From assembly GCF_020149915.1 (NCBI RefSeq), contig NZ_CP083760.1, positions 186,001 to 250,000 of the forward strand: a DNA stretch of 64,000 nucleotides, read 5' to 3'. Below the pieces are notes generated by a model, which was not told the DNA's origin, searched no databases, and saw nothing but the letters and a program-made list of their open reading frames with translations. This document shows, one piece after another, positions 1 to 64,000 of the stretch. Position numbers and translations under genes: made by a program. The DNA is from Candidatus Sulfidibacterium hydrothermale (GTDB lineage Bacteria; Bacteroidota; Bacteroidia; Bacteroidales; F082). Within the stretch, counting starts at the first letter, position 1, and each line of letters opens with the position of its first letter.

Positions 1-1263
1 GCCGGATTGTCTCAATTACCTAAAGACGGAAGATGGGGTAATTTCCCTGCTGTTTCCGGTGGATGGGTTATATCCAATGAAAATTTCTTCCCCAAAAAAG
101 AAAAAGGAATCAGTTTCCTGAAATTAAGAGCCAGCTGGGGGAAAAACGGGAGCCTCTCAAACCTGGGCGGATATAGCTACGCCTCTTTTATCCGTTCAAC
201 TTACTGGGGAATAACCATGCGTTACCCACTTACCGACAGCCATTTTGTTACGGTTTATGAACCCTCCCAATTACCAAACCCAGATTTAAAATGGGAAAAA
301 AGTATTCAAACAGACATTGGTTTAGACTTACATGCATTAAATGACCATTTAACCTTTACTTTTGACTATTACCGAAAAGTTACCAGCGGATTAATAACAC
401 AAAACACGCCTCCTTTCGAAGCGGGGAATAACGCAGCTCCAATAAATGCCGGGGATGTTCTTAACCGGGGATTTGAATTTGATTTGGGCTACCATAACCG
501 TTCAAGAAACGGAAACTTTAAGTATAATTTAAACGTCAATTTATCAACTCTGCACAACGAAGTAACCTACCTTAATCCACAGCTTCACAGACTTTACGGG
601 GCTCAGGTCGGAACGGGATGGACGGCCACGGTATTTAGCAAAGGTTATCCTGTCTGGTACTTTTACGGTTATAAAACAGACGGCATTAACAAAGAAACCG
701 GAGATCCCAACTTTGTTGATGTTAATGGAGACGGGGTTATCAATTCGAGCGATAAAACATATATTGGAAGCCCCATTCCGAAAATATTATATGGCGGCAA
801 TTTCAATGTATCGTATAAACAACTTTCTCTTTCTGTAATTTTTGAAGGGGCAGCAGGAAACAAGGTTTTAATGGGTTGGATAAGACCGGATGTCCCGACA
901 ATGAACATGCCCACTTGTTTTTATACCGATCGGTGGACTCCGGAAAATCCTAACGGAACAATGCCAAAAGCAGGAGCAGATCCCAAAACATGGAATAGCG
1001 ATATTTTGGTCTTTGATGCATCGTATTTAAGTATTCAGCAAATTCAATTAGGGTACAATCTTCCTCCTCAATTGTTAAAGAAAATGAGGTTTTCTTCATT
1101 CCGTGTTTATATTTCATTAAATGACTTTTTCATGATTACAAGCTATCCCGGTCTCACCCCTCAGGTGGGTACAAACAATGGTGAAAACAACAACTACGGA
1201 ATAGATCACGGAACTTATCCTATGTCTCGTTCAGTTATGATTGGTACTTCTTTTTCTTTATAA
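1..1263 (+). CDS. SusC/RagA-family TonB-linked outer membrane protein, C-terminal part (5' truncated by window edge)
   Basis: The reading frame is open from base 1, so this is the last 420 residues of a longer protein whose start lies outside the window. SusC-family proteins are about 1000 residues: 22-strand TonB-dependent barrels that import oligosaccharides with their SusD lid. The text shows the alternating aromatic/polar strands of a barrel, a calcium-binding-like DVNGDGVINSSD stretch near residue 240 that is common in this family, and a C-terminus ending in a hydrophobic strand (IGTSFSL). SusD follows 20 bp later. Family call is secure; the substrate cannot be read from sequence. Confidence 0.95.
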   Translation, partial: AGLSQLPKDGRWGNFPAVSGGWVISNENFFPKKEKGISFLKLRASWGKNGSLSNLGGYSYASFIRSTYWGITMRYPLTDSHFVTVYEPSQLPNPDLKWEKSIQTDIGLDLHALNDHLTFTFDYYRKVTSGLITQNTPPFEAGNNAAPINAGDVLNRGFEFDLGYHNRSRNGNFKYNLNVNLSTLHNEVTYLNPQLHRLYGAQVGTGWTATVFSKGYPVWYFYGYKTDGINKETGDPNFVDVNGDGVINSSDKTYIGSPIPKILYGGNFNVSYKQLSLSVIFEGAAGNKVLMGWIRPDVPTMNMPTCFYTDRWTPENPNGTMPKAGADPKTWNSDILVFDASYLSIQQIQLGYNLPPQLLKKMRFSSFRVYISLNDFFMITSYPGLTPQVGTNNGENNNYGIDHGTYPMSRSVMIGTSFSL

Positions 1264-1283
1264 AACAATAAAAAATTTGAAAA

Positions 1284-2873
1284 ATGAAAACAAAAGTTTT
1301 TAAAAATATAATATTAACCGCACTATTCGTGTTCATCCTTTCCGGTTGTCAAAAAGACTTTCTTGACACCACTCCGGAAGGAAAAATTCCAATGGATGAG
1401 TTTTATAAAACAGACCAACAGGCAGAAGGTGCTTTGATGGCTGTATATGACATTTTCCAATCCCTTAATGCCAGACCCTGGAGCAGCATGTGGATGTTAA
1501 AAACCCTTTTGTCAGACGAGGTTTACACCGGAGGCGGCGGAAGAGGTGACCAGCCCGATTACGAAGAAATAAATGAATTTCGTTTTGGAGCATCAAACCC
1601 GGTAATTTCGTGGCTTTTCCAGTTTTCTTATCAGGGTATTTACAGAGCTAACCTGGTTATACAAAACGTAAAACCGGATGATGCCGTTAAAAAACGCATT
1701 ATTGCCGAAGCCAAAACACTAAGGGCCATGTATTATTTTGACCTTGTCACCCTTTGGGGAAAGGTACCTTTGGTAACGAAACCAGCCTCCTCTCCTTCGG
1801 AGTATAATCAACCCCGGGCAGAAGTAAGCGACATTTGGGCCCAAATAGATAAAGACCTGGAAGAAGCAATACCCGACTTACCCTTAAAAAGCGAAGAAGA
1901 ATATCCCGCAAGGGTTTCAAAGGGTTTTGCCGAAGCTTTTCTTGGAAAATCTTTACTTTATCAAAAGAAATATGCAGAGGCTGCAAAAGAATTTCAACTG
2001 GTTATCGACTCACAACAATACGGTCTGATTCCCAATTATGCTGACCGGTTAAGAATTAATAATGAATTCGGAAAAGAATCGTTGTTTGAAATTTCTTATA
2101 CAAAAGATGAAAAATATAATTGGGATAATTTCTACTGGAGTCCTGACGGAAGAATAGAAGAAAGTAACATCCACTGGGAACTTTGTGGCCCGAGAGGAGA
2201 TGGTTGGTTTGAAGGAGGCTCTACCGGCTTACTTGCAGGATGGGGTTTCGGATATCCCGACTCCACGATCTATGAAGCATTTATCCAGGCCGGAGATACC
2301 GTACGCAGAAAAGCTTCTATTATGACAGAAGCCGAACTAAAAAGCTTTGGAGGCAAAATAAGAAACGCCGATCAGAATAATTCCCTGCCGTGGAGTTGCG
2401 TGGGATTAATCCGCTTAAAATACGCTTCTTATGCCAGCGAAACAGATACCACGGCAACGCCGGAATTAAATTATGGTACCAATCTGAGAATAATGGAATA
2501 TGATGATGTTTTGTTAATGGCAGCAGAAGCATATAACCGGTCCGGACAAGATGATAAAGCTTTACCGCTTATTAACCAGGTAAGAAAAAGAGCTCTTCTT
2601 CCGGATTTAAATCTTTCCGGTGATGCTTTATTTGAAGCCATTAAGAACGAAAGAAGATTGGAATTAGCATTTGAAGGGGTTCGTTATCAGGATCTAATTC
2701 GCTGGGGAGATGCCGAAAAAGTTCTGGCAAATCAAGGAAAAGAAATTCCAAGAGGAGATGGAACCTATCTTTCTGTCCCTGATGCCGGTTTTAAATCCTA
2801 CAATGTCTTACTGCCGATTCCGGAACAGGAAATAATGGTGAATCCTTTATGTACCCAAAATCCAGGATATTAA
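1284..2873 (+). CDS. SusD/RagB-family starch-binding-like outer membrane lipoprotein
   Basis: 529 residues. The N-terminus is a lipoprotein signal with the lipobox ending at Cys22, followed by the typical SusD start (CQKDFLDTTPEG). The N-terminal SusD-like region and the C-terminal RagB/SusD domain are both present; the latter contains the NERRLELAFEGVRYQDLIRWG block near residue 455, a strong family signature. It caps the upstream SusC barrel at the cell surface and captures glycan. It sits 20 bp after SusC, so the two are co-transcribed. A GH3 enzyme follows, which fits a small polysaccharide utilisation locus. Confidence 0.97.
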   Translation: MKTKVFKNIILTALFVFILSGCQKDFLDTTPEGKIPMDEFYKTDQQAEGALMAVYDIFQSLNARPWSSMWMLKTLLSDEVYTGGGGRGDQPDYEEINEFRFGASNPVISWLFQFSYQGIYRANLVIQNVKPDDAVKKRIIAEAKTLRAMYYFDLVTLWGKVPLVTKPASSPSEYNQPRAEVSDIWAQIDKDLEEAIPDLPLKSEEEYPARVSKGFAEAFLGKSLLYQKKYAEAAKEFQLVIDSQQYGLIPNYADRLRINNEFGKESLFEISYTKDEKYNWDNFYWSPDGRIEESNIHWELCGPRGDGWFEGGSTGLLAGWGFGYPDSTIYEAFIQAGDTVRRKASIMTEAELKSFGGKIRNADQNNSLPWSCVGLIRLKYASYASETDTTATPELNYGTNLRIMEYDDVLLMAAEAYNRSGQDDKALPLINQVRKRALLPDLNLSGDALFEAIKNERRLELAFEGVRYQDLIRWGDAEKVLANQGKEIPRGDGTYLSVPDAGFKSYNVLLPIPEQEIMVNPLCTQNPGY

Positions 2874-2905
2874 GCAACACTTTTTTCTCATAATAAGCTG
2901 AAAAT

Positions 2906-2947
2906 GGGGCTGTCTTATAGCATAACACAAAATTTTTGGACAGCCCC
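2906..2947 (+). terminator. Hairpin after the SusCD pair
   Basis: A perfect 9-bp stem (GGGGCTGTC / GACAGCCCC) encloses an AT-rich 24-nt loop just after the SusD stop. There is only a broken T run behind it, so it may act as a terminator or as a 3' end-stabilising structure that lowers expression of the downstream glycosidase relative to SusCD. Confidence 0.5.
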
Positions 2948-3025
2948 GTTATTTCATTTTTCTGAAAAACCTTTTTCATAAATCGTTGTCGTTTGATTTT
3001 ACAAATTCTTTCTTAATTTTAAAGT

Positions 3026-5287
3026 ATGTTTAAAAATCGGTTAAAAACTATCATTGTATTTTCAAGTCTCTTGATTGCGACTTCTATTATTTCCAGTTCA
3101 TGCCAAAATGCACACAAAAGCACAAAAGAGGAGAAAATAGATAAAATCATAGCAGGCATGACCCTTGAAGAAAAAGTGGGGCAAATGACCCAAATTACCC
3201 TTGCCGTTGTAAGTAAAGGTACAGTAAACAATCCACAGACCCCTCAGGAAATTGATACAAACAAATTAAAAAAAGCAATTCTTCAATATCACATTGGTTC
3301 CATTCTTAATGTAGTGAATCATGCGTATTCCCGAAAACACTGGCATCAAATTTTACATCAAATCCAAAGCATTACAAATCGAACCCGATTAAAGATTCCT
3401 GTTTTATACGGCATCGATGCCATCCACGGTTCCAATTACATTTTAGGTTCAACTTTATTTCCTCAGGAAATTGGACAAGCCGCAACCTGGAATCCTGCAT
3501 TGGTAAAAAAAGCTGCCGAAATAACTGCTTATGAAACAAGGGCTGCCGGAATTCCCTGGGTTTTTTCTCCTGTACTTGGCGTTGGTAAGCAACCATTATG
3601 GCCACGCCTCTACGAAACATTCGGAGAAGACACCTATCTGACTTCTAAAATGGCTGTTGCGATCGTAAAAGGATATGAGGGAATAGATATTGCCGGAAAA
3701 TATCATGTGGCTTCCTGTATGAAACACTACATGGGCTATAGTTTCCCACTAAGCGGCAAAGACAGAACTCCGGCATGGATACCGGAAAATTACTTACGCA
3801 AATACTTTTTACCGCCATTTTCTGCAGCTGTCGAAGCCGGATCCCATACACTTATGATTAATTCATCCAGTATTAACGGGGTTCCTGTTCATGCAGATCA
3901 TCACATCCTAACAGATATCCTGAGAAATGAACTCCACTTCAAAGGCCTGGCGGTAAGTGACTGGGGTGACATAGAAAACCTGTATACCAAATACCATTTT
4001 GTTCGTTCAGAAAAAGAAGCCGTAAAAGTTGCAGTACTGGCCGGGGTTGACATGAGCATGGTTCCGTTTGATTATTCCTTTCCAAAATACCTCATTGAAT
4101 TGGTAAAAGAAGGACAAATTCCGATGAGCAGAATCAACCAGGCAGTTAAACGAATTCTTACCGTTAAAGAAGAGCTGGGCCTTTTTGATGATTTTGTCTA
4201 TCCGGAGAAAGATTATCCAAAATTTGGATCTGCTGAGTTTAAAACGGATAATCTTAAAACGGCACAAGAATCCATTACTTTGCTTAAAAACAATAATCAG
4301 GTATTACCGCTGAAAAAAAAGCATATTAAGATTCTGGTTACCGGTTTTGCAGCCAACTCCATGGCAACCTTAAACGGAGGATGGACATATACCTGGCAAG
4401 GAACAAAAACAGACTTTTTCGACAACAAAAAAACAACGATTCTAAAAGCCATTCAAAACAAAATTGGGAAAGAAAATGTATTTTATTCAAAAGGGACCAA
4501 TTTTAACAAGCCCCTGGACAACAGCAATATCACCAACCTTGCAAAAAAAGCAGATTATATTGTATTGTGCTTAGGAGAAATGCCCTATGCTGAAACGCCC
4601 GGCAACATCAACGATTTGTATTTACCTGAAAATCAGGTAAACTTTGCTCTAAAATTAGCCAAAACAGGAAAACCGGTAATCCTTGTTTTAACGGAAGGAA
4701 GACCCCGGCTAATTAGTAAGTTTGCAGACAAAATGAGTGGAATCATAATGGCTTATCTTCCAGGAAATCAAGGAGGAAATGCTATTGCAGATGTATTATT
4801 TGGTGATGTAAATCCATCAGGTAAACTCCCTTTTACCTATCCACGGTTTCCCAATTCATTAGAGAACTACAACATTACCTACGATCAACAAAAAATAGAT
4901 ACTTGTCCTCCACAGTTTCCATTTGGTTTCGGATTGAGCTACACCACTTTCCGATACAGCAAATTAAGATTAAATTGCGACACATTATCAAAAGATAAAA
5001 CCTTAAAAATCAGTGTCAATATTACCAATACCGGTAAAAGAGCAGGGAAAGAGGTCGTACAATTATACATTGGTGATCTTTACAGAAATGCAACCATTTT
5101 ACCGGATGTAAAAAGGCTGGTCGGTTTTTCAAAAATAAATCTTCTTCCCGGAGAAACCAAAACCGTTTCTTTTTCCATAAAAAAGCCTGATTTATCTTTT
5201 GTTAACCGAAAGATGAAAACAGTTACGGTTTCGGGAACATATAAAGTTCAGGTGGGCAACTTAACCCGAAAGTTTTATTTAAAATAA
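3026..5287 (+). CDS. Glycoside hydrolase family 3 beta-glycosidase, lipoprotein
   Basis: 753 residues. A signal peptide ends in a lipobox with Cys26, so the enzyme is probably periplasmic or surface lipid-anchored. The N-terminal (beta/alpha)8 GH3 domain carries the KHYMGY segment and the nucleophile motif SDWGD with Asp312; the alpha/beta sandwich domain and a C-terminal fibronectin III-like domain (about residues 640-750) follow. GH3 enzymes remove terminal beta-linked glucose or xylose from oligosaccharides. It lies behind SusCD and in front of a divergent LacI regulator, consistent with a glucan-type utilisation locus; exact linkage specificity is not readable. Confidence 0.95.
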   Translation: MFKNRLKTIIVFSSLLIATSIISSSCQNAHKSTKEEKIDKIIAGMTLEEKVGQMTQITLAVVSKGTVNNPQTPQEIDTNKLKKAILQYHIGSILNVVNHAYSRKHWHQILHQIQSITNRTRLKIPVLYGIDAIHGSNYILGSTLFPQEIGQAATWNPALVKKAAEITAYETRAAGIPWVFSPVLGVGKQPLWPRLYETFGEDTYLTSKMAVAIVKGYEGIDIAGKYHVASCMKHYMGYSFPLSGKDRTPAWIPENYLRKYFLPPFSAAVEAGSHTLMINSSSINGVPVHADHHILTDILRNELHFKGLAVSDWGDIENLYTKYHFVRSEKEAVKVAVLAGVDMSMVPFDYSFPKYLIELVKEGQIPMSRINQAVKRILTVKEELGLFDDFVYPEKDYPKFGSAEFKTDNLKTAQESITLLKNNNQVLPLKKKHIKILVTGFAANSMATLNGGWTYTWQGTKTDFFDNKKTTILKAIQNKIGKENVFYSKGTNFNKPLDNSNITNLAKKADYIVLCLGEMPYAETPGNINDLYLPENQVNFALKLAKTGKPVILVLTEGRPRLISKFADKMSGIIMAYLPGNQGGNAIADVLFGDVNPSGKLPFTYPRFPNSLENYNITYDQQKIDTCPPQFPFGFGLSYTTFRYSKLRLNCDTLSKDKTLKISVNITNTGKRAGKEVVQLYIGDLYRNATILPDVKRLVGFSKINLLPGETKTVSFSIKKPDLSFVNRKMKTVTVSGTYKVQVGNLTRKFYLK

Positions 5288-5297
5288 AAATATACCG

Positions 5298-6323
5298 TTA
5301 TTTTATTCGCATAGCCGAACCCTTCAAAAGAAAGTTTACCGGCAAAACAACATCTTTTTTCTCAAAAGAAGGATTGTTTATTTGTTCCAGTAAAATTTCG
5401 GCAGCCTGGTATCCCATTTGATAACCCGGAATTTTCAATAATGACAAATTATAAGTTAAATCGGGAAATTCCTCTACTCCAATGGCGATAAGCAAAAAAT
5501 CTTTCGGTACAGAAAAACCTTCTTTCTCAAGAATCCGCAACACGGTAGCTGCCGATAAGGTTCCCTTTACCAGCAGAGCTTCCGGACGGTTTTTACTCTG
5601 CATTAATCCGATAACTTTTTTTGCAAAATCCGGACTTTCGTGTGAAAAATAGTGAACATGCGATTGTCTTTTGTCCAATCCGGACAAATCAAGCGCCAAA
5701 TTGAAAGCCGATAAAAGTTGAAAATCTTCCGGTTTATCATCGTTTTCCAGTAAAAGAGCGATTCTTTTAATCTGGAAAGATTTTAACGATTCCAGAATCT
5801 TCGAAACTCCCTGAAACATATCAGGCAAAACCATACTTATATTTTCAGGAACATCGGGTTCAAAAACCGAAACGACAGGAAAATTCTCTCTTTGTAATAC
5901 AGAATAAAATTCATTTTGAAGATGGCGATTGGATATAAAATGCACAATCCCGCTGATTCCATATTTCCGGAAAGTTTTAAAAAAAGAGGAAGTTCGTTCA
6001 TCATCTCCTCTTGTATCTATAACAAAAGTCTGATAATCAAACCGATTAAAATAATCGGTAATTCCGGAAACAATTTCCTGGTACAGGGCATTTTTCAAAG
6101 CAGGAACCAAAACCGCCACGGCTTCGGTTTTTTCAGGATGCATCAATTCGGGAATTCCGGGATAATATCCGATTCTTGAAGCGGTTTGTCTTACTTTTTC
6201 TTTCATTTCGCGGCTGATCCGCGGATGATCATTCAGCGCCCGCGAAACAGTAGAAACGGAAACATGTAAAATATCGGCAATATCCTGAACACCTACCTTT
6301 TTATTCTTTTTCCCTGCTGTCAT
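5298..6323 (-). CDS. LacI/GalR-family transcriptional regulator
   Basis: 341 residues. The N-terminal helix-turn-helix (VGVQDIADILHVSVSTVSRAL, residues about 10-30) and hinge helix are followed by a periplasmic-binding-protein-like sensor domain. It is convergent with the GH3 gene, separated by only 10 bp, so it is probably the sugar-responsive regulator of the SusCD-GH3 locus. Use of a LacI repressor rather than a hybrid two-component sensor or ECF sigma/anti-sigma pair suggests a simple mono- or disaccharide effector (inference). Confidence 0.95.
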   Translation of the reverse strand: MTAGKKNKKVGVQDIADILHVSVSTVSRALNDHPRISREMKEKVRQTASRIGYYPGIPELMHPEKTEAVAVLVPALKNALYQEIVSGITDYFNRFDYQTFVIDTRGDDERTSSFFKTFRKYGISGIVHFISNRHLQNEFYSVLQRENFPVVSVFEPDVPENISMVLPDMFQGVSKILESLKSFQIKRIALLLENDDKPEDFQLLSAFNLALDLSGLDKRQSHVHYFSHESPDFAKKVIGLMQSKNRPEALLVKGTLSAATVLRILEKEGFSVPKDFLLIAIGVEEFPDLTYNLSLLKIPGYQMGYQAAEILLEQINNPSFEKKDVVLPVNFLLKGSAMRIK

Positions 6324-6342
6324 GTTATAAAAAGTTTAGGCA

Positions 6343-6363
6343 GACAAATTTAGGACAAATTTA
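6343..6363 (-). promoter_or_regulatory. Tandem -7-like boxes upstream of the LacI gene
   Basis: Read on the minus strand there are two copies of TAAATTTG, matching the Bacteroidota -7 consensus TAnnTTTG, spaced 11 bp apart and beginning 20-40 bp upstream of the LacI start. The 11-bp direct repeat places both on the same helix face and could also be a binding site. Confidence 0.5.
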
Positions 6364-6447
6364 CATGCCCAACCCACCTGCAAATGATGAACGATGAATA
6401 ACGAATGATAAGTAGTTATTTTTCAACGCTTTACCATGCTTTCAATA

Positions 6448-6739
6448 TCATCCTGAACGGAGCACAGCGCAGTGAAGGATCTCAGAGGTTGTTTGGATGT
6501 GAGGATGGAGGATGTTTGATGTCAACGATGAATGGGAAAAGTTATTTGTCATTGATGATTGGTCGATTTTTGCGTTTTATCTGTGTTTTTTACTGTCTTC
6601 CTGAACAGAGCACAGCGGAGTGAAGGATCTCAGAGGTTGTTTGGATGTGAGGATGGAGGATGTTAATGATGAGTGATGAATGGGAAAAAGTCATTAGTTA
6701 TTGGTAATGGTTGATTTTCAATATTTACCCATATTTTCA
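6448..6739. repeat. Tandem pair of ~146-bp units carrying a REP-like half palindrome
   Basis: Two adjacent units (starting about 6448 and 6595) share the motif TCCTGAACgGAGCaCAGCG followed by GTGAAGGATCTCAGAGG and a long common tail (GTTTGGATGTGAGGATGGAGGATG). Each carries only the left half of the palindrome seen in full at 6742, 6952 and 7420. No credible gene overlaps. Confidence 0.75.
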
Positions 6740-6741
6740 TT

Positions 6742-6830
6742 GTCATCATGAACGCAGCGTAGCGAAGTGAAGGATCTCAAAATAATCACGACTGTTCAAA
6801 GAGATGCTTCGCGTTGCTTAGCAGGACAAA
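6742..6830. repeat. REP-like palindromic repeat, copy C
   Basis: Begins GTCATCATGAACGCAGCGTAGCGAAG and closes with GAGATGCTTCGCG...GGACAAA, giving an imperfect hairpin of about 89 nt. Nearly identical to copy D at 6952. This type of repeat is widespread in Bacteroidota intergenic regions. Confidence 0.75.
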
Positions 6831-6951
6831 CCGGTTAGTTTTTGGGATTTGGGATTTTTTGTGATTTGATTTTTTGTCTTTTGGGATTTCTAACTTGGTC
6901 ATTGGTCACTGGTGATTGGTTGATTTTCAGTATTTTACATGTATTTCCGCT

Positions 6952-7040
6952 GTCATCCTGAACGAAGCGTAGCGAAGTGAAGGATCTCAAAATAATCACG
7001 ACTGTTCAAAGAGATGCTTCGCGCTGCTCAGCATGACAAA
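6952..7040. repeat. REP-like palindromic repeat, copy D
   Basis: Full palindromic copy; the central AAAATAATCACGACTGTTC is identical to copy C. The preceding ~40 bp (GGTTGATTTTCA..TATTT) is also repeated before copies C and F, so the repeating unit is larger than the hairpin. Confidence 0.75.
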
Positions 7041-7166
7041 ACAGTTGGTTTTTGAAGTTGTCATTTGCTCTTTTTTTTGATATTTCCCACTTTAGGCACT
7101 TCAAACTTTAGGCATTTGAAGTACTTAAAATTTGAAGTGTGAAGTACTTAAAGTGAGTAGACTATA

Positions 7167-7330
7167 TCTCGTCCGTGTTTATAATTAATCCCGAAGGGAT
7201 TAAACCAGAATAACCCTGTACGAAGTGCAGGGAAATAAACACAAGGAAACCACAACCCCTTCGGGGTTGAACACTGGCCTCTGAATAAATTCAGAGTTAA
7301 CAGTAATAAGTCGTCCCTACGGGACTCCAT
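7167..7330. repeat. Composite palindrome-rich intergenic repeat
   Basis: Contains four short perfect hairpins in a row: AATCCCgaaGGGATT, CAACCCCttcGGGGTTG, CTGAATaaATTCAG and GTCCCtacGGGAC. The series could fold into a multi-stem structure. No coding potential is convincing here. Confidence 0.6.
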
Positions 7331-7419
7331 TACACTACATCTTATTGGTGAAATTCATCGTTCGAGCGACGCCCAAACGATGAGTGATGATTTTCATTGC
7401 TCTATCCATGTTTTTTGTT

Positions 7420-7520
7420 GTCGTTCTGAACGGAGCGATAGCGAAGTGAAGAATCTCAAAAATAATCACGGCTGTTAAAGCTGTTAAAAAAGATGCTTCA
7501 CTGCGTTCAACATGACAAAA
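7420..7520. repeat. REP-like palindromic repeat, copy E
   Basis: Diverged copy (GTCGTTCTGAACGGAGCG ... GATGCTTCACTGCGTTC AACATGACAAA) with a short internal duplication of CTGTTAAA compared with copies C and D. Confidence 0.7.
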
Positions 7521-7656
7521 CAGTTGGTTTTGGGCGTTTTGTATTTGGCCGCTTGTGATTTTTTTGCAATTTGCTTTTTTGTTTTTCGGGATTTCTAATC
7601 TGGTCGTTAACCATGGGTGATTGGTTGATTCTTAATGTTTTACCCATGTTTTCATT

Positions 7657-7744
7657 GTTATCATGAATGCAGCGCAGTGCAGTGAAGGATCTAAAATAAC
7701 CACGGCTGGTCAAAGAGATTCTTCGCTACGCTCAGAAGGACAAA
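7657..7744. repeat. REP-like palindromic repeat, copy F
   Basis: Most diverged copy (TTATCATGAATGCAGCGCAG ... GAGATTCTTCGCTACGCTCAGAAGGACAAAAG). It ends about 60 bp downstream of the stop codon of the convergent dehydrogenase gene and may add a hairpin to its transcript end. Confidence 0.65.
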
Positions 7745-7804
7745 AGAAGTTGATTTTTGGGATTTCAAATTTAGTCACCTGAAACCCGCTGTTAGCGCCC
7801 CCGG

Positions 7805-8758
7805 TTAACGTCCCAGTTTTTCCCTGATTTTCTCCAGCATTATAGCGGTCAGTTTCTCGATATCGTAAGTGGTTTCCAGTCCCCAGTCGCGACGGGCAAT
7901 GCTGTCGTCGATGCTGGCAGGCCAGCTTTCCGCAATCGCTTGCCGGAAATCGGGTTTGTACGTAATCGTAAAACCGGGAATGTGTTTTTTAATTTCTTCT
8001 GCCAGTTGTTTCGGATCAAAAGAAATTCCCGCCATGTTGTATGCCGAACGTAACGAAAGCTGCTCGGGTTTAGCCTGCATCAGTTTGATGGTATTTTTTA
8101 TGGCATCTTCCATAAACATCATCGGCAAAGCGGTATCTTCTTTCAGAAAACACTGGTAACGGCCTTTTTTTATCGCATCAAAAAAGATTTCGACAGCATA
8201 GTCTGTTGTTCCGCCACCCGGTTCAGTCTTATAGCTGATCAGTCCCGGATAACGTACACTGCGAAAATCAATGCCGTAACGTTTATGGTAATACTCGCCC
8301 CAGCGTTCGCCGGCCAGTTTGGAAATTCCATAAACCGTATTGGGCTCCATCACCGTAAGTTGCGGTGTATTATGACGCGGGGTTGTCGGGCCGAAAACAG
8401 CAATGGAGCTGGGCCAAAAGATCTTTTTTGCTCCGGTTTCGCGGGCTGCTTCCAGGGTATTCATGAGCGCTTTCATGTTGATATCCCAGGCCTGCAACGG
8501 AATTTTCTCAGCGTTGCCCGAAAGCACCGCCGCCAGATTATAAATTTCGGTGATCTTAAATCGTACCAAAAAATGAATCAGGTTATTAAAGTCCAGTACA
8601 TCCAGGATCTGAAAAGGGCCTGAACGCCGGATTTCGTCGGTGGGTTGTTTAATGTCGGTAGCAAAAACATGATGATTACCATAAATTTTGCGCAGGGCCA
8701 TCACCAGTTCCGAACCGATTTGACCCGAACTGCCGATAACAAGAATATTTGTGTCCAT
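7805..8758 (-). CDS. NAD-dependent SDR epimerase-like protein, probable L-threonine 3-dehydrogenase (SDR type)
   Basis: 317 residues, extended short-chain dehydrogenase fold. The Rossmann motif GSSGQIG is at residues 9-15, and the catalytic YxxxK is Tyr143/Lys147 with the upstream serine in WPSSIAVFG. Length and the N-terminal pattern match the bacterial UDP-galactose-4-epimerase-like L-threonine dehydrogenases, which oxidise threonine to 2-amino-3-ketobutyrate. A nucleotide-sugar epimerase is the main alternative, but the sequence around TTPRHNTPQ and the short C-terminus favour the threonine enzyme. It is monocistronic. Confidence 0.8.
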   Translation of the reverse strand: MDTNILVIGSSGQIGSELVMALRKIYGNHHVFATDIKQPTDEIRRSGPFQILDVLDFNNLIHFLVRFKITEIYNLAAVLSGNAEKIPLQAWDINMKALMNTLEAARETGAKKIFWPSSIAVFGPTTPRHNTPQLTVMEPNTVYGISKLAGERWGEYYHKRYGIDFRSVRYPGLISYKTEPGGGTTDYAVEIFFDAIKKGRYQCFLKEDTALPMMFMEDAIKNTIKLMQAKPEQLSLRSAYNMAGISFDPKQLAEEIKKHIPGFTITYKPDFRQAIAESWPASIDDSIARRDWGLETTYDIEKLTAIMLEKIREKLGR

Positions 8759-8789
8759 TGGTTTGCGGTTTTTTTTGAAATAAGCGAGG

Positions 8790-8797
8790 CAAAGGTA
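8790..8797 (-). promoter_or_regulatory. -7 box of the dehydrogenase gene
   Basis: The minus strand reads TACCTTTG, an exact match to TAnnTTTG, 32 bp upstream of the ATG. Confidence 0.5.
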
Positions 8798-9042
8798 GTG
8801 AAATAACGCCGAATCAAATTCAAAAACAAACAGAAATAACCGGTTTATAACAACATAATCCCCGCTCGTATTTTCAGCCCGTATTTGAATAAGCCGGTTG
8901 AAATTTTTTCTTTTTCACTTTCAAAATCACACACTGTCAAATATTTGAAGCCGATTTATACCGTTTAACGGCCCATAAAAACAGGGCAACCCGTCAATTA
9001 CTCTCATTAAATCCTTATCTTTACAAGCTAAAAAAAGCTTTC

Positions 9043-10818
9043 ATGGAAAAACGTTGGGTAGTAAAAGAAGAAGCTGACAGGCAGATGGTTATGCGCTTGG
9101 CAGAAGCGCTGGACATCAGTCCGAAGCTGACCAATTTACTGGTTCAACGCGGGGTTACCACTTTTGACGAAGCCAAATCTTTTTTCAGGCCTTCGCTGGA
9201 TGCCCTTCACGACCCTTTTTTAATGAAAGACATGGACAAAGCGGTGGACAGAATTCTGCAGGCCATCTCGCGCAACGAAAACATCATGGTCTATGGTGAT
9301 TATGATGTGGACGGAACCACCGCTGTTTCGCTGGTTTATTCATTCTTAAAAAACATTCATAAACGAATCGAGTTTTATATCCCCGATCGTTATCTTGAGG
9401 GATATGGCATTTCCATTAAAGGAATTGATACGGCTGCCGAACATGACGTAAAACTGATTATTGCTCTTGATTGCGGAATCAAAGCCATTGATAAAGTAAA
9501 ATATGCCAGTGAAAAAGGAATTGATTTTATTATCGGTGATCATCACCGGCCCGGAGAAACGATTCCGGAAGCGGTAGCTGTTTTAGATCCCAAACGTCCG
9601 GACTGTCCTTATCCTTACAAAGAACTTTCCGGTGCCGGCGTGGGTTTTAAACTAACCCAGGCTCTCGCTTCCAAACTTCGCATTTCGGATAAAAAAGTTT
9701 TTGCCGGTCTTGATTTGCTGGCAATCAGCATTGCAGCCGACATTGTTCCTATTACCGGCGAAAACCGCATCCTTGCTTACTACGGTCTCCAACAAATTAA
9801 TACCCAACCTCGTCCGGGAGTTTATTCCATTTTAAAGTCCTCCGGATTTGAAAAGGTAACTGAAAAAACGCCAAAAGTAAAAACCGTTTTTAATCGTGAA
9901 ATCACCATCAGCGATCTGGTTTTTGTGGTAGGTCCGCGCATCAATGCCGCCGGAAGAATTAAAGATGCCACCGACTCGGTACGGCTGCTTATCAGCAATC
10001 ATGAAGAATATGCCGAAAAACTGGGTGGCGAGATCAACGTCCTTAATTCGACACGGCGTGATCTTGACAGCAGCATTACCCAGGAAGCCATCGATATGAT
10101 CAATGCCAGCGAAAAACTAAAAAAGAAAAAAACCACTGTTCTTTTTAAAGAAGAATGGCACAAAGGAGTTATTGGCATTGTCGCTTCGCGGCTTATCGAG
10201 CATTTTTACAAACCCACCATCGTACTCACGCTGGCCGACGGTTTAATTACCGGATCGGCCCGTTCGGTAAAAGGTTTTGATATTTACGATGCCATTGATT
10301 CGTGCAGCCATCTGTTGGCTCACTTTGGCGGACATACTTACGCTGCCGGACTGGCTATGAAACCTGAAAATCTGGATGCCTTCCTTGAAGAGTTTGAAGC
10401 CTATGCCGAAAAAAACCTAACCGACGAAATGCTGATTCCTGAAATAGAAATTGATGAAGAACTGTTCTTAAGTGATATCAACTCCAAATTCTACCGGATT
10501 CTGAAGCAATTTGCGCCGTTCGGACCGGGCAACATGTCGCCTTTGTTTGTTTCGCATCATCTGATCGACACCGGCTACGCCAAGACGGTAGGAAGAAACG
10601 GTGAAGCCCGCCACCTGAAATTCGAGGTCGTACACCGGGATCATTCAGGCAACCCACTGAAAGCCATTGCGTTTAACATGGGTGAACATTGCGAAAAAAT
10701 GAAACAAGGCAAATCTTTCAGCCTTTGCTATCATCTGGATGAAAACACCTGGCTCGGGCAAACTTCGTTGCAGCTACGCGTAAAAGATATCCGGTTTCAG
10801 GAAGAAACCGAAGAATAA
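9043..10818 (+). CDS. recJ: Single-stranded-DNA-specific exonuclease RecJ
   Basis: 591 residues, normal RecJ length. DHH-family motifs are in order: GDYDVDG (residues 85-91, metal-binding Asp86/88/90), ALDCGI, GDHHRPGE, GPRINAAGR, then the DHHA1 domain with GGHTYAAGLA (about residue 425) and a C-terminal OB-fold. RecJ degrades single-stranded DNA 5' to 3' in RecF-pathway recombination and mismatch repair. A TTATCTTTAC box lies about 20 bp upstream of the start and resembles a Bacteroidota -7 element. It is monocistronic. Confidence 0.97.
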   Translation: MEKRWVVKEEADRQMVMRLAEALDISPKLTNLLVQRGVTTFDEAKSFFRPSLDALHDPFLMKDMDKAVDRILQAISRNENIMVYGDYDVDGTTAVSLVYSFLKNIHKRIEFYIPDRYLEGYGISIKGIDTAAEHDVKLIIALDCGIKAIDKVKYASEKGIDFIIGDHHRPGETIPEAVAVLDPKRPDCPYPYKELSGAGVGFKLTQALASKLRISDKKVFAGLDLLAISIAADIVPITGENRILAYYGLQQINTQPRPGVYSILKSSGFEKVTEKTPKVKTVFNREITISDLVFVVGPRINAAGRIKDATDSVRLLISNHEEYAEKLGGEINVLNSTRRDLDSSITQEAIDMINASEKLKKKKTTVLFKEEWHKGVIGIVASRLIEHFYKPTIVLTLADGLITGSARSVKGFDIYDAIDSCSHLLAHFGGHTYAAGLAMKPENLDAFLEEFEAYAEKNLTDEMLIPEIEIDEELFLSDINSKFYRILKQFAPFGPGNMSPLFVSHHLIDTGYAKTVGRNGEARHLKFEVVHRDHSGNPLKAIAFNMGEHCEKMKQGKSFSLCYHLDENTWLGQTSLQLRVKDIRFQEETEE

Positions 10819-11070
10819 GATTTTAAACGTTCTTATAATTGTTTGTTTGGGGTTACTGTTGCAAATTCAGCTGGAAGTCAGAAGACGGAAGATAAAAGTC
10901 TCTTGCCACATCCAATTGTTATTCAGGTGGCTGTAACAATTCCTTTCGCCTTTGGCATTCTGGCTTTTCGTAGGAGAGATTAAATCATCCTGCAAAAAGA
11001 GCAGCAGAACCATTTTTTAATTGAAAACCAACATCATGGACTTTCCATGACAAAATCAAAAAGAATAATG

Positions 11071-13056
11071 ATGAAAAAACATTTTTCCCATGTTGCGATT
11101 TTATTTTTTTTCGCAATCCCCTCTTTTCTTTTTTCACAAACCAAAACATCAAAAACCTTTCAGCTGAAAGATCTGCGCAAGCTGGTGCGTATTTCATCAC
11201 CCCGCATCTCACCTGACGGAAACAAAGTGGCTTTTATCACTTCTAAACCCGACTGGAAGGAAGACAAAACACAACAAGCTATCCGGCTGGTAAATATCCG
11301 GACAAAAGCCATGCGGCAGCTTACATTTCATCGCGAAAAGCTCTCGCAACTGCGTTGGTCACCCGACGGAAAAAAACTGGCTTTTCTGGCCAAAGATCCG
11401 GCAACAAAAGAAACACAACTCTTTGTAATGCCCATGAACGGAGGTGATGCTGTTTGTGTTACCCGTTCCAAAACCGGTGTCGATTCATACGCCTGGAGCC
11501 CGGACGGAAAGCAATTTGCTTTCATTGCCCAGGATACCGTTCCTAATCCAAAAGCCATCAAACATCATGAAGATGCTTTCCGGGTTACAGACAACAATTA
11601 CATGGTTCGCAAAGCAGTACAACCCTGGCATCTGTGGGTAATTTCCTCAGAAGGAGGCAAAGCCCGGCAACTTACACACGGATCATGGAGTTTGGGTACC
11701 GATCAGGGATCCATGTCTAACCCGGCCTGGACAGCCGACGGAAAAAGTATTGTATTTTGCCGTTATCCTGATGTGTGGGAAGGAAATGCCTGGCATTCGG
11801 TTCTGGGAAAAGTAGATGTAAAAAGCGGTAAGATAACCACCATTGTCGAAGAAGAAGGCGCAACCCATCCGGCTTTTGCTCCCGGTAACCATACACTGGC
11901 TTTTATGCGTCCGCGCCACGGTGACCAAAATAACGGTTTTGCGGTTTATATAAAACAAAACGGAAAAATTACCGATGCCACTGCCGGTTTAGCCCGCAAT
12001 ATCAACCGTTTTATCTGGCTCCCCGATGGAAAAAACCTATTGCTGTTTGCTGAAAAAGGAACCCGAGAAGTCATGTGGAAACAACCGGTAAACGGAAAAG
12101 CAGTCCTTATTTCTTTTCCAGATATTTTTCTTACCGGAAAAGCTTCGGTTGCTCCAAACGGAACGCTGGCTTTTACAGCAAACACGCCTTCTCACCCTTC
12201 GGAATTATATGTCATGAAATCGGTGAATGACAAGCCGGAAAGACTGACCAACCTGAATGCTTTTGTCGATTCGCTTTCTCTGGCCAAAAATGAAAGTATC
12301 GATTGGAAACTGGATGGTTTTCATGAAGACGGCGTACTTACTTACCCTGTTCATTTTGAAAAAGGGAAAAAATATCCACTGGTACTGGTCATTCATGGCG
12401 GACCGGAGGGAGCATCCACGCTACGCTTTTCTCCTCTGGTACAATTGCTGGCTGCTCGTGGTTTTTTTATCTTCCAGCCGAACTATCGCGGAAGCATTAA
12501 CCTGGGCGATGCTTATCAACACGCCATTTATCGCAATACCGGAAAAGGCCCCGGAGAAGATGTCATGGCCGGACTGAAAAAAGTACTTGAAAAAGGATTC
12601 ATCGACAAAACAAAAATTGGCGTTACCGGCTGGTCGTACGGCGGATATATGACTTCCTGGCTTATCGGCAACTACCCGGATGTTTGGAAAGCTGCCGTAT
12701 CAGGCGCTGCGTTGAACGACTGGGTGATGGATTACACCATTGCTTATTACCAAAAAGGAGATTTGTATTTCTTCGGAGGTTCTCCCTGGGTAAAAAAATA
12801 CTGGAAAATCTGGCGCGAACAGTCACCCATTGAATTTGCCACAAAAGTCAAAGCGCCCACACTCATTATGGGCGATGCCGGCGATCCTAACGTACCTATT
12901 GTGAACAGTTACGAGATGTTCCATGCTTTGCGCGATAATGGAGTTACCACTGAATTTTATGTTTATCCGGTGAATACCCATTTCCCGCATGATATTGTAC
13001 GCACCACCGATGTTTACCGGCGCTGGATCGAATGGATGGTCAAATATCTGCAATAG
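11071..13056 (+). CDS. S9-family serine peptidase (prolyl oligopeptidase/dipeptidyl peptidase type), secreted
   Basis: About 661 residues from the Met at 11071, which gives a compact signal peptide (MKKHFSHVAILFFFAIPSFLFS); an upstream ATG at 11047 would add eight unneeded residues. The N-terminal part is a WD40/TolB-like beta-propeller (repeated WSPDGK units). The C-terminal alpha/beta hydrolase carries the nucleophile in GWSYGGY (Ser encoded at 12634), the Asp in GDAGDPNVP (12883) and the His in NTHFPHD. Such enzymes release dipeptides or acyl-peptides in the periplasm. Confidence 0.95.
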   Translation: MKKHFSHVAILFFFAIPSFLFSQTKTSKTFQLKDLRKLVRISSPRISPDGNKVAFITSKPDWKEDKTQQAIRLVNIRTKAMRQLTFHREKLSQLRWSPDGKKLAFLAKDPATKETQLFVMPMNGGDAVCVTRSKTGVDSYAWSPDGKQFAFIAQDTVPNPKAIKHHEDAFRVTDNNYMVRKAVQPWHLWVISSEGGKARQLTHGSWSLGTDQGSMSNPAWTADGKSIVFCRYPDVWEGNAWHSVLGKVDVKSGKITTIVEEEGATHPAFAPGNHTLAFMRPRHGDQNNGFAVYIKQNGKITDATAGLARNINRFIWLPDGKNLLLFAEKGTREVMWKQPVNGKAVLISFPDIFLTGKASVAPNGTLAFTANTPSHPSELYVMKSVNDKPERLTNLNAFVDSLSLAKNESIDWKLDGFHEDGVLTYPVHFEKGKKYPLVLVIHGGPEGASTLRFSPLVQLLAARGFFIFQPNYRGSINLGDAYQHAIYRNTGKGPGEDVMAGLKKVLEKGFIDKTKIGVTGWSYGGYMTSWLIGNYPDVWKAAVSGAALNDWVMDYTIAYYQKGDLYFFGGSPWVKKYWKIWREQSPIEFATKVKAPTLIMGDAGDPNVPIVNSYEMFHALRDNGVTTEFYVYPVNTHFPHDIVRTTDVYRRWIEWMVKYLQ

Positions 13057-13073
13057 GGGATAAAAAATTCTCG

Positions 13074-13081
13074 TATTTTTG
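13074..13081 (+). promoter_or_regulatory. -7 box upstream of the AlbA_2 membrane protein
   Basis: TATTTTTG matches TAnnTTTG exactly and lies 21 bp before the ATG at 13102, so this gene probably has its own promoter rather than relying on the peptidase gene 45 bp upstream. Confidence 0.45.
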
Positions 13082-13101
13082 GCCTTAAATTCAAAGGTTT
13101 C

Positions 13102-14673
13102 ATGAATAGAAAAATCCGTTATTGGGCTTCCGGCATATTTTTACTGGCTACACTCATCAGTCTTGGTCTTTATTTTTCCGTTAGTGAAAAAACCTATTCG
13201 GATCAAACCATCAAAACACTGTCCGATAAACTACAGGCCTATGTCATTGGATTTTTAAACGAGAACCAAAAGGCTTTTGACACGTTGAAAACCGATTTTC
13301 AAGTGTTGAATCCGGCAAAACTTACGCCTGATTTTCTAAACCGTTATGCCCAGAAAACACTTCAAAATCACCCCGAAATGCAAGGGCTGATTTTTTACGG
13401 TCCGCATTTTCATTTTTTGTTTGCCCGGGATAAAAAATACTGGGTTTCCACCTACGACACCATTTTTAATGATACCCTGACCAACTGGGTACGCATGGAC
13501 AACCACCTGAAAGTCGTCAGCAGCTGGACAGATACTTACAACTATTTTGTTGACGATGTTTCCATAAACCGTACCCAAAAGATGTTACAAAATGCCAAAG
13601 GAAAACCCATCTGGAAAGTTTTGCTGGGCGAAGGAAGCAGGCAAAAAGACCTGATCTTATCCTCCGGAAAATTAAAACTTAACGGAGGAAAAGATCTGGT
13701 ATTTGCCTTTGTTTATAACCTACGTCGAAAAAACAGTGCTTTTTTTCCCATGGTGGATGTTGCGCATCCTGTGGTAAGCCTGATCACTCCTTTCGACCGT
13801 TTTACTGTTCCTTTATATCGAAACGACAGTACGGCAGCAAAAGAAAAGAAACCGTTAATTCAACAGATTAACCGGTTGCTAAACGACTGGTCAAAAACTT
13901 CTCCCTCACAGGAAAAATCTTACCTTTTCGTTCAAAACGGGAAACGCTACTGGATGCACGTTGCGCTTCTTCCCGGTTCTTCCGGAATGAATGCCCTGGC
14001 ATACGTTACCGCCGAAAAAGAATTGAAAACCATTGAGCATTTTCAAAGCGATATTTTCGGATACGCCGCGCTGTTCTTTGGCATTTTAGCGCTACTCGGT
14101 TTTATTTCTTTGCGAAAAAAGAATCCGGATACGAAAAAAAATCCAGGAGATAAGATATTAAACGAACACGAAATTGTGGACATCATTAAAGGAGGAGAAA
14201 ACGAACAAACCGAATTTAAATCTTCTTTACGGTGGGATTATCGTGAGCAAAAAGTAAATCCGGCACTCGAAACGGTAATCTTAAAAAGCATCTCGGCTTT
14301 TGCTAACGGAAAAGGCGGCATTTTACTCATTGGGGTTCAGGATGATGGTGAAATTCTGGGATTACAACCCGATTTTGATACCCTGAAAAAGAAAGATGTG
14401 GACGGTTTTGAACTCCATCTTCGCCGTTTGATCAAAAATCAGTTCGGTATTTCGTTTACTACTGCTCATCTTCAGATTTATTTCCCCGTTATCGACGGAA
14501 AAACAATTTGTGTTATTCAGGTTACCCCGTCGCACCATCCTTTGTATTTGAAAACAAAAAATAAAAACGGCACGCCGGTGGAGAAGTTTTATGTACGAAT
14601 GGGAAACGCCTCCCAGGAAATTTCTTCGCTGCGAGAAATTCAGAATTACATCAAAAACCGGTTTGAATTGTAA
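13102..14673 (+). CDS. Membrane-anchored protein with extracytoplasmic sensor-like region and cytoplasmic AlbA_2 (Schlafen-type) domain
   Basis: 523 residues. One transmembrane helix at about residues 8-26, an exported region of about 285 residues with no motif I recognise, a second helix at about 315-335, then a cytoplasmic AlbA_2 domain from about 355. The domain is identified by ENEQTEFKSSL followed by ISAFANGKGGILLIGVQDDG. AlbA_2 domains are usually fused to ATPase or winged-helix transcription modules; here there is only the short C-terminal extension, and the helix-sensor-helix layout looks like a receptor. Ligand and output are unknown. Confidence 0.8.
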   Translation: MNRKIRYWASGIFLLATLISLGLYFSVSEKTYSDQTIKTLSDKLQAYVIGFLNENQKAFDTLKTDFQVLNPAKLTPDFLNRYAQKTLQNHPEMQGLIFYGPHFHFLFARDKKYWVSTYDTIFNDTLTNWVRMDNHLKVVSSWTDTYNYFVDDVSINRTQKMLQNAKGKPIWKVLLGEGSRQKDLILSSGKLKLNGGKDLVFAFVYNLRRKNSAFFPMVDVAHPVVSLITPFDRFTVPLYRNDSTAAKEKKPLIQQINRLLNDWSKTSPSQEKSYLFVQNGKRYWMHVALLPGSSGMNALAYVTAEKELKTIEHFQSDIFGYAALFFGILALLGFISLRKKNPDTKKNPGDKILNEHEIVDIIKGGENEQTEFKSSLRWDYREQKVNPALETVILKSISAFANGKGGILLIGVQDDGEILGLQPDFDTLKKKDVDGFELHLRRLIKNQFGISFTTAHLQIYFPVIDGKTICVIQVTPSHHPLYLKTKNKNGTPVEKFYVRMGNASQEISSLREIQNYIKNRFEL

Positions 14674-14683
14674 TTAATGGTTT

Positions 14684-15241
14684 TTATTCTCCCATTTGTT
14701 CCAACTGACGGAAAAAGTTTTTCATTTTCATGGCCAGAATAATAAGAATGGTCCCCACCAAAATGGACAAAATACCGGTAAGTACTAAAACAAAAACGGC
14801 AGCCTGAAAAGGATTGAAAAACAAAATAATACCAAAAAGCAAAGTAAGTCCTCCGTTAATCAGTAAAGTGTTTTTTCCATGGAGTTCAGGGGCCACTTTA
14901 AAGGCAAAAAAGAGCTGTAACAGTCCGACCAATACCGCCCAGCTGCCAATAATAATAACAAACACCTGTAATGATTGCTGGGTATAAAAGGTGAGTAAAA
15001 TACCGATAACAATCAACACTATGGCCTCTGCCAAATCGGTACCATAACCCAACCCGTTACGAATATTCAAAATAACTCCGGTCAGCATAGCAATGCCCGT
15101 AAGGAGTACCACAATTCCGAGATAAGTAACTACTGTGATAAGAGTTGCTCCCGGCACAAAAATGGCCAGTACACCAAAAATAATGGCAATGGCACCATTT
15201 ACCGCGAGGGTTGCCCAACGTTTAGAAATATCTTTTTCCAT
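14684..15241 (-). CDS. HdeD-like DUF308 integral membrane protein
   Basis: 185 residues from the Met at 15241 (MEKDISKRWATL). A longer frame to 15310 runs into a dispersed repeat and adds no membrane segment, so it was not chosen. Six hydrophobic helices in pairs, with repeated GI.L...P and G.L.L..G patterns, are typical of the HdeD/DUF308 family, linked to acid resistance in Escherichia coli but uncharacterised in Bacteroidota. It is convergent with the AlbA_2 gene (10-bp gap). Confidence 0.85.
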   Translation of the reverse strand: MEKDISKRWATLAVNGAIAIIFGVLAIFVPGATLITVVTYLGIVVLLTGIAMLTGVILNIRNGLGYGTDLAEAIVLIVIGILLTFYTQQSLQVFVIIIGSWAVLVGLLQLFFAFKVAPELHGKNTLLINGGLTLLFGIILFFNPFQAAVFVLVLTGILSILVGTILIILAMKMKNFFRQLEQMGE

Positions 15242-15296
15242 GATTTTTTTTTGTGTAAAGGTAATAAAAAACACTTTTTTATTCGCCGGACAAAAT

Positions 15297-15427
15297 AATA
15301 CCGATTGCAAATCAAAATGCGCTTTTGGTTCATTTCAATCCCAAAAGCACTTTGATTTAACATCGGCATTTACCATTGTAGATTTTAAAATGCGCTAAAA
15401 GTGCATTTTAAAATACAATTGGTATAA
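15297..15427. repeat. Dispersed palindromic element (MITE-like), extended copy
   Basis: Starts AATACCGATTGCAAATCAAAATGCGCTTTTG and ends with AAAATACAATTGGTATAA, forming inverted ends. It shares this framework with 35609-35685. The centre of this copy reads GGTTCATTTCAATCCC, the reverse complement of the centre of the other copy. It also contains an internal, partially duplicated arm (GCGCTAAAAGTGCATTTT). Confidence 0.75.
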
Positions 15428-15511
15428 CAGAACGCCGAATTTTCTTTTCTATTCGCTGTAAACCAAATTTTTAGTAAGTTTACAGGGTTTAATTCTAAAA
15501 CATTAACTACA

Positions 15512-16147
15512 ATGAAAAAATTCTTCTTCTCCGGACTGATTTTATCTGTATTTCTCCTGTCGGGATTTCCCGTTATGGCTCAGCACCCGCTCACTCAGGA
15601 ACAATTGACCAAAGCACACAAGAAAGCGGTTTCTGAAACCGCCATGTATCAGAAAAAAGGATTTAAAGTATATTCATCCTCCCAAAGCATGCAAAACCTG
15701 ATCGAAAACTTTTACAAAGATACCTACCGCGAATATAAACCGGGCGAAAGAGTATATGTTTGGGCTATGGGACTCGGAAAAGGTGCTTCGCCAACCACAG
15801 CAATACAAAATGCTTCGAAACAGGCCAAAAAACATATTCCGGCTTTAATCATGATGTATTTTAATTCATGGACTTCTGCCAATTCATCGCTTTCTGAAAA
15901 TGATAAAAAACAGGTGATGAGCGCCATAAGGCAGGCACAAGGAAACATCACCCAAAAACTCATGTCGCGCCCACCCGATAAAAGTATTGTCTTTATCAAA
16001 CAAAAGAAAGGACAATACCAGGCAGCCGTAAGGGTGCTATACAAACAACTCCCCTTGCGCGAAACGGCCAGAGAAGAAATAAAAAAAGTACTCCGGAAAA
16101 CCACCGGCTGGTCTGAAAGCAAAATGGATGACCTGCTCCATTTTTAA
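15512..16147 (+). CDS. Secreted protein of unknown function
   Basis: 211 residues. A clear signal peptide (MKKFFFSGLILSVFLLSGFPVMAQ) is cleaved after Ala-Gln, so the protein is periplasmic or secreted. The middle (ERVYVWAMGLGKGASPTTAIQNASKQAKKHI) with a later beta-rich VFIKQKKGQYQAAVRVLY segment loosely resembles LPP20-like domains, in which alanine-rich helices pack on a sheet. That resemblance is by eye and weak. Its 3' neighbour is a lysoplasmalogenase 62 bp away. Confidence 0.7.
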   Translation: MKKFFFSGLILSVFLLSGFPVMAQHPLTQEQLTKAHKKAVSETAMYQKKGFKVYSSSQSMQNLIENFYKDTYREYKPGERVYVWAMGLGKGASPTTAIQNASKQAKKHIPALIMMYFNSWTSANSSLSENDKKQVMSAIRQAQGNITQKLMSRPPDKSIVFIKQKKGQYQAAVRVLYKQLPLRETAREEIKKVLRKTTGWSESKMDDLLHF

Positions 16148-16208
16148 ATAATTTTTCGAAATCCTTATTCTTTCAAAAAGTTGATTTTCAAACCATAAAC
16201 AACATATA

Positions 16209-16832
16209 ATGGATTTTTTACTGTTACTGATTATCCTTTCGGGAATTCTGCACATTATCGGCTTAATTATCGAAAACCCTTCGTTAAAAATGGTTTTCAA
16301 ACCACTGACCACCCTGCTTATCATTTTCTTTGCCTTTTCGCGGGGAGATGCTGTTTCGGCGTATAAAACCCTTTTGCTGGCCGGATTGGTATTTGCCTTG
16401 ATCGGAGATATTTTTCTGATGCTTCCGCGCGAACAGTTTGTGGCCGGACTGGTTTCTTTTCTGATAGCCCATCTCTTTTTTATTCTGGCTTTCACAGGAA
16501 ACCACGGTTTTTACTGGAATTGGATTTATCTGGCACCAATCTTTGTCTATTTTACATTGCTTATCAACATACTGATAAAACATACCGGAAAAATGACACT
16601 ACCGGTAATTGTTTACTCTGTTGTTATTATGATTTTTGTCTGGCAAGCTGCCGGACGTTATGCTACTCTTCCGAATTCTTTTGCGGCTTTTGCTTTATAC
16701 GGAGCCATTTTATTTGTTTTGTCCGATTCGCTGTTAGCCTATGACAAATTTGTCAAACCCATGAAATGGACACACAGCGTGGTGATGATTCTTTACTGGA
16801 CTGCGCTTTATTTCTTAGCTTTGTCGGTATAA
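16209..16832 (+). CDS. Lysoplasmalogenase, YhhN/TMEM86 family
   Basis: 207 residues with eight predicted transmembrane helices and the family hallmarks LAGLVFALIGDIFLML (about residues 57-72) and AILFVLSDSLLAYDKF (about 159-174); the two aspartates in GDIFLM and SDS are conserved and probably catalytic. The family hydrolyses the vinyl-ether bond of lysoplasmalogens. A hydrolase gene starts 12 bp downstream, so the two are likely co-transcribed. Confidence 0.85.
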   Translation: MDFLLLLIILSGILHIIGLIIENPSLKMVFKPLTTLLIIFFAFSRGDAVSAYKTLLLAGLVFALIGDIFLMLPREQFVAGLVSFLIAHLFFILAFTGNHGFYWNWIYLAPIFVYFTLLINILIKHTGKMTLPVIVYSVVIMIFVWQAAGRYATLPNSFAAFALYGAILFVLSDSLLAYDKFVKPMKWTHSVVMILYWTALYFLALSV

Positions 16833-16844
16833 AAAAAGAAAAAC

Positions 16845-17708
16845 ATGACCTGGCTCTTCATTCTTTTAGGAATTGTTTTACTCCTTATTGCCGTTTTGTT
16901 TTATTTTACGGTTAAAGGATTTATCAATCCGGTAGATAAACATAAAGTTCCGGAAAATCTCCCGTTTCCGGTGGAAGAAATTCAAATTCCTTTACCCGAC
17001 GGAAGACATTTATATGGTTGGTGGATTTTTTCCGGAAAAGACGCTCCTACCCTTATTTTTGCTCACGGATGGGGACGAAATGCACAACGCATGTTGCCTT
17101 ACCTGAAAAATTTTTACGGACTGGGAATGAATATGCTGGCTTTTGATGCCCGCGGACACGGCAACAGCGATCCGGACAAATATGCCAATCTGGTCAAATT
17201 TGCTGATGACATTATCGCGTGCATGAACTACGTTCAGAATAATAAAAAAACCTCGCATCCCGATTTTAATCTTGTAGGGCTTTCCATCGGCGGAGCCGGT
17301 TCTATTTACGCTGCAGCCCACGATCACCGGGTAAAAAAAGTAATCACCGTCGGCGCTTTTGCCCATCCGGCATCAGTGATGAGAAATCAGTTTAAAACCT
17401 ATCACGTACCCTACTACCCCATTATTTGGCTCCTGCACATCTATCTGAAAATCTTTCAGGATTTTAACATGAATAAGGTGGCTCCTGAAAAACATATTTC
17501 CAAAGCAAAAGCTTCTTTTTTACTGATTCATGGCGAAGAAGACAAAACCGTTCCGGTGGAAGAAGCCAAACGACTGGCCAAAGCAGCCGGGAAAAAAGCC
17601 GAATTGTGGATTATTCCCGGTCGCGGACATTCCGATTGTCATCTTGAAAAAGGATTCTGGGAAAAAGTTACCGGTTTTATGAAACGTGCGGAAATTCATG
17701 AAAAATAA
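16845..17708 (+). CDS. Alpha/beta hydrolase, membrane-anchored
   Basis: 287 residues. An N-terminal transmembrane helix (about residues 3-22) is followed by a classic alpha/beta hydrolase core: oxyanion-region FAHGWGRNA, strand FDARGHGNSD, nucleophile elbow GLSIGG (Ser about 149), acid in GEEDKTVP and a late His in GRGHSDCH. Closest in pattern to the YqkD/Bem46-like family of esterases. Substrate unknown. It overlaps the start of the sulfotransferase gene by 11 bp, which suggests translational coupling. Confidence 0.85.
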   Translation: MTWLFILLGIVLLLIAVLFYFTVKGFINPVDKHKVPENLPFPVEEIQIPLPDGRHLYGWWIFSGKDAPTLIFAHGWGRNAQRMLPYLKNFYGLGMNMLAFDARGHGNSDPDKYANLVKFADDIIACMNYVQNNKKTSHPDFNLVGLSIGGAGSIYAAAHDHRVKKVITVGAFAHPASVMRNQFKTYHVPYYPIIWLLHIYLKIFQDFNMNKVAPEKHISKAKASFLLIHGEEDKTVPVEEAKRLAKAAGKKAELWIIPGRGHSDCHLEKGFWEKVTGFMKRAEIHEK

Positions 17709-18822
17709 ACTAAAAATTCCTCCGGTTTCTCCTCTCATCGGTGCTGACTTCAGCACTTTTTTCCGTGTGTTGTCCAACGGAAAAGTAAAACCCGGACGAT
17801 GGTTTCATGTGATCCTCTCGTCGCTCATCATTTTGATCTTTTCCCCTTTCCGGCTTATTGATTTTTTCTGGTTTCGTCAACAACAACGAAAAAAGAGGAT
17901 TTCTGCTCAACCGGTATTTATTCTCGGACACTGGAGAAGCGGGACCACTTTTTTACATAATCTGCTTTGCCAGTTAGAAAAAGTATCGTTTGTCACAACC
18001 TACCAATCTGTATTTCCGCATCATTTAAAATCCAAAGCGGTGATTGGCCGGTTTATGAAAACGGCCATGCCGTCACGACGTCCGGGTGACAACATCAAAA
18101 TGGACATCGACTACCCGCAGGAAGATGAATATGCTTTAAGTAATTCCACCTTTGCTTCATTCTATCACTTTTTCTATTACCCGAAAAAATATCGCGCGTT
18201 TTACCAGAAATATGTTCGTTTTGAAAATTCGTCTCCGGCTTTTAAAAAATACTGGGCAAAAAAATACCACACGGTGGTCATGAAAGCCATTTTAAACACC
18301 GGAAATGCTGCCATTATCTTAAAAAACCCGGTGAATACCGCCCGGATACCCACACTGTTGCAAATGTATCCGCAGGCAAAATTCATCCACATTGTCCGTA
18401 ATCCGGTAACAGTATATTGTTCCACAAAAAAATTCTTTTCCGCGGTAATTCCAACCCTCAGTTTTCAAAAAATCACCCCCGGCGAAATCAGCCAGCTGAT
18501 TTTTTGGCTTTACGAAAGCATCATGCACGATTTTTTTAACGAGAAACAACAAATTCCGGAAAAACAATTTTATGAAATCCGTTACGAAACGTTACTGGAA
18601 AAACCGGATGAGGTTTTAGAAAAGCTTATCCACACACTGAAAATCCCTTTTTCAGAAAAAGACAAGCTTCAAATCAGCCGTTATTTAAAATCCCAACGCA
18701 CCCATAAAACGGATAAATACACCCTTCGGCGAAAAGAATGGGACTACCTGCAGAAGCACTGGGGATTTGCCATGAAACAATGGAATTACTCCATACCGGA
18801 AAACGTGCAAATCGTTGATTAA
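17698..18822 (+). CDS. PAPS-dependent sulfotransferase family protein
   Basis: 374 residues from the ATG at 17698 (MKNKLKIPP); an upstream in-frame ATG at 17686 would add only four residues. The 5'-phosphosulfate loop is FILGHWRSGTTFLHNLL (about residues 76-92) and the 3'-phosphate-binding strand is FIHIVRNPVTVYCSTKKFF (about 232-250). These are the two PAPS-binding signatures. The N-terminus holds a hydrophobic stretch that may associate with the membrane. The APS kinase gene 41 bp downstream makes the donor PAPS, so the two probably serve one pathway, perhaps a sulfated lipid or glycan. Confidence 0.9.
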   Translation: MKNKLKIPPVSPLIGADFSTFFRVLSNGKVKPGRWFHVILSSLIILIFSPFRLIDFFWFRQQQRKKRISAQPVFILGHWRSGTTFLHNLLCQLEKVSFVTTYQSVFPHHLKSKAVIGRFMKTAMPSRRPGDNIKMDIDYPQEDEYALSNSTFASFYHFFYYPKKYRAFYQKYVRFENSSPAFKKYWAKKYHTVVMKAILNTGNAAIILKNPVNTARIPTLLQMYPQAKFIHIVRNPVTVYCSTKKFFSAVIPTLSFQKITPGEISQLIFWLYESIMHDFFNEKQQIPEKQFYEIRYETLLEKPDEVLEKLIHTLKIPFSEKDKLQISRYLKSQRTHKTDKYTLRRKEWDYLQKHWGFAMKQWNYSIPENVQIVD

Positions 18823-18843
18823 ATTCATTTTTCGTTACTTTTG
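18815..18843 (+). promoter_or_regulatory. Bacteroidota-type promoter for the APS kinase gene
   Basis: A -33-like TTG (18815-18817) is followed by 18 bp and TACTTTTG (18836-18843), an exact TAnnTTTG match, 20 bp before the ATG. It starts inside the end of the sulfotransferase gene. Confidence 0.55.
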
Positions 18844-18863
18844 TAATACCGATCAATGTCAAA

Positions 18864-19472
18864 ATGTCTGCAAAAAACATCCATCCGGTATTTCATCAGC
18901 TGTTAACCCGACAGGATAAAGAAGAACTGTTACAACAGCATGCCACTGTGATTTGGATGACCGGACTTTCCGGAGCCGGAAAAACAACACTTGCCCGTCA
19001 TATTGAATTAGAACTCAGCAAAAAAGGATTCCTTACCCAGGTTTTGGACGGAGATAATATCCGGACCGGAATCAACAATAATTTAGGATTTACCGAAGCC
19101 GACCGGTACGAAAACATCCGGCGAATTGCCGAAGTTTCCAAGCTTTTTCTGAACTGCGGAATTATTTGTATCAACAGTTTTATCAGTCCAACCATTGCCA
19201 TCCGCCAGATGGCTAAAGAAATTATCGGCAAAGAAAACTTTATCGAAATTTACGTTAACGCACCGGTTGAAATTTGCGAACAACGCGATGTAAAGGGGCT
19301 TTACAAAAAAGCCAGGGCAGGCCTGATCAAAAACTTCACGGGAATTGATGCGCCTTTTGAAGCACCTCAACATCCGGATATCGAAATCCGTACCGACCAG
19401 TTAAACATTGATGAGTCGGTTCAAAAAATTCTGGAATACATTCTGCCAAAAATCACTTATTCCGAAAAATAA
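18864..19472 (+). CDS. cysC: Adenylyl-sulfate kinase (APS kinase)
   Basis: 202 residues, single-domain length. Walker A GLSGAGKTTLA (residues 34-44), APS-binding LDGDNIRTGINNNLGFTEADR, the active-site loop NSFISP and DVKGLYKKARAG all match CysC. It phosphorylates adenosine phosphosulfate to PAPS in the cytoplasm. No ATP sulfurylase (CysDN or Sat) is nearby; it stands beside a sulfotransferase instead, which suggests PAPS supply for sulfation rather than assimilatory reduction (inference). Confidence 0.97.
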   Translation: MSAKNIHPVFHQLLTRQDKEELLQQHATVIWMTGLSGAGKTTLARHIELELSKKGFLTQVLDGDNIRTGINNNLGFTEADRYENIRRIAEVSKLFLNCGIICINSFISPTIAIRQMAKEIIGKENFIEIYVNAPVEICEQRDVKGLYKKARAGLIKNFTGIDAPFEAPQHPDIEIRTDQLNIDESVQKILEYILPKITYSEK

Positions 19473-19497
19473 TTGCTGCCTGTTTTGAGATCCCTGT

Positions 19498-19695
19498 TCA
19501 ATCCTGATGTTTTTTTGCTGAATCGTCCGGAGGTTCTTCTTTTTGGGGATAAAAATCGGAAAGGATCATATAAGTCACCACCACCGTCACAAACAGAGCA
19601 CAAATCCACAAACGGCATCCGCCCAGGAAAATTTTCAATGCAAAAAGCAAGACCAAAAGAATCAGTGTAATATGTCCCAAATGCTTTTTTAACAT
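19498..19695 (-). CDS. Small two-helix membrane protein
   Basis: 65 residues. Two hydrophobic helices (about residues 8-24 and 29-46) are followed by a short charged tail (DFYPQKEEPPDDSAKKHQD). It ends 26 bp from the cysC stop (convergent) and starts 5 bp after the YraN gene, so it is probably the last gene of an LD-carboxypeptidase-YraN-small protein operon. I do not recognise a family. Confidence 0.6.
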   Translation of the reverse strand: MLKKHLGHITLILLVLLFALKIFLGGCRLWICALFVTVVVTYMILSDFYPQKEEPPDDSAKKHQD

Positions 19696-19700
19696 AAAAA

Positions 19701-20069
19701 CTATTGAAAATCAGCAGCATAAAAAGCATCCTCAATGTGATGGATAACTTTCTTGCCGTTCTTAAATAAGATGGCAATGACATCAAAACGAATATCCATA
19801 TCCAGCTGATGCTGTTCCACATAAGCCCCGGCAGCTTCAATTAAACGCCGTGCTTTTTGCGGCGTAACCGCTTCTTCCGGATCACCAAAAGCGTCTGTAC
19901 TGCGTGTTTTTACCTCTACAATAACCAGCTCGTCTTTATCCCGGGCAATGATATCCACTTCTTCTTTCTCGTGGCGCCAGTTTGTTTCCAAAATAGTATA
20001 CCCTTTGGCTTTTAAAAATTGTAAAGCCCATTGCTCTCCCTGTTTGCCCAATTCATTATGACGTGCCAT
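19701..20069 (-). CDS. YraN family (UPF0102) putative nuclease-fold protein
   Basis: 122 residues, full family length. The restriction-endonuclease-like core is visible: GEQWALQFLKAKGY, then the metal/catalytic signature EVDIIARDKDELVIVEVKTR (D-x(n)-ExK) and the TPQKARRLIEAA helix. The family is widespread, often beside ribonuclease HII or rsmI, with a suspected role in DNA processing that is not established. It starts 11 bp after the stop of the upstream carboxypeptidase gene. Confidence 0.93.
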   Translation of the reverse strand: MARHNELGKQGEQWALQFLKAKGYTILETNWRHEKEEVDIIARDKDELVIVEVKTRSTDAFGDPEEAVTPQKARRLIEAAGAYVEQHQLDMDIRFDVIAILFKNGKKVIHHIEDAFYAADFQ

Positions 20070-20080
20070 CTGAAAAATAA

Positions 20081-20977
20081 TTACCGGAAAAGCAATTCAC
20101 ATTTATTTTCAGTTACATTCAGTACAACCTCGGCTCCCATTATCAATGTTCTGTTATCGGCAAAATGTCCGGCAGGAAAACCGAAAGCCACCGGAAAATC
20201 ATAGGATTTTACACTCTCTTTGATGATTTCTTCGGCTGTTTTTCCAAAAGGAATGGTATTATCGTGCATTTGGGTCATCCCGCCCACGACTAAACCGGCC
20301 AGATTTTTCAGTACACCGGCCCGTTTCAAACTCATCATCATCCGGTCGATATGATACAGATATTCATCCAAATCTTCCACAAAAAGGATTTTTCCTGTCA
20401 AATCCGGAAAAGATGGACTTCCGATCAGGCTGTATAAAACCGACAAATTTCCTCCGGCTAATATACCGGTGGCTTTTCCTAACCGGTTCTGTTGTTGCGA
20501 TGACCAATGGTATTGCCATTTTCTTCCTTCAAGGGCATCAAATAATGTTTGCAATGCCTGACGGCTGTTCTCCGGAAAATTCAGCGGCATGGTAGCATGC
20601 AGGCTTTGCACATTTAAGTTCAGCAAATGATTCAAAAAAACCGTAAAATCGCTGTATCCGGCCAACCATTTGGGATTTTTCAAAAACCGCTGAAAATCAA
20701 TCCGGTCAATTATCCGCACACTTCCGTATCCGCCCCGCACGGCAAAAACGGCTTTTATCTCCGGATCATCCAACAGTTCCTGAAAATCAGCAGCCCGTAA
20801 AATATCATTTCCGGCAAATTGGTTTTCCGAGGCAAAAAGATGCCGGCTCATCACCACCTGATAGCCTCGTTCTTTGATTATCTCTATTGCCGGAAGCAGT
20901 TCTTTCTCTTCAATTTTACGGGCAGGAGCCACCAACCCGATAGTATCTCCTTTTTTCAAAAACGGCGGAACAATCAT
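20081..20977 (-). CDS. LD-carboxypeptidase (peptidase family S66)
   Basis: 298 residues. The S66 nucleophile loop AVRGGYGSVRI (about residues 79-89) and the acidic segment ILFVEDLDEYLYHIDRMM (Glu about 208) are present, together with a late conserved His in GFPAGHFADN. LD-carboxypeptidases trim the terminal D-Ala from murein tetrapeptides during cell-wall recycling. There is no signal peptide, consistent with a cytoplasmic recycling enzyme. Confidence 0.95.
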   Translation of the reverse strand: MIVPPFLKKGDTIGLVAPARKIEEKELLPAIEIIKERGYQVVMSRHLFASENQFAGNDILRAADFQELLDDPEIKAVFAVRGGYGSVRIIDRIDFQRFLKNPKWLAGYSDFTVFLNHLLNLNVQSLHATMPLNFPENSRQALQTLFDALEGRKWQYHWSSQQQNRLGKATGILAGGNLSVLYSLIGSPSFPDLTGKILFVEDLDEYLYHIDRMMMSLKRAGVLKNLAGLVVGGMTQMHDNTIPFGKTAEEIIKESVKSYDFPVAFGFPAGHFADNRTLIMGAEVVLNVTENKCELLFR

Positions 20978-21103
20978 GGATGATAATTTTTTTCAATGAT
21001 ACAAAAAAGAAGGACATTGTGTGCCCGCGATTTCCTTTCACAACAAAAATTATCCCGGTAGAACAGCCCTTTCTGTCAAAAATCTTTAATTTAGCCAGTC
21101 GAA

Positions 21104-21844
21104 ATGAAGATACTGTATCAGATAGGAGAATATGTAGTGATTATTTTACAGGCTTTTAAAAAGCCTGATAAAGGATTCATTTTCAGGCGTCAACTGTTGT
21201 ATGATTTTAAACGGCTGGGGGTGGATTCCATTAGTATCATTTCTATTATCTCGCTTTTTACGGGAGCCATTATTGCCATTCAGATGGCTTATAATATTGA
21301 TTCTCCGTTTATTGCCAAATCAATTATTGGGTTTTCCACCCGGCAGATGCTGGTTTTGGAAATTTCGCCCACCATCATCAGCCTGATCTTAGCCGGAAAA
21401 GTAGGTTCGCGTATTGCCTCCGAAATCGGCACTATGCGTATTACCGAACAGATTGACGCATTGCGGGTAATGGGAGTAAATCCGCCGAATTATCTGATAT
21501 TGCCTAAAATGGTCGCTGCCATGCTCTATTTTCCGGTGTTGATTACCTATTCCATTTTTCTCGGTATTCTTGGCGGATGGATTATGGGTTCCATTACCGG
21601 ATTAATTCCCTCGGCAGATTACATTATCGGTATCCGTTCGTGGTTCGATCCGTTCACACTGACTTACGCCATGATAAAAACAGTAGTTTTTGCTTTTATC
21701 ATCACCTCGATTTCGGCTTATAAAGGCTATACCGTAAAAGGCGGTTCGGTGGAAGTAGGACAAGCCAGTACCGAAGCCATTGTGGTCAGTAGTATTCTGA
21801 TTATCTTTTTCGACCTGATTTTAACCCAATTACTGCTTACATGA
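21104..21844 (+). CDS. MlaE-family ABC transporter permease
   Basis: 246 residues with about five transmembrane helices and the MlaE/PerM hallmarks LVLEISPTIISLILAGKVGSRIASEIGTMRITEQIDALRVMGVNP (about residues 83-130), the coupling helix that docks on the ATPase. It moves phospholipids between inner and outer membranes. It overlaps the ATPase gene by 4 bp. No MlaD (MCE-domain) gene follows in this window. Confidence 0.95.
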   Translation: MKILYQIGEYVVIILQAFKKPDKGFIFRRQLLYDFKRLGVDSISIISIISLFTGAIIAIQMAYNIDSPFIAKSIIGFSTRQMLVLEISPTIISLILAGKVGSRIASEIGTMRITEQIDALRVMGVNPPNYLILPKMVAAMLYFPVLITYSIFLGILGGWIMGSITGLIPSADYIIGIRSWFDPFTLTYAMIKTVVFAFIITSISAYKGYTVKGGSVEVGQASTEAIVVSSILIIFFDLILTQLLLT

Positions 21845-22596
21845 TCGAAGTAAAAAACATAACCAAAAGCTTTGGTGATCAACTTATTGTTGATCATGTG
21901 AGTACGGTATTTAAAGAAGGGAAAACCAACCTGATCATCGGTCAAAGCGGATCGGGGAAAACGGTTTTCATGAAATGCTGCATCGGATTGTATGATGTGG
22001 ACAGCGGTGAAATAGATTTCCACGGACGCCAGTTTTCCAATATCCCGGATAAAAAAAGAAAACACATCCGTCAGGAAATGGGGGTTTTATTTCAGGGAGG
22101 CGCATTGTTTGATTCGCTTTCGGTGGAAGAAAACATCATGTTTCCGCTGAACATGTTCACCAACATGAGTCCAAAAGAAAAACTGGAAAGGGTCAATTTT
22201 GTGCTGGAGAATGTCAATCTGGCAGGTACCAATAACAAATATCCATCGGAATTGAGCGGCGGGATGATCAAACGGGTGGCCATTGCACGGGCCATTTCAC
22301 TGATGCCCAAATACCTGTTTGCCGACGAACCCAATTCGGGCCTTGACCCAAAAACGGCTGAGCGAATTGACGAACTGTTGTCTACTCTCACCAAGAAATT
22401 TAACATGACCACGGTGATCAACACCCACGACATGAATTCCGTGTTGCAAATCGGTGAAAAAATCAGTTTCATCAACAAAGGAAAAATTTGTTGGGAAGGG
22501 ACCAAAGAAACCATCTTAAAAACAGATAACAAAGAACTCAATGATTTTGTTTTTGCCACCGAACTGACCCGGCGAATCAAAGAAAGAACTTTTTAG
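21841..22596 (+). CDS. MlaF-family ABC transporter ATP-binding protein
   Basis: 251 residues. Walker A GQSGSGKT (about residues 35-42), Q-loop VLFQGGALFDSL typical of the MlaF/Ttg2A branch, signature LSGGMIKRVAIARA, Walker B YLFADEPNSGLDP and the H-loop NTHD are all intact. It powers the MlaE permease encoded 4 bp upstream in an overlapping frame. The missing MCE-domain substrate-binding subunit is presumably encoded elsewhere. Confidence 0.95.
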   Translation: MIEVKNITKSFGDQLIVDHVSTVFKEGKTNLIIGQSGSGKTVFMKCCIGLYDVDSGEIDFHGRQFSNIPDKKRKHIRQEMGVLFQGGALFDSLSVEENIMFPLNMFTNMSPKEKLERVNFVLENVNLAGTNNKYPSELSGGMIKRVAIARAISLMPKYLFADEPNSGLDPKTAERIDELLSTLTKKFNMTTVINTHDMNSVLQIGEKISFINKGKICWEGTKETILKTDNKELNDFVFATELTRRIKERTF

Positions 22597-22628
22597 ATAT
22601 TTTAACCGCAACGCTTTCCGATAAGCTT

Positions 22629-22636
22629 TATCTTTG
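22629..22636 (+). promoter_or_regulatory. -7 box of the queD gene
   Basis: TATCTTTG, an exact TAnnTTTG match, 9 bp before the ATG at 22645. This close spacing predicts a very short or nearly leaderless 5' end. Confidence 0.5.
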
Positions 22637-22644
22637 CTTCCAAT

Positions 22645-23055
22645 ATGATTTATATCACAAGACGAGAACGGTTTAATGCAGCCCATCGCTTGTTTAAAAA
22701 AGCATACAGCGACGAAAAAAACCTGGAGGTTTTTGGCAAATGTTCCAATCCCAACTGGCACGGACATAATTACGAACTGTTTGTTACCGTAAAAGGTGAT
22801 GTTGATCCGGAAACCGGCTTTCTGGTAAATTTAAAAGCACTCAGCCGGCTGATCCGTGAAAAAGTCATTGACAAAATCGATCATAAAAATATCAATCTGG
22901 AAGTGGATTTTATGCAGGGAAAAATGGCTTCCACCGAAAACCTTGCCATCGGAATATGGAATGAACTGGAAAACGATATTGCGCAACTTGGCGCATCATT
23001 ACATTGCATTAAAATCTACGAATCCGAAAACAATTTCGTAGAGTATTTCGGATAA
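22645..23055 (+). CDS. queD: 6-carboxytetrahydropterin synthase (QueD / PTPS-like)
   Basis: 136 residues. The zinc-binding histidines are in FNAAHRL and HGHNYEL, with the catalytic Cys in [13 protein letters not shown] and late acidic KIYESENN. It converts 7,8-dihydroneopterin triphosphate to 6-carboxytetrahydropterin in queuosine synthesis. GTP cyclohydrolase I, which makes its substrate, starts 38 bp downstream, which supports the call. A biopterin-type PTPS is the alternative. Confidence 0.93.
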
Positions 23056-23093
23056 ATTATAGATATGAAAATCAATTAGTAATATTAATTTTT

Positions 23094-23711
23094 ATGGACA
23101 GACCCAAACCCATGTTAGATTACGAAAGAATAGAAACTTACGCTCCGGACAAATTAAAAAAGCTGGAATATCATTACAAAGAGATTTTAAAACTGATCGG
23201 AGAAGACGTTACCCGCGAAGGCCTGGTAAAAACGCCGCTGCGGGTAGCCAAATCCATTCAGTTCTTAACCCAGGGATACGATCACGATCCGAAAGAAATC
23301 CTGCTGTCGGCCCGGTTCAGGGAAGATTACAAGCAAATGGTCATTGTAAAAGACATTGACATTTTCTCGATGTGCGAACATCACATGATTCCTTTTATCG
23401 GAAAAGCACATGTGGCTTACATCCCCAACAAATATATCACCGGATTGAGCAAAATAGCCCGTGTGGTAGAAGCTTACGCCCGACGTTTACAAGTACAGGA
23501 ACGACTGACAACACAAATCAAAACAGCCATTCAGGAAACTTTGGATCCTCTTGGCGTGGCAGTTGTCATTGAGGCACGACATTTGTGTATGGCTATGCGA
23601 GGGGTACAGAAACAAAATTCTGTCACCACGACTTCCGATTTTACGGGAGCTTTTGAAAGAAAAGAAACGCGTGAAGAATTCATTCATTTGATCTCTTCGC
23701 ATTTATCGTGA
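23094..23711 (+). CDS. folE: GTP cyclohydrolase I
   Basis: 205 residues. Zinc ligands and active site are intact: [19 protein letters not shown] (Cys/His about residues 91-94), [23 protein letters not shown] and [12 protein letters not shown] (second Cys). It converts GTP to 7,8-dihydroneopterin triphosphate, feeding both folate and queuosine pathways. It follows queD closely and is probably in the same transcript. Confidence 0.97.
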
Positions 23712-23743
23712 GAAAAAAAAGAGTAATTTAAATTTTTAGTGTT

Positions 23744-24469
23744 ATGAATATTAATGAATTAGAAAAAGACATCCGTTTAAATAAGACTTCAGCCGTTCCG
23801 GTGGCCAAAACTTATCTCTCCGGAGTATTCGGCTGGATGTTTCTGGCAATGAGTATAACGGCGGTTACTTCTTGGTGGTTTGCCAGTACACCGCAATTAC
23901 TGAGATTATTGTACAATCCACAAGCCGGAATGACCATCTTAGGATGGATTGTTCTGCTTTCTCCCATTGGTTTTGTTCTGTGGATGTCAGCCGGATTTCG
24001 CCGTATGTCGGCACCAACATTGGCTATCCTGTTTGTTGTTTATTCCGTGCTGATGGGAATGAGCCTGAGTTTCATCCTGCTGGCTTATACCGGGGCATCG
24101 ATCGCCACCACTTTTATGATTACTGCCGGCATGTTTGGCGTGATGGCCATCACCGGTTATACCACAAAAACTGATCTGACCAAATTTGGCAGTATCATGT
24201 TTATGGGGCTTATTGGTATTATCATTGCTATGCTGGTAAACATGTTTATGCACAGCAGCGGGCTGGATTACATAATTAGCTTTCTTGGCGTATTAATTTT
24301 TACCGGATTAACGGCTTACGATGTGCAAAAATTAAAACGAATTGGAGCCGGTATGGTGGAAGGCGCTGAAAATACGCGTAAAATGACGATTATGGGCGCT
24401 TTAACACTTTACCTTGACTTTATCAATTTATTTCTATTTTTGCTGCGCTTTTTCGGTAACCGCCGGTAA
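23744..24469 (+). CDS. Bax inhibitor-1/YccA family membrane protein
   Basis: 241 residues with seven hydrophobic helices. The C-terminal GLTAYDVQKLKRIGAG (about residues 186-201) is the family signature, containing the Asp that gates the BsYetJ-type pH-sensitive calcium leak. The N-terminus KTYLSGVFGWMFLAMSITAV is also typical. The bacterial role is uncertain; YccA in Escherichia coli interacts with FtsH. Confidence 0.95.
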   Translation: MNINELEKDIRLNKTSAVPVAKTYLSGVFGWMFLAMSITAVTSWWFASTPQLLRLLYNPQAGMTILGWIVLLSPIGFVLWMSAGFRRMSAPTLAILFVVYSVLMGMSLSFILLAYTGASIATTFMITAGMFGVMAITGYTTKTDLTKFGSIMFMGLIGIIIAMLVNMFMHSSGLDYIISFLGVLIFTGLTAYDVQKLKRIGAGMVEGAENTRKMTIMGALTLYLDFINLFLFLLRFFGNRR

Positions 24470-24492
24470 AAGATTATTTTTAAGAAAATTAT

Positions 24493-25371
24493 ATGACAGC
24501 TTATGTTTTTCCGGGCCAGGGTGCCCAATATGTGGGAATGGGGAAGGATTTGTATGAACATTCTTCCAAAGCAAGGGATTTGTTTCAAAAAGCCAATCAC
24601 ATTCTGAAATTCAACATTACAGAAGTGATGTTCGACGGCACCGAAGCCGAACTGAAACAAACCAAGGTAACCCAGCCGGCCATTTTTCTCCACTCTGTTA
24701 TTTTGGCAAAAATTATGGGTGAGGATTTTAAACCCGACATGGTGGCAGGGCATTCCCTCGGTGAATTTTCGGCTTTAGTTGCCAATGGCACGCTTACTTT
24801 TGAAGACGGATTAAAATTGGTTGCCAAACGGGCTGACGCTATGCAGAAAGCCTGCGAACTGGAACCGTCAACCATGGCTGCCATTCTCGGACTGGATGAC
24901 GAAACCGTGGAAAGCATTTGCAAAAGTATTCCGGAAATCGTAGTCCCGGCCAACTACAACAGCCCGGGACAATTAGTCATCTCCGGAAGTGTGAAAGGGG
25001 TGGAACAAGCTATCGAAAAATGTAAAGAAGCCGGTGCTAAACGGGCTTTGATGCTGAAAGTGGGCGGGGCTTTTCACTCTCCGCTGATGGAGCCTGCTCG
25101 AATTGAACTGGCCGAAGCCATCAACAGCACCCCTTTCCGAAAAGGGATTTGTCCGATATATCAAAATGTAACCGGACAACCTGTAGCCGACCCTGAAATC
25201 ATCAAAACCAATCTGATTTCGCAGCTGACATCACCGGTACGCTGGACACAGATCATGCAAAATATGCTGGCTGACGGTGTAACCGAAGTGATTGAAGTAG
25301 GGCCGGGAAAAGTACTTCAGGGACTATTCAAAAAAATAGACCGTAACCTGAATGTACACAGCCTGCCTTAG
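24493..25371 (+). CDS. fabD: Malonyl-CoA:ACP transacylase
   Basis: 292 residues. FPGQGAQYVGMG starts the fold; the nucleophile elbow is GHSLGE with Ser88, and the catalytic His is His195 in GGAFHSPLM; QLTSPVRW and EVGPGKVLQGL close the domain. It loads malonyl groups on acyl carrier protein for fatty acid synthesis. A strong terminator follows the stop. Confidence 0.97.
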   Translation: MTAYVFPGQGAQYVGMGKDLYEHSSKARDLFQKANHILKFNITEVMFDGTEAELKQTKVTQPAIFLHSVILAKIMGEDFKPDMVAGHSLGEFSALVANGTLTFEDGLKLVAKRADAMQKACELEPSTMAAILGLDDETVESICKSIPEIVVPANYNSPGQLVISGSVKGVEQAIEKCKEAGAKRALMLKVGGAFHSPLMEPARIELAEAINSTPFRKGICPIYQNVTGQPVADPEIIKTNLISQLTSPVRWTQIMQNMLADGVTEVIEVGPGKVLQGLFKKIDRNLNVHSLP

Positions 25372-25391
25372 AGAAACAGAAAAAGAAACCA

Positions 25392-25430
25392 AAAAAAGGC
25401 CGCCGGAAAATTTTTCCAGCGGCCTTTTTT
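25392..25430 (+). terminator. Bidirectional intrinsic terminator after fabD
   Basis: GGCCGCcGGAAAA / TTTTTCCaGCGGCC hairpin flanked by an A run on the left and TTTTTT on the right. It can serve both fabD and the convergent helicase gene. Confidence 0.85.
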
Positions 25431-25461
25431 AGTATCAGACCTACAAGGGTAAATGCCGATA

Positions 25462-27144
25462 TTAATTATCCCTGTTTACCCGGAGTTCTCTTCCGCCTTT
25501 TAGTACAATGTTTTTAAAATTACTACTGATCTTGCGGCTTACACGGGCATCGACTTCAAAAAAAGAGTACGATCCCTGAAGATCAACATGTCCGATGTCG
25601 GATGGTTTTACCTTGGCATGCAGACAAATAAAATCCATTAAATCATGTTTATTCATTCGGTCGCGTGTACCCAAATTAATGAAAAACCGCGGGTGCCATT
25701 CTCCGTTTTTATTTTGTGTGGTTTCTTCGCTTCCGGACCTTGATTTTTTTGTTCCGGCTTTCCGGTTTTCAAACTTTCTTTTCTCGCCCCGGCTTTCTTT
25801 TCTTTTTTCTTTTTTGGCAGAAGCACGGTTTAAATCGCCCGAGTTATCCAACTGCAGCTTATCCAGCTCATGCGACAACAATTTGGCAATCAGTTCTTCT
25901 TTTGTCAGGTTTTCAAAAATTTGTTCTGCCTTGCTTTGTACGCCGGAGGGAAGTGCTTTGGCAATTTTACGATCTGAAATTTGCCGGCACCAGTTTTCAA
26001 GACGAATATCGGCAATTTGTCCGCTATCCGGAATTTTTACTTTTTTAAACGTGATATTCAGCTTTTTCTGCAGTTTTTCGATTTTAGCTTTTTCGCGGGT
26101 ATGAACAAAAGCCACAGAGATACCGGTTTTTCCGGCCCGGGCTGTTCTTCCGCTCCGATGGGTATAATAAGCCGCATCATCCGGGAGGGTGTAATGAAAA
26201 ACATGGGTTAAATCATCGACATCAATACCACGGGCAGCTACATCTGTAGCAATAAGAATTTGTAAATCGTGTGTTTTAAAGCGTTTCATTACGCGGTCGC
26301 GCTGTGCCTGCGAAAGATCGCCGTGTAAAGCATCTACTTTGTAATTTTTACGCTGCAACACATCCGACAAATTTTGCGTATCGCGACGGGTACGACAAAA
26401 AATAAGTCCGCGCATATCCTGATGAAAATCAAGAAACCGTGTCAGCGCTTCCGGTTTATCCGATTGTTTTACCACCACATACTGGTGTTCGATATTTACA
26501 TTAACCGGATTGGCATCATCATCGGCTTTCACCTCAACCGGATTGGTCATGTATTTGTTTACGATCTTTCTTATTTCGTGCGGCATCGTTGCCGAAAAGA
26601 GCCAGGTTTGTTTTTCCGACGGGGTAAAACTTAAAATTTTATCAATGTCTTCTTTAAAACCCATATTGAGCATTTCATCGGCTTCGTCCAATACGAGAAA
26701 ACGAAGCTTGTCCAGATGTACTGCTTTTCGCTCAATCAGGTCGATAAGTCGTCCGGGAGTGGCAATAATAATTTGCTGAGGTTGACGCAGGGCTTTGATC
26801 TGATTGAAAATAGCAGCTCCGCCATATACCGGCAAAATGTTAATTTTTCCAAGATATTTAGCAAACAAATTGAGCTGTTCTGCAATTTGTTGTCCCAGTT
26901 CACGGGTTGGTGCTAAAACCAACGCCTGGGTAAAAGATTCGTTTCCGTCAATTTGTTCCAAAAGCGGAATACCAAAAGCGGCTGTTTTTCCGGTACCAGT
27001 ATTTGCCAAACCAATAAAATCACTGTTTTCAAAAAGTAAAGTGGGAATGGTTTGTTCTTGTATTTCCGTAGGACGGGAAAAGCCGAGATCGGCAAGAGCT
27101 TTCAATACTTCATCAGAAAGCCCGAGTTGTTGAAAATTATGCAA
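25462..27144 (-). CDS. DEAD-box ATP-dependent RNA helicase (DeaD/CsdA-like)
   Basis: 560 residues. Motifs in order: Q motif (FSRPTEIQEQTIP), Walker A ANTGTGKT (47-54), PTRELGQQ, DEAD (153-156), SAT (184-186), HGDLSQAQRDRVM, IATDVAARGIDVDD and HRSGRTARAGKTG. A basic low-complexity linker (KKEKRKESRGEKRKFENR) leads to a C-terminal DbpA-type RNA-binding domain (RFFINLGTRDRMNKHDLMDFI). It unwinds structured RNA in ribosome assembly or cold adaptation. It is the last core gene before the cassette array. Confidence 0.95.
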   Translation of the reverse strand: MHNFQQLGLSDEVLKALADLGFSRPTEIQEQTIPTLLFENSDFIGLANTGTGKTAAFGIPLLEQIDGNESFTQALVLAPTRELGQQIAEQLNLFAKYLGKINILPVYGGAAIFNQIKALRQPQQIIIATPGRLIDLIERKAVHLDKLRFLVLDEADEMLNMGFKEDIDKILSFTPSEKQTWLFSATMPHEIRKIVNKYMTNPVEVKADDDANPVNVNIEHQYVVVKQSDKPEALTRFLDFHQDMRGLIFCRTRRDTQNLSDVLQRKNYKVDALHGDLSQAQRDRVMKRFKTHDLQILIATDVAARGIDVDDLTHVFHYTLPDDAAYYTHRSGRTARAGKTGISVAFVHTREKAKIEKLQKKLNITFKKVKIPDSGQIADIRLENWCRQISDRKIAKALPSGVQSKAEQIFENLTKEELIAKLLSHELDKLQLDNSGDLNRASAKKEKRKESRGEKRKFENRKAGTKKSRSGSEETTQNKNGEWHPRFFINLGTRDRMNKHDLMDFICLHAKVKPSDIGHVDLQGSYSFFEVDARVSRKISSNFKNIVLKGGRELRVNRDN

Positions 27145-27170
27145 TAAGATATTCTTTATTAAATGAGCGG

Positions 27171-27178
27171 CAAAAGTA
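27171..27178 (-). promoter_or_regulatory. -7 box of the DEAD-box helicase gene
   Basis: The minus strand reads TACTTTTG (TAnnTTTG), 27 bp upstream of the ATG. It lies just outside the left 123-bp direct repeat, so the array insertion left the helicase promoter intact. Confidence 0.5.
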
Positions 27179-27205
27179 CATCAAAAAGCATTACCTCTTA
27201 CCAAA

Positions 27206-27328
27206 GCTTAAAAATATTATTGAAAATAAGTAAGTTACAAAAAAACACCGGAGGTTTAAACGAAAAAAAGCTGCACTCAAAAAGAGTGCAGCTTTTTCTT
27301 AACCTGTGGAGCATACCGGAATCGAACC
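27206..27328. repeat. Left 123-bp direct repeat flanking the cassette array (contains truncated tRNA-Ala 3' end)
   Basis: Matches 34609-34731 at 122 of 123 positions (single C/T difference at 27247). It holds an A/T-rich lead, the tRNA terminator hairpin and the last 22 nt of the tRNA-Ala gene (27307-27328). At 27329 identity to the tRNA stops and array repeat sequence begins. This looks like an attachment-site duplication made by insertion at the tRNA 3' end. Confidence 0.95.
27269..27297. terminator. Terminator hairpin, left duplicate copy
   Basis: GCTGCACTC / GAGTGCAGC stem with an AAAAA loop, flanked by an A run and TTTTT, hence active in both directions. It is the duplicate of the tRNA-Ala terminator at 34672-34700 and separates the helicase promoter from the array. 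Confidence 0.85.
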
Positions 27329-27383
27329 CCCCAACTGGTTCAAGTCTTCCCGTCCGGCCTGTGCGGGGGCGAGACTTGGGTCA
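27327..27383 (+). repeat. Array repeat R0 (left-arm variant)
   Basis: Left arm CCCCAACTGGTTCAAGTCTT followed by a shortened GC-rich section (CCCGTCCGGCCTGTGCGGGGGC) and GAGACTTGGGTCAT. It lacks the conserved 55-bp right half found in the other copies and abuts the truncated tRNA. Confidence 0.75.
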
Positions 27384-27418
27384 TAAAAAATTTGGAACAT
27401 CAAACCCAAAACTTTTTC

Positions 27419-27426
27419 TATCTTTA
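27419..27426 (+). promoter_or_regulatory. Candidate promoter at the head of the array
   Basis: TATCTTTA differs from TAnnTTTG by one base and points into the array, between R0 and R1. It could be the common promoter for downstream cassettes. Weak evidence. Confidence 0.25.
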
Positions 27427-27487
27427 TCACCGGAAACCAGACAGTATAATAACAGCATGAAAACCCGACATCCGTTTTTCGGCATCA

Positions 27488-27605
27488 ACCACACTGGTAC
27501 AAGCTTTTCTGCCCGGTTTGTGTGCAGATGTATTAGTGGCCCAAGTCAGCCACACGCGGAGCTTGCGCACAAGACTTGCGCCAGTTGGGGCCAGTTGGGG
27601 GGGGG
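27488..27605 (+). repeat. Array repeat R1
   Basis: Full-length copy (ACACTGGTACAAGC ... AAGACTTGCGCCAGTTGGGG) with the last ten bases, CCAGTTGGGG, duplicated in tandem (27591-27600 after 27581-27590 region). It precedes cassette 1. Confidence 0.85.
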
Positions 27606-27697
27606 AGAAACAAATTTATCTAAGCAAAGAATGCTAAATGACTATAAAGTAGACAAAAATATGGAACAAGACAACACAAGTCTAATCTAATAAAACT

Positions 27698-28204
27698 ATG
27701 ATTAACTTCAAATTTAAGGCTCCTAATTTTGATGTGTTCTATTCTAAATTTAGTGGAATTATTGGAATAGAAATTGGCGTAGTATTAGGAGGTATATATT
27801 CAATGTTTTCATTTTGGGAGATTCAACTGTTTGCGTTGCCGGTAATTTTAGTACTTTTATTATCTAAATATAATAATACTATAACAGAAATTAGTATTGA
27901 TGAAGAAAAACAAATTTTTATAATTTTTATCAATAGTTTCATAAATAAAAAAAAATACATACTAAATTTTACTGATTTAAAAGTTAATGTAAGGTTTAAA
28001 TGGTTGCTGAATTATTATGGTGATGTTATTGAAATAAAAAATAAGAATAATATAATTGCAGTAATACCCATTGCCGGATCTGAATATAATAAAAGTGTTA
28101 AAAAGCACTTAATAAATTATTTCAAAGATATAAGTAATAAAAGTCTTATAAGTTATTCTGAAACAGAAAATGCAAAAAAGAGTATGGCTTGGTTTCTAAA
28201 ATAA
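27698..28204 (+). CDS. Cassette 1: membrane protein of unknown function (two helices plus beta-rich domain)
   Basis: 168 residues. Two hydrophobic helices (about residues 22-40 and 43-57) are followed by a soluble domain starting ITEISIDEEKQIFIIFINSFINKKKYILNFTDLKV, a run of short beta strands that looks like a bacterial PH-type domain. Strongly AT-rich with ATA/AAT-heavy codons, unlike the flanking helicase and tRNA. Cassettes 5 and 8 share the architecture. No family is recognised with confidence. Confidence 0.75.
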   Translation: MINFKFKAPNFDVFYSKFSGIIGIEIGVVLGGIYSMFSFWEIQLFALPVILVLLLSKYNNTITEISIDEEKQIFIIFINSFINKKKYILNFTDLKVNVRFKWLLNYYGDVIEIKNKNNIIAVIPIAGSEYNKSVKKHLINYFKDISNKSLISYSETENAKKSMAWFLK

Positions 28205-28210
28205 AGATTC

Positions 28211-28313
28211 CCCCAACTGGTACAAGTCTTTCTGCCCGGTTTGTGTGCAGGTGTATTAGTGGCCCAAGTCAGCTACACGCGGAGCTTGCGCACAAGACTT
28301 GCGCCAGTTGGGG
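28211..28313 (+). repeat. Array repeat R2 (reference copy)
   Basis: Cleanest copy. The outer arms CCCCAACTGGTACAAGTCTT (28211-28230) and AAGACTTGCGCCAGTTGGGG (28294-28313) pair at 18 of 20 positions. The right-hand part, from TTAGTGGCCCAAGTCAGC through GGAGCTTGCGCACAAG, is the section most conserved between copies. Confidence 0.9.
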
Positions 28314-28395
28314 GGGGCGGGCGGGCTTCATATGTAAAGCCAATCCAACCTCAAAATATAAAAGTGACTAATGATAAGAATATTAATCTTAAATT

Positions 28396-29241
28396 ATGAA
28401 AAAAGGATTTATTTTTTTACTTCTTGCATTAATCTCAGATTATGCTTTTAGTCAGACATTTTTAACCGATACTGTAAGTTGGAACCAATATGAAATAAAC
28501 TATAGTAAAAAGTTGAAACTGGAAAAAATTAAAAAGATTAAAGATGACTTAATAAAATATTTAGAATCGAACGATGAGCTCCAAAACAATTTACATAATT
28601 TCCATTTTTTTGACTATAACGGTGATGGTAATATTGATATAATATATACGGGGGATGCAGGGACAGATTCTGAAAGGACATTGATATTTGTGAGAGGTGA
28701 TAATAGTGATTACGTCAAGAAATTTGACAAGTTTGGCAGTGTTGTTAACCTATCTTCTGCAATCTGCCAAAAGACACCTCCCTATACATTTGTTTTGAAA
28801 GAGGTTGAATGTTGTGGGGGAAATTGCGTTGTTTATCAGGCGTATCAACCAGTTAATGAGAATGGGGGCTTTAAATTACATTTATCAATGAAATACAGTA
28901 TTATTAAAGGCACAAAATTCCCTGATGTATATTTTAATAAAAAGCTATTGTTTCGTGTAACAAGTGATATTTATAATTTAAGATTGAATCCTACTATTGA
29001 CAGCGTAACTACTAACATAGGACTTCATATTCGAGGAAATGTAGTTGCTGAATATTCAAAAGGTGCTGAAGGTTATGCAATAGCCCAGACAAAGGATAAA
29101 ACAGGTCGGATATGGTGGTTTGTTATTATGCTCAATAATAACAAACCTATACAAAGTATATTTGATGGAGGAGATAACGAGGGCTATAAATTTTATTCGT
29201 TAGGCTGGATGAGTAGTAAATATTTAGAAAAGGTAGAATAG
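28396..29241 (+). CDS. Cassette 2: secreted protein with FG-GAP-like and SH3-like segments
   Basis: 281 residues. Signal peptide MKKGFIFLLLALISDYAFSQ. Around residue 75 the text FFDYNGDGNIDIIYTGD is an FG-GAP/EF-hand-like calcium loop; near residues 215-250 GLHIRGNVVAEYSKGAEGYAIAQTKDKTGRIWWFVIM resembles a bacterial SH3-like strand set. Two cysteine clusters (ECCGGNC) suggest disulfides in an exported protein. AT-rich; function unknown. Confidence 0.75.
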   Translation: MKKGFIFLLLALISDYAFSQTFLTDTVSWNQYEINYSKKLKLEKIKKIKDDLIKYLESNDELQNNLHNFHFFDYNGDGNIDIIYTGDAGTDSERTLIFVRGDNSDYVKKFDKFGSVVNLSSAICQKTPPYTFVLKEVECCGGNCVVYQAYQPVNENGGFKLHLSMKYSIIKGTKFPDVYFNKKLLFRVTSDIYNLRLNPTIDSVTTNIGLHIRGNVVAEYSKGAEGYAIAQTKDKTGRIWWFVIMLNNNKPIQSIFDGGDNEGYKFYSLGWMSSKYLEKVE

Positions 29242-29249
29242 ATTAATAA

Positions 29250-29355
29250 GTTACAGAAGCCTTCCTGTTCCGGTTCGTGCGGGGGGTAATTAGTAGCCCA
29301 AGTCAGCTACACGCGGAGCTTGCGCACAAGACTTGCGCCAAAGGGGCCAAAGGGG
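29250..29355 (+). repeat. Array repeat R3 (diverged arms)
   Basis: The conserved right half is intact (AGTCAGCTACACGCGGAGCTTGCGCACAAGACTTGCGCC), but the terminal arm reads AAAGGGG twice in place of AGTTGGGG and the left CCAACTGG arm is lost. Confidence 0.8.
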
Positions 29356-29451
29356 CGGGAACATTAAAAGAAGTTAAAGTTGTAGGCAAAGGCAATGGAT
29401 ATATTAAACCTCTTACAGTTACCAATATAACCTCAAATTATTAATGAAAAA

Positions 29452-30219
29452 ATGATAAGAATAATTATTTCAACTATTGTATTATTAATAAGCTCGTGTG
29501 CATTAAGCCAAGAACGCTCAAAAATACCCGTCGTAAGAATAACAAATTTTGACATTTTGCATCTAGCAATTGACAATAATTGTATTGATTCAATTGGATA
29601 TGAAAAAATTGATGATGGGCCTGATATAGGCGTTATTTCAATGGCCCTTAATGAAAATGACGTTTATTTAGCTGATAAATACCATGGAAATATAAAAAGG
29701 CTTAATCTTGTTTCTGGGAAAATGATATCAAGCGATATATTAAATTCACATCATCAGCCATGGATAAACGATATTTGTATTTTTGATCGACACCTTGTTG
29801 TTTTGAGTGATATAGACACTTGTTATATCTTGAATTTAGATCTTAACCAGATTGAATATTTCACTTTAGAAAGAGGAGATAAATTTTTTACAAAAATTGG
29901 AGATTCTTTATATGTATATAATTTATCTACACAAAAGTGTTTGAAGTTAAGTGATATATACAAGATTAGAAGAAAAGAAATTGATTGTGATATGCCCGAT
30001 ATCTGGAACAAATCTAATTTAATCAAGGATTATAGGTATTTAAAAGTAAATGGAAGTAGATTTATTATTTTTTTAAATCAGAAATTACAAATAAAAACAG
30101 AGTTTCCTCTGAATTTAATTAGATATGATGCAAGAAATTTAGATTTTAACAAAAAAAAATTAGTTTATTTTGGGTATAAAGATAACCAATTTATGATTTA
30201 TGTGTATAATTTCAAGTAG
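29452..30219 (+). CDS. Cassette 3: exported lipoprotein, possible beta-propeller
   Basis: 255 residues. N-terminus MIRIIISTIVLLISSCALSQ has a lipobox-like LISSC with Cys16, then several repeated strands (GVISMALNENDVYLADKYHGNIKRLNLVSG, DICIFDRHLVVLSDIDTCYILNLDLNQ) of the kind seen in beta-propeller or 6-bladed sensor proteins. Very AT-rich. Not assigned to a family. Confidence 0.75.
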   Translation: MIRIIISTIVLLISSCALSQERSKIPVVRITNFDILHLAIDNNCIDSIGYEKIDDGPDIGVISMALNENDVYLADKYHGNIKRLNLVSGKMISSDILNSHHQPWINDICIFDRHLVVLSDIDTCYILNLDLNQIEYFTLERGDKFFTKIGDSLYVYNLSTQKCLKLSDIYKIRRKEIDCDMPDIWNKSNLIKDYRYLKVNGSRFIIFLNQKLQIKTEFPLNLIRYDARNLDFNKKKLVYFGYKDNQFMIYVYNFK

Positions 30220-30242
30220 CCTAAGTGATGCCATCAACTAGC

Positions 30243-30348
30243 CCAACCTACTATGGCTCAAGTCTTTCCGTCCGGTCCGAGCGGGGGTAATAAGTGGCCC
30301 AAGTCAGCTACACGCGGAGCTTGCGCACAAGACTTGCGCCAGTTGGGG
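30243..30348 (+). repeat. Array repeat R4
   Basis: CCAACCTACTATGGCTCAAGTCTTTCC ... GACTTGCGCCAGTTGGGG; the left arm carries a few inserted bases relative to R2, the right half is identical in the conserved core. Confidence 0.85.
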
Positions 30349-30399
30349 GGGGAAAAATTAAATAATGTAAATTTTTTTACAATAATTTTAAATTAGAAG

Positions 30400-30699
30400 A
30401 TGAAAAAAATATTTTTGAGAATCGGTTTTTGGTCAAATATCGCTTTATATGCAAGTTATTTCCTGCTTTTTTTAGCAGTGATTTTGAACCTTGAAAGCGT
30501 AAAATCATTTATTCTGAGTAGTAATTTTAATAATATAAAATCTATTATTTCCTTATTTGTAGTAATTTTTTGGATATATAATTTAATTCTGTGGTCAAAA
30601 TACGATAAGAAGATAGGTAATTTTCTTTTATTGTTTTTTTTAATAGGAATCTATACGCCATTCTATTATTTAAAAGCAGTGAAAAATAAGTGGGTTTAG
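30400..30699 (+). CDS. Cassette 4: small membrane protein
   Basis: 99 residues with three hydrophobic stretches (about residues 12-30, 46-63 and 75-92) and lysine-rich ends. No recognisable domain. The next ORF begins 75 bp later without a recognisable array repeat, so cassettes 4 and 5 may be one two-gene cassette. Confidence 0.65.
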   Translation: MKKIFLRIGFWSNIALYASYFLLFLAVILNLESVKSFILSSNFNNIKSIISLFVVIFWIYNLILWSKYDKKIGNFLLLFFLIGIYTPFYYLKAVKNKWV

Positions 30700-30774
30700 T
30701 GTTCCCGTCTAGCGCAGTTTTTCCGTTTGTTACATACACAGGAGAGAGTATTCAATAAGTATTCATATTTTCAA

Positions 30775-31254
30775 ATGAACTTTCAGCCTAAATACAGATC
30801 ATATCAAAAGAGAGTGTGGAATCAAATAAATGCAACCATTATTTTGTTTATTTCTATTGTAATGGTTTTATTCATTTTGTTGCCTATCACTAGTATTTTA
30901 ACCATTTTGTATGGTTTGTTACTTGTTATTTTGATTTTAATTCTTCGAATCTCTGTTGTTCACAGGTTTTTTTTTAAACAATTAGAAATTGATAACAATG
31001 TTGGATATATTAGAATTATTGTTTTTAGGTATAACAAGTTGCACAGGGAATATTTTGCACCTTGTAAAGAGATTAAAATAAGCATTGAACAAGTCTTTTT
31101 TTCTTTACGGCCGTATTATTGCATGAAAATATATATGAATAATAATCTAATTTTAAAACAATACGAATGTAATTCATGGAAGAAAAATGATATGTATACT
31201 GTTTATAATGAATTTAAAAGATTAAAAAAAGAATTTGTAAAATCTAAAGATTAA
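30775..31254 (+). CDS. Cassette 5: two-helix membrane protein with beta-rich domain
   Basis: 159 residues from the ATG at 30775 (MNFQPKYRSYQKRVWNQ); the frame is open to 30727 but that upstream stretch is not hydrophobic and looks non-coding. Two adjacent helices (about residues 20-58) precede a domain beginning QLEIDNNVGYIRIIVFRYNKLHREYFAPCKEIKISI. This matches the layout of cassettes 1 and 8. Function unknown. Confidence 0.7.
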   Translation: MNFQPKYRSYQKRVWNQINATIILFISIVMVLFILLPITSILTILYGLLLVILILILRISVVHRFFFKQLEIDNNVGYIRIIVFRYNKLHREYFAPCKEIKISIEQVFFSLRPYYCMKIYMNNNLILKQYECNSWKKNDMYTVYNEFKRLKKEFVKSKD

Positions 31255-31271
31255 TATTTAATAAAATGTAC

Positions 31272-31374
31272 TCAACCTCCACTGGTCCAGACTTTCCCGG
31301 CTCGTGTGGGGGGTAATTGGTGGCCCAAGTCAGCCACATGCGGAGCTTGCGCACAAGACTTGTGCCAGTTGGGG
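31272..31374 (+). repeat. Array repeat R5
   Basis: TCAACCTCCACTGGTCCAGACTTTCCCGG ... ACTTGTGCCAGTTGGGG; conserved core present with C-to-T changes (CACATGCGG, CTTGTGCC). Confidence 0.85.
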
Positions 31375-31443
31375 GGAAATTTAAGGCTTAAGCCAAAAAC
31401 TATAAGAATTAATACCATTGTTCCAAATATTAACTAAAAAATT

Positions 31444-32208
31444 ATGACAGTTATTAAATTAACCAAACAAATATTTGTATTTACATGTTTAGTACTTTCT
31501 TTATTGTCTTGCTCAAACAATAATCCAAAGCAAAAGGAGAAAAAATTGCATACCAAAAATAAATTAGTTAATAACAGCCTGAAATGCAAACTTGTTGGTG
31601 ATGATTTACCAAATAAGCTAAACAGATCCTTAAAATTTAAAAATGTTCAAACAATAATATCAGATTTAAATGATGACTCTAAACCAGATTCTATTTTTAT
31701 AGATAAAATAATCAAATGGACTGATAGTGATGGGAAAATAAATGATTGGGATGACCCTGGTGAATTTCATCGGATACGTATATTGATATCTGGTGATTTA
31801 CCGGTAATCTGGATAAATGTAGATGGTTGGGTCTCAAACAAGGGACTTTCGTATTTTGACAGTACCTTTAACAAAAAGAATATTGTTAATTCAAATTATA
31901 TAACAGTTAAACGTTTTTTAGGTAGAGGTAAATTAATTTTTTGTACAGGTTATACGTATGCCAGTAGTCCCGGACTGTTAACAATTATACAAATAAATAA
32001 CAAGCAACCTAGACTGATTTTTAATAAGGAGGCATATCTAGTTCAACTAAAAAGTTTAAATAAAAATGGCTTAATGGCTCTTGTTACGAGTAATTGGGAT
32101 AAATATCAAATTGAACATGAGAGAAAAAGTAGTTATAAAGTTTATGTATTTGAAGATGGGTTTTGCTATAATAAAGAACTTTCAAAATCTTTTAAAGGAA
32201 AGGATTAA
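31444..32208 (+). CDS. Cassette 6: lipoprotein with FG-GAP-like segment
   Basis: 254 residues. Lipoprotein signal with lipobox LLSC (Cys23) followed by SNNNPKQKEKK. At about residue 75, IISDLNDDSKPDSIFIDK is an FG-GAP-like calcium-loop motif, reminiscent of cassette 2. A later GRGKLIFCTGYTYASSPGLLTIIQ stretch is beta-rich. Very AT-rich; no family assigned. Confidence 0.75.
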   Translation: MTVIKLTKQIFVFTCLVLSLLSCSNNNPKQKEKKLHTKNKLVNNSLKCKLVGDDLPNKLNRSLKFKNVQTIISDLNDDSKPDSIFIDKIIKWTDSDGKINDWDDPGEFHRIRILISGDLPVIWINVDGWVSNKGLSYFDSTFNKKNIVNSNYITVKRFLGRGKLIFCTGYTYASSPGLLTIIQINNKQPRLIFNKEAYLVQLKSLNKNGLMALVTSNWDKYQIEHERKSSYKVYVFEDGFCYNKELSKSFKGKD

Positions 32209-32311
32209 CCCCTAACTGGTTCAAGTCTTTCCGCCCGGTCTGTGTGCAGGTTTATTAGTGGCCCAAGTCAGCCACACGTGGAGCTTACGCACAAGACTTG
32301 CGCCAGTTGGG
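32209..32311 (+). repeat. Array repeat R6
   Basis: Begins immediately after the cassette 6 stop codon (CCCCTAACTGGTTCAAGTCTTTCCGCCC) and ends ACTTGCGCCAGTTGGG. Confidence 0.85.
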
Positions 32312-32375
32312 AAAGATCTTATAGAATCGGAAAAAACAGACAACAGAACAAAAATAAAGAAAAGAATAGAAAGTA

Positions 32376-32897
32376 ATGATCTACGCATTAATCATTTATA
32401 TGCTATCAGTAGCCATACCTGCAAGAAAAAATTATCTTCATAGTTCCCAACTTTCAATAGGGGTAAAAGCAATTCATTTAATTATTACATCTATTTTATT
32501 CATATATTATTTTAGTAATTTTAGAATGATGCTTTGGAACCTGTTTCGTAATGGAACAGAAGGTTTTTATACAATAAAAGGAGTTTATGCATATAATAAA
32601 TCGACTGATTTAATTATTTCTATTTTATTTTTTGCAATTTCATTTTTTGTATCAGGCCTTGCTTTAAACTTAGCAGTAAGAGCTAAGAGTAGAAAATTAT
32701 TATTGCTGACATCCCCCTTAATAATAATTGCTACCAGTTTTGATTTATACAAGTTTACAATAATTGAATCTATCTCTGAAAAAGACAATTTATTTCTTTT
32801 ATTTATCATCTTGTTTATAGGAATATTCTTTGGTTTGATAAATTTATTCTACAATATAAAACCAGGAAAAAATATTTTTCGAGTTGGAGATAGTTAA
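32376..32897 (+). CDS. Cassette 7: polytopic membrane protein
   Basis: 173 residues with four hydrophobic helices (about residues 3-14, 27-50, 77-103 and 131-153) and a short cytoplasmic tail. A 15-residue region between helices 2 and 3 (NGTEGFYTIKGVYAYNKSTD) is probably exposed. No domain is recognised. AT-rich like its neighbours. Confidence 0.7.
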   Translation: MIYALIIYMLSVAIPARKNYLHSSQLSIGVKAIHLIITSILFIYYFSNFRMMLWNLFRNGTEGFYTIKGVYAYNKSTDLIISILFFAISFFVSGLALNLAVRAKSRKLLLLTSPLIIIATSFDLYKFTIIESISEKDNLFLLFIILFIGIFFGLINLFYNIKPGKNIFRVGDS

Positions 32898-32910
32898 CCT
32901 GATGCCGTGT

Positions 32911-33004
32911 CCCACACTGGTACAACTCTTTCTGCCCGCAGGTTTATTAGTGGCCCAAGTCAGCCACATGCGGAGCTTGCGCACAAGACTTGCGCCAGTT
33001 GGGG
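32911..33004 (+). repeat. Array repeat R7
   Basis: Shortened left arm (CCCACACTGGTACAACTCTTTCTGCCCGC) with a ~12-bp deletion relative to R2; intact conserved right half ending CCAGTTGGGG. Confidence 0.85.
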
Positions 33005-33045
33005 GGCATTAAACGAAGACAAAGAGAAAAAGATAATTAATAACT

Positions 33046-33528
33046 ATGAATACAAATGTTTTTAAAACAGCATCTTCATTATATCCAAATATAATTTATT
33101 CTTGGTTAATTCGAACAATTGTTATGGTTACAATTTTTTTATATTCAATTTTCGAATTACCGTTATATCTTGGTATTCCATACATATTTATTGCATTCTA
33201 TTTAATTTTTGTAAAATTCTTTCAATATAAATTATACCGTTTTTTTTATAGAATTGAATTTGATGATGATAAACAGATAATTACGTTTTATTATCGTGAT
33301 AATATGATTAAAAAAGGGAAATATGTTTTGCCATATTCGGAATTAGAAATCTATAGGAGAAAAACCATTTTGTCAACATCTATTTTCATAAAAGATAAAC
33401 GAAAAGAAAAGTTTTTCAGATACATCGGAGTCATATCCAAAGAATATTTTTTTGGTAATAAATATTGGAATAAAGAATTATTTAATTCATTATCTGAAAA
33501 GTTTGATAAGATATTAAATATAAAATGA
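33046..33528 (+). CDS. Cassette 8: two-helix membrane protein with beta-rich domain
   Basis: 160 residues. Two helices (about residues 20-40 and 43-60) lead into FYRIEFDDDKQIITFYYRDNMIKKGKYVLPYSELEIYRRKTI, then a basic KDKRKEKFF stretch and an amphipathic C-terminal helix. The order and spacing of elements match cassettes 1 and 5, which suggests divergent members of one family. Unknown function. Confidence 0.75.
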   Translation: MNTNVFKTASSLYPNIIYSWLIRTIVMVTIFLYSIFELPLYLGIPYIFIAFYLIFVKFFQYKLYRFFYRIEFDDDKQIITFYYRDNMIKKGKYVLPYSELEIYRRKTILSTSIFIKDKRKEKFFRYIGVISKEYFFGNKYWNKELFNSLSEKFDKILNIK

Positions 33529-33530
33529 AT

Positions 33531-33594
33531 CCTTATTAGTGGCCCAAGTCAGCCACACGTGGAGCTTACGCACAGGACTTGCGCCAATTGGGGG
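33531..33594 (+). repeat. Array repeat R8 (right half only)
   Basis: Only the conserved right half is present (TTAGTGGCCCAAGTCAGC ... GGACTTGCGCCAATTGGGG). The left arm has been lost between the cassette 8 stop and 33531. Confidence 0.85.
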
Positions 33595-33633
33595 TAATTT
33601 TTCCATAATTCTTAATCTTATAAAATAATTAAA

Positions 33634-34155
33634 ATGAAAAATAAGGCAAAGTTTGTTTTTATGCTTATTGCAATTATTATATCTGAAATAACTTATTCTC
33701 AAAATAAAGTGATTACAATTGGCAATGGGCATTCAAATAAGGTAGATAGCTTGCTAATAAATACGATAAAAGATTATCAGAAGAAAATAATCAAAGATGA
33801 TAAGAACTCAATAATAACAGCTAATATTAGGGCGATATCAAAAAGCAAGTTAGATGTTACCTTAGGCTATATTTTAAATGACTACGACCTTTCCTTTTAC
33901 AAACCTTCATATGTTTTTTACACAGACAATAAAACTTGTGTGCTAGTGAGGGCAGATTCGACAGCTATAATTAATTACAAAGGGAATATTTCTTTTAAAA
34001 TAATGACAGCTGTTCTGGCTGATAAGATTAAAGCACGACTAAATAATTCCAAAGAAGGTATTTATTCATATTCTCCGGTATACTGGATAATTTCCTATCA
34101 GAATGGAATGATTAAAATAACTAAGAATCTTTTAAAGTTGCCCCCTGGTTATTAG
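33634..34155 (+). CDS. Cassette 9: secreted protein of unknown function
   Basis: 173 residues. Signal peptide MKNKAKFVFMLIAIIISEITYS precedes a small mixed alpha/beta domain; its segments include YVFYTDNKTCVLVRADSTAI and YSYSPVYWIISYQNGMIKI. Last intact ORF of the array. AT-rich; no family assigned. Confidence 0.7.
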   Translation: MKNKAKFVFMLIAIIISEITYSQNKVITIGNGHSNKVDSLLINTIKDYQKKIIKDDKNSIITANIRAISKSKLDVTLGYILNDYDLSFYKPSYVFYTDNKTCVLVRADSTAIINYKGNISFKIMTAVLADKIKARLNNSKEGIYSYSPVYWIISYQNGMIKITKNLLKLPPGY

Positions 34156-34164
34156 CTTTCTCCA

Positions 34165-34183
34165 CCCCCCAACTGGTACAAGA
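34165..34183 (+). repeat. Array repeat R9, left arm (split copy)
   Basis: CCCCCCAACTGGTACAAGA, then identity stops. The matching right half lies 370 bp downstream at 34556, so this copy is either split by inserted DNA or is the edge of a decayed cassette. Confidence 0.7.
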
Positions 34184-34295
34184 TACTGTGTTAAAATCCA
34201 AATTTATTTTCATTTCATTTTCAAAATGTTTTATTAATTTTGACACTATCTGAAAGAAGGCTTTGGTCGATACTTTGAACTGAAGTCTATCTTGT

Positions 34296-34326
34296 ATAGT
34301 GGGAGTTTGTCTCCCACTATTTTTTT
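34296..34326 (+). terminator. Intrinsic terminator inside the last cassette
   Basis: Perfect 10-bp stem ATAGTGGGAG / CTCCCACTAT with a 5-nt loop followed by seven T residues; ideal for stopping transcription running rightward out of the array. Confidence 0.85.
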
Positions 34327-34340
34327 GCTTCGCAAAAAAG

Positions 34341-34407
34341 CCCCCCTCTGGCACGAGTCTTCCCGCGCGGCCCGTGCCCTGTGCGCCGGCAGGATTTAGG
34401 CAGAGCC
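34341..34407 (+). repeat. Array repeat variant with GC-rich arm
   Basis: CCCCCCTCTGGCACGAGTCTTCCCGCGCGGCCCGTGCC then GGCAGGATTTAGGCAGAG. Same reduced layout as R0 at the left edge, with which it shares ...GTCTTCCCG; probably the boundary variant of the repeat. Confidence 0.55.
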
Positions 34408-34461
34408 AAACAGCCCGGAACTTCCTTACCCGAATGAACAAAGCTAACGGACAGATATTTT

Positions 34462-34469
34462 TATCTTTG
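34462..34469 (+). promoter_or_regulatory. Candidate -7 box in the decayed last cassette
   Basis: TATCTTTG, an exact TAnnTTTG match, about 55 bp after the repeat variant, in the same relative place as the box at 27419 after R0. No convincing gene follows. Confidence 0.3.
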
Positions 34470-34555
34470 TCGAATGAGCTGCAAGTAAAACGATTGATGT
34501 TGAAACCATATTATCATAATTATCAAGAGTATTGTGAAATAAAAAGTGTTTTAGT

Positions 34556-34609
34556 TTGGCCCAAGTCAGCCACGCGCATGGTTTACGCACAAGACTTGCG
34601 CCAGTGGGG
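34556..34609 (+). repeat. Array repeat R9, right half (array end)
   Basis: TGGCCCAAGTCAGCCACGCGCATGG ... CGCACAAGACTTGCGCCAGTGGGG, a shortened final arm, immediately joined to the right direct repeat. Confidence 0.85.
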
Positions 34610-34731
34610 CTTAAAAATATTATTGAAAATAAGTAAGTTACAAAAAAATACCGGAGGTTTAAACGAAAAAAAGCTGCACTCAAAAAGAGTGCAGCTTTTT
34701 CTTAACCTGTGGAGCATACCGGAATCGAACC
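34609..34731. repeat. Right 123-bp direct repeat flanking the array
   Basis: Copy of 27206-27328 with one substitution. It includes the tRNA terminator and reads on into the intact tRNA-Ala gene, so this side is the reconstituted target. Confidence 0.95.
34672..34700 (-). terminator. tRNA-Ala terminator
   Basis: GCTGCACTC / GAGTGCAGC hairpin with an A-rich loop; on the minus strand it is followed by a T run and lies 10 bp past the tRNA 3' end. Confidence 0.85.
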
Positions 34732-34783
34732 GGTGACCTCTTGACTGCCAGTCAAACGCTCTAGCCAACTGAGCTAATGCCCC
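34710..34783 (-). tRNA. tRNA-Ala (anticodon GGC)
   Basis: Folds as a full cloverleaf on the minus strand: acceptor GGGGCAT/ATGCTCC with the G3:U70 wobble that identifies alanine tRNAs, D stem GCTC/GAGC, anticodon loop CTGGCAG (anticodon GGC), T arm ACCGG TTCGATT CCGGT and discriminator A. CCA is not encoded. Its 3' 22 nt are duplicated at 27307-27328 at the far end of the cassette array, so it appears to have been used as an insertion site. Confidence 0.97.
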
Positions 34784-34795
34784 AAAAGGTGGGTG

Positions 34796-34803
34796 CAAAG
34801 ATA
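34796..34803 (-). promoter_or_regulatory. -7 box of the tRNA-Ala gene
   Basis: The minus strand reads TATCTTTG, exact TAnnTTTG, 12 bp upstream of the mature 5' end. Confidence 0.6.
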
Positions 34804-35043
34804 AAAAAATTTCAAATCCACCTTGAAAAAGAAAAATTTATTCCGGCCGATATTTTTTACCACTAGCTAATTCCGGTTTTGACGCGCTGATAATATCTTC
34901 GTTTTATTGCCCTGTTTCCACTGAGTTTTGGATAGAAATTTTTCCGGTTTAAATCATTAAACCCCTTCGGGATTTCTGCAAAACCATTTTGGAAAAAAAG
35001 AAAACCATATGGAGGTATCGCATCAAAAAGAGAATCAGTCTTA

Positions 35044-35077
35044 CCACAAAGGCTGCCTTTTCAGGCAGCCTTTGTGG
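35044..35077. terminator. Long perfect hairpin downstream of the HPF-like gene
   Basis: A 14-bp perfect stem CCACAAAGGCTGCC / GGCAGCCTTTGTGG with a 6-nt loop (TTTTCA). It lacks a long T run on either side, so it may protect an mRNA 3' end as well as stop transcription of the minus-strand gene. Confidence 0.65.
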
Positions 35078-35105
35078 AGCAATTCATTTAACCAGAAAAG
35101 AAAAT

Positions 35106-35435
35106 TTATCGTTTTCTTTTGTATTCGTAATCTTTCCGTTCGAGTTCGTATTGCCGTTTTACTGCTTTTTTAAACTCGTTGAACAAAGTGGTTACTGCTT
35201 TCAGGACCTCTTTATTCTCCTCAGCCAGCAACACTTTTTTACTTTTCAAATCAATAGATGCACTTACCTTGTAAAGCGAAGACGATTTATCGAAAATCAC
35301 TTCCAAAGTAAGGTCTTTATCATATTTTTTGAAAAGGTTTTCGTAGAATTCTACTTTTGAACGAATCAGCTCTTCAACCTGTTGCCGGGCTGCTTCTTCT
35401 ACCTCTTTAATGTTTTTAATCAATAATTTAACCAT
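35106..35435 (-). CDS. Probable HPF/RaiA-like ribosome-associated protein
   Basis: 109 residues. The beta-alpha-beta-beta-beta-alpha order with a basic C-terminal helix fits the ribosome hibernation promoting factor/sigma-54 modulation fold: an N-terminal helix EVEEAARQQVEELIRSKVEF, strands DLTLEVIFDKSSSLYKVSASIDLKSKKVLLAEE, then KAVTTLFNEFKKAVKRQYELERKD. That resemblance is by eye; true HPF sequences normally begin with a strand. It is single-gene, with its own promoter. Confidence 0.6.
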   Translation of the reverse strand: MVKLLIKNIKEVEEAARQQVEELIRSKVEFYENLFKKYDKDLTLEVIFDKSSSLYKVSASIDLKSKKVLLAEENKEVLKAVTTLFNEFKKAVKRQYELERKDYEYKRKR

Positions 35436-35483
35436 AATATTTTCTTTTAATTTACTTCGATTATTTCAATTTTCATTCCATAA

Positions 35484-35491
35484 CAAAATTA
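35484..35491 (-). promoter_or_regulatory. -7 box upstream of the HPF-like gene
   Basis: The minus strand reads TAATTTTG (TAnnTTTG), 49 bp before the ATG. Confidence 0.45.
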
Positions 35492-35608
35492 AAGATATAA
35501 TTCCACAAAAACAAATCGTTAAAACAAGACAAACAGACACAATATCATTATGTTACAGGTTTAAAAAATAAATAAAGAAAAACCTGCCAATATTTCCTGC
35601 CATCCTGT

Positions 35609-35685
35609 AATACCGATTGAAAATCAAAATGCGCTTTTGGGATTGAAATGAACAAAAGCGCATTTTAAAATACAATGGGTATAAT
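35609..35685. repeat. Dispersed palindromic element (MITE-like), short copy
   Basis: AATACCGATTGAAAATCAAAATGCGCTTTTG pairs with CAAAAGCGCATTTTAAAATACAATGGGTATAA. Total about 77 bp with a GGGATTGAAATGAA centre, inverted relative to the copy at 15297. Confidence 0.8.
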
Positions 35686-35732
35686 TTCGGAAGTGGATTC
35701 GTTTTTTCCGGTTGCTTATGAAAAAGTAAAAC

Positions 35733-37373
35733 CTATTTTCCGGCTTTTTCCTGTTCCATCCGTTTCAATTCTTTTTTCAGAATTTTCCCGGTGGGATTTC
35801 TCGGAAGATCATCAACAAACGCTATAATTTCCGGTATTTTATATTTTGCCAGTTTATCGTTAAGATACGTTTTGATTTTTTCTTCCGTCAAAGCACCGGG
35901 TTCAGAAAGAATGATAAATGCTTTTACGCGTTCGCCCAACGCTTCGTCAGGCACGCCAATCACAGCCACATCTTTTACTTCCGGAAGAGTTTCCAGGGCC
36001 ATTTCTATTTCGCGCGGATAAATATTTTCGCCGCCACGATTGATCATATCTTTCTTACGGTCAACAATGTAATAAAACCCGTCTTCATCCTGATAAGCGA
36101 TATCGCCCGTATGTAACCATCCGTTTTTAATGGTTTCGGACGTAGCTTCCGGATTATGAAAATAAGAGAGCATCACCGCATCGCCTTGAATGCAAATTTC
36201 TCCTTTTTCGCCCTGCGGTAATTCATTGTTTTCATCATCCATGATTTTAATTTGCTGACTGGGAATTGCCAAACCAATTGATCCGGCCTTCCGCTTTCCT
36301 AAAGGCGGATTTACCGTTGACAAACCGGTAACTTCCGTTAAACCGTATCCTTCAATAATCTCCACATTAAATTTCTCTTTAAAACCATTTATCAATTCGA
36401 CCGACAACGGAGCAGCACCACAAAAAGCAATACGCAATTTTAATTTTGAACGATCAATAGTACTGGAATCAATGGTATAAAAAACATAATTATACATGGC
36501 CGGAACGCCCATGAGGATGGTTGCCTGATGGTCAATAATAGACGGCCAGAAATCAGCAGGAGAAAAAGCTTTTCGGATACTGATGGTTTGTCCGGCAAAA
36601 GCTACCGGAAAAGTCCATACACAAATAGGATTGGTATGATACATCGGCAAAAGCAAAAGCATCACATCGCCTTCCTGAAAAATACCAATGGTAGACATGT
36701 CACGACAAATGGAAAGTTGTCCTTTGTTTGATAAAAGGATTCCTTTGGGCTTTCCTGTCGTTCCTGATGAATAGAGCAACAAAAAAGGATCGTCTTTTTT
36801 TTGCGGAACAAAAGTCTCGGTATCAGGATATTTTTCAAGAATGTCTTTCAGCTTCACCGAAGCGATTTTGACCTTATGCTTTGTTCCGGTAACAACTTCT
36901 ATCACTTCCGGTTTGTGCCTTGACAATTCATATCCTTTGGCAAATTCTTCCATAAACTCGCTCCCGACAAATACCATTTTCGGTTTTGAATCTTCAAGAA
37001 GATAGGCTATTTCGGGCCCTTTCAACATAAAATTAATGGATCCGGCAATGGCTCCCAGTTTTTGAATACCAAACATGGCATAATAAACTTCCGGAGAATT
37101 CATGATCAAAATCGACACTACATCGCCTTTTTTAACCCCTTTTTCTTTCAGAAAATGCGCTACTTTATTGGCCCGGCGATTGACTTCGCCATACGTTATT
37201 ACCTCATCATAAAAAAGAACATAGGGTTTGTCCGGGTTTTCTTTAACCCGGGTTAAGAACATTTCGGCTACACTGTCAAATTCAATTTGCCGGTTTTTTA
37301 AAAAGGGTAATTCCTGCAGCGGAACAGAGGGCATTCCGTCTGCTTTTATATTTTCAGGTTTCGATGAATTCAT
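35733..37373 (-). CDS. AMP-dependent acyl-CoA synthetase/ligase
   Basis: 546 residues. P-loop LLLYSSGTTGKPKG (about residues 201-214), the EGYGLTE motif (about 343), HTGDIAYQDEDGFYYIVDRKKDMINRGGENIYPREIE (about 423-459) and the catalytic Lys in NPTGKILKKEL (C-terminal domain). This is the class of medium/long-chain fatty-acid or aromatic-acid CoA ligases. It follows a phosphotriesterase-family gene by 101 bp in the same orientation, so the pair may open a lactone/ester and activate the released acid (inference). Confidence 0.93.
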   Translation of the reverse strand: MNSSKPENIKADGMPSVPLQELPFLKNRQIEFDSVAEMFLTRVKENPDKPYVLFYDEVITYGEVNRRANKVAHFLKEKGVKKGDVVSILIMNSPEVYYAMFGIQKLGAIAGSINFMLKGPEIAYLLEDSKPKMVFVGSEFMEEFAKGYELSRHKPEVIEVVTGTKHKVKIASVKLKDILEKYPDTETFVPQKKDDPFLLLYSSGTTGKPKGILLSNKGQLSICRDMSTIGIFQEGDVMLLLLPMYHTNPICVWTFPVAFAGQTISIRKAFSPADFWPSIIDHQATILMGVPAMYNYVFYTIDSSTIDRSKLKLRIAFCGAAPLSVELINGFKEKFNVEIIEGYGLTEVTGLSTVNPPLGKRKAGSIGLAIPSQQIKIMDDENNELPQGEKGEICIQGDAVMLSYFHNPEATSETIKNGWLHTGDIAYQDEDGFYYIVDRKKDMINRGGENIYPREIEMALETLPEVKDVAVIGVPDEALGERVKAFIILSEPGALTEEKIKTYLNDKLAKYKIPEIIAFVDDLPRNPTGKILKKELKRMEQEKAGK

Positions 37374-37425
37374 AATAAATCGTTTTATTAAAAATTTAAT
37401 AATCAGGTTAATAAATCATTTTGAA

Positions 37426-37451
37426 TTTCCGGGACCGTTCTGTCCCGGAAA
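37426..37451. terminator. Inverted repeat between the lactonase-like and ligase genes
   Basis: Perfect 10-bp stem TTTCCGGGAC / GTCCCGGAAA with a 6-nt loop in the 101-bp gap. No T run follows on the minus strand, so it may instead be a processing or regulator site setting relative expression of the two genes. Confidence 0.5.
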
Positions 37452-37474
37452 CTTTCAGGAAAAAAATCCGGTGT

Positions 37475-38461
37475 TTATTCTCCAGCAAATAAACGCCGCG
37501 GATTATCAGCAATAATGGTATGAATTTGTTCGTCGGTTACTCCCCGTTCTTTTAAAGCAGGAATAACATGCTCAAACAAATGAGTAGGATACCAGTTGGC
37601 AATAAGCGGAAGAGCCTGTTCCGGAATTTTCAGCGGACGCCCCAGCCAGGTAATAATGTAATCGTGTGCAATCATGATTTTATCAGCATGACCGCTTTTG
37701 ATAAGCTCGGCCAGCACATCATAGCGTTGTTCGTCCATCGGACAACCGGCCAATCCCTGTAATCCCATACGATCCCACGAAACATAAACGCCGTACTTTA
37801 ATGTTTCCAGCTGATAGTTGATATCCAGGTTATCGGACATGTGCCCGATTTGAATCCGTTTCGGGTCGGCGCCGGCTTCCACCAATAATTTGGCTTGCTC
37901 GGGTCCCATGCTTCCTTCGGTGGTATGTGTAATTATAGGAACACCGGTTTCTTTTTGCACACGGGCAGCTGCCAGGAATATCCGTTTTTCGTATTCTGTG
38001 ATCTCTCCTTTGCTCGATCCTACTTTTATCACACCGGCTTTGATTCCGGTATCCCGAATTCCGCGGGTAACTTCGGTATAAAACAATTCGTACAATTCAT
38101 CACTGATATCACCCAGTGTACTCCGGAAATTCCAATAGGCAGAACCTCCCTCTTCTTCGTAATAATAACCGGTGGAGCAAAGAATATTCACCCCCGATTT
38201 TTCGGCAATTTCTTTATAAATTTCCGGTTGTCGCCCCTGGTCGTTGGCCGTAGCATCCACATACGTTTTTACTCCCAGCGCTTTCAATTTCAACAAGGCT
38301 TCTACTCCGTTGTTTATTACCGATTCGCGATCAAGAGGTGCAATGGTCTGGTCTCCCTCCCATCCGGGATAACCATAGCAAATGTGTTCGTGCATAAGGG
38401 TAATACCCAATTCTTCGGGCATAATTTGCCCCGTTACCGTGTTTACTTTTGTTTGATTCAT
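37475..38461 (-). CDS. Phosphotriesterase-family metal-dependent hydrolase (probable lactonase/esterase)
   Basis: 328 residues, amidohydrolase superfamily. The N-terminal metal motif is HEH (His24/His26) in GITLMHEHICYG; further ligands are in IITHTTEG, IQIGHMSDN and the Asp in IAHDYI. Length and the VNTVTGQI start match the phosphotriesterase-homology family, whose natural substrates are mostly lactones. Cytoplasmic (no signal peptide). It is the first gene of the pair with the acyl-CoA ligase. Confidence 0.9.
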   Translation of the reverse strand: MNQTKVNTVTGQIMPEELGITLMHEHICYGYPGWEGDQTIAPLDRESVINNGVEALLKLKALGVKTYVDATANDQGRQPEIYKEIAEKSGVNILCSTGYYYEEEGGSAYWNFRSTLGDISDELYELFYTEVTRGIRDTGIKAGVIKVGSSKGEITEYEKRIFLAAARVQKETGVPIITHTTEGSMGPEQAKLLVEAGADPKRIQIGHMSDNLDINYQLETLKYGVYVSWDRMGLQGLAGCPMDEQRYDVLAELIKSGHADKIMIAHDYIITWLGRPLKIPEQALPLIANWYPTHLFEHVIPALKERGVTDEQIHTIIADNPRRLFAGE

Positions 38462-38729
38462 GTTACTTTTTTTTGGGTTAGTTAATTATATTTATTCTGA
38501 AAATCAGACAGCGTAAAACAGTTTTTGTTTTTAGAAAAAGTAAACAGGCAAAACGATCCTTACCCAAAAATCTCCCTGTAATTTTTGCCCACAACTGTTC
38601 AAAGATAACAATAAAATTCAATCAATCAAGTATTTCGATAAATTTAACAAGCCAAAACCACATTTATAATTAAGAAATCTGGCCAAAAAACAACCATTTT
38701 TATATCTTTACACTTTACCAAAAAGCAAG

Positions 38730-39293
38730 ATGAAACGCCTGTTTATTGCCCTAAAAATTGAACCCAACAAAACTTTTTTAAAAAGCTATAACGCTTTGCA
38801 ACAGGCTTTGCAATTTGAAAAAATCAGTTGGGTAAAACCGGAAAATATTCATCTTACCCTGAAGTTTCTCGGAAAAACACCGGATGAAAAATTACCGGTT
38901 ATCCGCAGAGCATTACAGCAGGTCGTTCAGGATACCGCTCCTTTTCAACTAAAAATTGCCGGAACCGGTATTTTTGGCAGTTCGTACAAACCCCGGGTAA
39001 TCTGGTTTGGAACCGAACCCAATCAGGATATGATGCAATTGGGCGAACAGGTATTAAATCAACTGGATCAAGCCGGTTTTCCCCGTGACCGGCAGAATTT
39101 TGTTCCGCACCTTACCATTGGACGCATTCGCAAAATCGAACACAAAAAATTATTTCAGGAAGCCATAGCTGCCCACCGCAACGACTTTTTGCAGGAAACA
39201 CCGGTGGACAAAATCATCCTGTACCAAAGTCTGCTAAAACCGGACGGAGCCGTTTACAAACCGGTAATGGAATTTGCACTGAAAAAAGAATAA
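38730..39293 (+). CDS. thpR: RNA 2',3'-cyclic phosphodiesterase (2H superfamily)
   Basis: 187 residues, normal length. The two HxTx catalytic motifs are HLTL (His41, Thr43) and HLTI (His127, Thr129), in a symmetric fold with GIFGSSYKPRVIWFG between them. ThpR/LigT opens 2',3'-cyclic phosphates on RNA ends. The 268-bp upstream gap shared with the divergent phosphotriesterase gene is AT-rich and ends with a TATCTTTAC box about 20 bp before the start. Confidence 0.93.
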   Translation: MKRLFIALKIEPNKTFLKSYNALQQALQFEKISWVKPENIHLTLKFLGKTPDEKLPVIRRALQQVVQDTAPFQLKIAGTGIFGSSYKPRVIWFGTEPNQDMMQLGEQVLNQLDQAGFPRDRQNFVPHLTIGRIRKIEHKKLFQEAIAAHRNDFLQETPVDKIILYQSLLKPDGAVYKPVMEFALKKE

Positions 39294-39310
39294 CCCTTAA
39301 TATTAATCTT

Positions 39311-40801
39311 ATGTTCATTTTTAATTTTCGAAAAATAGCGGCCCTATTTGCTGTTATGGCAATGACTTTTTTTATTTCCTGTTCTGCCCCTTCGCATTCA
39401 GATACCGGTTTACACAAAGGAAAAGTGATCATCGCCGGCCACATAGACAAAACCCAAAAAGATCCAATGGTCATCTCTTTAACCGGAAGATTACTCATTG
39501 ATAATTTAAACCAATCGGACATTATCGATTCTACCGGTAGTTTTCACATGAGTTTTCAATTGTATCATCCGATAGTTATCTTTTTAAATTACAAATGGAC
39601 ACGATATCCTTTGTATGTACGACCTGGTGATAGTTTGTATATCCGGATGTCGGCTAACGAATTTCTGAACAACAGATACCCTTCCTGCCAAATAGAGGGC
39701 CCTACGGCAAAAATATCGGAAGAAATTGAACAATTTACCCGGTTTTCCCATCAATTCAGGAAAGACAACCCCAATACCAACATAGAATTACCGATAAATC
39801 AATACTTCACCTTTTTGAAAAAAAGAATCCAAAAAGGTGATTCGCTGATCCGGGCTTTCGATCAAAAAGTCCATCCTGAAAAATTGGTACTCAACTATGC
39901 AAAATATGATATCCTGTACGGCACAGCTAACCGTTTGGTTGATTACGCTGCTTACCGGTACCAGAAACATATTCCATTTCATCAGGAAAAAGAATTATTT
40001 ACTTCCCGCCTTTTTCCTGTAGATAATGATAGTGCCTTGATTTCAGGAATGTATTTAGATCATCTGTCTCAATATGTATTGTTTTATTATCTGCAGGATA
40101 CGGCTGTAAAAAACTTGATGAAGGAAAAGAAAATGGTAGCTGCTTATGCATTGGTACTCAACAAAATTATGAAAAATGAAAAGCCAGGGCTCAGCCGTGA
40201 TGTAATGTATTACAGCTATTTAAACAATGGGTTATCGTATCCCAGAATTGAAAAATATTTTTTAAAAGTAATGAATAAAGGAAAAATTTACAAAGGCAAC
40301 AAGTTGTTGTATGATAAGATAGAAAATTACAAAAAAGCCCTTGAAAAAGGAAATCCGAATGTTGCCATCATCAATCGTTTTACCGGAAAAGAAGAAAAGA
40401 TTATGGGTAATTTTTTTCCTGATTTACTCAAAAAATATAGCGGAAAAGTCATTTTATTGGATTTATGGGAAACCTCCTGTGGCTCCTGCATCTCCGAATT
40501 TCCTTTCGCCACAGATCTCCATAAAAAGTACAAAGGAAAACCTGTGGTTTTTGTCAACATCTGTATGCATTCCAATGTGGAAAATTGGAAAAAACTGGTG
40601 AAAAAACTACATATTTCAGGGGTTAATTATAATCTCAACCAGAGTCAGTCGGCACTTTTTATCAGTAAATTTCCACATTTTATCGGTTTTCCCACTTACG
40701 TTTTGATTGATAAAAACGGAAACATTGTGGATAGAAAAGCACCCCCTCCCTCTTCAGGAAAAATGCTTACCGATGAGTTGGATAAATATTTAAATGAATA
40801 A
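39311..40801 (+). CDS. Thioredoxin-like (TlpA/ResA-type) lipoprotein
   Basis: 496 residues. Lipoprotein signal with Cys24, a large N-terminal domain of the DUF4369/DUF5106 style found in Bacteroidota thiol-disulfide proteins, and a C-terminal thioredoxin fold from about residue 365. The redox motif is ETSCGSCISEFPF (CxxC, about residues 390-393), where one residue differs from the usual WCxxC. The cis-proline region is FPTYVLIDKNG. It probably works on disulfides in the periplasm. Confidence 0.9.
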   Translation: MFIFNFRKIAALFAVMAMTFFISCSAPSHSDTGLHKGKVIIAGHIDKTQKDPMVISLTGRLLIDNLNQSDIIDSTGSFHMSFQLYHPIVIFLNYKWTRYPLYVRPGDSLYIRMSANEFLNNRYPSCQIEGPTAKISEEIEQFTRFSHQFRKDNPNTNIELPINQYFTFLKKRIQKGDSLIRAFDQKVHPEKLVLNYAKYDILYGTANRLVDYAAYRYQKHIPFHQEKELFTSRLFPVDNDSALISGMYLDHLSQYVLFYYLQDTAVKNLMKEKKMVAAYALVLNKIMKNEKPGLSRDVMYYSYLNNGLSYPRIEKYFLKVMNKGKIYKGNKLLYDKIENYKKALEKGNPNVAIINRFTGKEEKIMGNFFPDLLKKYSGKVILLDLWETSCGSCISEFPFATDLHKKYKGKPVVFVNICMHSNVENWKKLVKKLHISGVNYNLNQSQSALFISKFPHFIGFPTYVLIDKNGNIVDRKAPPPSSGKMLTDELDKYLNE

Positions 40802-40810
40802 GAATTTATC

Positions 40811-40842
40811 AATCTTTCAGGTCGGGTTCGACCTGAAAGATT
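40811..40842. terminator. Bidirectional terminator between convergent genes
   Basis: AATCTTTCAGGTCG / CGACCTGAAAGATT, a perfect 14-bp stem with a 4-nt loop, lying between the TlpA-like and LutB stop codons. Confidence 0.85.
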
Positions 40843-42235
40843 AATCATTTTCTTCTCCGAACTTTTCTTTCCACTGCTTGCTAAATGATTTTTCGGCAAA
40901 TTCAGGCAGCTCGCGCCGCGGACCCCAAACTTTTTCCATAAAGAGTCCGGCACCAAAATTTTTCATTTTGCCGCCAAACATATCCAGTCGCTTACGCGAT
41001 AAAAGAAATTTGGTAGAAACCTGGACGCTTTTTTTATCGAAATAGGTATAAAATCCGTTTTTCACCGCATCATCCCGATTGACCAGCATCAGCTCATGGA
41101 GCGGAATTTTCACCGGACACACTTCGGTACATTTTCCACAAATTGTACAGGCAAAACTCAAATGATTATAATCTTTCAGTCCTTTCAAATACGGCGTAAT
41201 TACCGAGCCTATCGGACCGCTGTAAGTGGTATCATAAGTATGTCCGCCAATGTTTTTATAAATCGGGCAGGCATTTAAACAGGCTCCGCACCGGATACAC
41301 GACAAAGCCTGGCGTTGCCGTTCTTTTGCCAGTATATTGGTTCGGCCGTTATCCAGCAAAATCACATACATTTCTTCCGGACCATCTTTTTCCTCTGCCT
41401 TTTTCGGCCCGGTAAGAATGGAATTATAAACTGTCATGTTTTGGCCGGTTCCGTGTGTAGCCAATAACGGCCAGTACAAATCCAGATCTTCCAGCCGGGG
41501 AATTAACTTTTCGATACCGGCAATGGCAATATGAATTTTCGGAAACGACATGGACAACATGGCATTTCCTTCATTTTCAGTTACTGCAATCCCCCCGATA
41601 TCGGCAATCAGAAAATTGGCTCCGCTGATTCCCATATCAGCCTCGACAAATTTCTTACGCAATAACTTACGGGTATAAAGGGTTAACTCTTCGGGAGTCA
41701 GTTTTTCGTCGGTATTGAATTTTTTATGATAAAGCGCGGCAATGTCTTCTTTTGACATGTGCATGGCCGGTGTAACGATGTGATACGGTTTTTGCCCGGC
41801 TTGTTGTACAATAAATTCTCCCAGGTCCGTTTCGAGTGATTCAATATGAATCTGCTGAAGATTTTTGTTCAGTTCCACTTCTTCGGTGGTCATCGATTTG
41901 GATTTTACCACCTTTTTTACCTTGTTTTTCCGGGCAATCTTAAGTATTTCATGAATGGCTTCGCGGGCGTCGGCAGCCCAGATAACTTTACCGCCATTCT
42001 TAGTAAAATTATCTTCAAACTCAATTAAATACTTATCTAAATCGTTAATTACCTTGTATTTAATATATCCGGCTCGTTCTCGTGCCAATGAAAGATCGGA
42101 ATAAATCTTTTTCCCTTTTTCCACTGCCCGATCGTACCGCGAAATATTGAATTTTATTTTTTCGCGATGCACTTTGTCAAAAGCCACTTTTTCGGCCTTT
42201 TTCAGAAATGTTTTCTTTTGAACTGAACTTTTCAC
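40841..42235 (-). CDS. lutB: LutB-type iron-sulfur protein (L-lactate utilisation family)
   Basis: 464 residues. N-terminal LUD domain (about residues 70-300), then two [4Fe-4S] motifs: CIRCGACLNACP and CTICGKCTEVCP, and a C-terminal helix region. In other bacteria LutB works with LutA and LutC to oxidise L-lactate. Neither partner is next to it here; the following gene is rpiB, 8 bp upstream in the transcript. The function as part of a lactate dehydrogenase complex is therefore inferred from family only. Confidence 0.9.
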   Translation of the reverse strand: MKSSVQKKTFLKKAEKVAFDKVHREKIKFNISRYDRAVEKGKKIYSDLSLARERAGYIKYKVINDLDKYLIEFEDNFTKNGGKVIWAADAREAIHEILKIARKNKVKKVVKSKSMTTEEVELNKNLQQIHIESLETDLGEFIVQQAGQKPYHIVTPAMHMSKEDIAALYHKKFNTDEKLTPEELTLYTRKLLRKKFVEADMGISGANFLIADIGGIAVTENEGNAMLSMSFPKIHIAIAGIEKLIPRLEDLDLYWPLLATHGTGQNMTVYNSILTGPKKAEEKDGPEEMYVILLDNGRTNILAKERQRQALSCIRCGACLNACPIYKNIGGHTYDTTYSGPIGSVITPYLKGLKDYNHLSFACTICGKCTEVCPVKIPLHELMLVNRDDAVKNGFYTYFDKKSVQVSTKFLLSRKRLDMFGGKMKNFGAGLFMEKVWGPRRELPEFAEKSFSKQWKEKFGEEND

Positions 42236-42242
42236 CGACCTT

Positions 42243-42695
42243 TTATTTTATCGTTTTCCCGATTTTTTCCACTCGTTGTGCATGACGGCCTCCTTCAAAA
42301 GGCGTATTCAAAAAAGCTTCCACCATTTTCCAGGCTTCATCAAAGGTAACATACCTTCCGGGGAGTGAAAGAATATTTGCATTATTATGCTGTCTGGTTA
42401 ACCGGGCCTGTTCTACATTCCAACATAATCCGGCCCGTACATTCGGGTATTTATTAGCTGTCATCTGGGCACCATTGCCACTGCCACACATAATAATTCC
42501 CCTTTTATATGTTCCTTCATTAATGGCATGAGCCATCGGATGAATAAAATCAGGATAATCCACACTATCGCCCGAATCGGTACCGAAATCTTTTACATCA
42601 TAACCGGCATCTTTCAACTTGTAAATAATAAAATCTTTCATCCAGTATCCACCATGATCAGATGCCAATGCCAAAGTTTCTCTTTTTTCTTCCAT
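42243..42695 (-). CDS. rpiB: Ribose 5-phosphate isomerase B
   Basis: 150 residues. LALASDHGGYWMKDFI (start), DFGTDSGDSVDYPDFIHPMAHAI and the active-site loop IIMCGSGNGAQMTANKYPNVRAGLCW (Cys about 70) are typical. It interconverts ribose 5-phosphate and ribulose 5-phosphate. It is first in a two-gene unit with lutB. Confidence 0.95.
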   Translation of the reverse strand: MEEKRETLALASDHGGYWMKDFIIYKLKDAGYDVKDFGTDSGDSVDYPDFIHPMAHAINEGTYKRGIIMCGSGNGAQMTANKYPNVRAGLCWNVEQARLTRQHNNANILSLPGRYVTFDEAWKMVEAFLNTPFEGGRHAQRVEKIGKTIK

Positions 42696-43227
42696 TGTTC
42701 ATAAATTTTTCATTGACAAAATTAAGCAAATTTATCAGCCACACGAAAACCATTGACAATGAACAAATTTTAAAAAATGAAAAAATGGGGGTATCTTAAA
42801 TAAGATACTCATTCCCAAAAAATTAAAATTTATCAAACACCATTGTTAATATCTGCGTAAATTTGTTGAATAAAAAATGAAAAAATCCAGGTTATGAACA
42901 ACCAAATGGATAAAAGAATCCGGTTACCCTTTTTGGAGGGTTTTTATTAAATCTTTTCAGAGGGTTTTCAACATCAAACAGGTGTATTTAACGGTATTTT
43001 TTATGAAATTTGTAACTTATCAACAAGCGGTTAAAAAGATGGTGAAAACACTGATATAAAAAAATTTAAATGGTGATAAACTGTCAGGTAAATGTTCATA
43101 AAAACGTATTTTATAAAAAGCAAATTTTAGATGATCTTTTTTTCACCAATATGAACAGGCATATAATAAATAAGAAGTTTTTTAAATAAAAAAAGTTAAT
43201 ATAAGTCGAATTGTTAAAAAGGAAATA
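42696..43227. other. 532-bp AT-rich divergent intergenic region upstream of nadA
   Basis: Holds the rpiB promoter on the left, an 18-codon ORF at 42894-42950 that ends in a small CCCT/AGGG hairpin plus T run, and two DnaA-box-like TTATCAACA-type motifs (around 43017 and 42831). No larger gene is credible. Nothing here is strong enough to call a riboswitch or an origin. Confidence 0.5.
42717..42724 (-). promoter_or_regulatory. -7 box of the rpiB-lutB unit
   Basis: The minus strand reads TAATTTTG (TAnnTTTG), 22 bp before the rpiB ATG; a second TAAATTTG lies 11 bp further upstream. Confidence 0.5.
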
Positions 43228-44163
43228 ATGGACTATAAAAACGAAATACAGAAATTAAAAAAAGCCAAAAATGCCATTATTCTGGCGCACTATTATCAAA
43301 TTGGCGAAATACAGGATATTGCCGATTTTGTGGGTGACAGTTTAGGACTGGCACAAAAAGCAGCAGAAGCCCATGCGGACATTATTGTTTTCGCCGGTGT
43401 TCATTTCATGGCAGAGGTGGCCAAAATCATCAATCCGGATGCAAAAGTACTACTTCCGGATATGGAAGCCGGTTGTTCGTTAGCCGATTCCTGTCCTTAC
43501 GACGATTTTGCTGCTTTTAAAGCACAGTATCCCGATCACATGGTCATTTCGTATATCAACACTACGGCGGCTATCAAAACTTTGTCGGATGTTATTTGTA
43601 CTTCGGGTAATGCTGTAAAACTGGTCGAATCGTTTCCGAAAGATCAGAAAATCATTTTTGCTCCGGATCGTAATCTGGGGGGTTATGTAAACCGGGTTAC
43701 CGGACGGAATATGGTTTTGTGGGACGGAACCTGTGAAGTACATGATATTTTAACCGCTGAGGCCGTTTTAAAGTTGAAAGAAGAAAATCCGGAAGCCAAA
43801 ATTGTTGCTCATCCCGAATGCCAGCAGCAAATTCTTGAAATAGCCGATTTTGTAGGTTCTACCACCGGATTATTAAAATTTACCCGTACCGATCCGGCAA
43901 AAAAATTCATTGTGGCTACCGAAACCGGTATTTTACACCAAATGCAGCTGGATTCGCCCGATAAAGAATTTTTGGTTGTTCCTTCTGATGAAACCTGTTC
44001 GTGCAACGATTGTCCGTATATGAAGCTTAATACCATGGAAAAGTTATATTTGGCATTGGAAAACGAAACGCCTGAAATTGTCATGGATGAAACCGTAATG
44101 GAACAAGCCCGTAAACCGATAGAACGTATGCTTGAAATTTCCAGAAAACTAAAAATCATTTAA
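43228..44163 (+). CDS. nadA: Quinolinate synthase A
   Basis: 311 residues, a short-type NadA. The three cysteine ligands of the [4Fe-4S] cluster are in LPDMEAGCSLADSC, VICTSGNAVKL and ETCSCNDCPYMKLNTMEK. It condenses iminoaspartate with dihydroxyacetone phosphate to quinolinate in NAD synthesis. nadB and nadC are not in the window. A 532-bp upstream region is unusually long. Confidence 0.97.
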   Translation: MDYKNEIQKLKKAKNAIILAHYYQIGEIQDIADFVGDSLGLAQKAAEAHADIIVFAGVHFMAEVAKIINPDAKVLLPDMEAGCSLADSCPYDDFAAFKAQYPDHMVISYINTTAAIKTLSDVICTSGNAVKLVESFPKDQKIIFAPDRNLGGYVNRVTGRNMVLWDGTCEVHDILTAEAVLKLKEENPEAKIVAHPECQQQILEIADFVGSTTGLLKFTRTDPAKKFIVATETGILHQMQLDSPDKEFLVVPSDETCSCNDCPYMKLNTMEKLYLALENETPEIVMDETVMEQARKPIERMLEISRKLKII

Positions 44164-44165
44164 TT

Positions 44166-44702
44166 ATGAAAAAAAATATACTGCTGCTTTCTGTACTTGC
44201 TGGTTTATTTTTGATGGCTTCCTGCTCAAAAACCATTTATTTTACGCAGGATATGCGTCAAAATTTGACCAAAAACTACCTGAGTATTGATAAAATTCAA
44301 TTCTATAACTCGAAGAAAATTGTTTTGCGGCGTAATTTGAGTTATGCCGAAACGAAAGTGGCACGGGGTAAAATTAATTTCGAAAACGGACAGTATGTTG
44401 AAAAAATCATTATTCCGAAAAAAACACCCGGGGTAGCTGTGGGAGAAGGAAAAGATTACATCAATGTAGCTTTTGAAGACGGTCCGCACCGGTTTTTGAA
44501 ATTCGTTTTGAATGATAAAAATGAATATCAATTATCTGCTGAAAAATGGGTGCAGGGTTACGGAAAAATAAAATATGATACCCTCTCCTATTATATTGAG
44601 CCCGAAAGCAGTAACGCTGTTCTGAAAGTTATACGGAACGATAATTATAATTTACAAAAAAATACCCGGCGTTTAAAAGGCCGTACCGTTTCAGGACATT
44701 AA
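44166..44702 (+). CDS. Small lipoprotein of unknown function
   Basis: 178 residues. Lipoprotein signal with lipobox MASC (Cys20). The rest is beta-rich (KNYLSIDKIQFYNSKKIVLRRNL, KINFENGQYVEKIIIPKKTPGVAV) and likely a compact barrel or jelly-roll. It starts 2 bp after nadA and is 41 bp before the repeat protein, so probably an operon member. I do not recognise a family. Confidence 0.75.
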   Translation: MKKNILLLSVLAGLFLMASCSKTIYFTQDMRQNLTKNYLSIDKIQFYNSKKIVLRRNLSYAETKVARGKINFENGQYVEKIIIPKKTPGVAVGEGKDYINVAFEDGPHRFLKFVLNDKNEYQLSAEKWVQGYGKIKYDTLSYYIEPESSNAVLKVIRNDNYNLQKNTRRLKGRTVSGH

Positions 44703-44743
44703 AAGACTATTTTTACACGTTTTTGTTGAATAGAAAATAATTT

Positions 44744-46264
44744 ATGACCAAAATATTATTGAAACTGTTTTTTTCTGTGGTTTTTTTGCTGGTTTCTGTT
44801 TCTTCTTTTGCCCAGCAGAAAAACGATACCATTCGTTCTAACGGATATTGCGTGTTTCATTATCCTGACGGGAAAATATCCAGTGAAGGATTTATGCGTG
44901 ACGGAAAACCGGATGGATACTGGAAAAATTATTACGAAAACGGCCGGTTAAAATCGGAAGGGAATCGTAAAAATTTCCTGCTGGATAGTTTGTGGAAATT
45001 CTATGACGAAAAAGGACACCTGACGGTTACAATTCAGTACAAAAACGGTAAAAAAAACGGATTCCGCACAACCTATCAGGGAAAAAATGTGGTCAAGGAA
45101 AATTTTGTTAATGATGTCAAGCAGGGATACACTTATTATCTTTATCCCAACGGAAAAGTAAAGATGAAAATTCCGTTTAAAGACGGACTGGAAGAAGGAA
45201 CGGCTTATGAATATGCACCGGACGGACGGATCATACAAATCATTACCTACAAAAAAGGATATGTGTACAAACGGATGCGTATTAATCGCTTTGATGCCAA
45301 CGGACAGCCGGACGGAAAATGGATGTGGTTTTATCCGGATGAAAAAGTAAAAGAAGTCGGGTTTTTTCATCATGGTTTAAAAAACGGATACTTTAAAACC
45401 TATGATGAAAAAGGAAACCTGATTGCTACCGTAAAATATGTAAACGGTGAAAAGGAAAAAAAGGCCGAAGCACTTTCGCAGCTTGAGGTGCGAACCGATT
45501 ATTATCCTGACGGAAAAATAAAAATCCAGGCAACGTATAATAAAAAAGGATTACCCGAAGGAATTATGCGGCAGTATGATGAATCCGGGAAAGTGAAAAA
45601 AGCTTTTGTTTTCCGGAACGGACGGAAAATTGCCGAAGGAATTTTTACCGATGCCGGCGAACGGGAAGGTTTCTGGAAAGAATACTATCCTGATGGAAAA
45701 CTAAAAGCTTTTGGAAATTATCATAAAGACCTGAAAACCGGAATATGGAAATATTTCTATCCTGACGGAACCCTTGAAGAAACCGGAAAATATGTGGATA
45801 ACGAACCGGATAGCCTTTGGCGATGGTATTATCCTGACGGAAAATTGTTGCGTACCGAGAATTTTTACGAAGGACAGGAAGACGGAACTTATACAGAATA
45901 TGACGAACAAGGAAATGTAATTACCAAAGGAGAATATGTAGAAGGAAAGAAAGAAGGAAAATGGGTTTTTCATACCGGTGATGTAAAACGGGAAGAACAG
46001 TATGCCGACGGACAGTTAAACGGTTGGAGCAGATATTATTATAACGACGGAACCCTGTTTTATGAAGGCAAGTTTATTGATAATCTGCCCAATGGCGAAC
46101 ATAAGTGGTACTGGCCCAACGGAAAATTAAAAGAGGTGGGAACCTATTCCATGGGACGGAAAAACGGCGAATGGAAAAAGTATGACCAGGACGGAAATCT
46201 GATTATCAGTATCACCTATAAACATGGAAAAGAGGTAAAAGTAGACGGCGTGAAAGTGAATTGA
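44744..46264 (+). CDS. Secreted MORN/YwqK-type repeat protein
   Basis: 506 residues. Signal peptide (MTKILLKLFFSVVFLLVSVSSFAQ) and then about twenty copies of a roughly 23-residue repeat with the core YYPDGK..G.... and GYWKNYYENG, the MORN_2/YwqK pattern that builds a long beta-sheet. Families of this kind occur as the YwqK antitoxin-like proteins, but that name is only historical. Here the export signal suggests an envelope or surface protein. Follows the small lipoprotein by 41 bp. Confidence 0.85.
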   Translation: MTKILLKLFFSVVFLLVSVSSFAQQKNDTIRSNGYCVFHYPDGKISSEGFMRDGKPDGYWKNYYENGRLKSEGNRKNFLLDSLWKFYDEKGHLTVTIQYKNGKKNGFRTTYQGKNVVKENFVNDVKQGYTYYLYPNGKVKMKIPFKDGLEEGTAYEYAPDGRIIQIITYKKGYVYKRMRINRFDANGQPDGKWMWFYPDEKVKEVGFFHHGLKNGYFKTYDEKGNLIATVKYVNGEKEKKAEALSQLEVRTDYYPDGKIKIQATYNKKGLPEGIMRQYDESGKVKKAFVFRNGRKIAEGIFTDAGEREGFWKEYYPDGKLKAFGNYHKDLKTGIWKYFYPDGTLEETGKYVDNEPDSLWRWYYPDGKLLRTENFYEGQEDGTYTEYDEQGNVITKGEYVEGKKEGKWVFHTGDVKREEQYADGQLNGWSRYYYNDGTLFYEGKFIDNLPNGEHKWYWPNGKLKEVGTYSMGRKNGEWKKYDQDGNLIISITYKHGKEVKVDGVKVN

Positions 46265-46421
46265 CCGGTTTTATAAATAAATAAATACATAAAATCGTTT
46301 AATATTACTTGAATATTTACGTTTCTTATTTTAGAAAAATAAAGGGGTTATTCTGAAAGGTAAAAAAGGATTATAAACTTTGTACTTGTTTTGTGGAATA
46401 ACCAATAAAATTTCTCTGTGA

Positions 46422-48743
46422 ATGAAAAAATATTTTCTCATTTTTATTTTTTTACTTTTTGTCGTCAGACTTTTTGCCCAACCTGAAATCGGGCAATGGC
46501 GAACTCATTTGCCGTATGATGAGATGATTGATGTAGCTGTTACGCCTGATTTGATTTATGCTGCTACACCCTACGATTTGATCACTTATCGTAACGAAGA
46601 TGGTAAAATAACGGTTTTTGATAAAGTAAAAGGATTGAATGATTTGGGTATTAGTAAAATTGCATACGACAAAAATTCAAACCAGCTGGTGGTAGCTTAT
46701 ACCGATGCCAATATCGACTTGATCGATGCTAATCAAAATGTGATCAATGTACCGGATATTTTTAATAAGGAGATGTCCGGAATTAAAACCATTCACAATA
46801 TTTACTTTAAAGATCAATATGCTTATCTGGCCTGCAGTTTCGGTATTGTGGTGCTTGATGTGAAAAGGCACGAAATTAAAGATACTTATTACATTGGTCC
46901 GGATGGCAGTGCATTGGATGTACAGGATATTACCTCAAACGATACGGCACTTTTTGCAGCGACGGCCAAAGGAATTTATTACTGGAATTTACATAATACC
47001 AACCCGGCCGATTATCAGCAATGGCATTTGGATACACGCCTGCCGGTGCAAAATTATAATCTGATTACCTCGTTTGCCGGAAAGATTTATACCAATTACC
47101 TTTCATCCGGCTGGGATGGCGATACGCTTTACGTTTACGACGGAACCCGGTGGGACTATTTTTTACCCGGAAATCACTGGCGGCATTTTCAGTTGAATGC
47201 CGAGGGGAATACTTTATTTGTGGTTAATCGTTATTGGGTAGAAGGATTTGATGAAACCGGAAAAAGTATTTTTTATGTAAACAAAGCCGGTATCAATGGA
47301 ATAGAACCATTAGCAGCCCGGGGTGATCCAAATGATTTTGTATGGATTGGTACAAAAAATCAAGGATTGCTTAAAACCCAGAATCAAAATAATAATCAGG
47401 AGTTGATCCGGTCAGACGGGCCGGCTTCTACAAAAGTTTTTGCCCTGGATTCCCGTGGAAATGATGTTTGGGTAGCTTCGGGCGGATATCAGTCGAACTG
47501 GGCTAAAACCTACAATCACGATGGCGTGTTCCTTTTTCAGGATGGCATCTGGAAAACGTTTGACAAGAAAAATACACCGGCCTTTGATACCATTACCGAT
47601 CCGGTATGTGTAAAAGTGAATCCCTACGATCCGGCTACGGCTTATGTCGGTACTTTTCAGGATGGCGTGATGAAATTTCAGGATGGAAAACTGGTAAGTA
47701 TTTTTTCGAAAGATAACAGCAGCTTACGACCAATATGGGCAGATGCTGATTTGGTTTATGTAAGTGGACTTGATTTTGATAGCCGGGGAAATCTTTGGGT
47801 AGCCAATTCAGGTACGGAAAATATTTTGTCGGTAATGAAACCCGACGGTACCTGGAAATCCTTTTTTCTCGGAAGCCGGTTAAGCAACATTGATATCGGA
47901 AGTTTGATGGTAGATGCCAATGACAACATTTGGATTAAAAAACGAAATGATGGCATGGTGATCGTTTTTAATGATAACGGTACCATTGACAACACTTCAG
48001 ATGATCAGGTAAAAATATTGAGTTCTGTACGGGGTTACGGAAATATTCAGGGAAGTACCGTTTATTCGTTTGCTACCGATAATAACGGAGAAGTTTGGGT
48101 AGGTACGGATAAAGGAATTAATGTATTTTATTCACCGGAAGCAATTTTTGAACCGGGTGCTGACTTTGATGCCCAGCAAATTCTGGTTCCGCGAAACGAC
48201 GGAACCGGTCTGGCCGATATTTTACTGGTTACCGAAACGGTTACGGCTATTGCTGTAGATGGTGGAAACCGGAAATGGGTAGGTACGCAGCGTGCCGGTG
48301 TTTTTCTTTTTTCACCCGACGGATTAAAAGAAATCCATCATTTTACCACCGAAAATAGTCCGTTGCTTTCCAATACCATCACCGGCATAACCATTGATAA
48401 GAACGGGGAAGTGTTTATCGGAACGGATAAAGGATTGATCTCTTACCGGAGTACAGCTACCCCGGGAAATCAAACATATTCGGATGTTTACGCTTACCCC
48501 AATCCGGTGCGCGAAAATTATACCGGATTAATAGCCATTAAAGGACTGGTAACCAATGCTTCGGTTAAAATTACCGATGTTCATGGAAACCTGGTTTACG
48601 AAACCAAAGCCGAAGGCGGGCAAGCTGTATGGAATGGTTATACTTTTCATCACGAGCATGTTTCTACCGGTGTTTATCTGGTTTTTGTAACCAATGATGA
48701 TGGAACACAAAGTATGGTAACCAAGATTCTTGTCATTCACTGA
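46422..48743 (+). CDS. porZ: PorZ-like type IX secretion system component with T9SS sorting domain
   Basis: 773 residues. Signal peptide, then the PorZ N-terminal start QPEIGQWRTHLPYDEMIDVA and two beta-propellers of the two-component-regulator type (repeated VWIGTD/WVGT units). The C-terminus has VYAYPNPVRENYTGLIAIKGL followed by a STGVYLVFVTN type A sorting domain, the signal recognised by T9SS. In Porphyromonas gingivalis PorZ is part of the surface attachment complex that anchors cargo to A-LPS. It suggests the organism has a type IX system. Confidence 0.88.
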   Translation: MKKYFLIFIFLLFVVRLFAQPEIGQWRTHLPYDEMIDVAVTPDLIYAATPYDLITYRNEDGKITVFDKVKGLNDLGISKIAYDKNSNQLVVAYTDANIDLIDANQNVINVPDIFNKEMSGIKTIHNIYFKDQYAYLACSFGIVVLDVKRHEIKDTYYIGPDGSALDVQDITSNDTALFAATAKGIYYWNLHNTNPADYQQWHLDTRLPVQNYNLITSFAGKIYTNYLSSGWDGDTLYVYDGTRWDYFLPGNHWRHFQLNAEGNTLFVVNRYWVEGFDETGKSIFYVNKAGINGIEPLAARGDPNDFVWIGTKNQGLLKTQNQNNNQELIRSDGPASTKVFALDSRGNDVWVASGGYQSNWAKTYNHDGVFLFQDGIWKTFDKKNTPAFDTITDPVCVKVNPYDPATAYVGTFQDGVMKFQDGKLVSIFSKDNSSLRPIWADADLVYVSGLDFDSRGNLWVANSGTENILSVMKPDGTWKSFFLGSRLSNIDIGSLMVDANDNIWIKKRNDGMVIVFNDNGTIDNTSDDQVKILSSVRGYGNIQGSTVYSFATDNNGEVWVGTDKGINVFYSPEAIFEPGADFDAQQILVPRNDGTGLADILLVTETVTAIAVDGGNRKWVGTQRAGVFLFSPDGLKEIHHFTTENSPLLSNTITGITIDKNGEVFIGTDKGLISYRSTATPGNQTYSDVYAYPNPVRENYTGLIAIKGLVTNASVKITDVHGNLVYETKAEGGQAVWNGYTFHHEHVSTGVYLVFVTNDDGTQSMVTKILVIH

Positions 48744-48757
48744 TTGTTTATTGCCTT

Positions 48758-49519
48758 ATGCTGGTTCATACAAAAGGAATTGTTTTTCGTTCGATCAAGT
48801 ATGGTGATAATGCGTTGGTGGTAAAGATTTTTACGGAAGAACTGGGTATTCAGTCTTATATGGTAAAAGGAATACGGAGCCGGAGGTCCAAAACAAAACC
48901 TTCCTTTTTTGAACCGTTGACCTTGCTGGAGATAGAAGCAGACCAAAAGCCTAACCGGCAATTGCAACATTTGAAAGAAGTACGGGTAGCCCACGCCTGG
49001 CAGCACATTCCTTTTTCTGTGGAAAAGCAGAGTATCCTCCTTTTTTTAAACGAAATTCTTTATAAAAGTATCCGCGAAGAGGTTCCTGACCGAGAGTTGT
49101 TTTCCTGGCTTTTTCACAGTTTGATCTGGTTTGATTTGGAAGAAATCCGTTTTATCAATTTCCATCTTCTTTTTTTGGTCCGGTTAACCCGTTTTCTTGG
49201 CTTTTATCCGGAAGTTTCGGCTTTGCAAGAACAGGAAGTTCGTTATTTCGACCTGCAAAACGGGAACTTTTCAATACATCAGCCGGCCCATTCATATTTT
49301 TCAGAAGGTCACTTGGTACAAAAATTTTTCAGATTGGTTCATTCCGATAAGGAATCGGTAAAAACACTGACGTTAACGACGGCCGAACGCCGGTTTATCT
49401 TGGATCTTTTACTGTCTTATTATCAAATACATTTACCCGGTTTGGGAAATATTCAATCGGTGGAAGTATTACGTATGGTACTGCATCCTGAAAACTTGTC
49501 TAAAAACACAGGTTCATAG
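48758..49519 (+). CDS. recO: DNA repair protein RecO
   Basis: 253 residues. The N-terminal OB fold (TKGIVFRSIKYGDNALVVKIFTEELG) and the middle helical domain are typical, although the C-terminal zinc-binding cysteines of enterobacterial RecO are not seen, as often in Bacteroidota. RecO loads RecA on SSB-coated DNA with RecR. It starts 15 bp after PorZ and overlaps the convergent STAS-like gene by a few bases. Confidence 0.9.
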   Translation: MLVHTKGIVFRSIKYGDNALVVKIFTEELGIQSYMVKGIRSRRSKTKPSFFEPLTLLEIEADQKPNRQLQHLKEVRVAHAWQHIPFSVEKQSILLFLNEILYKSIREEVPDRELFSWLFHSLIWFDLEEIRFINFHLLFLVRLTRFLGFYPEVSALQEQEVRYFDLQNGNFSIHQPAHSYFSEGHLVQKFFRLVHSDKESVKTLTLTTAERRFILDLLLSYYQIHLPGLGNIQSVEVLRMVLHPENLSKNTGS

Positions 49520-49885
49520 CGCATCTAACCATTTCGAAGCGGCTTTTTTGGTTGAAAAATACTGAAATTTGTAATTTTCGATTTTGGCTCTTTCTTTGTA
49601 TAAAATAGAGTAGGCCGTTTCTCGGGGCTTGCTTATTATCATAGCATCATAAACTGTCTCATAGTCATTGAGCATCTGTTTTACCTTTTCAGAAATCACT
49701 TTCAGATCTTTTTTTGATAACAGAAACTCTGCTTCTGTAGCATCGGTAAGGATTTTTAGCTTACGAGGATACTTGGGGTTTTTGCGGATTTGATTGTTAT
49801 ATTCCAAGATTTCTTTAAGCGTTATTTCACCAGAGTAAACCGCTTCAAGAAAATGGGTCTCAGGATTGAATTTTTGCGTGATCAT
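49514..49885 (-). CDS. Small STAS/SpoIIAA-like protein
   Basis: 123 residues, no signal peptide. Layout strand-strand-helix-strand-helix: FLEAVYSGEITLKEILEYNNQI, KLKILTDATEAEFLLSKKDLKVISEKV and YDAMIISKPRETAYSILYKERA fit a SpoIIAA-like fold, seen in many short Bacteroidota cytosolic proteins. Convergent with recO and probably monocistronic. Role unknown. Confidence 0.7.
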   Translation of the reverse strand: MITQKFNPETHFLEAVYSGEITLKEILEYNNQIRKNPKYPRKLKILTDATEAEFLLSKKDLKVISEKVKQMLNDYETVYDAMIISKPRETAYSILYKERAKIENYKFQYFSTKKAASKWLDAL

Positions 49886-49922
49886 GAAAAGCTTCTACAA
49901 TATGATTAATACTTATACTGTA

Positions 49923-52900
49923 TTACTCGTCTAAATGTTTCACTAAAGCACCCCATTTTTTGTCTACTTTAAAATTATGTTTCAAAAAATAGTTACCCAG
50001 CAGGTAATGAGCTTTGATGATGGAAACATCTTTGGCTGCCATCCGGGTAAAGAAATCATTGATCATGGCCGAACCGATTCCTTTGCCTTGCAGTGGACTG
50101 GTTACTGCTGTGCCATCTAATCGTACAATATTATTTTCCAGCGTCCGGTAGCTGATGCCGGCAATCACCCGTTCATATTTATCGGTAACCACAAAATATT
50201 TATCCTGTTGCGAAACGGTTTTCGGGTAATTTTCTTCATAAAACAGCTGATATAATTTTCCTACCTCAGCAGCATCACGGGGCTCACGCATCGTGTAAAT
50301 TAAACCGCTTTTGTCTTTTATCAGGGTTTGAACAATAATTTGTTCTTTGTTTTTATCCACCACTTTTACCAAATCCATTTCCTGATAATGTTTCATTTTC
50401 GGAAAGACCATTTTGCTGAATATTCGCCGGTCAACCGGATCTTCGAGTGTGGCCTGTAAATCGGAAAGTTCGATAAGTTGTATGGTTTCAGCTTCTGTTT
50501 TCTCTTCCAGTTTTTCCAATAGTTTTCCGAAAGCCTCCAGCACTTTTTTGTTGGAATGGCTGAAATAGGTATGACGATAAAAATAAAACCGTTCGATTTC
50601 GTTGCGTTGAAAGATCTTGAAAAGATCAAAAATTTCGTAAACCGTTTGTTCGCGGGCTTCTTTGGTTGCATCCGGATTCAGTTTTAACCACTGTTCGTAA
50701 TTAGAAATGGCACTGTGTATTTTTAGCGGATAATAATGCCGGTGCTTTTGTTCTTTAATGAAATCGTCAATGGATTCTTCCAGCGGTAATGATTTCAGGT
50801 AAGGATCGCGGGTGTTTTTCAAAAACTGGCGCCATTCTTCCAGCAGCGGAAAAGTTTCTTCTTTTCCCAGGCTTTCGATCATGGCTTTATAAATCCAGTT
50901 GTATTTCAGATGTGAACCTCCCCAGGGATAAAGTGCTACGGTTTTCTGATAAAAGTTTTTGATCATGGGCACCAGCAAATCTTCTATTTTCCGGTAAGGT
51001 TCGTATCCGGTAAGGGAAATGATTACTGCACTTTCTTTAAAATCGAGTTCCGGTACCATGATGTTTTTCGGAGAAACCGCTCCCGGAATGATTTTGTACC
51101 GGCTGATTTTCCAGGCTCTGAACACGACAGCAAACGATTTGATAAACAGCTGATGCCAGGCATACGGTTGTGAATTTCCGGCCCATTGGTGAATTTCCGA
51201 CATCTGCCTGATTTTTTCCCATACACGCAGGCCTCCCAGATACTGGCTCGACCGCACCCCGTGTTGGGCATTGCTGATGCCCAGCGATGATAATACCGGA
51301 AGATCAAACGGATAATCGGATAAATAAGCGTTCCAATACAGGTCGGCAACCGTTTCATTGGTTGTTTCCTGCCGGGTGACTACCAGATGCAGGTCGTAAT
51401 GTTTATTATTTACGGTGTTTACCGTTAAACGGTAATGACGGAAATCGGAAAACGATTGTAACTTGGTGATCCATAACCCTTCGGGGATGATTTTATCCAC
51501 CGTAAAGGTGGTTTGTCCGTAAATGAGATGAATGGATTCTTCCAGAAAAACAGTATCGGTGATGATTTTTCGCAAGCGCCGGGTTTGCTCTTCCGGAATG
51601 CCATATTCAAAAACGATGATGTTCTTCCAGAAACTTTTCGGCAGATTCCGGCGCAGATCCTGCATGCGGGCATCAAAAACCAGATAAAGTTCATGAAAAT
51701 ATTTTCGTGCCTTTTCTGACAGGTATGGGTCTTTGTCATGTAAAACCCATGCAGCCAGTTCGGCCCGGATCGACTTATAATAGTAAGGATGCTGTTTCCC
51801 AAAATTATACAATAGTTCCAGGATATCTTCAAACTGTTTCCGGGTGGTTCCTTTTGCCGGCCATTCCATGTTTTTCCGGTAGGCAAAAAGCCGTTTTCTG
51901 AAAGCGGCCAGTTGTTGTTTGCCCAGGCTGCTCAGTGCAATGGCTTCGATGGTTTTGGTATCAAGAAAAGTTTTTCCGGAACGGACAAATACAGGTAGAA
52001 CTTCTTGATAATCAGCGCTCGAATCGTAGATAACCAGGCTCTGGTAAGCCAATGCCCGGATACGGTGTTCGCGGTGGCAGGCCAATGCCTCCAGCCGGTG
52101 TCGGATTACCCTGGCAATCCGGCGCTGCGATTCTGCCAACTGCTGGCCCAACAGCTGAATGGCCTGCATCTGTTTTTCCCCTTCTGTAAAAAGAGCATCA
52201 ATAATTAAACCGTTGATAAAGACGATTAAGCTGTTGCTGATGGAAGGAATGGAAATAATATTTTGTTTTTTGATTTTGTTATCGATGCAGGAAGGATAAC
52301 AAATCTGGGCCGAAAATTCCTGAAGCGGTAAATCCCAGCCTTCTTTCACCGGACTGAACTGGATGAACTGGGCATTTCCCATCCATAACAGGGGCTGTAA
52401 AGCCAACCGCCCAAGATTAATTGATTTGTTTTTAATTTCATATGAAAAATCACCGATGACACAACGGTCGTTATCTACCGGTTGAAAAAAGAGTTTTTTC
52501 CCGTTTGACCGATTGATGAAATAATGATCTTCATAATAAATATCATCTTCCAGGATGCCTAAATCGCGATAAAACCACCGGGGAATTTGTACTTTATATC
52601 CCTCCACAAAAAACCCGATTTTGTCAGACTGGTACAGTTTTTTTATGATTTCGGCAAAGTTTCGTTCAATATTTTTACGGTTAAAAGAACCTTTGGGCGT
52701 CAGTTCTTTTTTTTCTTCGGAGAAAGGCCGGTCAAGTACCGAAAAGTTTACTACCCGTTCATAAGGAGCTACGCCGCGGTTGGCTGTTTGCACAATCTGA
52801 TGAAAATATTTACGGAGACTTTCTTCATCGGTTTGCGATTTTACTACGGTGTCCTCTCTGTCAGGAACTATGAGTAGTACATTATACGGGCGGGCATCGC

Positions 52901-54500
52901 CTACTAAAAAAGCATGTTTTACTCCCGGAACACCGTTGAATTTTTGTTCGATGGTGCGCGGGGCAATGGTTTGCCCTTTGTTGTTTTTATAAATGTCTTT
53001 TACCCGGTCTACAATTTCGTGATGTCCGTCTTCTGAAATGGTAAAAATGTCGCCGGTGGGCAACCAGTAATTTTCATCCGGATTTTCTGAAGGGTAAGGA
53101 ATAATTCCTCCGGGAGGCGCCTCTTCAAGATAACGGGCAATATAATGTCCGCTGATTTCCAGTTCGCCGTTTTTTTTCAGCCGGGTGTATACGCCCGGCA
53201 GGGCTTTGCCGGTTGAGTTATCCACATAATCTCCGGGAGGGGTCATGGTGATTCCGCCGGTGGCTTCCGTCATACCAAAACCACTGCAGAGATCAACGCC
53301 GTGCGACTGGAAAAAGCGGAAGATCTTCGGACTTAGATAACCGGCTGCAGAAAGTCCCCAGTGCAGTTGTGTTCCGATCACTTCTTTTCGGAGAATTTCT
53401 TTTCGCAACGTTTCGCTGGTTACGTTGCCCAGCTTTTGCATGGCCTTTTCATACAGTTGCATCCAGCGAATAGGGACACTGATAAATCCGGTGGGATTCA
53501 GTTCGGGAAAAAGTTTAAGCAAGGTTTCCGAAGAGGTATTTCCGGTAAAAATATAGGTTCCGTGCCAGTAAATAGATCCGGTGAGTTCGAGATAGCGTCC
53601 AAAAGTATGAAACAACGGCAAAAAGCAAAGCAAAGTTTCGTTTCCGGTATCCGGTAAAGCAGCATGACGGGCAAAACGTTTGGAAATAATGTTGTAGTAC
53701 GAAAAAGAAACGCCCTTTGGAATACCGGTACTACCTGATGTGAACATCGTTGTAGCCACCTCGTTGAGTTTGCGCTTCGGCCGTTTTTTTAAAAGAGCAT
53801 CTACCTCTTTGTAATTAAGTTCTTTGGCTTTTTGCTGCAGGATTTCAGTATCCGGCTCTTCAATATTTTGGCTGACAAGCAGGGAAAAAGACAAATTAAA
53901 TTGCTTTTTCACCCGTTTTAAATGGTAAATCCGGTCTAACGTATCGGTTACTACAATATTGATTTTTAGGTCTTTGAAGATTTTCCCGATGATCTCTTCC
54001 GAGAAATGAATATTCAGCGGGGTGTCGTAAATGCCGTACATCAAACAGGCCAGGTCCACAGCAGCACCATCTACCGAATTGGCTGAGAAAACAGCTACCC
54101 GTGGTTCTTTTTCCATACTGTAAAAAGTGGCTGCCAGTTCGCGGGTATAGTTAAAAATCTGCTGGTAGCTGAAACGTTCTTTTTTCCCTTCTGTCAGATT
54201 AATAAATAACGTTTTATCCGGGTGTTCCGTTACCCGTTGTTCGAACATTTCTTTTAGTCCGTAGTCGGTATTTTGCAGAATAACAAAAACTTTTTCGGCC
54301 CAGTCGTTTCTTTTTTCGTCTGATGAGAGCTTTTTCAGAAATTCTTTTCGTGCGGTAAGGTCGAGAAACCGGAAATAATCTTTCCGGGGAATGATGTTGT
54401 CTTTTTCGATTTCTGCTAAACGATCGAGAACAAAGTCGGCTTGAAGCCCGCTGTTTTTTTTATGAATCAGATTTTCGATTTGCAGGAGCAGGTTCTTCAT
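49923..54500 (-). CDS. Giant AMP-binding (long-chain acyl-CoA synthetase-like) and GNAT acetyltransferase fusion
   Basis: 1525 residues. Residues about 80-600 form an adenylate-forming domain: TSGSTGIPKG (P-loop TSGSTG at 254-259), GFGMTEATGG, PTGDIF and a hinge IVDRVKDIYKNNKGQ, closest to bacterial long-chain fatty acid:CoA ligases. A large middle part (about 640-1370) has no motif I recognise, apart from an Arg-rich helical tract RIARVIRHRLEALACHREHRIRALAYQ. The C-terminus (about 1390-1525) is a GNAT domain with the acetyl-CoA motif LQGKGIGSA (Gln1471). One gene, no frameshift; the total length is far above normal ligases (about 600). Confidence 0.85.
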   Translation of the reverse strand: MKNLLLQIENLIHKKNSGLQADFVLDRLAEIEKDNIIPRKDYFRFLDLTARKEFLKKLSSDEKRNDWAEKVFVILQNTDYGLKEMFEQRVTEHPDKTLFINLTEGKKERFSYQQIFNYTRELAATFYSMEKEPRVAVFSANSVDGAAVDLACLMYGIYDTPLNIHFSEEIIGKIFKDLKINIVVTDTLDRIYHLKRVKKQFNLSFSLLVSQNIEEPDTEILQQKAKELNYKEVDALLKKRPKRKLNEVATTMFTSGSTGIPKGVSFSYYNIISKRFARHAALPDTGNETLLCFLPLFHTFGRYLELTGSIYWHGTYIFTGNTSSETLLKLFPELNPTGFISVPIRWMQLYEKAMQKLGNVTSETLRKEILRKEVIGTQLHWGLSAAGYLSPKIFRFFQSHGVDLCSGFGMTEATGGITMTPPGDYVDNSTGKALPGVYTRLKKNGELEISGHYIARYLEEAPPGGIIPYPSENPDENYWLPTGDIFTISEDGHHEIVDRVKDIYKNNKGQTIAPRTIEQKFNGVPGVKHAFLVGDARPYNVLLIVPDREDTVVKSQTDEESLRKYFHQIVQTANRGVAPYERVVNFSVLDRPFSEEKKELTPKGSFNRKNIERNFAEIIKKLYQSDKIGFFVEGYKVQIPRWFYRDLGILEDDIYYEDHYFINRSNGKKLFFQPVDNDRCVIGDFSYEIKNKSINLGRLALQPLLWMGNAQFIQFSPVKEGWDLPLQEFSAQICYPSCIDNKIKKQNIISIPSISNSLIVFINGLIIDALFTEGEKQMQAIQLLGQQLAESQRRIARVIRHRLEALACHREHRIRALAYQSLVIYDSSADYQEVLPVFVRSGKTFLDTKTIEAIALSSLGKQQLAAFRKRLFAYRKNMEWPAKGTTRKQFEDILELLYNFGKQHPYYYKSIRAELAAWVLHDKDPYLSEKARKYFHELYLVFDARMQDLRRNLPKSFWKNIIVFEYGIPEEQTRRLRKIITDTVFLEESIHLIYGQTTFTVDKIIPEGLWITKLQSFSDFRHYRLTVNTVNNKHYDLHLVVTRQETTNETVADLYWNAYLSDYPFDLPVLSSLGISNAQHGVRSSQYLGGLRVWEKIRQMSEIHQWAGNSQPYAWHQLFIKSFAVVFRAWKISRYKIIPGAVSPKNIMVPELDFKESAVIISLTGYEPYRKIEDLLVPMIKNFYQKTVALYPWGGSHLKYNWIYKAMIESLGKEETFPLLEEWRQFLKNTRDPYLKSLPLEESIDDFIKEQKHRHYYPLKIHSAISNYEQWLKLNPDATKEAREQTVYEIFDLFKIFQRNEIERFYFYRHTYFSHSNKKVLEAFGKLLEKLEEKTEAETIQLIELSDLQATLEDPVDRRIFSKMVFPKMKHYQEMDLVKVVDKNKEQIIVQTLIKDKSGLIYTMREPRDAAEVGKLYQLFYEENYPKTVSQQDKYFVVTDKYERVIAGISYRTLENNIVRLDGTAVTSPLQGKGIGSAMINDFFTRMAAKDVSIIKAHYLLGNYFLKHNFKVDKKWGALVKHLDE

Positions 54501-54601
54501 GAAAATACGGTTTTATGTTCAGGAAAATGGTGTGCGGAAAATTTTATTCTGTTATTCGGTGCTAAAATAAGCAATGCTTCTAACAGTATCCGGAAAAGGA
54601 A

Positions 54602-55309
54602 TTAAAAATCGAAATAATATGCCGGTGTATATTTGTATTTTTTCGAAACGTTAATAACCAGTTGAACCATGGGAATTCCGGCCCACAACCAATCTTTGGT
54701 ATTGTTTTCCACCCCGACAAAATAGCTGAAGTTCAGGGTGTGTTTGGCGTCGATCCGGTAGGTAATTCCCGGTCCTACACGAATATACTGGAATCCGTTC
54801 CAGTAGGACCACCACCGGTAAATAAAACCGGCGACAAGGGTAGTAACGATTTTTTCTTTCACAGGATAATTCAGAAAAATCACTTCACGCATGGCGTTGC
54901 CTACTTTGCCGTGATTGTCCACATCAAGTTGCCATTTTACCTGGTTGACAAACTGAATTTTTGGTGTTGTTCTTTTATATAAAACCCCTAAACCGATCCG
55001 GTATTCGGTTTTATCCGGTTTCACGGTAAACCGGAAATCGGGTACTAACTCAAATTTCTTGGAAACAAGATAGTTGGATACAAATTCGATAAACCAGTTG
55101 TCCAGCTGTTGAAAGTTATTTCTCAGACGGGTTTGCAGTTCCAAAGAATATTTCCATTTATGTTGTCCGAAAGTAACCTTGTTACCGAGATATACCTGAT
55201 TATCCCAATTGGGGCTGTCTTGGGCCGTTAAAGTACCTGCCGGAAAGAGAAGCAGTACTGCCAAAAAGAAAATCGTATAACGAAAACGGACCTGGATTGA
55301 TGTGTTCAT
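54602..55309 (-). CDS. DUF2490-family outer membrane-like protein
   Basis: 235 residues. Signal peptide, then short amphipathic strands (WKYSLELQTRLRNNFQQLDNWFIEFVSNYLVSKKFELVPDFRFTVKP) ending in an aromatic residue (YYFDF), a small beta-barrel layout typical of DUF2490. Location is probably the outer membrane. It is last in the same-strand series with the AMP-binding fusion 100 bp away. Confidence 0.8.
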   Translation of the reverse strand: MNTSIQVRFRYTIFFLAVLLLFPAGTLTAQDSPNWDNQVYLGNKVTFGQHKWKYSLELQTRLRNNFQQLDNWFIEFVSNYLVSKKFELVPDFRFTVKPDKTEYRIGLGVLYKRTTPKIQFVNQVKWQLDVDNHGKVGNAMREVIFLNYPVKEKIVTTLVAGFIYRWWSYWNGFQYIRVGPGITYRIDAKHTLNFSYFVGVENNTKDWLWAGIPMVQLVINVSKKYKYTPAYYFDF

Positions 55310-55429
55310 CTGTTTTTCCGGTGTTGATACAAAAACGGTTTTTTTGATTGATGTAAAAATAAGAAAATTATGAAACAGAAGAAATTTAGGTTTTTCAAAA
55401 GCACTTTATTTGCCGGCAACGAAAAGGGG

Positions 55430-56128
55430 TTATGCCTTTAACCGGGCTTCGAAAATGGTTTCAAATTCTTCGATGATGGCTTTTTTTACTGCAGAAGTTT
55501 CCACCTCGCGCTGCAATTCTTTTTGCAGCGAAGTGACTCCTTTATCCTGAAAACCACAGGGATTGATATAAGAGAAATATTCCAGGTTGGTGTTTACATT
55601 CAGGGCAAAACCATGCATGCTTACTTTGTTTTGAATACGCATGCCGATGGCAGCAATTTTCCGTTCTTTTCCCGGGATAAGGGCATCGATCCAGACACCG
55701 GTTGCTCTCTCGATACGGGCGCCATGTAATCCGTAGCGTTTGATAACCCGGATTAAAATGGTTTCAATGTCAAAGACAAATTCTTTTACGGAAAGATCGA
55801 AATTATCCAGGTCGAAAACCGGATATCCCACCACCTGCCCCGGTCCGTGGTAAGTAATGTCTCCTCCCCTGTCGGTTTGGTAGAAAGCGATTCCGTGGGC
55901 TTCGAGCCATTTGTCGCTTACCAGTAAGTTGCTTCTGTCGCCGCTCTTTCCTAAAGTGTAAACATGCGGATGTTCGCAGAAAAGAAGAAAGTTTTCGGTT
56001 CTTGCTTCCTTTTTTTTGGCTTCAAGAATCCGGTCGAACAGTTGTTTTTGATATTCCCAGGCTTCGGCATAATCGATCCGGCCCATATCCAGCAAAGTAA
56101 CCTCGGTGTTTTTCTCCTTATTTGCCAT
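55430..56128 (-). CDS. lipB: Octanoyltransferase LipB
   Basis: 232 residues. Motifs: TDRGGDITYHGPGQVVGYPVFDL, the Lys region in RKIAAIGMRIQNKVSMHGFALNVN and the catalytic Cys in INPCGFQDKGVTSL. It moves octanoyl from ACP to lipoyl domains. It starts 11 bp after the stop of lipA and is co-transcribed with it. Confidence 0.97.
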   Translation of the reverse strand: MANKEKNTEVTLLDMGRIDYAEAWEYQKQLFDRILEAKKKEARTENFLLFCEHPHVYTLGKSGDRSNLLVSDKWLEAHGIAFYQTDRGGDITYHGPGQVVGYPVFDLDNFDLSVKEFVFDIETILIRVIKRYGLHGARIERATGVWIDALIPGKERKIAAIGMRIQNKVSMHGFALNVNTNLEYFSYINPCGFQDKGVTSLQKELQREVETSAVKKAIIEEFETIFEARLKA

Positions 56129-56139
56129 TTTTACAAATT

Positions 56140-57003
56140 TTAACGGGCTGATATATGTTTTTCAGCATGATATGACGATCTGACCAACGGGCTGCTTTCC
56201 ACATACCGGAAACCTTTTTTCAGTCCTGTTTTGCGGTAAATTTCAAATTGTTCGGGCGTGACATATTCTTTTACCGGCAAATGTTTCTTTGTCGGTTGCA
56301 GATACTGTCCGATGGTAAGTACCGAAACACCGGCGTCCAACAGGTCATCCATCAATTCAAAAACTTCTTCCGGGGTTTCGCCTAACCCGGCCATGATTCC
56401 TGATTTGGCTACAACACCTTTTCCGGCAATGTATTGAAGGACTTGTAAACTCCGGTCGTATTTTGCCCGGCTGCGGGTTTCGGGCGTAAGACGCCGCACG
56501 GTTTCCAGGTTATGAGAAATAACTTCCGGACCGGCATCAATAACCTGTTGAATCAGTTCTTCGTGGCCGTCAAAATCGGGAATCAGGGTTTCTATGGTTG
56601 TTTCCGGGTTTTGTTCTTTGATCTTCCGCACGGTTTCGGCCCAAATGGCAGCGCCCCCATCCGGCAGGTCATCGCGGTCAACCGAAGTGAGTACTACATG
56701 TTTTAATTTCATCCGTTTTACCGATTCAGCCACTCTTCGGGGCTCATCGTGGTCAACGGGTAAGGGTTTTCCGGTTTTTACATTACAGAATTTGCAGGAG
56801 CGGGTACAAATATCACCCAGAATCATCAGTGTTGCTGTACCACGGCCCCAGCATTCGTGCATGTTCGGACAGTGGCCACTGGTACAGATCGTATGCAGTT
56901 TGTTCCTCTCAACGATTTCTTTTACAGAAAGATACTCTTTTCCGGAAGGGATTTTTATCTTTAACCAGTCGGGTTTGCGAAGTATGGTGTCCGAAGTATT
57001 CAT
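56140..57003 (-). CDS. lipA: Lipoyl synthase LipA
   Basis: 287 residues from the ATG at 57003 (MNTSDTILRKPDWL). A longer reading to 57150 would add 49 residues with no homology to the family and runs across the promoter and the divergent mrdA region, so it was rejected. Cluster ligands: CTSGHCPNMHECW (auxiliary cluster), CTRSCKFC (radical SAM) and the terminal RSSYHAE serine. It inserts sulfur at C6 and C8 of octanoyl groups. Confidence 0.95.
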   Translation of the reverse strand: MNTSDTILRKPDWLKIKIPSGKEYLSVKEIVERNKLHTICTSGHCPNMHECWGRGTATLMILGDICTRSCKFCNVKTGKPLPVDHDEPRRVAESVKRMKLKHVVLTSVDRDDLPDGGAAIWAETVRKIKEQNPETTIETLIPDFDGHEELIQQVIDAGPEVISHNLETVRRLTPETRSRAKYDRSLQVLQYIAGKGVVAKSGIMAGLGETPEEVFELMDDLLDAGVSVLTIGQYLQPTKKHLPVKEYVTPEQFEIYRKTGLKKGFRYVESSPLVRSSYHAEKHISAR

Positions 57004-57021
57004 CTTTTGTTGTTGAAAGCG

Positions 57022-57029
57022 CAAATTTA
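57022..57029 (-). promoter_or_regulatory. -7 box of lipA-lipB
   Basis: TAAATTTG on the minus strand, 18 bp before the chosen lipA ATG. It lies inside the long alternative reading, so it supports the shorter start. Confidence 0.5.
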
Positions 57030-57111
57030 TAACAAAACCACATGCCGTACCGAAAAAAATAAAATCGTCTGATTTTTTGTCGTGGTGTTCTTCCATAGCC
57101 TTTAAATTTTC

Positions 57112-57119
57112 TACTTTTG
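57112..57119 (+). promoter_or_regulatory. -7 box of the PBP2-RodA pair
   Basis: TACTTTTG, an exact TAnnTTTG match, 36 bp before the ATG at 57156. An upstream possible ATG at 57117 would fall inside this box, so the later start is preferred. Confidence 0.5.
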
Positions 57120-57155
57120 CCAAGGGGATCTCAAAAATATTTCTCACCAAATTTC

Positions 57156-58988
57156 ATGTACAGGAAAGATTATTCAGCAAGGAAATATGTGATTATAGCC
57201 GCTTTTGTTTTGGTGGCTGTCATTTTTGCTGTGCGTCTTTTTTATTTGCAGGTTTATACCAACCAGTATAAACTTTCTGCGCGGGATATTGCTTTGCGCC
57301 GGGTGGTGGAATATCCGGCCCGTGGCCGTATTTATGACCGGCATCATCGTTTGTTGGTGTATAACGATGCGGTGTATGATCTGATGGTGATTCCCCGCCA
57401 GGTAAAAAAAATGGATACGGCCAAATTTTGCCGGTTGCTTCAGATCAGCAAGGATTTTTTTATCCGGCAAATGAAAAAAGCCAAACACTATTCGTATTAC
57501 AAACCGTCTATTTTTCTTAAACAGCTTTCGAAGAAAGAGAAAGGTCCTATTGAGGAGGTGATGTACGAGTTTCCGGGATTTTATTTTCAGACCCGTACAC
57601 TGCGTCATTATCCACATCCTGTGGCGGCTCATGTTTTGGGCAGTGTGGGCGAAGTAAGTCCGGCGGATATCCGGCGTGATCCGTATTACCGTCAAGGCGA
57701 TTATATCGGTAAATCGGGTATTGAGTGGTTTTACGAAAAAGAACTCCGCGGGAAAAAAGGTTCGCGGCTGGTGGAAGTGGATGTGCACAATAATGTGAAA
57801 GGAAGTTTTCAGAACGGAAGGTATGATACGCTGGCTGTTCCGGGTGCCGATCTTACCCTGAGCCTGGATGAGGATTTGCAGGCTTATGGACAACGGCTCA
57901 TGAAGAACAAAAAAGGAAGTATTGTGGCGTTGGTTCCGCAAACCGGTGAGATTCTGGCTTTTATAAGCAGTCCGGAGTATGATCCCAACTTGTTGGTCGG
58001 GCGTGAACGTTCGGCCAATTACCTGAAACTTTTGCACGACAGCCTGAAACCTCTGCTGAACCGGGCTTCGTCCGGAACTTATCCGCCGGGTTCTACTTTT
58101 AAACTGGTTCAGGCCCTGATTGGCTTGCAGGAGCATGTGGTTACGCCGAATACTTTGTTTACCTGTCAGGGAACCGCTTCCAAGCCCATTGCCTGTTCGC
58201 ATAATCATGTTTCGCCTCTGCGAATGAAACTGGCTATCGAATTGTCTTGTAACTCTTATTTTTGGAAAACCTTCAGGGCCATCATTGATGATCCGCATTT
58301 TTCCAATACACACGACGCTTACGATGCCTGGTATAAAAAGGTTATCAGTTTTGGTTTCGGACACAAGTTCAACACGGATATTCCGTTCGAAAAACCCGGA
58401 AATATTCCTACCCGGGCATATTACAACAAAGTGTATCATGGCAGCTGGAATGCACTGACCATTCGCTCGTTGAGTATCGGTCAAGGAGAAATTCTGGTGA
58501 CTCCGGTACAGCTTGCCAATCTGGCGGCTATTATTGCCAACAGCGGTTATTATGTAAAACCTCATTTTCTGATTGGCATGTCGGGCGATGATACTCTTTC
58601 GGGGAAATATAAAAAGAAATACCGGGTAGCCATCAATCCGAAATATTTTAAAGTAGCCCGTCAGGCCATGGAAGAGGTTTTTTCCGGCCCGGAGGGTACG
58701 GCCCGTTTTTATCAAATGGACAGCATTACGCAAGCCGGAAAAACCGGTACGGTACAAAATCCGCATGGGAAAGACCATTCTATTTTTATGGCTTTTGCAC
58801 CGTATAAGCATCCGAAAATAGCCATTGCCGTGGTGGTTGAAAATGCCGGTTTCGGGTCAACCTGGGCAGCTCCCATTGCCAGTTTAATGATGGAACATTA
58901 CCTGCGTGGAAAAACCAAACGCCCCCGGCTCGAAAAAAGAATATTAGACGGTGACCTGATTCATAACCAAAAAGTAAAAAAACCATGA
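57156..58988 (+). CDS. mrdA: Penicillin-binding protein 2 (peptidoglycan transpeptidase)
   Basis: About 610 residues from the ATG at 57156 (MYRKDYSARKYV), so the first transmembrane helix (IIAAFVLVAVIFAVRLFYLQ) sits near the start. Dimerisation domain, then transpeptidase motifs SxxK in YPPGSTFKLV, SxN in ELSCNSYFWK and KTG in AGKTGTVQNP. It pairs with RodA in the elongasome. rodA overlaps its 3' end by 4 bp. Confidence 0.97.
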   Translation: MYRKDYSARKYVIIAAFVLVAVIFAVRLFYLQVYTNQYKLSARDIALRRVVEYPARGRIYDRHHRLLVYNDAVYDLMVIPRQVKKMDTAKFCRLLQISKDFFIRQMKKAKHYSYYKPSIFLKQLSKKEKGPIEEVMYEFPGFYFQTRTLRHYPHPVAAHVLGSVGEVSPADIRRDPYYRQGDYIGKSGIEWFYEKELRGKKGSRLVEVDVHNNVKGSFQNGRYDTLAVPGADLTLSLDEDLQAYGQRLMKNKKGSIVALVPQTGEILAFISSPEYDPNLLVGRERSANYLKLLHDSLKPLLNRASSGTYPPGSTFKLVQALIGLQEHVVTPNTLFTCQGTASKPIACSHNHVSPLRMKLAIELSCNSYFWKTFRAIIDDPHFSNTHDAYDAWYKKVISFGFGHKFNTDIPFEKPGNIPTRAYYNKVYHGSWNALTIRSLSIGQGEILVTPVQLANLAAIIANSGYYVKPHFLIGMSGDDTLSGKYKKKYRVAINPKYFKVARQAMEEVFSGPEGTARFYQMDSITQAGKTGTVQNPHGKDHSIFMAFAPYKHPKIAIAVVVENAGFGSTWAAPIASLMMEHYLRGKTKRPRLEKRILDGDLIHNQKVKKP

Positions 58989-60247
58989 GGCACCGCGAAA
59001 ATTTCTGGAAAAATATCGACTGGTTCCTGGTGTTGCTTTATCTCGGACTGGTGGTTTACGGCTGGTTGAGTATTTATTCTGCCTCTGAAACCGGAGACAA
59101 ATCGTCTATCTTTGATTTTTCACAACGTTACGGGAAACAGTTGGTTTGGATTGGACTGGCCCTGTTTCTGGCTTTTGTTATTCTGATTATTGATGCCAAG
59201 TTTTTCTCCTCTTTTGCGTATGTTTTTTATTTCCTGGTCATGCTCAGCCTGTTGGCGGTGCTGCTGTTCGGAAAAACGGTAGCCGGTTCCCGGTCGTGGT
59301 TTCAGATTGGCAGTTTTGCGCTACAACCTTCAGAGTTTGCCAAATTTGCCACGGCGTTAGCGTTGGCAAAATACCTAAGCCGGCTGCAAACCGATATGCG
59401 GCAGTTAAAAACCCGGGTAATGGCGGCAGCCATCATTTTTTTTCCGGCCTTTTTGATTTTAATGCAAAACGATACCGGTTCGGCACTGGTTTACTTTTCG
59501 TTTATTTTGGTATTGTACCGGGAAGGTCTTCCTGGTTGGATTCCGGCACTGGGGTTGATTCTGGGGGCATTGTTTATTATCACCATAAAATTTGGTGAGC
59601 TTTATGTGGCAGCCGGACTGGCTGGTTTTGTGGTGTTGCTGTTTCTTTTATTCCGGGTGTTCCGCCGTAACTGGAAAGTGTTAGCTGCCGGACTGATTCT
59701 TTCTTTGGCTTTTGTATCTATGGTGGATTATGCTTTTCAGCATGTTTTGGAGCCGCATCAGCGGATTCGTATCCAGATTATGCTGGGAATGAAAGAAGAT
59801 CCGCACGGAGCAGGATATAATGTCAATCAGGCTAAAATTGCTATTGGTTCGGGTGGTCTTACCGGAAAAGGATTCCTGAAAGGAATGTTGACACATAACC
59901 ACTTTGTTCCGGAACAAAGTACCGATTTCATCTTTTGTACCGTAGGTGAAGAGCGGGGTTTTTTAGGTTCGCTTTTTCTCATTGCGCTTTTTTTGGCGAT
60001 GCTTATCCGGATTATCCTGCGCGCTGAACATCAGCGGTCGGCATTCAGCCGGATTTACGGATATGGCGTAGCATCCATTTTGTTTTTTCATTTTACGGTA
60101 AACCTGGCCATGACCATCGGACTTTTTCCGGTAGTAGGTATTCCGTTGCCTTTCTTTAGTTATGGCGGCTCTTCGTTGTGGTCTTTTACTATTTTGCTGT
60201 TTATTTTTATTAAGCAGGATGCTAACCGGATGAATGTGTTGTATTGA
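58985..60247 (+). CDS. rodA: Peptidoglycan glycosyltransferase RodA (SEDS family)
   Basis: 420 residues with ten transmembrane helices. SEDS hallmarks: GSRSWFQIGSFALQPSEFAKFATALALAKYL, QNDTGSALVYFS, FVPEQSTDFIFCTVGEERGFLGS (large loop with the catalytic Asp) and GIPLPFFSYGGSSLWS. It polymerises lipid II and works with PBP2 encoded just before; start overlaps the mrdA stop (ATGA). Confidence 0.97.
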   Translation: MRHRENFWKNIDWFLVLLYLGLVVYGWLSIYSASETGDKSSIFDFSQRYGKQLVWIGLALFLAFVILIIDAKFFSSFAYVFYFLVMLSLLAVLLFGKTVAGSRSWFQIGSFALQPSEFAKFATALALAKYLSRLQTDMRQLKTRVMAAAIIFFPAFLILMQNDTGSALVYFSFILVLYREGLPGWIPALGLILGALFIITIKFGELYVAAGLAGFVVLLFLLFRVFRRNWKVLAAGLILSLAFVSMVDYAFQHVLEPHQRIRIQIMLGMKEDPHGAGYNVNQAKIAIGSGGLTGKGFLKGMLTHNHFVPEQSTDFIFCTVGEERGFLGSLFLIALFLAMLIRIILRAEHQRSAFSRIYGYGVASILFFHFTVNLAMTIGLFPVVGIPLPFFSYGGSSLWSFTILLFIFIKQDANRMNVLY

Positions 60248-60537
60248 TTTCTGTTCGCCTTTTCGGTGGGCGATTATTTTTTGCATATCATGTGATGGTT
60301 CAGAAAAACCGAATACAGGATATTTTTCGTTTTATATAACATCTATTCAGGCATCAACAGCAATTTTTGCCGGTTTATGATCGCTTGTTTCCGGCGATAA
60401 AAAACAGGTGAACCAACAGTTTTCGTTTAAATTCATAATAGTACTTTCTTTGTCTGTTCCGCGATACAGCAAAGAGAGCAGGTTTTTACAGGTAATTTTT
60501 TATGTATTTTTACCCCGTATTTTAAAAGACAGCCATT

Positions 60538-61176
60538 ATGCAGAAAAAAGTTTTTGGTATGTTGTTGGGCTTTCTGCTTTTTGCAGCAGTGTCTAATGGT
60601 CAGGAACTGGCTAATGTAGCCAAAACCAGGAATCGTCAAACCCATGATTTGTTGGATTATCGTTTCCGGGGCGGGTTTTACACTTTTGAACGGATGTTTT
60701 TGCAAACGGTAAAATATACCGATATGGCCCGTGAGAACTGTATCATCGGCATTGTGGTCCTTTCGTTTCAGGTAGATTGTGATGGAAATTTAAAGGATGT
60801 TAAGATTAAAAATGCTCTTCATTTTGGTTTGGATCAGGAAATACAGAAATTTATGGAATCCACCAATGGGCACTGGAATAAATGCCGGGATAATAAATAC
60901 ACCCGCTTTTCTGTACCGATTCAGTTTACCATGGAAGGGACCAAAACCGATACGCTGGATCCGGTGATTACCCTGGTCGGTAAAAACCCCGGATATGTTT
61001 GTAACAGCGACAGTTACTATTATCAAAAGGCCAAAGAAGCGTTAGCCAAGAAAAAAGGGAAAAAAGCCCGTACCTATATTGAAATTCTTATCCGGCGAAA
61101 TCCGTTTAATGATGAATATTACGACATGATGAAAAAGGCCATGGCGCTTTCCGGGAAGAAGAAAAAAAAGAAATAA
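60538..61176 (+). CDS. Secreted protein with TonB C-terminal-like domain
   Basis: 212 residues. Signal peptide MQKKVFGMLLGFLLFAAVSNGQE, then CIIGIVVLSFQVDCDGNLKDVKIKNALHFGLDQEIQKFM with WNKC and VPIQFTMEG, matching the strand-helix-strand core of TonB C-terminal domains that is common in small Bacteroidota envelope proteins. Two cysteines (VDCDG, WNKCRD) may pair. The end is very basic (SGKKKKKK). No membrane anchor or proline-rich linker, so it is not a full TonB. Confidence 0.72.
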   Translation: MQKKVFGMLLGFLLFAAVSNGQELANVAKTRNRQTHDLLDYRFRGGFYTFERMFLQTVKYTDMARENCIIGIVVLSFQVDCDGNLKDVKIKNALHFGLDQEIQKFMESTNGHWNKCRDNKYTRFSVPIQFTMEGTKTDTLDPVITLVGKNPGYVCNSDSYYYQKAKEALAKKKGKKARTYIEILIRRNPFNDEYYDMMKKAMALSGKKKKKK

Positions 61177-61185
61177 CCAAAATTC

Positions 61186-61773
61186 ATGTTAGAATTTTTA
61201 CAACATCTTGATGTTGCTGTTTTACTGTTTATTAACGGGCATCATTCTCCTTTTTTCGATGCGTTGATGTTGTCGGTCAGTGGCATTCTTCTTTGGGTGC
61301 CGTTGTATGCTTTGTTGTTGTATTGGATTTTTAAAGAGAAAAAGTGGTACGGGTTTTTAACGTTGGTTTTTATTGCATTGACGATTACTGCTTCGGATCA
61401 ATTGTCGGTACATGCTTTTAAAAACGTTTTTATGCGATTGCGTCCTTGCCACGAACCTTCGCTGGAAGGCCTTTTACATATGGTAAAATTCTGTGGTGGC
61501 CAATACGGATTTGTTTCTTCTCATGCAGCCAACAGCTTTTCGGTTTTGGCTTTTCTTACCGGATTTTTTAAAACATCGCGTCCGTATGTCAAGTGGTTAT
61601 TATGGATTTGGGCTTTGCTTGTGATCTACAGCAGGGTTTATCTGGGCGTGCATTATCCGGGCGACGTTATTGGCGGAGCGATTTTCGGCTTTTTTACCGG
61701 ATGGCTCATTTTCCGGCTTTATCAATTGGTGGATAACCGGTTAGAGTTTAAATCTGGTCGGGCAGAATATTAA
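61186..61773 (+). CDS. PAP2-family membrane phosphatase
   Basis: 195 residues with five or six helices. The three acid phosphatase motifs are KNVFMRLRP, SSHAANSFS and SRVYLGVHYPGDVIGG. Such enzymes dephosphorylate undecaprenyl pyrophosphate, phosphatidylglycerol phosphate or lipid A. It starts 10 bp after the TonB-like gene and overlaps the convergent hydrolase by 26 bp. Confidence 0.93.
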   Translation: MLEFLQHLDVAVLLFINGHHSPFFDALMLSVSGILLWVPLYALLLYWIFKEKKWYGFLTLVFIALTITASDQLSVHAFKNVFMRLRPCHEPSLEGLLHMVKFCGGQYGFVSSHAANSFSVLAFLTGFFKTSRPYVKWLLWIWALLVIYSRVYLGVHYPGDVIGGAIFGFFTGWLIFRLYQLVDNRLEFKSGRAEY

Positions 61774-62542
61774 TAATCACCGGGTCATTTACCTGTAATC
61801 CCATCAAAGATGCGGCCTCCGCATTTTTTAATGCTATTTCCAGCAAGTCGTTACTGCCAAACAGACAAACATGGTTTGCTTCACCACCGGCATCGGCATA
61901 ACTCTCGCCGATTTCTTCGCAGCTGTAGCCTTTAAAATAAATGGTAAATGGCTTTTTCCCTATAATACGTTCAAAAAGTTCACGGGAAATGTTGGTAATG
62001 GCATTATTGTAAGGGTCAATATGAATAACCATCCCTCTGATTCCGGAATGGTTAAACGAAGGCTCGTAATCCAGTTTTTGTTGTAGCGACGGGTAAGGAG
62101 CTCCCAGTGTTTCGATGTTCTCGCCCTGTGCCAGCAGAACAGCTGCTTTGGCAAAACGGTGTAATCCCGAAAAGGTATATTTTTCGCTGTCTTGTGGAAT
62201 CTCTATGGAATAAACTTTCTCCGGTTTTTTTTCTTTTTCAAAGATCAGGGAAAAAATACCATTATCAGCACCGATAAAATAATGACCGTCGTAAAGTACA
62301 GCCAGATGAGGTTCTTCCAAACTTTCTTCTGTATTTACTCCGATAATATGAATGGTTCCTTTCGGAAAATGATGATAAGCATGACGCAGTACGTATGCCG
62401 CTTCACGTGTATTGAAATGCGGTATTTTGTGCGTAATGTCCACAATCGTTGCGTTGGGCAAATCTTGTAAAATACGTCCCTTTACCGCTGCCACATAGTA
62501 GTCGGTATCACCCCAGTCACTTAACAAAGTAATGATTGCCAT
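61748..62542 (-). CDS. S-adenosyl-L-methionine hydrolase (adenosine-forming; DUF62)
   Basis: 264 residues, trimeric SAM hydrolase family. The N-terminal LLSDWGDTDYYVAAVKGRI carries the conserved Asp, with DITHKIPHFNTREAAYVL, FIGADNGIFSLIFE and HIDPYNNAITNISREL typical of the fold. It uses hydroxide to split SAM into adenosine and methionine (a fluorinase/chlorinase homologue). Confidence 0.93.
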   Translation of the reverse strand: MAIITLLSDWGDTDYYVAAVKGRILQDLPNATIVDITHKIPHFNTREAAYVLRHAYHHFPKGTIHIIGVNTEESLEEPHLAVLYDGHYFIGADNGIFSLIFEKEKKPEKVYSIEIPQDSEKYTFSGLHRFAKAAVLLAQGENIETLGAPYPSLQQKLDYEPSFNHSGIRGMVIHIDPYNNAITNISRELFERIIGKKPFTIYFKGYSCEEIGESYADAGGEANHVCLFGSNDLLEIALKNAEAASLMGLQVNDPVIINILPDQI

Positions 62543-62669
62543 GCTGATTGTACGGATATTAATCGTGTAAATAACTTTTCAAAATTAAGGAAATTCAGAT
62601 AAGTCTGTCCGGTTATTTTTAATAATTTTGAAACCGCAACAAAGCATCTTTTTTTTCTGACTTTAGCAC

Positions 62670-63626
62670 ATGAGCGAAAGTATCATTCAGATAGATACCG
62701 ATAATCCGGTAGAATTTTTTGGCCCGGGAGACAAATATCTCAATCACATCAAGGCTATTTTTCCCAAACTTAAAATTGTTGTTCGTGGAAATCTGATCAA
62801 ACTTATCGGAGAACCGGCCGAGATCGGTGTTTTTGAAAAACGGCTGGAATTATTGCTGGTTTATTTTGACCGGTTTGGCAAGATTACCGAAAAAGCCGTG
62901 GAACAGATTATGGAGCAGGATGACGACAGCTTAACGCGTGAACATACGCGTCGGGAAGATGTGCTGGTATATGGTCGTCATGGAAAACTGGTGAAAGCCC
63001 AAACGGCAAATCAGAAAAAAATGGTGGAGAGCATGGATAAAAACGATATGCTTTTTGCTATTGGTCCGGCCGGAACAGGAAAAACATATACTGCCGTGGC
63101 GCTTGCGGTCAGGGCATTAAAAAACAAAGAAGTAAAACGGATTATTCTCACCCGTCCGGCGGTGGAAGCCGGCGAAAGCCTGGGGTTTTTGCCCGGCGAC
63201 ATGAAAGATAAGCTGGATCCGTATTTACAACCGTTGTATGATGCGCTGCGCGATATGCTGCCTACGCAAAAACTGTTATCGTATCTTGAAGACGAAACCA
63301 TTGAAATTGCTCCCTTGGCCTACATGCGTGGCCGCACTTTGGGCAATGTCTTTGCCATCCTTGATGAAGCGCAGAATGCTTCCGAAAGCCAGCTGAAAAT
63401 GTTCTTAACCCGCATGGGTAAAAATTCCAAGTTTATCATTACCGGCGATGTTACCCAAATTGATTTGCCCCGGCATAAAAATTCCGGACTGTTACAAGCC
63501 CAGCAAATTTTAAAAGGAATTAAAGGCATTGATTTTATTTATCTCAACGAAAAAGATATTGTCAGAAATAAACTGGTAACCAAAATAGTTAACGCATATC
63601 AAAAAATCGAAAACCCAAAAAAATGA
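62670..63626 (+). CDS. phoH: PhoH family ATPase
   Basis: 318 residues. Walker A in [17 protein letters not shown] (about residues 131-139), then [25 protein letters not shown], Walker [23 protein letters not shown] and [11 protein letters not shown]. The N-terminal 100 residues hold a KH-like domain. Involved in RNA or stress metabolism. Its stop overlaps the start of purC (ATGA). Confidence 0.95.
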
Positions 63627-64000
63627 TTTCCCAAGCCATTACCCGGACCGATTTTCGGTTTCCCGGACAAAAAAATGTTTATCACGGTAAAGTACGTGAT
63701 GTGTATAATATTGACGACCGCTATCTGGTCATGATTGCCACCGACCGGATTTCGGCTTTTGATGTGGTATTACCCCGGGGTATTCCGTACAAAGGCCAGG
63801 TGTTAAATCAGATAGCTGCTAAATTTTTAGATGCTACGGCTGATATTGTTCCTAACTGGAAACTGGCTACTCCCGATCCGATGGTTACCGTAGGACGATA
63901 CTGTAAACCTTTTCCGGTGGAAATGATCATTCGTGGTTATCTGACCGGAAGCTCCTGGCGCAGTTATAAAAAGGGGGCTCGTGAAATTTGCGGCGTACCT
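63623..64000 (+). CDS. purC: Phosphoribosylaminoimidazole-succinocarboxamide synthase (partial at window edge)
   Basis: The first 126 codons from the ATG at 63623 run off the right end with no stop. [36 protein letters not shown] and [16 protein letters not shown] match the N-terminal part of SAICAR synthase, as in the long 300-residue type of PurC. It adds aspartate to CAIR in purine synthesis. Confidence 0.95.

What the first reader, a model, noticed from the sequence alone, without database searches (positions are those of the whole stretch)
27329..34609. Integron-like array of single-gene cassettes with a ~100-bp palindromic repeat between ORFs
Nine short ORFs, all on the + strand and all much more AT-rich than the genes on either side, alternate with copies of one imperfect palindrome. 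Most repeats begin within a few bases to ~60 bp after an ORF stop, so each unit is ORF plus repeat, as in integron cassettes (ORF plus attC). Sequences between the repeats are unrelated, while the repeats are closely alike. This is how a site-specific recombination array looks, and its outward resemblance to Bacteroidota recombinase-associated immunity-gene clusters (rAID) is worth testing.
Basis: partly seen in the sequence, partly recalled or inferred. Interest (0 to 1): 0.92.

Follow-up and report, generated by a model that had tools for sequence, protein, structure and literature searches.

The report
Transposon-spaced array of orphan antidote genes
A bacterium of the Bacteroidota carries a row of antidote-like genes, at least two of which follow the cut-off end of what looks like their toxin gene, with a remnant of the same small transposon in front of each; it is not an integron, and related transposases lie behind toxin genes in some other bacteria too.

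Summary
The repeat consists of two inverted hairpins, L and R, the ends of an IS200-like element encoding a REP-associated tyrosine transposase (RAYT, NCBIfam NF047646). L-RAYT-R occurs twice in this genome (one copy broken) and alone between unrelated genes in a relative; the ~103-nt repeat is its internally deleted form. All 21 matches found in this genome lie in five loci with short immunity-like ORFs, one with Rhs core fragments. R is fused to stubs: before ORF F the end of an Rhs-core toxin ORF, before ORF G the end of a probable toxin remnant. An open stub reaching the next start follows R in 10 of 10 scored cassettes (shuffle mean 3.3; 0 of 2,000 reach 10), 14 of 15 with those first left out. 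Five of nine ORFs have copies in another array with breakpoints at or near the repeats. No tyrosine recombinase was found in the window. Six of 80 related RAYT loci elsewhere hold an Rhs core, each just upstream on RAYT's strand. I read it as a disarmed Rhs toxin-immunity array punctuated by RAYT remnants. Immunity function and RAYT's role are inferred.

The parts
27206..27328 (.). left copy of the 123-bp direct repeat; its last 23 bp match the 3' end of tRNA-Ala
27329..27381 (+). complete L hairpin (left end of the RAYT element)
   Evidence: 60.0 bits
27382..27491 (+). scrap of Rhs-core-derived sequence; part of a 254-nt block 92% identical to array A2
27492..27588 (+). repeat 1: truncated L plus R
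27598..27690 (+). open stub ending 7 nt before ORF A (presumed 3' tail of a deleted toxin gene)
27698..28204 (+). ORF A, 168 aa, membrane protein by eye; copy in array A2, 98% aa
28210..28312 (+). repeat 2: truncated L plus R
28319..28399 (+). open stub whose stop overlaps the start of ORF B
28396..29241 (+). ORF B, 281 aa, secreted by eye; homologues in 9 other of 393 genomes of the order
29244..29346 (+). repeat 3: degenerate L plus R
29355..29444 (+). open stub before ORF C
29452..30219 (+). ORF C, 255 aa, secreted by eye
30245..30347 (+). repeat 4: truncated L plus R
30400..30699 (+). ORF D, 99 aa, membrane protein by eye; copy in array A2, 97% aa
30775..31254 (+). ORF d, 159 aa from the ATG, membrane protein by eye; copy in array A2, 94% aa
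31271..31373 (+). repeat 5: truncated L plus R
31381..31437 (+). open stub before ORF E
31444..32208 (+). ORF E, 254 aa, lipoprotein by eye
32209..32311 (+). repeat 6: truncated L plus R
32313..32375 (+). stub homologous to the 3' end of the Rhs-core toxin ORF of array A3 (L023:3706-4830)
32376..32897 (+). ORF F, 173 aa, membrane protein by eye; homologue (77% aa) lies right behind that toxin ORF in array A3
32901..33003 (+). repeat 7: truncated L plus R
33010..33041 (+). stub homologous to the 3' end of L023:8213-8527, a 104-aa ORF that I take for a toxin remnant
33046..33528 (+). ORF G, 160 aa, membrane protein by eye; copy in array A3, 97% aa
33534..33591 (+). repeat 8: R alone
33599..33628 (+). 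short open stub before ORF H
33634..34155 (+). ORF H, 173 aa, secreted by eye
34343..34377 (+). degenerate L
34557..34608 (+). repeat 9: R alone
34609..34731 (.). right copy of the 123-bp direct repeat, overlapping tRNA-Ala
34709..34783 (-). tRNA-Ala(GGC)

Best explanation
The block is an array of orphan immunity genes from Rhs-type polymorphic toxin modules. In each module the toxin gene was removed except for its last codons (about 10 to 30 in the window), and the right end (R) of a RAYT transposon is fused to that stub; the immunity gene behind it was kept. The ~103-nt repeats are internally deleted L-RAYT-R elements (MITE/REPIN-like). Likely history: tandem displaced Rhs tips, each preceded by L; a RAYT element came to lie in the 3' part of a toxin gene; deletion between L and R took out the toxin and the transposase gene. 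As most modules then begin with R and end with L, the repeats are shared homology (and possibly transposase substrates) by which single immunity cassettes were copied between arrays. The genes would protect against Rhs toxins of neighbours. Shown: identity of the repeat, stub homology for F and G, open stubs, cassette copies with breakpoints at or near repeats. Suggested: purifying selection on F and G. Inferred: that the ORFs are immunity genes, the order of steps, and whether RAYT or RecA moves cassettes.
For: RAYT between L and R in A2 (NF047646 109.6 bits, cut-off 80) and A4. L-RAYT-R between unrelated genes in G152 (L weak, E 0.038), a 5'-truncated copy in G146, and L..R pairs of about 200 bp without RAYT in five further loci. 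Three R copies of A3 carry about 42 nt of the RAYT 3' flank. Cassette A follows the intact RAYT element in A2 and the deleted one in A1, identity starting at the first bases of R. F and G stubs align to the ends of ORFs in A3. Stub test 10 of 10, null mean 3.3, 0 of 2,000 dinucleotide shuffles; 15 settings with simple shuffles, 0 of 1,000 each. dN/dS 0.22 (F), 0.25 (G), point values. All 21 genome matches lie in five loci, 27 kb as I drew them. Rhs core near 6 of 80 related RAYT loci, each upstream, same strand, 0.3-1.4 kb.
Against: No ORF matches a named immunity family (Pfam and PADLOC with all nine; NCBIfam with six of nine). Stub homology is shown for two of eight window cassettes, and G's partner is a 104-aa ORF without an Rhs core. 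The A2 copy of D has no such stub. None of the 9 ORF-B homologues elsewhere has an Rhs core in the fetched flanks by my small profile. A differs between A1 and A2 by 3 nonsynonymous and 0 synonymous changes. The genome has three Rhs-core frames, the longest open frame 387 aa, so no full-length Rhs gene was found. 74 of 80 related RAYT loci show no Rhs core, and three other of this genome's six RAYT matches sit among ordinary genes.
Confidence: 0.72

Rival explanations
1. Integron-type cassette array: the repeat is an attC-like site recombined by a tyrosine integrase encoded elsewhere.
For: ORF-plus-repeat units; palindromic repeat whose ends read CCCCAAC...GTTGGGG (6 of 7 letters each of the recalled RYYYAAC and GTTRRRY); cassette-wise copies. 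One recombinase of this genome (L218) passes the cut-off of NF040815, whose title names XerA and integron integrase (240.2 against 220). A different family of the order has attC-like arrays, two of which hold a homologue of ORF B.
Against: The repeat is the ends of a RAYT element that occurs without cassettes elsewhere; R goes with the downstream gene; no tyrosine recombinase found in the window, and none of five reaches TIGR02249's cut-off (best 206.8 against 265). L218 lies about 170 kb from the nearest array.
Confidence: 0.05
2. A member of rAID, the recombinase-associated immunity arrays of Bacteroidales.
For: Co-oriented short genes under 41% G+C, conserved sequence between them, probable orphan immunity genes.
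Against: The defining upstream tyrosine recombinase is absent; the nearest found is 340 kb away. rAID's intergenic motif was not available for comparison.
Confidence: 0.07
3. Same disarmed immunity array, but the RAYT remnants are passive: they landed in dispensable toxin stubs, and RecA-type recombination between repeats moved the cassettes.
For: Rhs tip exchange and immunity arrays are explained by homologous or illegitimate recombination in other bacteria; repeats of about 100 nt could serve; A4's RAYT has a stop codon.
Against: R is joined to stubs of many lengths but in 15 of 15 cases in front of the short ORF; 6 of 6 Rhs cores near related RAYT genes are upstream on the same strand. None of this proves catalysis.
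Confidence: 0.4
4. Secreted and membrane proteins of other function, spread by a composite RAYT transposon; the stubs are chance open frames.
For: No family match for any ORF; ORF B homologues lie away from Rhs cores.
Against: F's homologue sits behind an Rhs-core ORF in A3 and both F and G keep the end of the ORF in front of that homologue; stub statistic.
Confidence: 0.12

Closest known systems
Orphan immunity gene arrays of Vibrio cholerae T6SS clusters (PMC5361080, passages seen)
   Same: Toxin genes displaced, immunity genes retained side by side
   Different: That paper reports no specific integration sites; here a transposon end lies at each stub and cassettes occur at five scattered loci
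rhs C-terminal tip displacement arrays (PMC2935791, passages seen)
   Same: Strings of partial core plus tip, as in array A3
   Different: In the window array core (but for one scrap) and toxin are gone and RAYT remnants take their place
rAID arrays of Bacteroidales (PMC12247911, passages and one section seen)
   Same: Co-oriented AT-rich short genes with conserved spacers, orphan immunity
   Different: No tyrosine recombinase found here
RAYT/TnpA-REP with REP, BIME, REPIN; subclass 2.6, mostly Bacteroidetes with atypical hairpins (PMC6006769, passages seen)
   Same: Y1 transposase flanked by inverted hairpins; short deleted derivatives
   Different: The matches found in this genome lie in immunity-like loci instead of being dispersed; subclass not tested
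H-repeat of E. coli rhs tips (PMC3032704, passage seen)
   Same: A transposon-like sequence tied to rhs tips
   Different: A different transposase type (recalled); no link to toxin stubs in the passage seen

Membership tests
Integron cassette array | Integron integrase (IntI) in the genome or beside the array | tested here: not met
   five tyrosine recombinases, none over TIGR02249's cut-off, none in the window; one, L218, passes the broader NF040815
Integron cassette array | attC travels with the upstream ORF and is cut in GTTRRRY (recalled) | tested here: not met
   identity of cassette A begins at the start of R, which precedes the ORF
Integron cassette array | Core motifs RYYYAAC and GTTRRRY (recalled) | tested here: inconclusive
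   6 of 7 letters at each end, by eye
rAID | Tyrosine recombinase upstream of the genes | tested here: not met
   definition
rAID | Two or more co-directional genes under 41% G+C | tested here: met
rAID | rAID's own intergenic motif | not testable with these tools
   source paper not held
RAYT element and its deleted derivatives | RAYT gene between the two hairpins | tested here: met
RAYT element and its deleted derivatives | Copies elsewhere without cargo | tested here: met
   in related genomes; in this genome none found outside the five loci but one 3-mismatch L at 1916359
RAYT element and its deleted derivatives | Transposase cuts L and R | not testable with these tools
   bench assay
Orphan Rhs immunity array | Homologue paired with an Rhs toxin elsewhere | tested here: inconclusive
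   met for F; G's homologue follows a 104-aa ORF without Rhs core; not seen for B; A gave no usable homologue; C, D, d, E, H not searched outside the fetched loci
Orphan Rhs immunity array | Toxin absent or truncated | tested here: met
   by homology for F and G
Orphan Rhs immunity array | Neutralises the toxin | not testable with these tools
   bench assay

The most novel reading that the evidence does not exclude
In Bacteroidota a lineage of RAYT transposases works with Rhs toxin modules: it sits behind toxin-immunity pairs, its right end replaces toxin genes, and it turns immunity genes into single mobile cassettes bounded by R and L, a transposase-based route to acquired interbacterial immunity that needs no tyrosine recombinase.
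Probability: 0.25. Interest if true: 0.85.

Novelty: new variant of a known kind. Interest (0 to 1): 0.62.

Why it matters
Orphan immunity arrays are known, but in the papers I saw the loss of toxins with retention of antidotes is put down to recombination without specific sites. Here the cut is marked by the same transposon end in front of each stub, which makes the step visible and testable. It also offers RAYT transposases, whose upkeep in genomes is called an open question (PMC6006769, passages), a possible partner: interbacterial toxin loci. A search for R-like ends joined to toxin stubs could find further arrays that lack a recombinase gene.

Tried and rejected
Integron and rAID readings: see membership test. 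Rfam on 27000-35000 at E up to 0.1: only the tRNA. PADLOC: 0 of 9 ORFs. Pfam: none of 9 array ORFs over a cut-off. NCBIfam was given six of nine ORFs; none over a cut-off. Structure of ORF B (9-row alignment, mean pLDDT 71.7): 614 PDB matches with E up to 10, none at 0.001 or below. ORF A in 393 genomes of the order: outside this genome three weak matches with stops inside. Empty-site search: the tRNA region was found in all 11 other genomes of the genus; in G152 helicase and tRNA lie about 325 bp apart with no array, in the others the neighbours differ or the contig ends. These are different species, so no strain comparison of cassettes was possible. How the 123-bp repeat arose stays unexplained; one search showed no third copy (40 of 69 candidates scored). 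Family-wide RAYT and Rhs lists were cut off by the tool; compared by eye, the listed rows show three pairs within 4 kb on one contig (G033 and G022 Rhs upstream, G167 Rhs downstream; all same strand). This is weaker than the 6-of-6 pattern. R copies: 18 in the five loci, of which 15 are followed by a short co-oriented ORF. The stub count first took ten; left out were the A2 copies of A and D and three with gaps of 10-30 nt; scored later, four fit and A2's D does not. Literature: no paper of the held library holds both whole words RAYT and rhs; some searches were search listings. PMC2935791, PMC3482391, PMC5361080, PMC6006769, PMC7400221 and PMC3032704 were seen as passages, PMC12247911 as passages and one section; none was read whole.
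Full report
WHAT IS THERE. The window is bases 186001-250000 of a single-contig genome of 3.27 Mb. I call it a member of the Bacteroidota because two related contigs, G027:C66 and G152:C5, have the lengths and RAYT genes of records named Chlorobiota and Bacteroidetes. Between a DEAD-box helicase gene (named by eye) and a tRNA-Ala gene lie nine co-oriented ORFs and nine copies of a repeat core. The ORFs have 21-31% G+C, the sides 42% and 39%. The block is framed by a 123-bp direct repeat (122 of 123) that includes 23 bp of the tRNA. In G152, of the same genus, the helicase and the tRNA are about 325 bp apart with no array between, so the block was inserted here or lost there.

WHAT THE REPEAT IS. 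Two inverted hairpins, L (about 53 nt) and R (about 58 nt), make up the repeat; in the array L is mostly truncated and twice missing. In array A2 of the same genome L and R flank an open RAYT gene (NF047646, 109.6 bits against a cut-off of 80); A4 has a second copy with a stop codon. In G152 the element (86% aa) stands between unrelated genes, though its L is weak (E 0.038); G146 has a 5'-truncated copy (88%); and L..R pairs of about 200 bp without RAYT occur in five further loci of G027, G028 and G032. Three R copies of A3 still carry about 42 nt of the RAYT 3' flank. So the repeat is an internally deleted RAYT element. A published class, subclass 2.6, is described as mostly Bacteroidetes with atypical flanking hairpins (PMC6006769, passages); I did not place this RAYT in a tree.

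WHERE IT OCCURS. All 21 matches of the repeat in this genome lie in five loci, 27 kb as I drew them: 10 in A1 (the window), 5 in A2, 4 in A3, 1 in A4, 1 in A5. A pattern for L gave 15 places, 14 of them in these loci. In the family 10 of 173 genomes, this one included, have a match (at most five candidates per genome were scored).

WHAT THE GENES ARE. Array A3 holds three Rhs core frames (TIGR03696 over cut-off) with different tips, followed by short ORFs. ORF F of the window matches the ORF right behind one of them (77% aa); ORF G matches an A3 ORF behind a 104-aa ORF that I take for a toxin remnant (97%). In the window, the sequence between R and ORF F aligns to the last ~20 codons of the A3 Rhs ORF, and that between R and ORF G to the end of the 104-aa ORF. 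R is thus fused to the stub of the gene in front. In ten cassettes scored (eight of the window, one of A3, one of A5), a frame runs open from R to a stop within -12..+8 of the next start in 10 of 10; dinucleotide shuffles give a mean of 3.3 and 0 of 2,000 reach 10. With 15 settings of offset and stop window, 0 of 1,000 simple shuffles reached 10 in each. Short gaps pass easily by chance (D 0.50, F 0.48, G 0.63, H 0.72 of shuffles), so A, B, C, E and the A3 and A5 cassettes carry the test. Five cassettes had been left out; four fit, A2's copy of D does not, so D's stub is doubtful. dN/dS is 0.22 for F, 0.25 for G, 0.24 for D and 0.57 for d, without a significance test; A shows three nonsynonymous and no synonymous change.

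CASSETTES MOVE SINGLY. Five of nine ORFs (A, D, d, F, G) have copies in A2 or A3. For A, identity starts at the first bases of R (27532 and L022:7878), stays near 99% and ends in L. A2 has the open RAYT in front of it, A1 the deleted form. A and D stand in another arrangement and with other neighbours in A1 and A2. For D and d the left identity starts in the repeat and the right one ends about 16 nt after the ORF d stop, just before L begins in A1. For G the right identity ends a few nt before its stop.

A WIDER PATTERN. A scan of the species-genome collection with the A2 RAYT gave 98 relatives, 80 kept. Six of the 80 loci hold an Rhs core by a profile of four sequences; all six lie upstream of RAYT on its strand, the Rhs frame ending 297-1,431 bp before it. 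The bin of 2 kb upstream on the same strand is 6.8% of the scanned strand-bases, chance 1e-7 if loci are independent. In five of the six a short ORF stands between Rhs and RAYT. Reichenbachiella agariperforans has three short-ORF units alternating with RAYT genes or remnants and repeats. Against: 74 of 80 show no Rhs core; in the family lists one of three pairs has Rhs downstream; and three other RAYT genes of this genome sit among ordinary genes.

MECHANISM. Best reading: displaced Rhs tips in tandem; a RAYT element in the 3' part of a toxin gene; deletion from L to R removing toxin and transposase; selection keeping the immunity gene; exchange of R-stub-immunity-L units between loci by recombination in the repeats. 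Arrays in Vibrio and rhs loci are explained by displacement without specific sites (PMC5361080, PMC2935791, passages). What differs here is the transposon end at the stubs. Whether RAYT acts or only marks the spot is open; I give the passive rival 0.4.

NOT AN INTEGRON, NOT rAID. Five tyrosine recombinases were found, none in the window; one lies 6-7 kb from A3. None passes the cut-off of TIGR02249; one, L218, passes the broader NF040815 but lies about 170 kb from the nearest array. rAID requires a recombinase upstream. An attC-like array was met in another family of the order and holds a homologue of ORF B, so such genes may travel in more than one kind of array.

Noticed in passing
L215 (G269:C12) and L216 (G369:C3): Arrays of mostly single co-oriented ORFs with ~125-nt attC-like repeats in another family of the same order; one cassette in each is a homologue of ORF B (34-39% aa). 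Looks like a sedentary integron; the integrase was not sought.
   Followed up: partly
window 27206-27328 and 34609-34731: 123-bp direct repeat at the ends of the array including 23 bp of tRNA-Ala; longer than usual att repeats (recalled), no integrase found nearby, no third copy seen.
   Followed up: partly
L220 and L023 (genome 2183000-2207900): Array A3 lies 6-7 kb from a 385-aa tyrosine integrase, with an IS4-family transposase and primase-like genes (by eye) between, so it may ride on an integrative element; two near-identical 1.26-kb transposase-like pairs lie on its other side.
   Followed up: no
L154:1-5000 (Reichenbachiella agariperforans): Short secreted or membrane ORFs alternate with RAYT genes or remnants and repeats, an array of similar build with another repeat.
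   Followed up: partly
L022:16125-16314 and 16523-16712: tRNA-Gly and tRNA-Val genes share a 190-nt stretch across their 3' ends at 94%, a second case of duplicated tRNA 3' flanks in this genome.
   Followed up: no
L218 (genome 1942739): 387-aa recombinase over the cut-off of NF040815, with an N-terminal extension; no array beside it was looked for.
   Followed up: no
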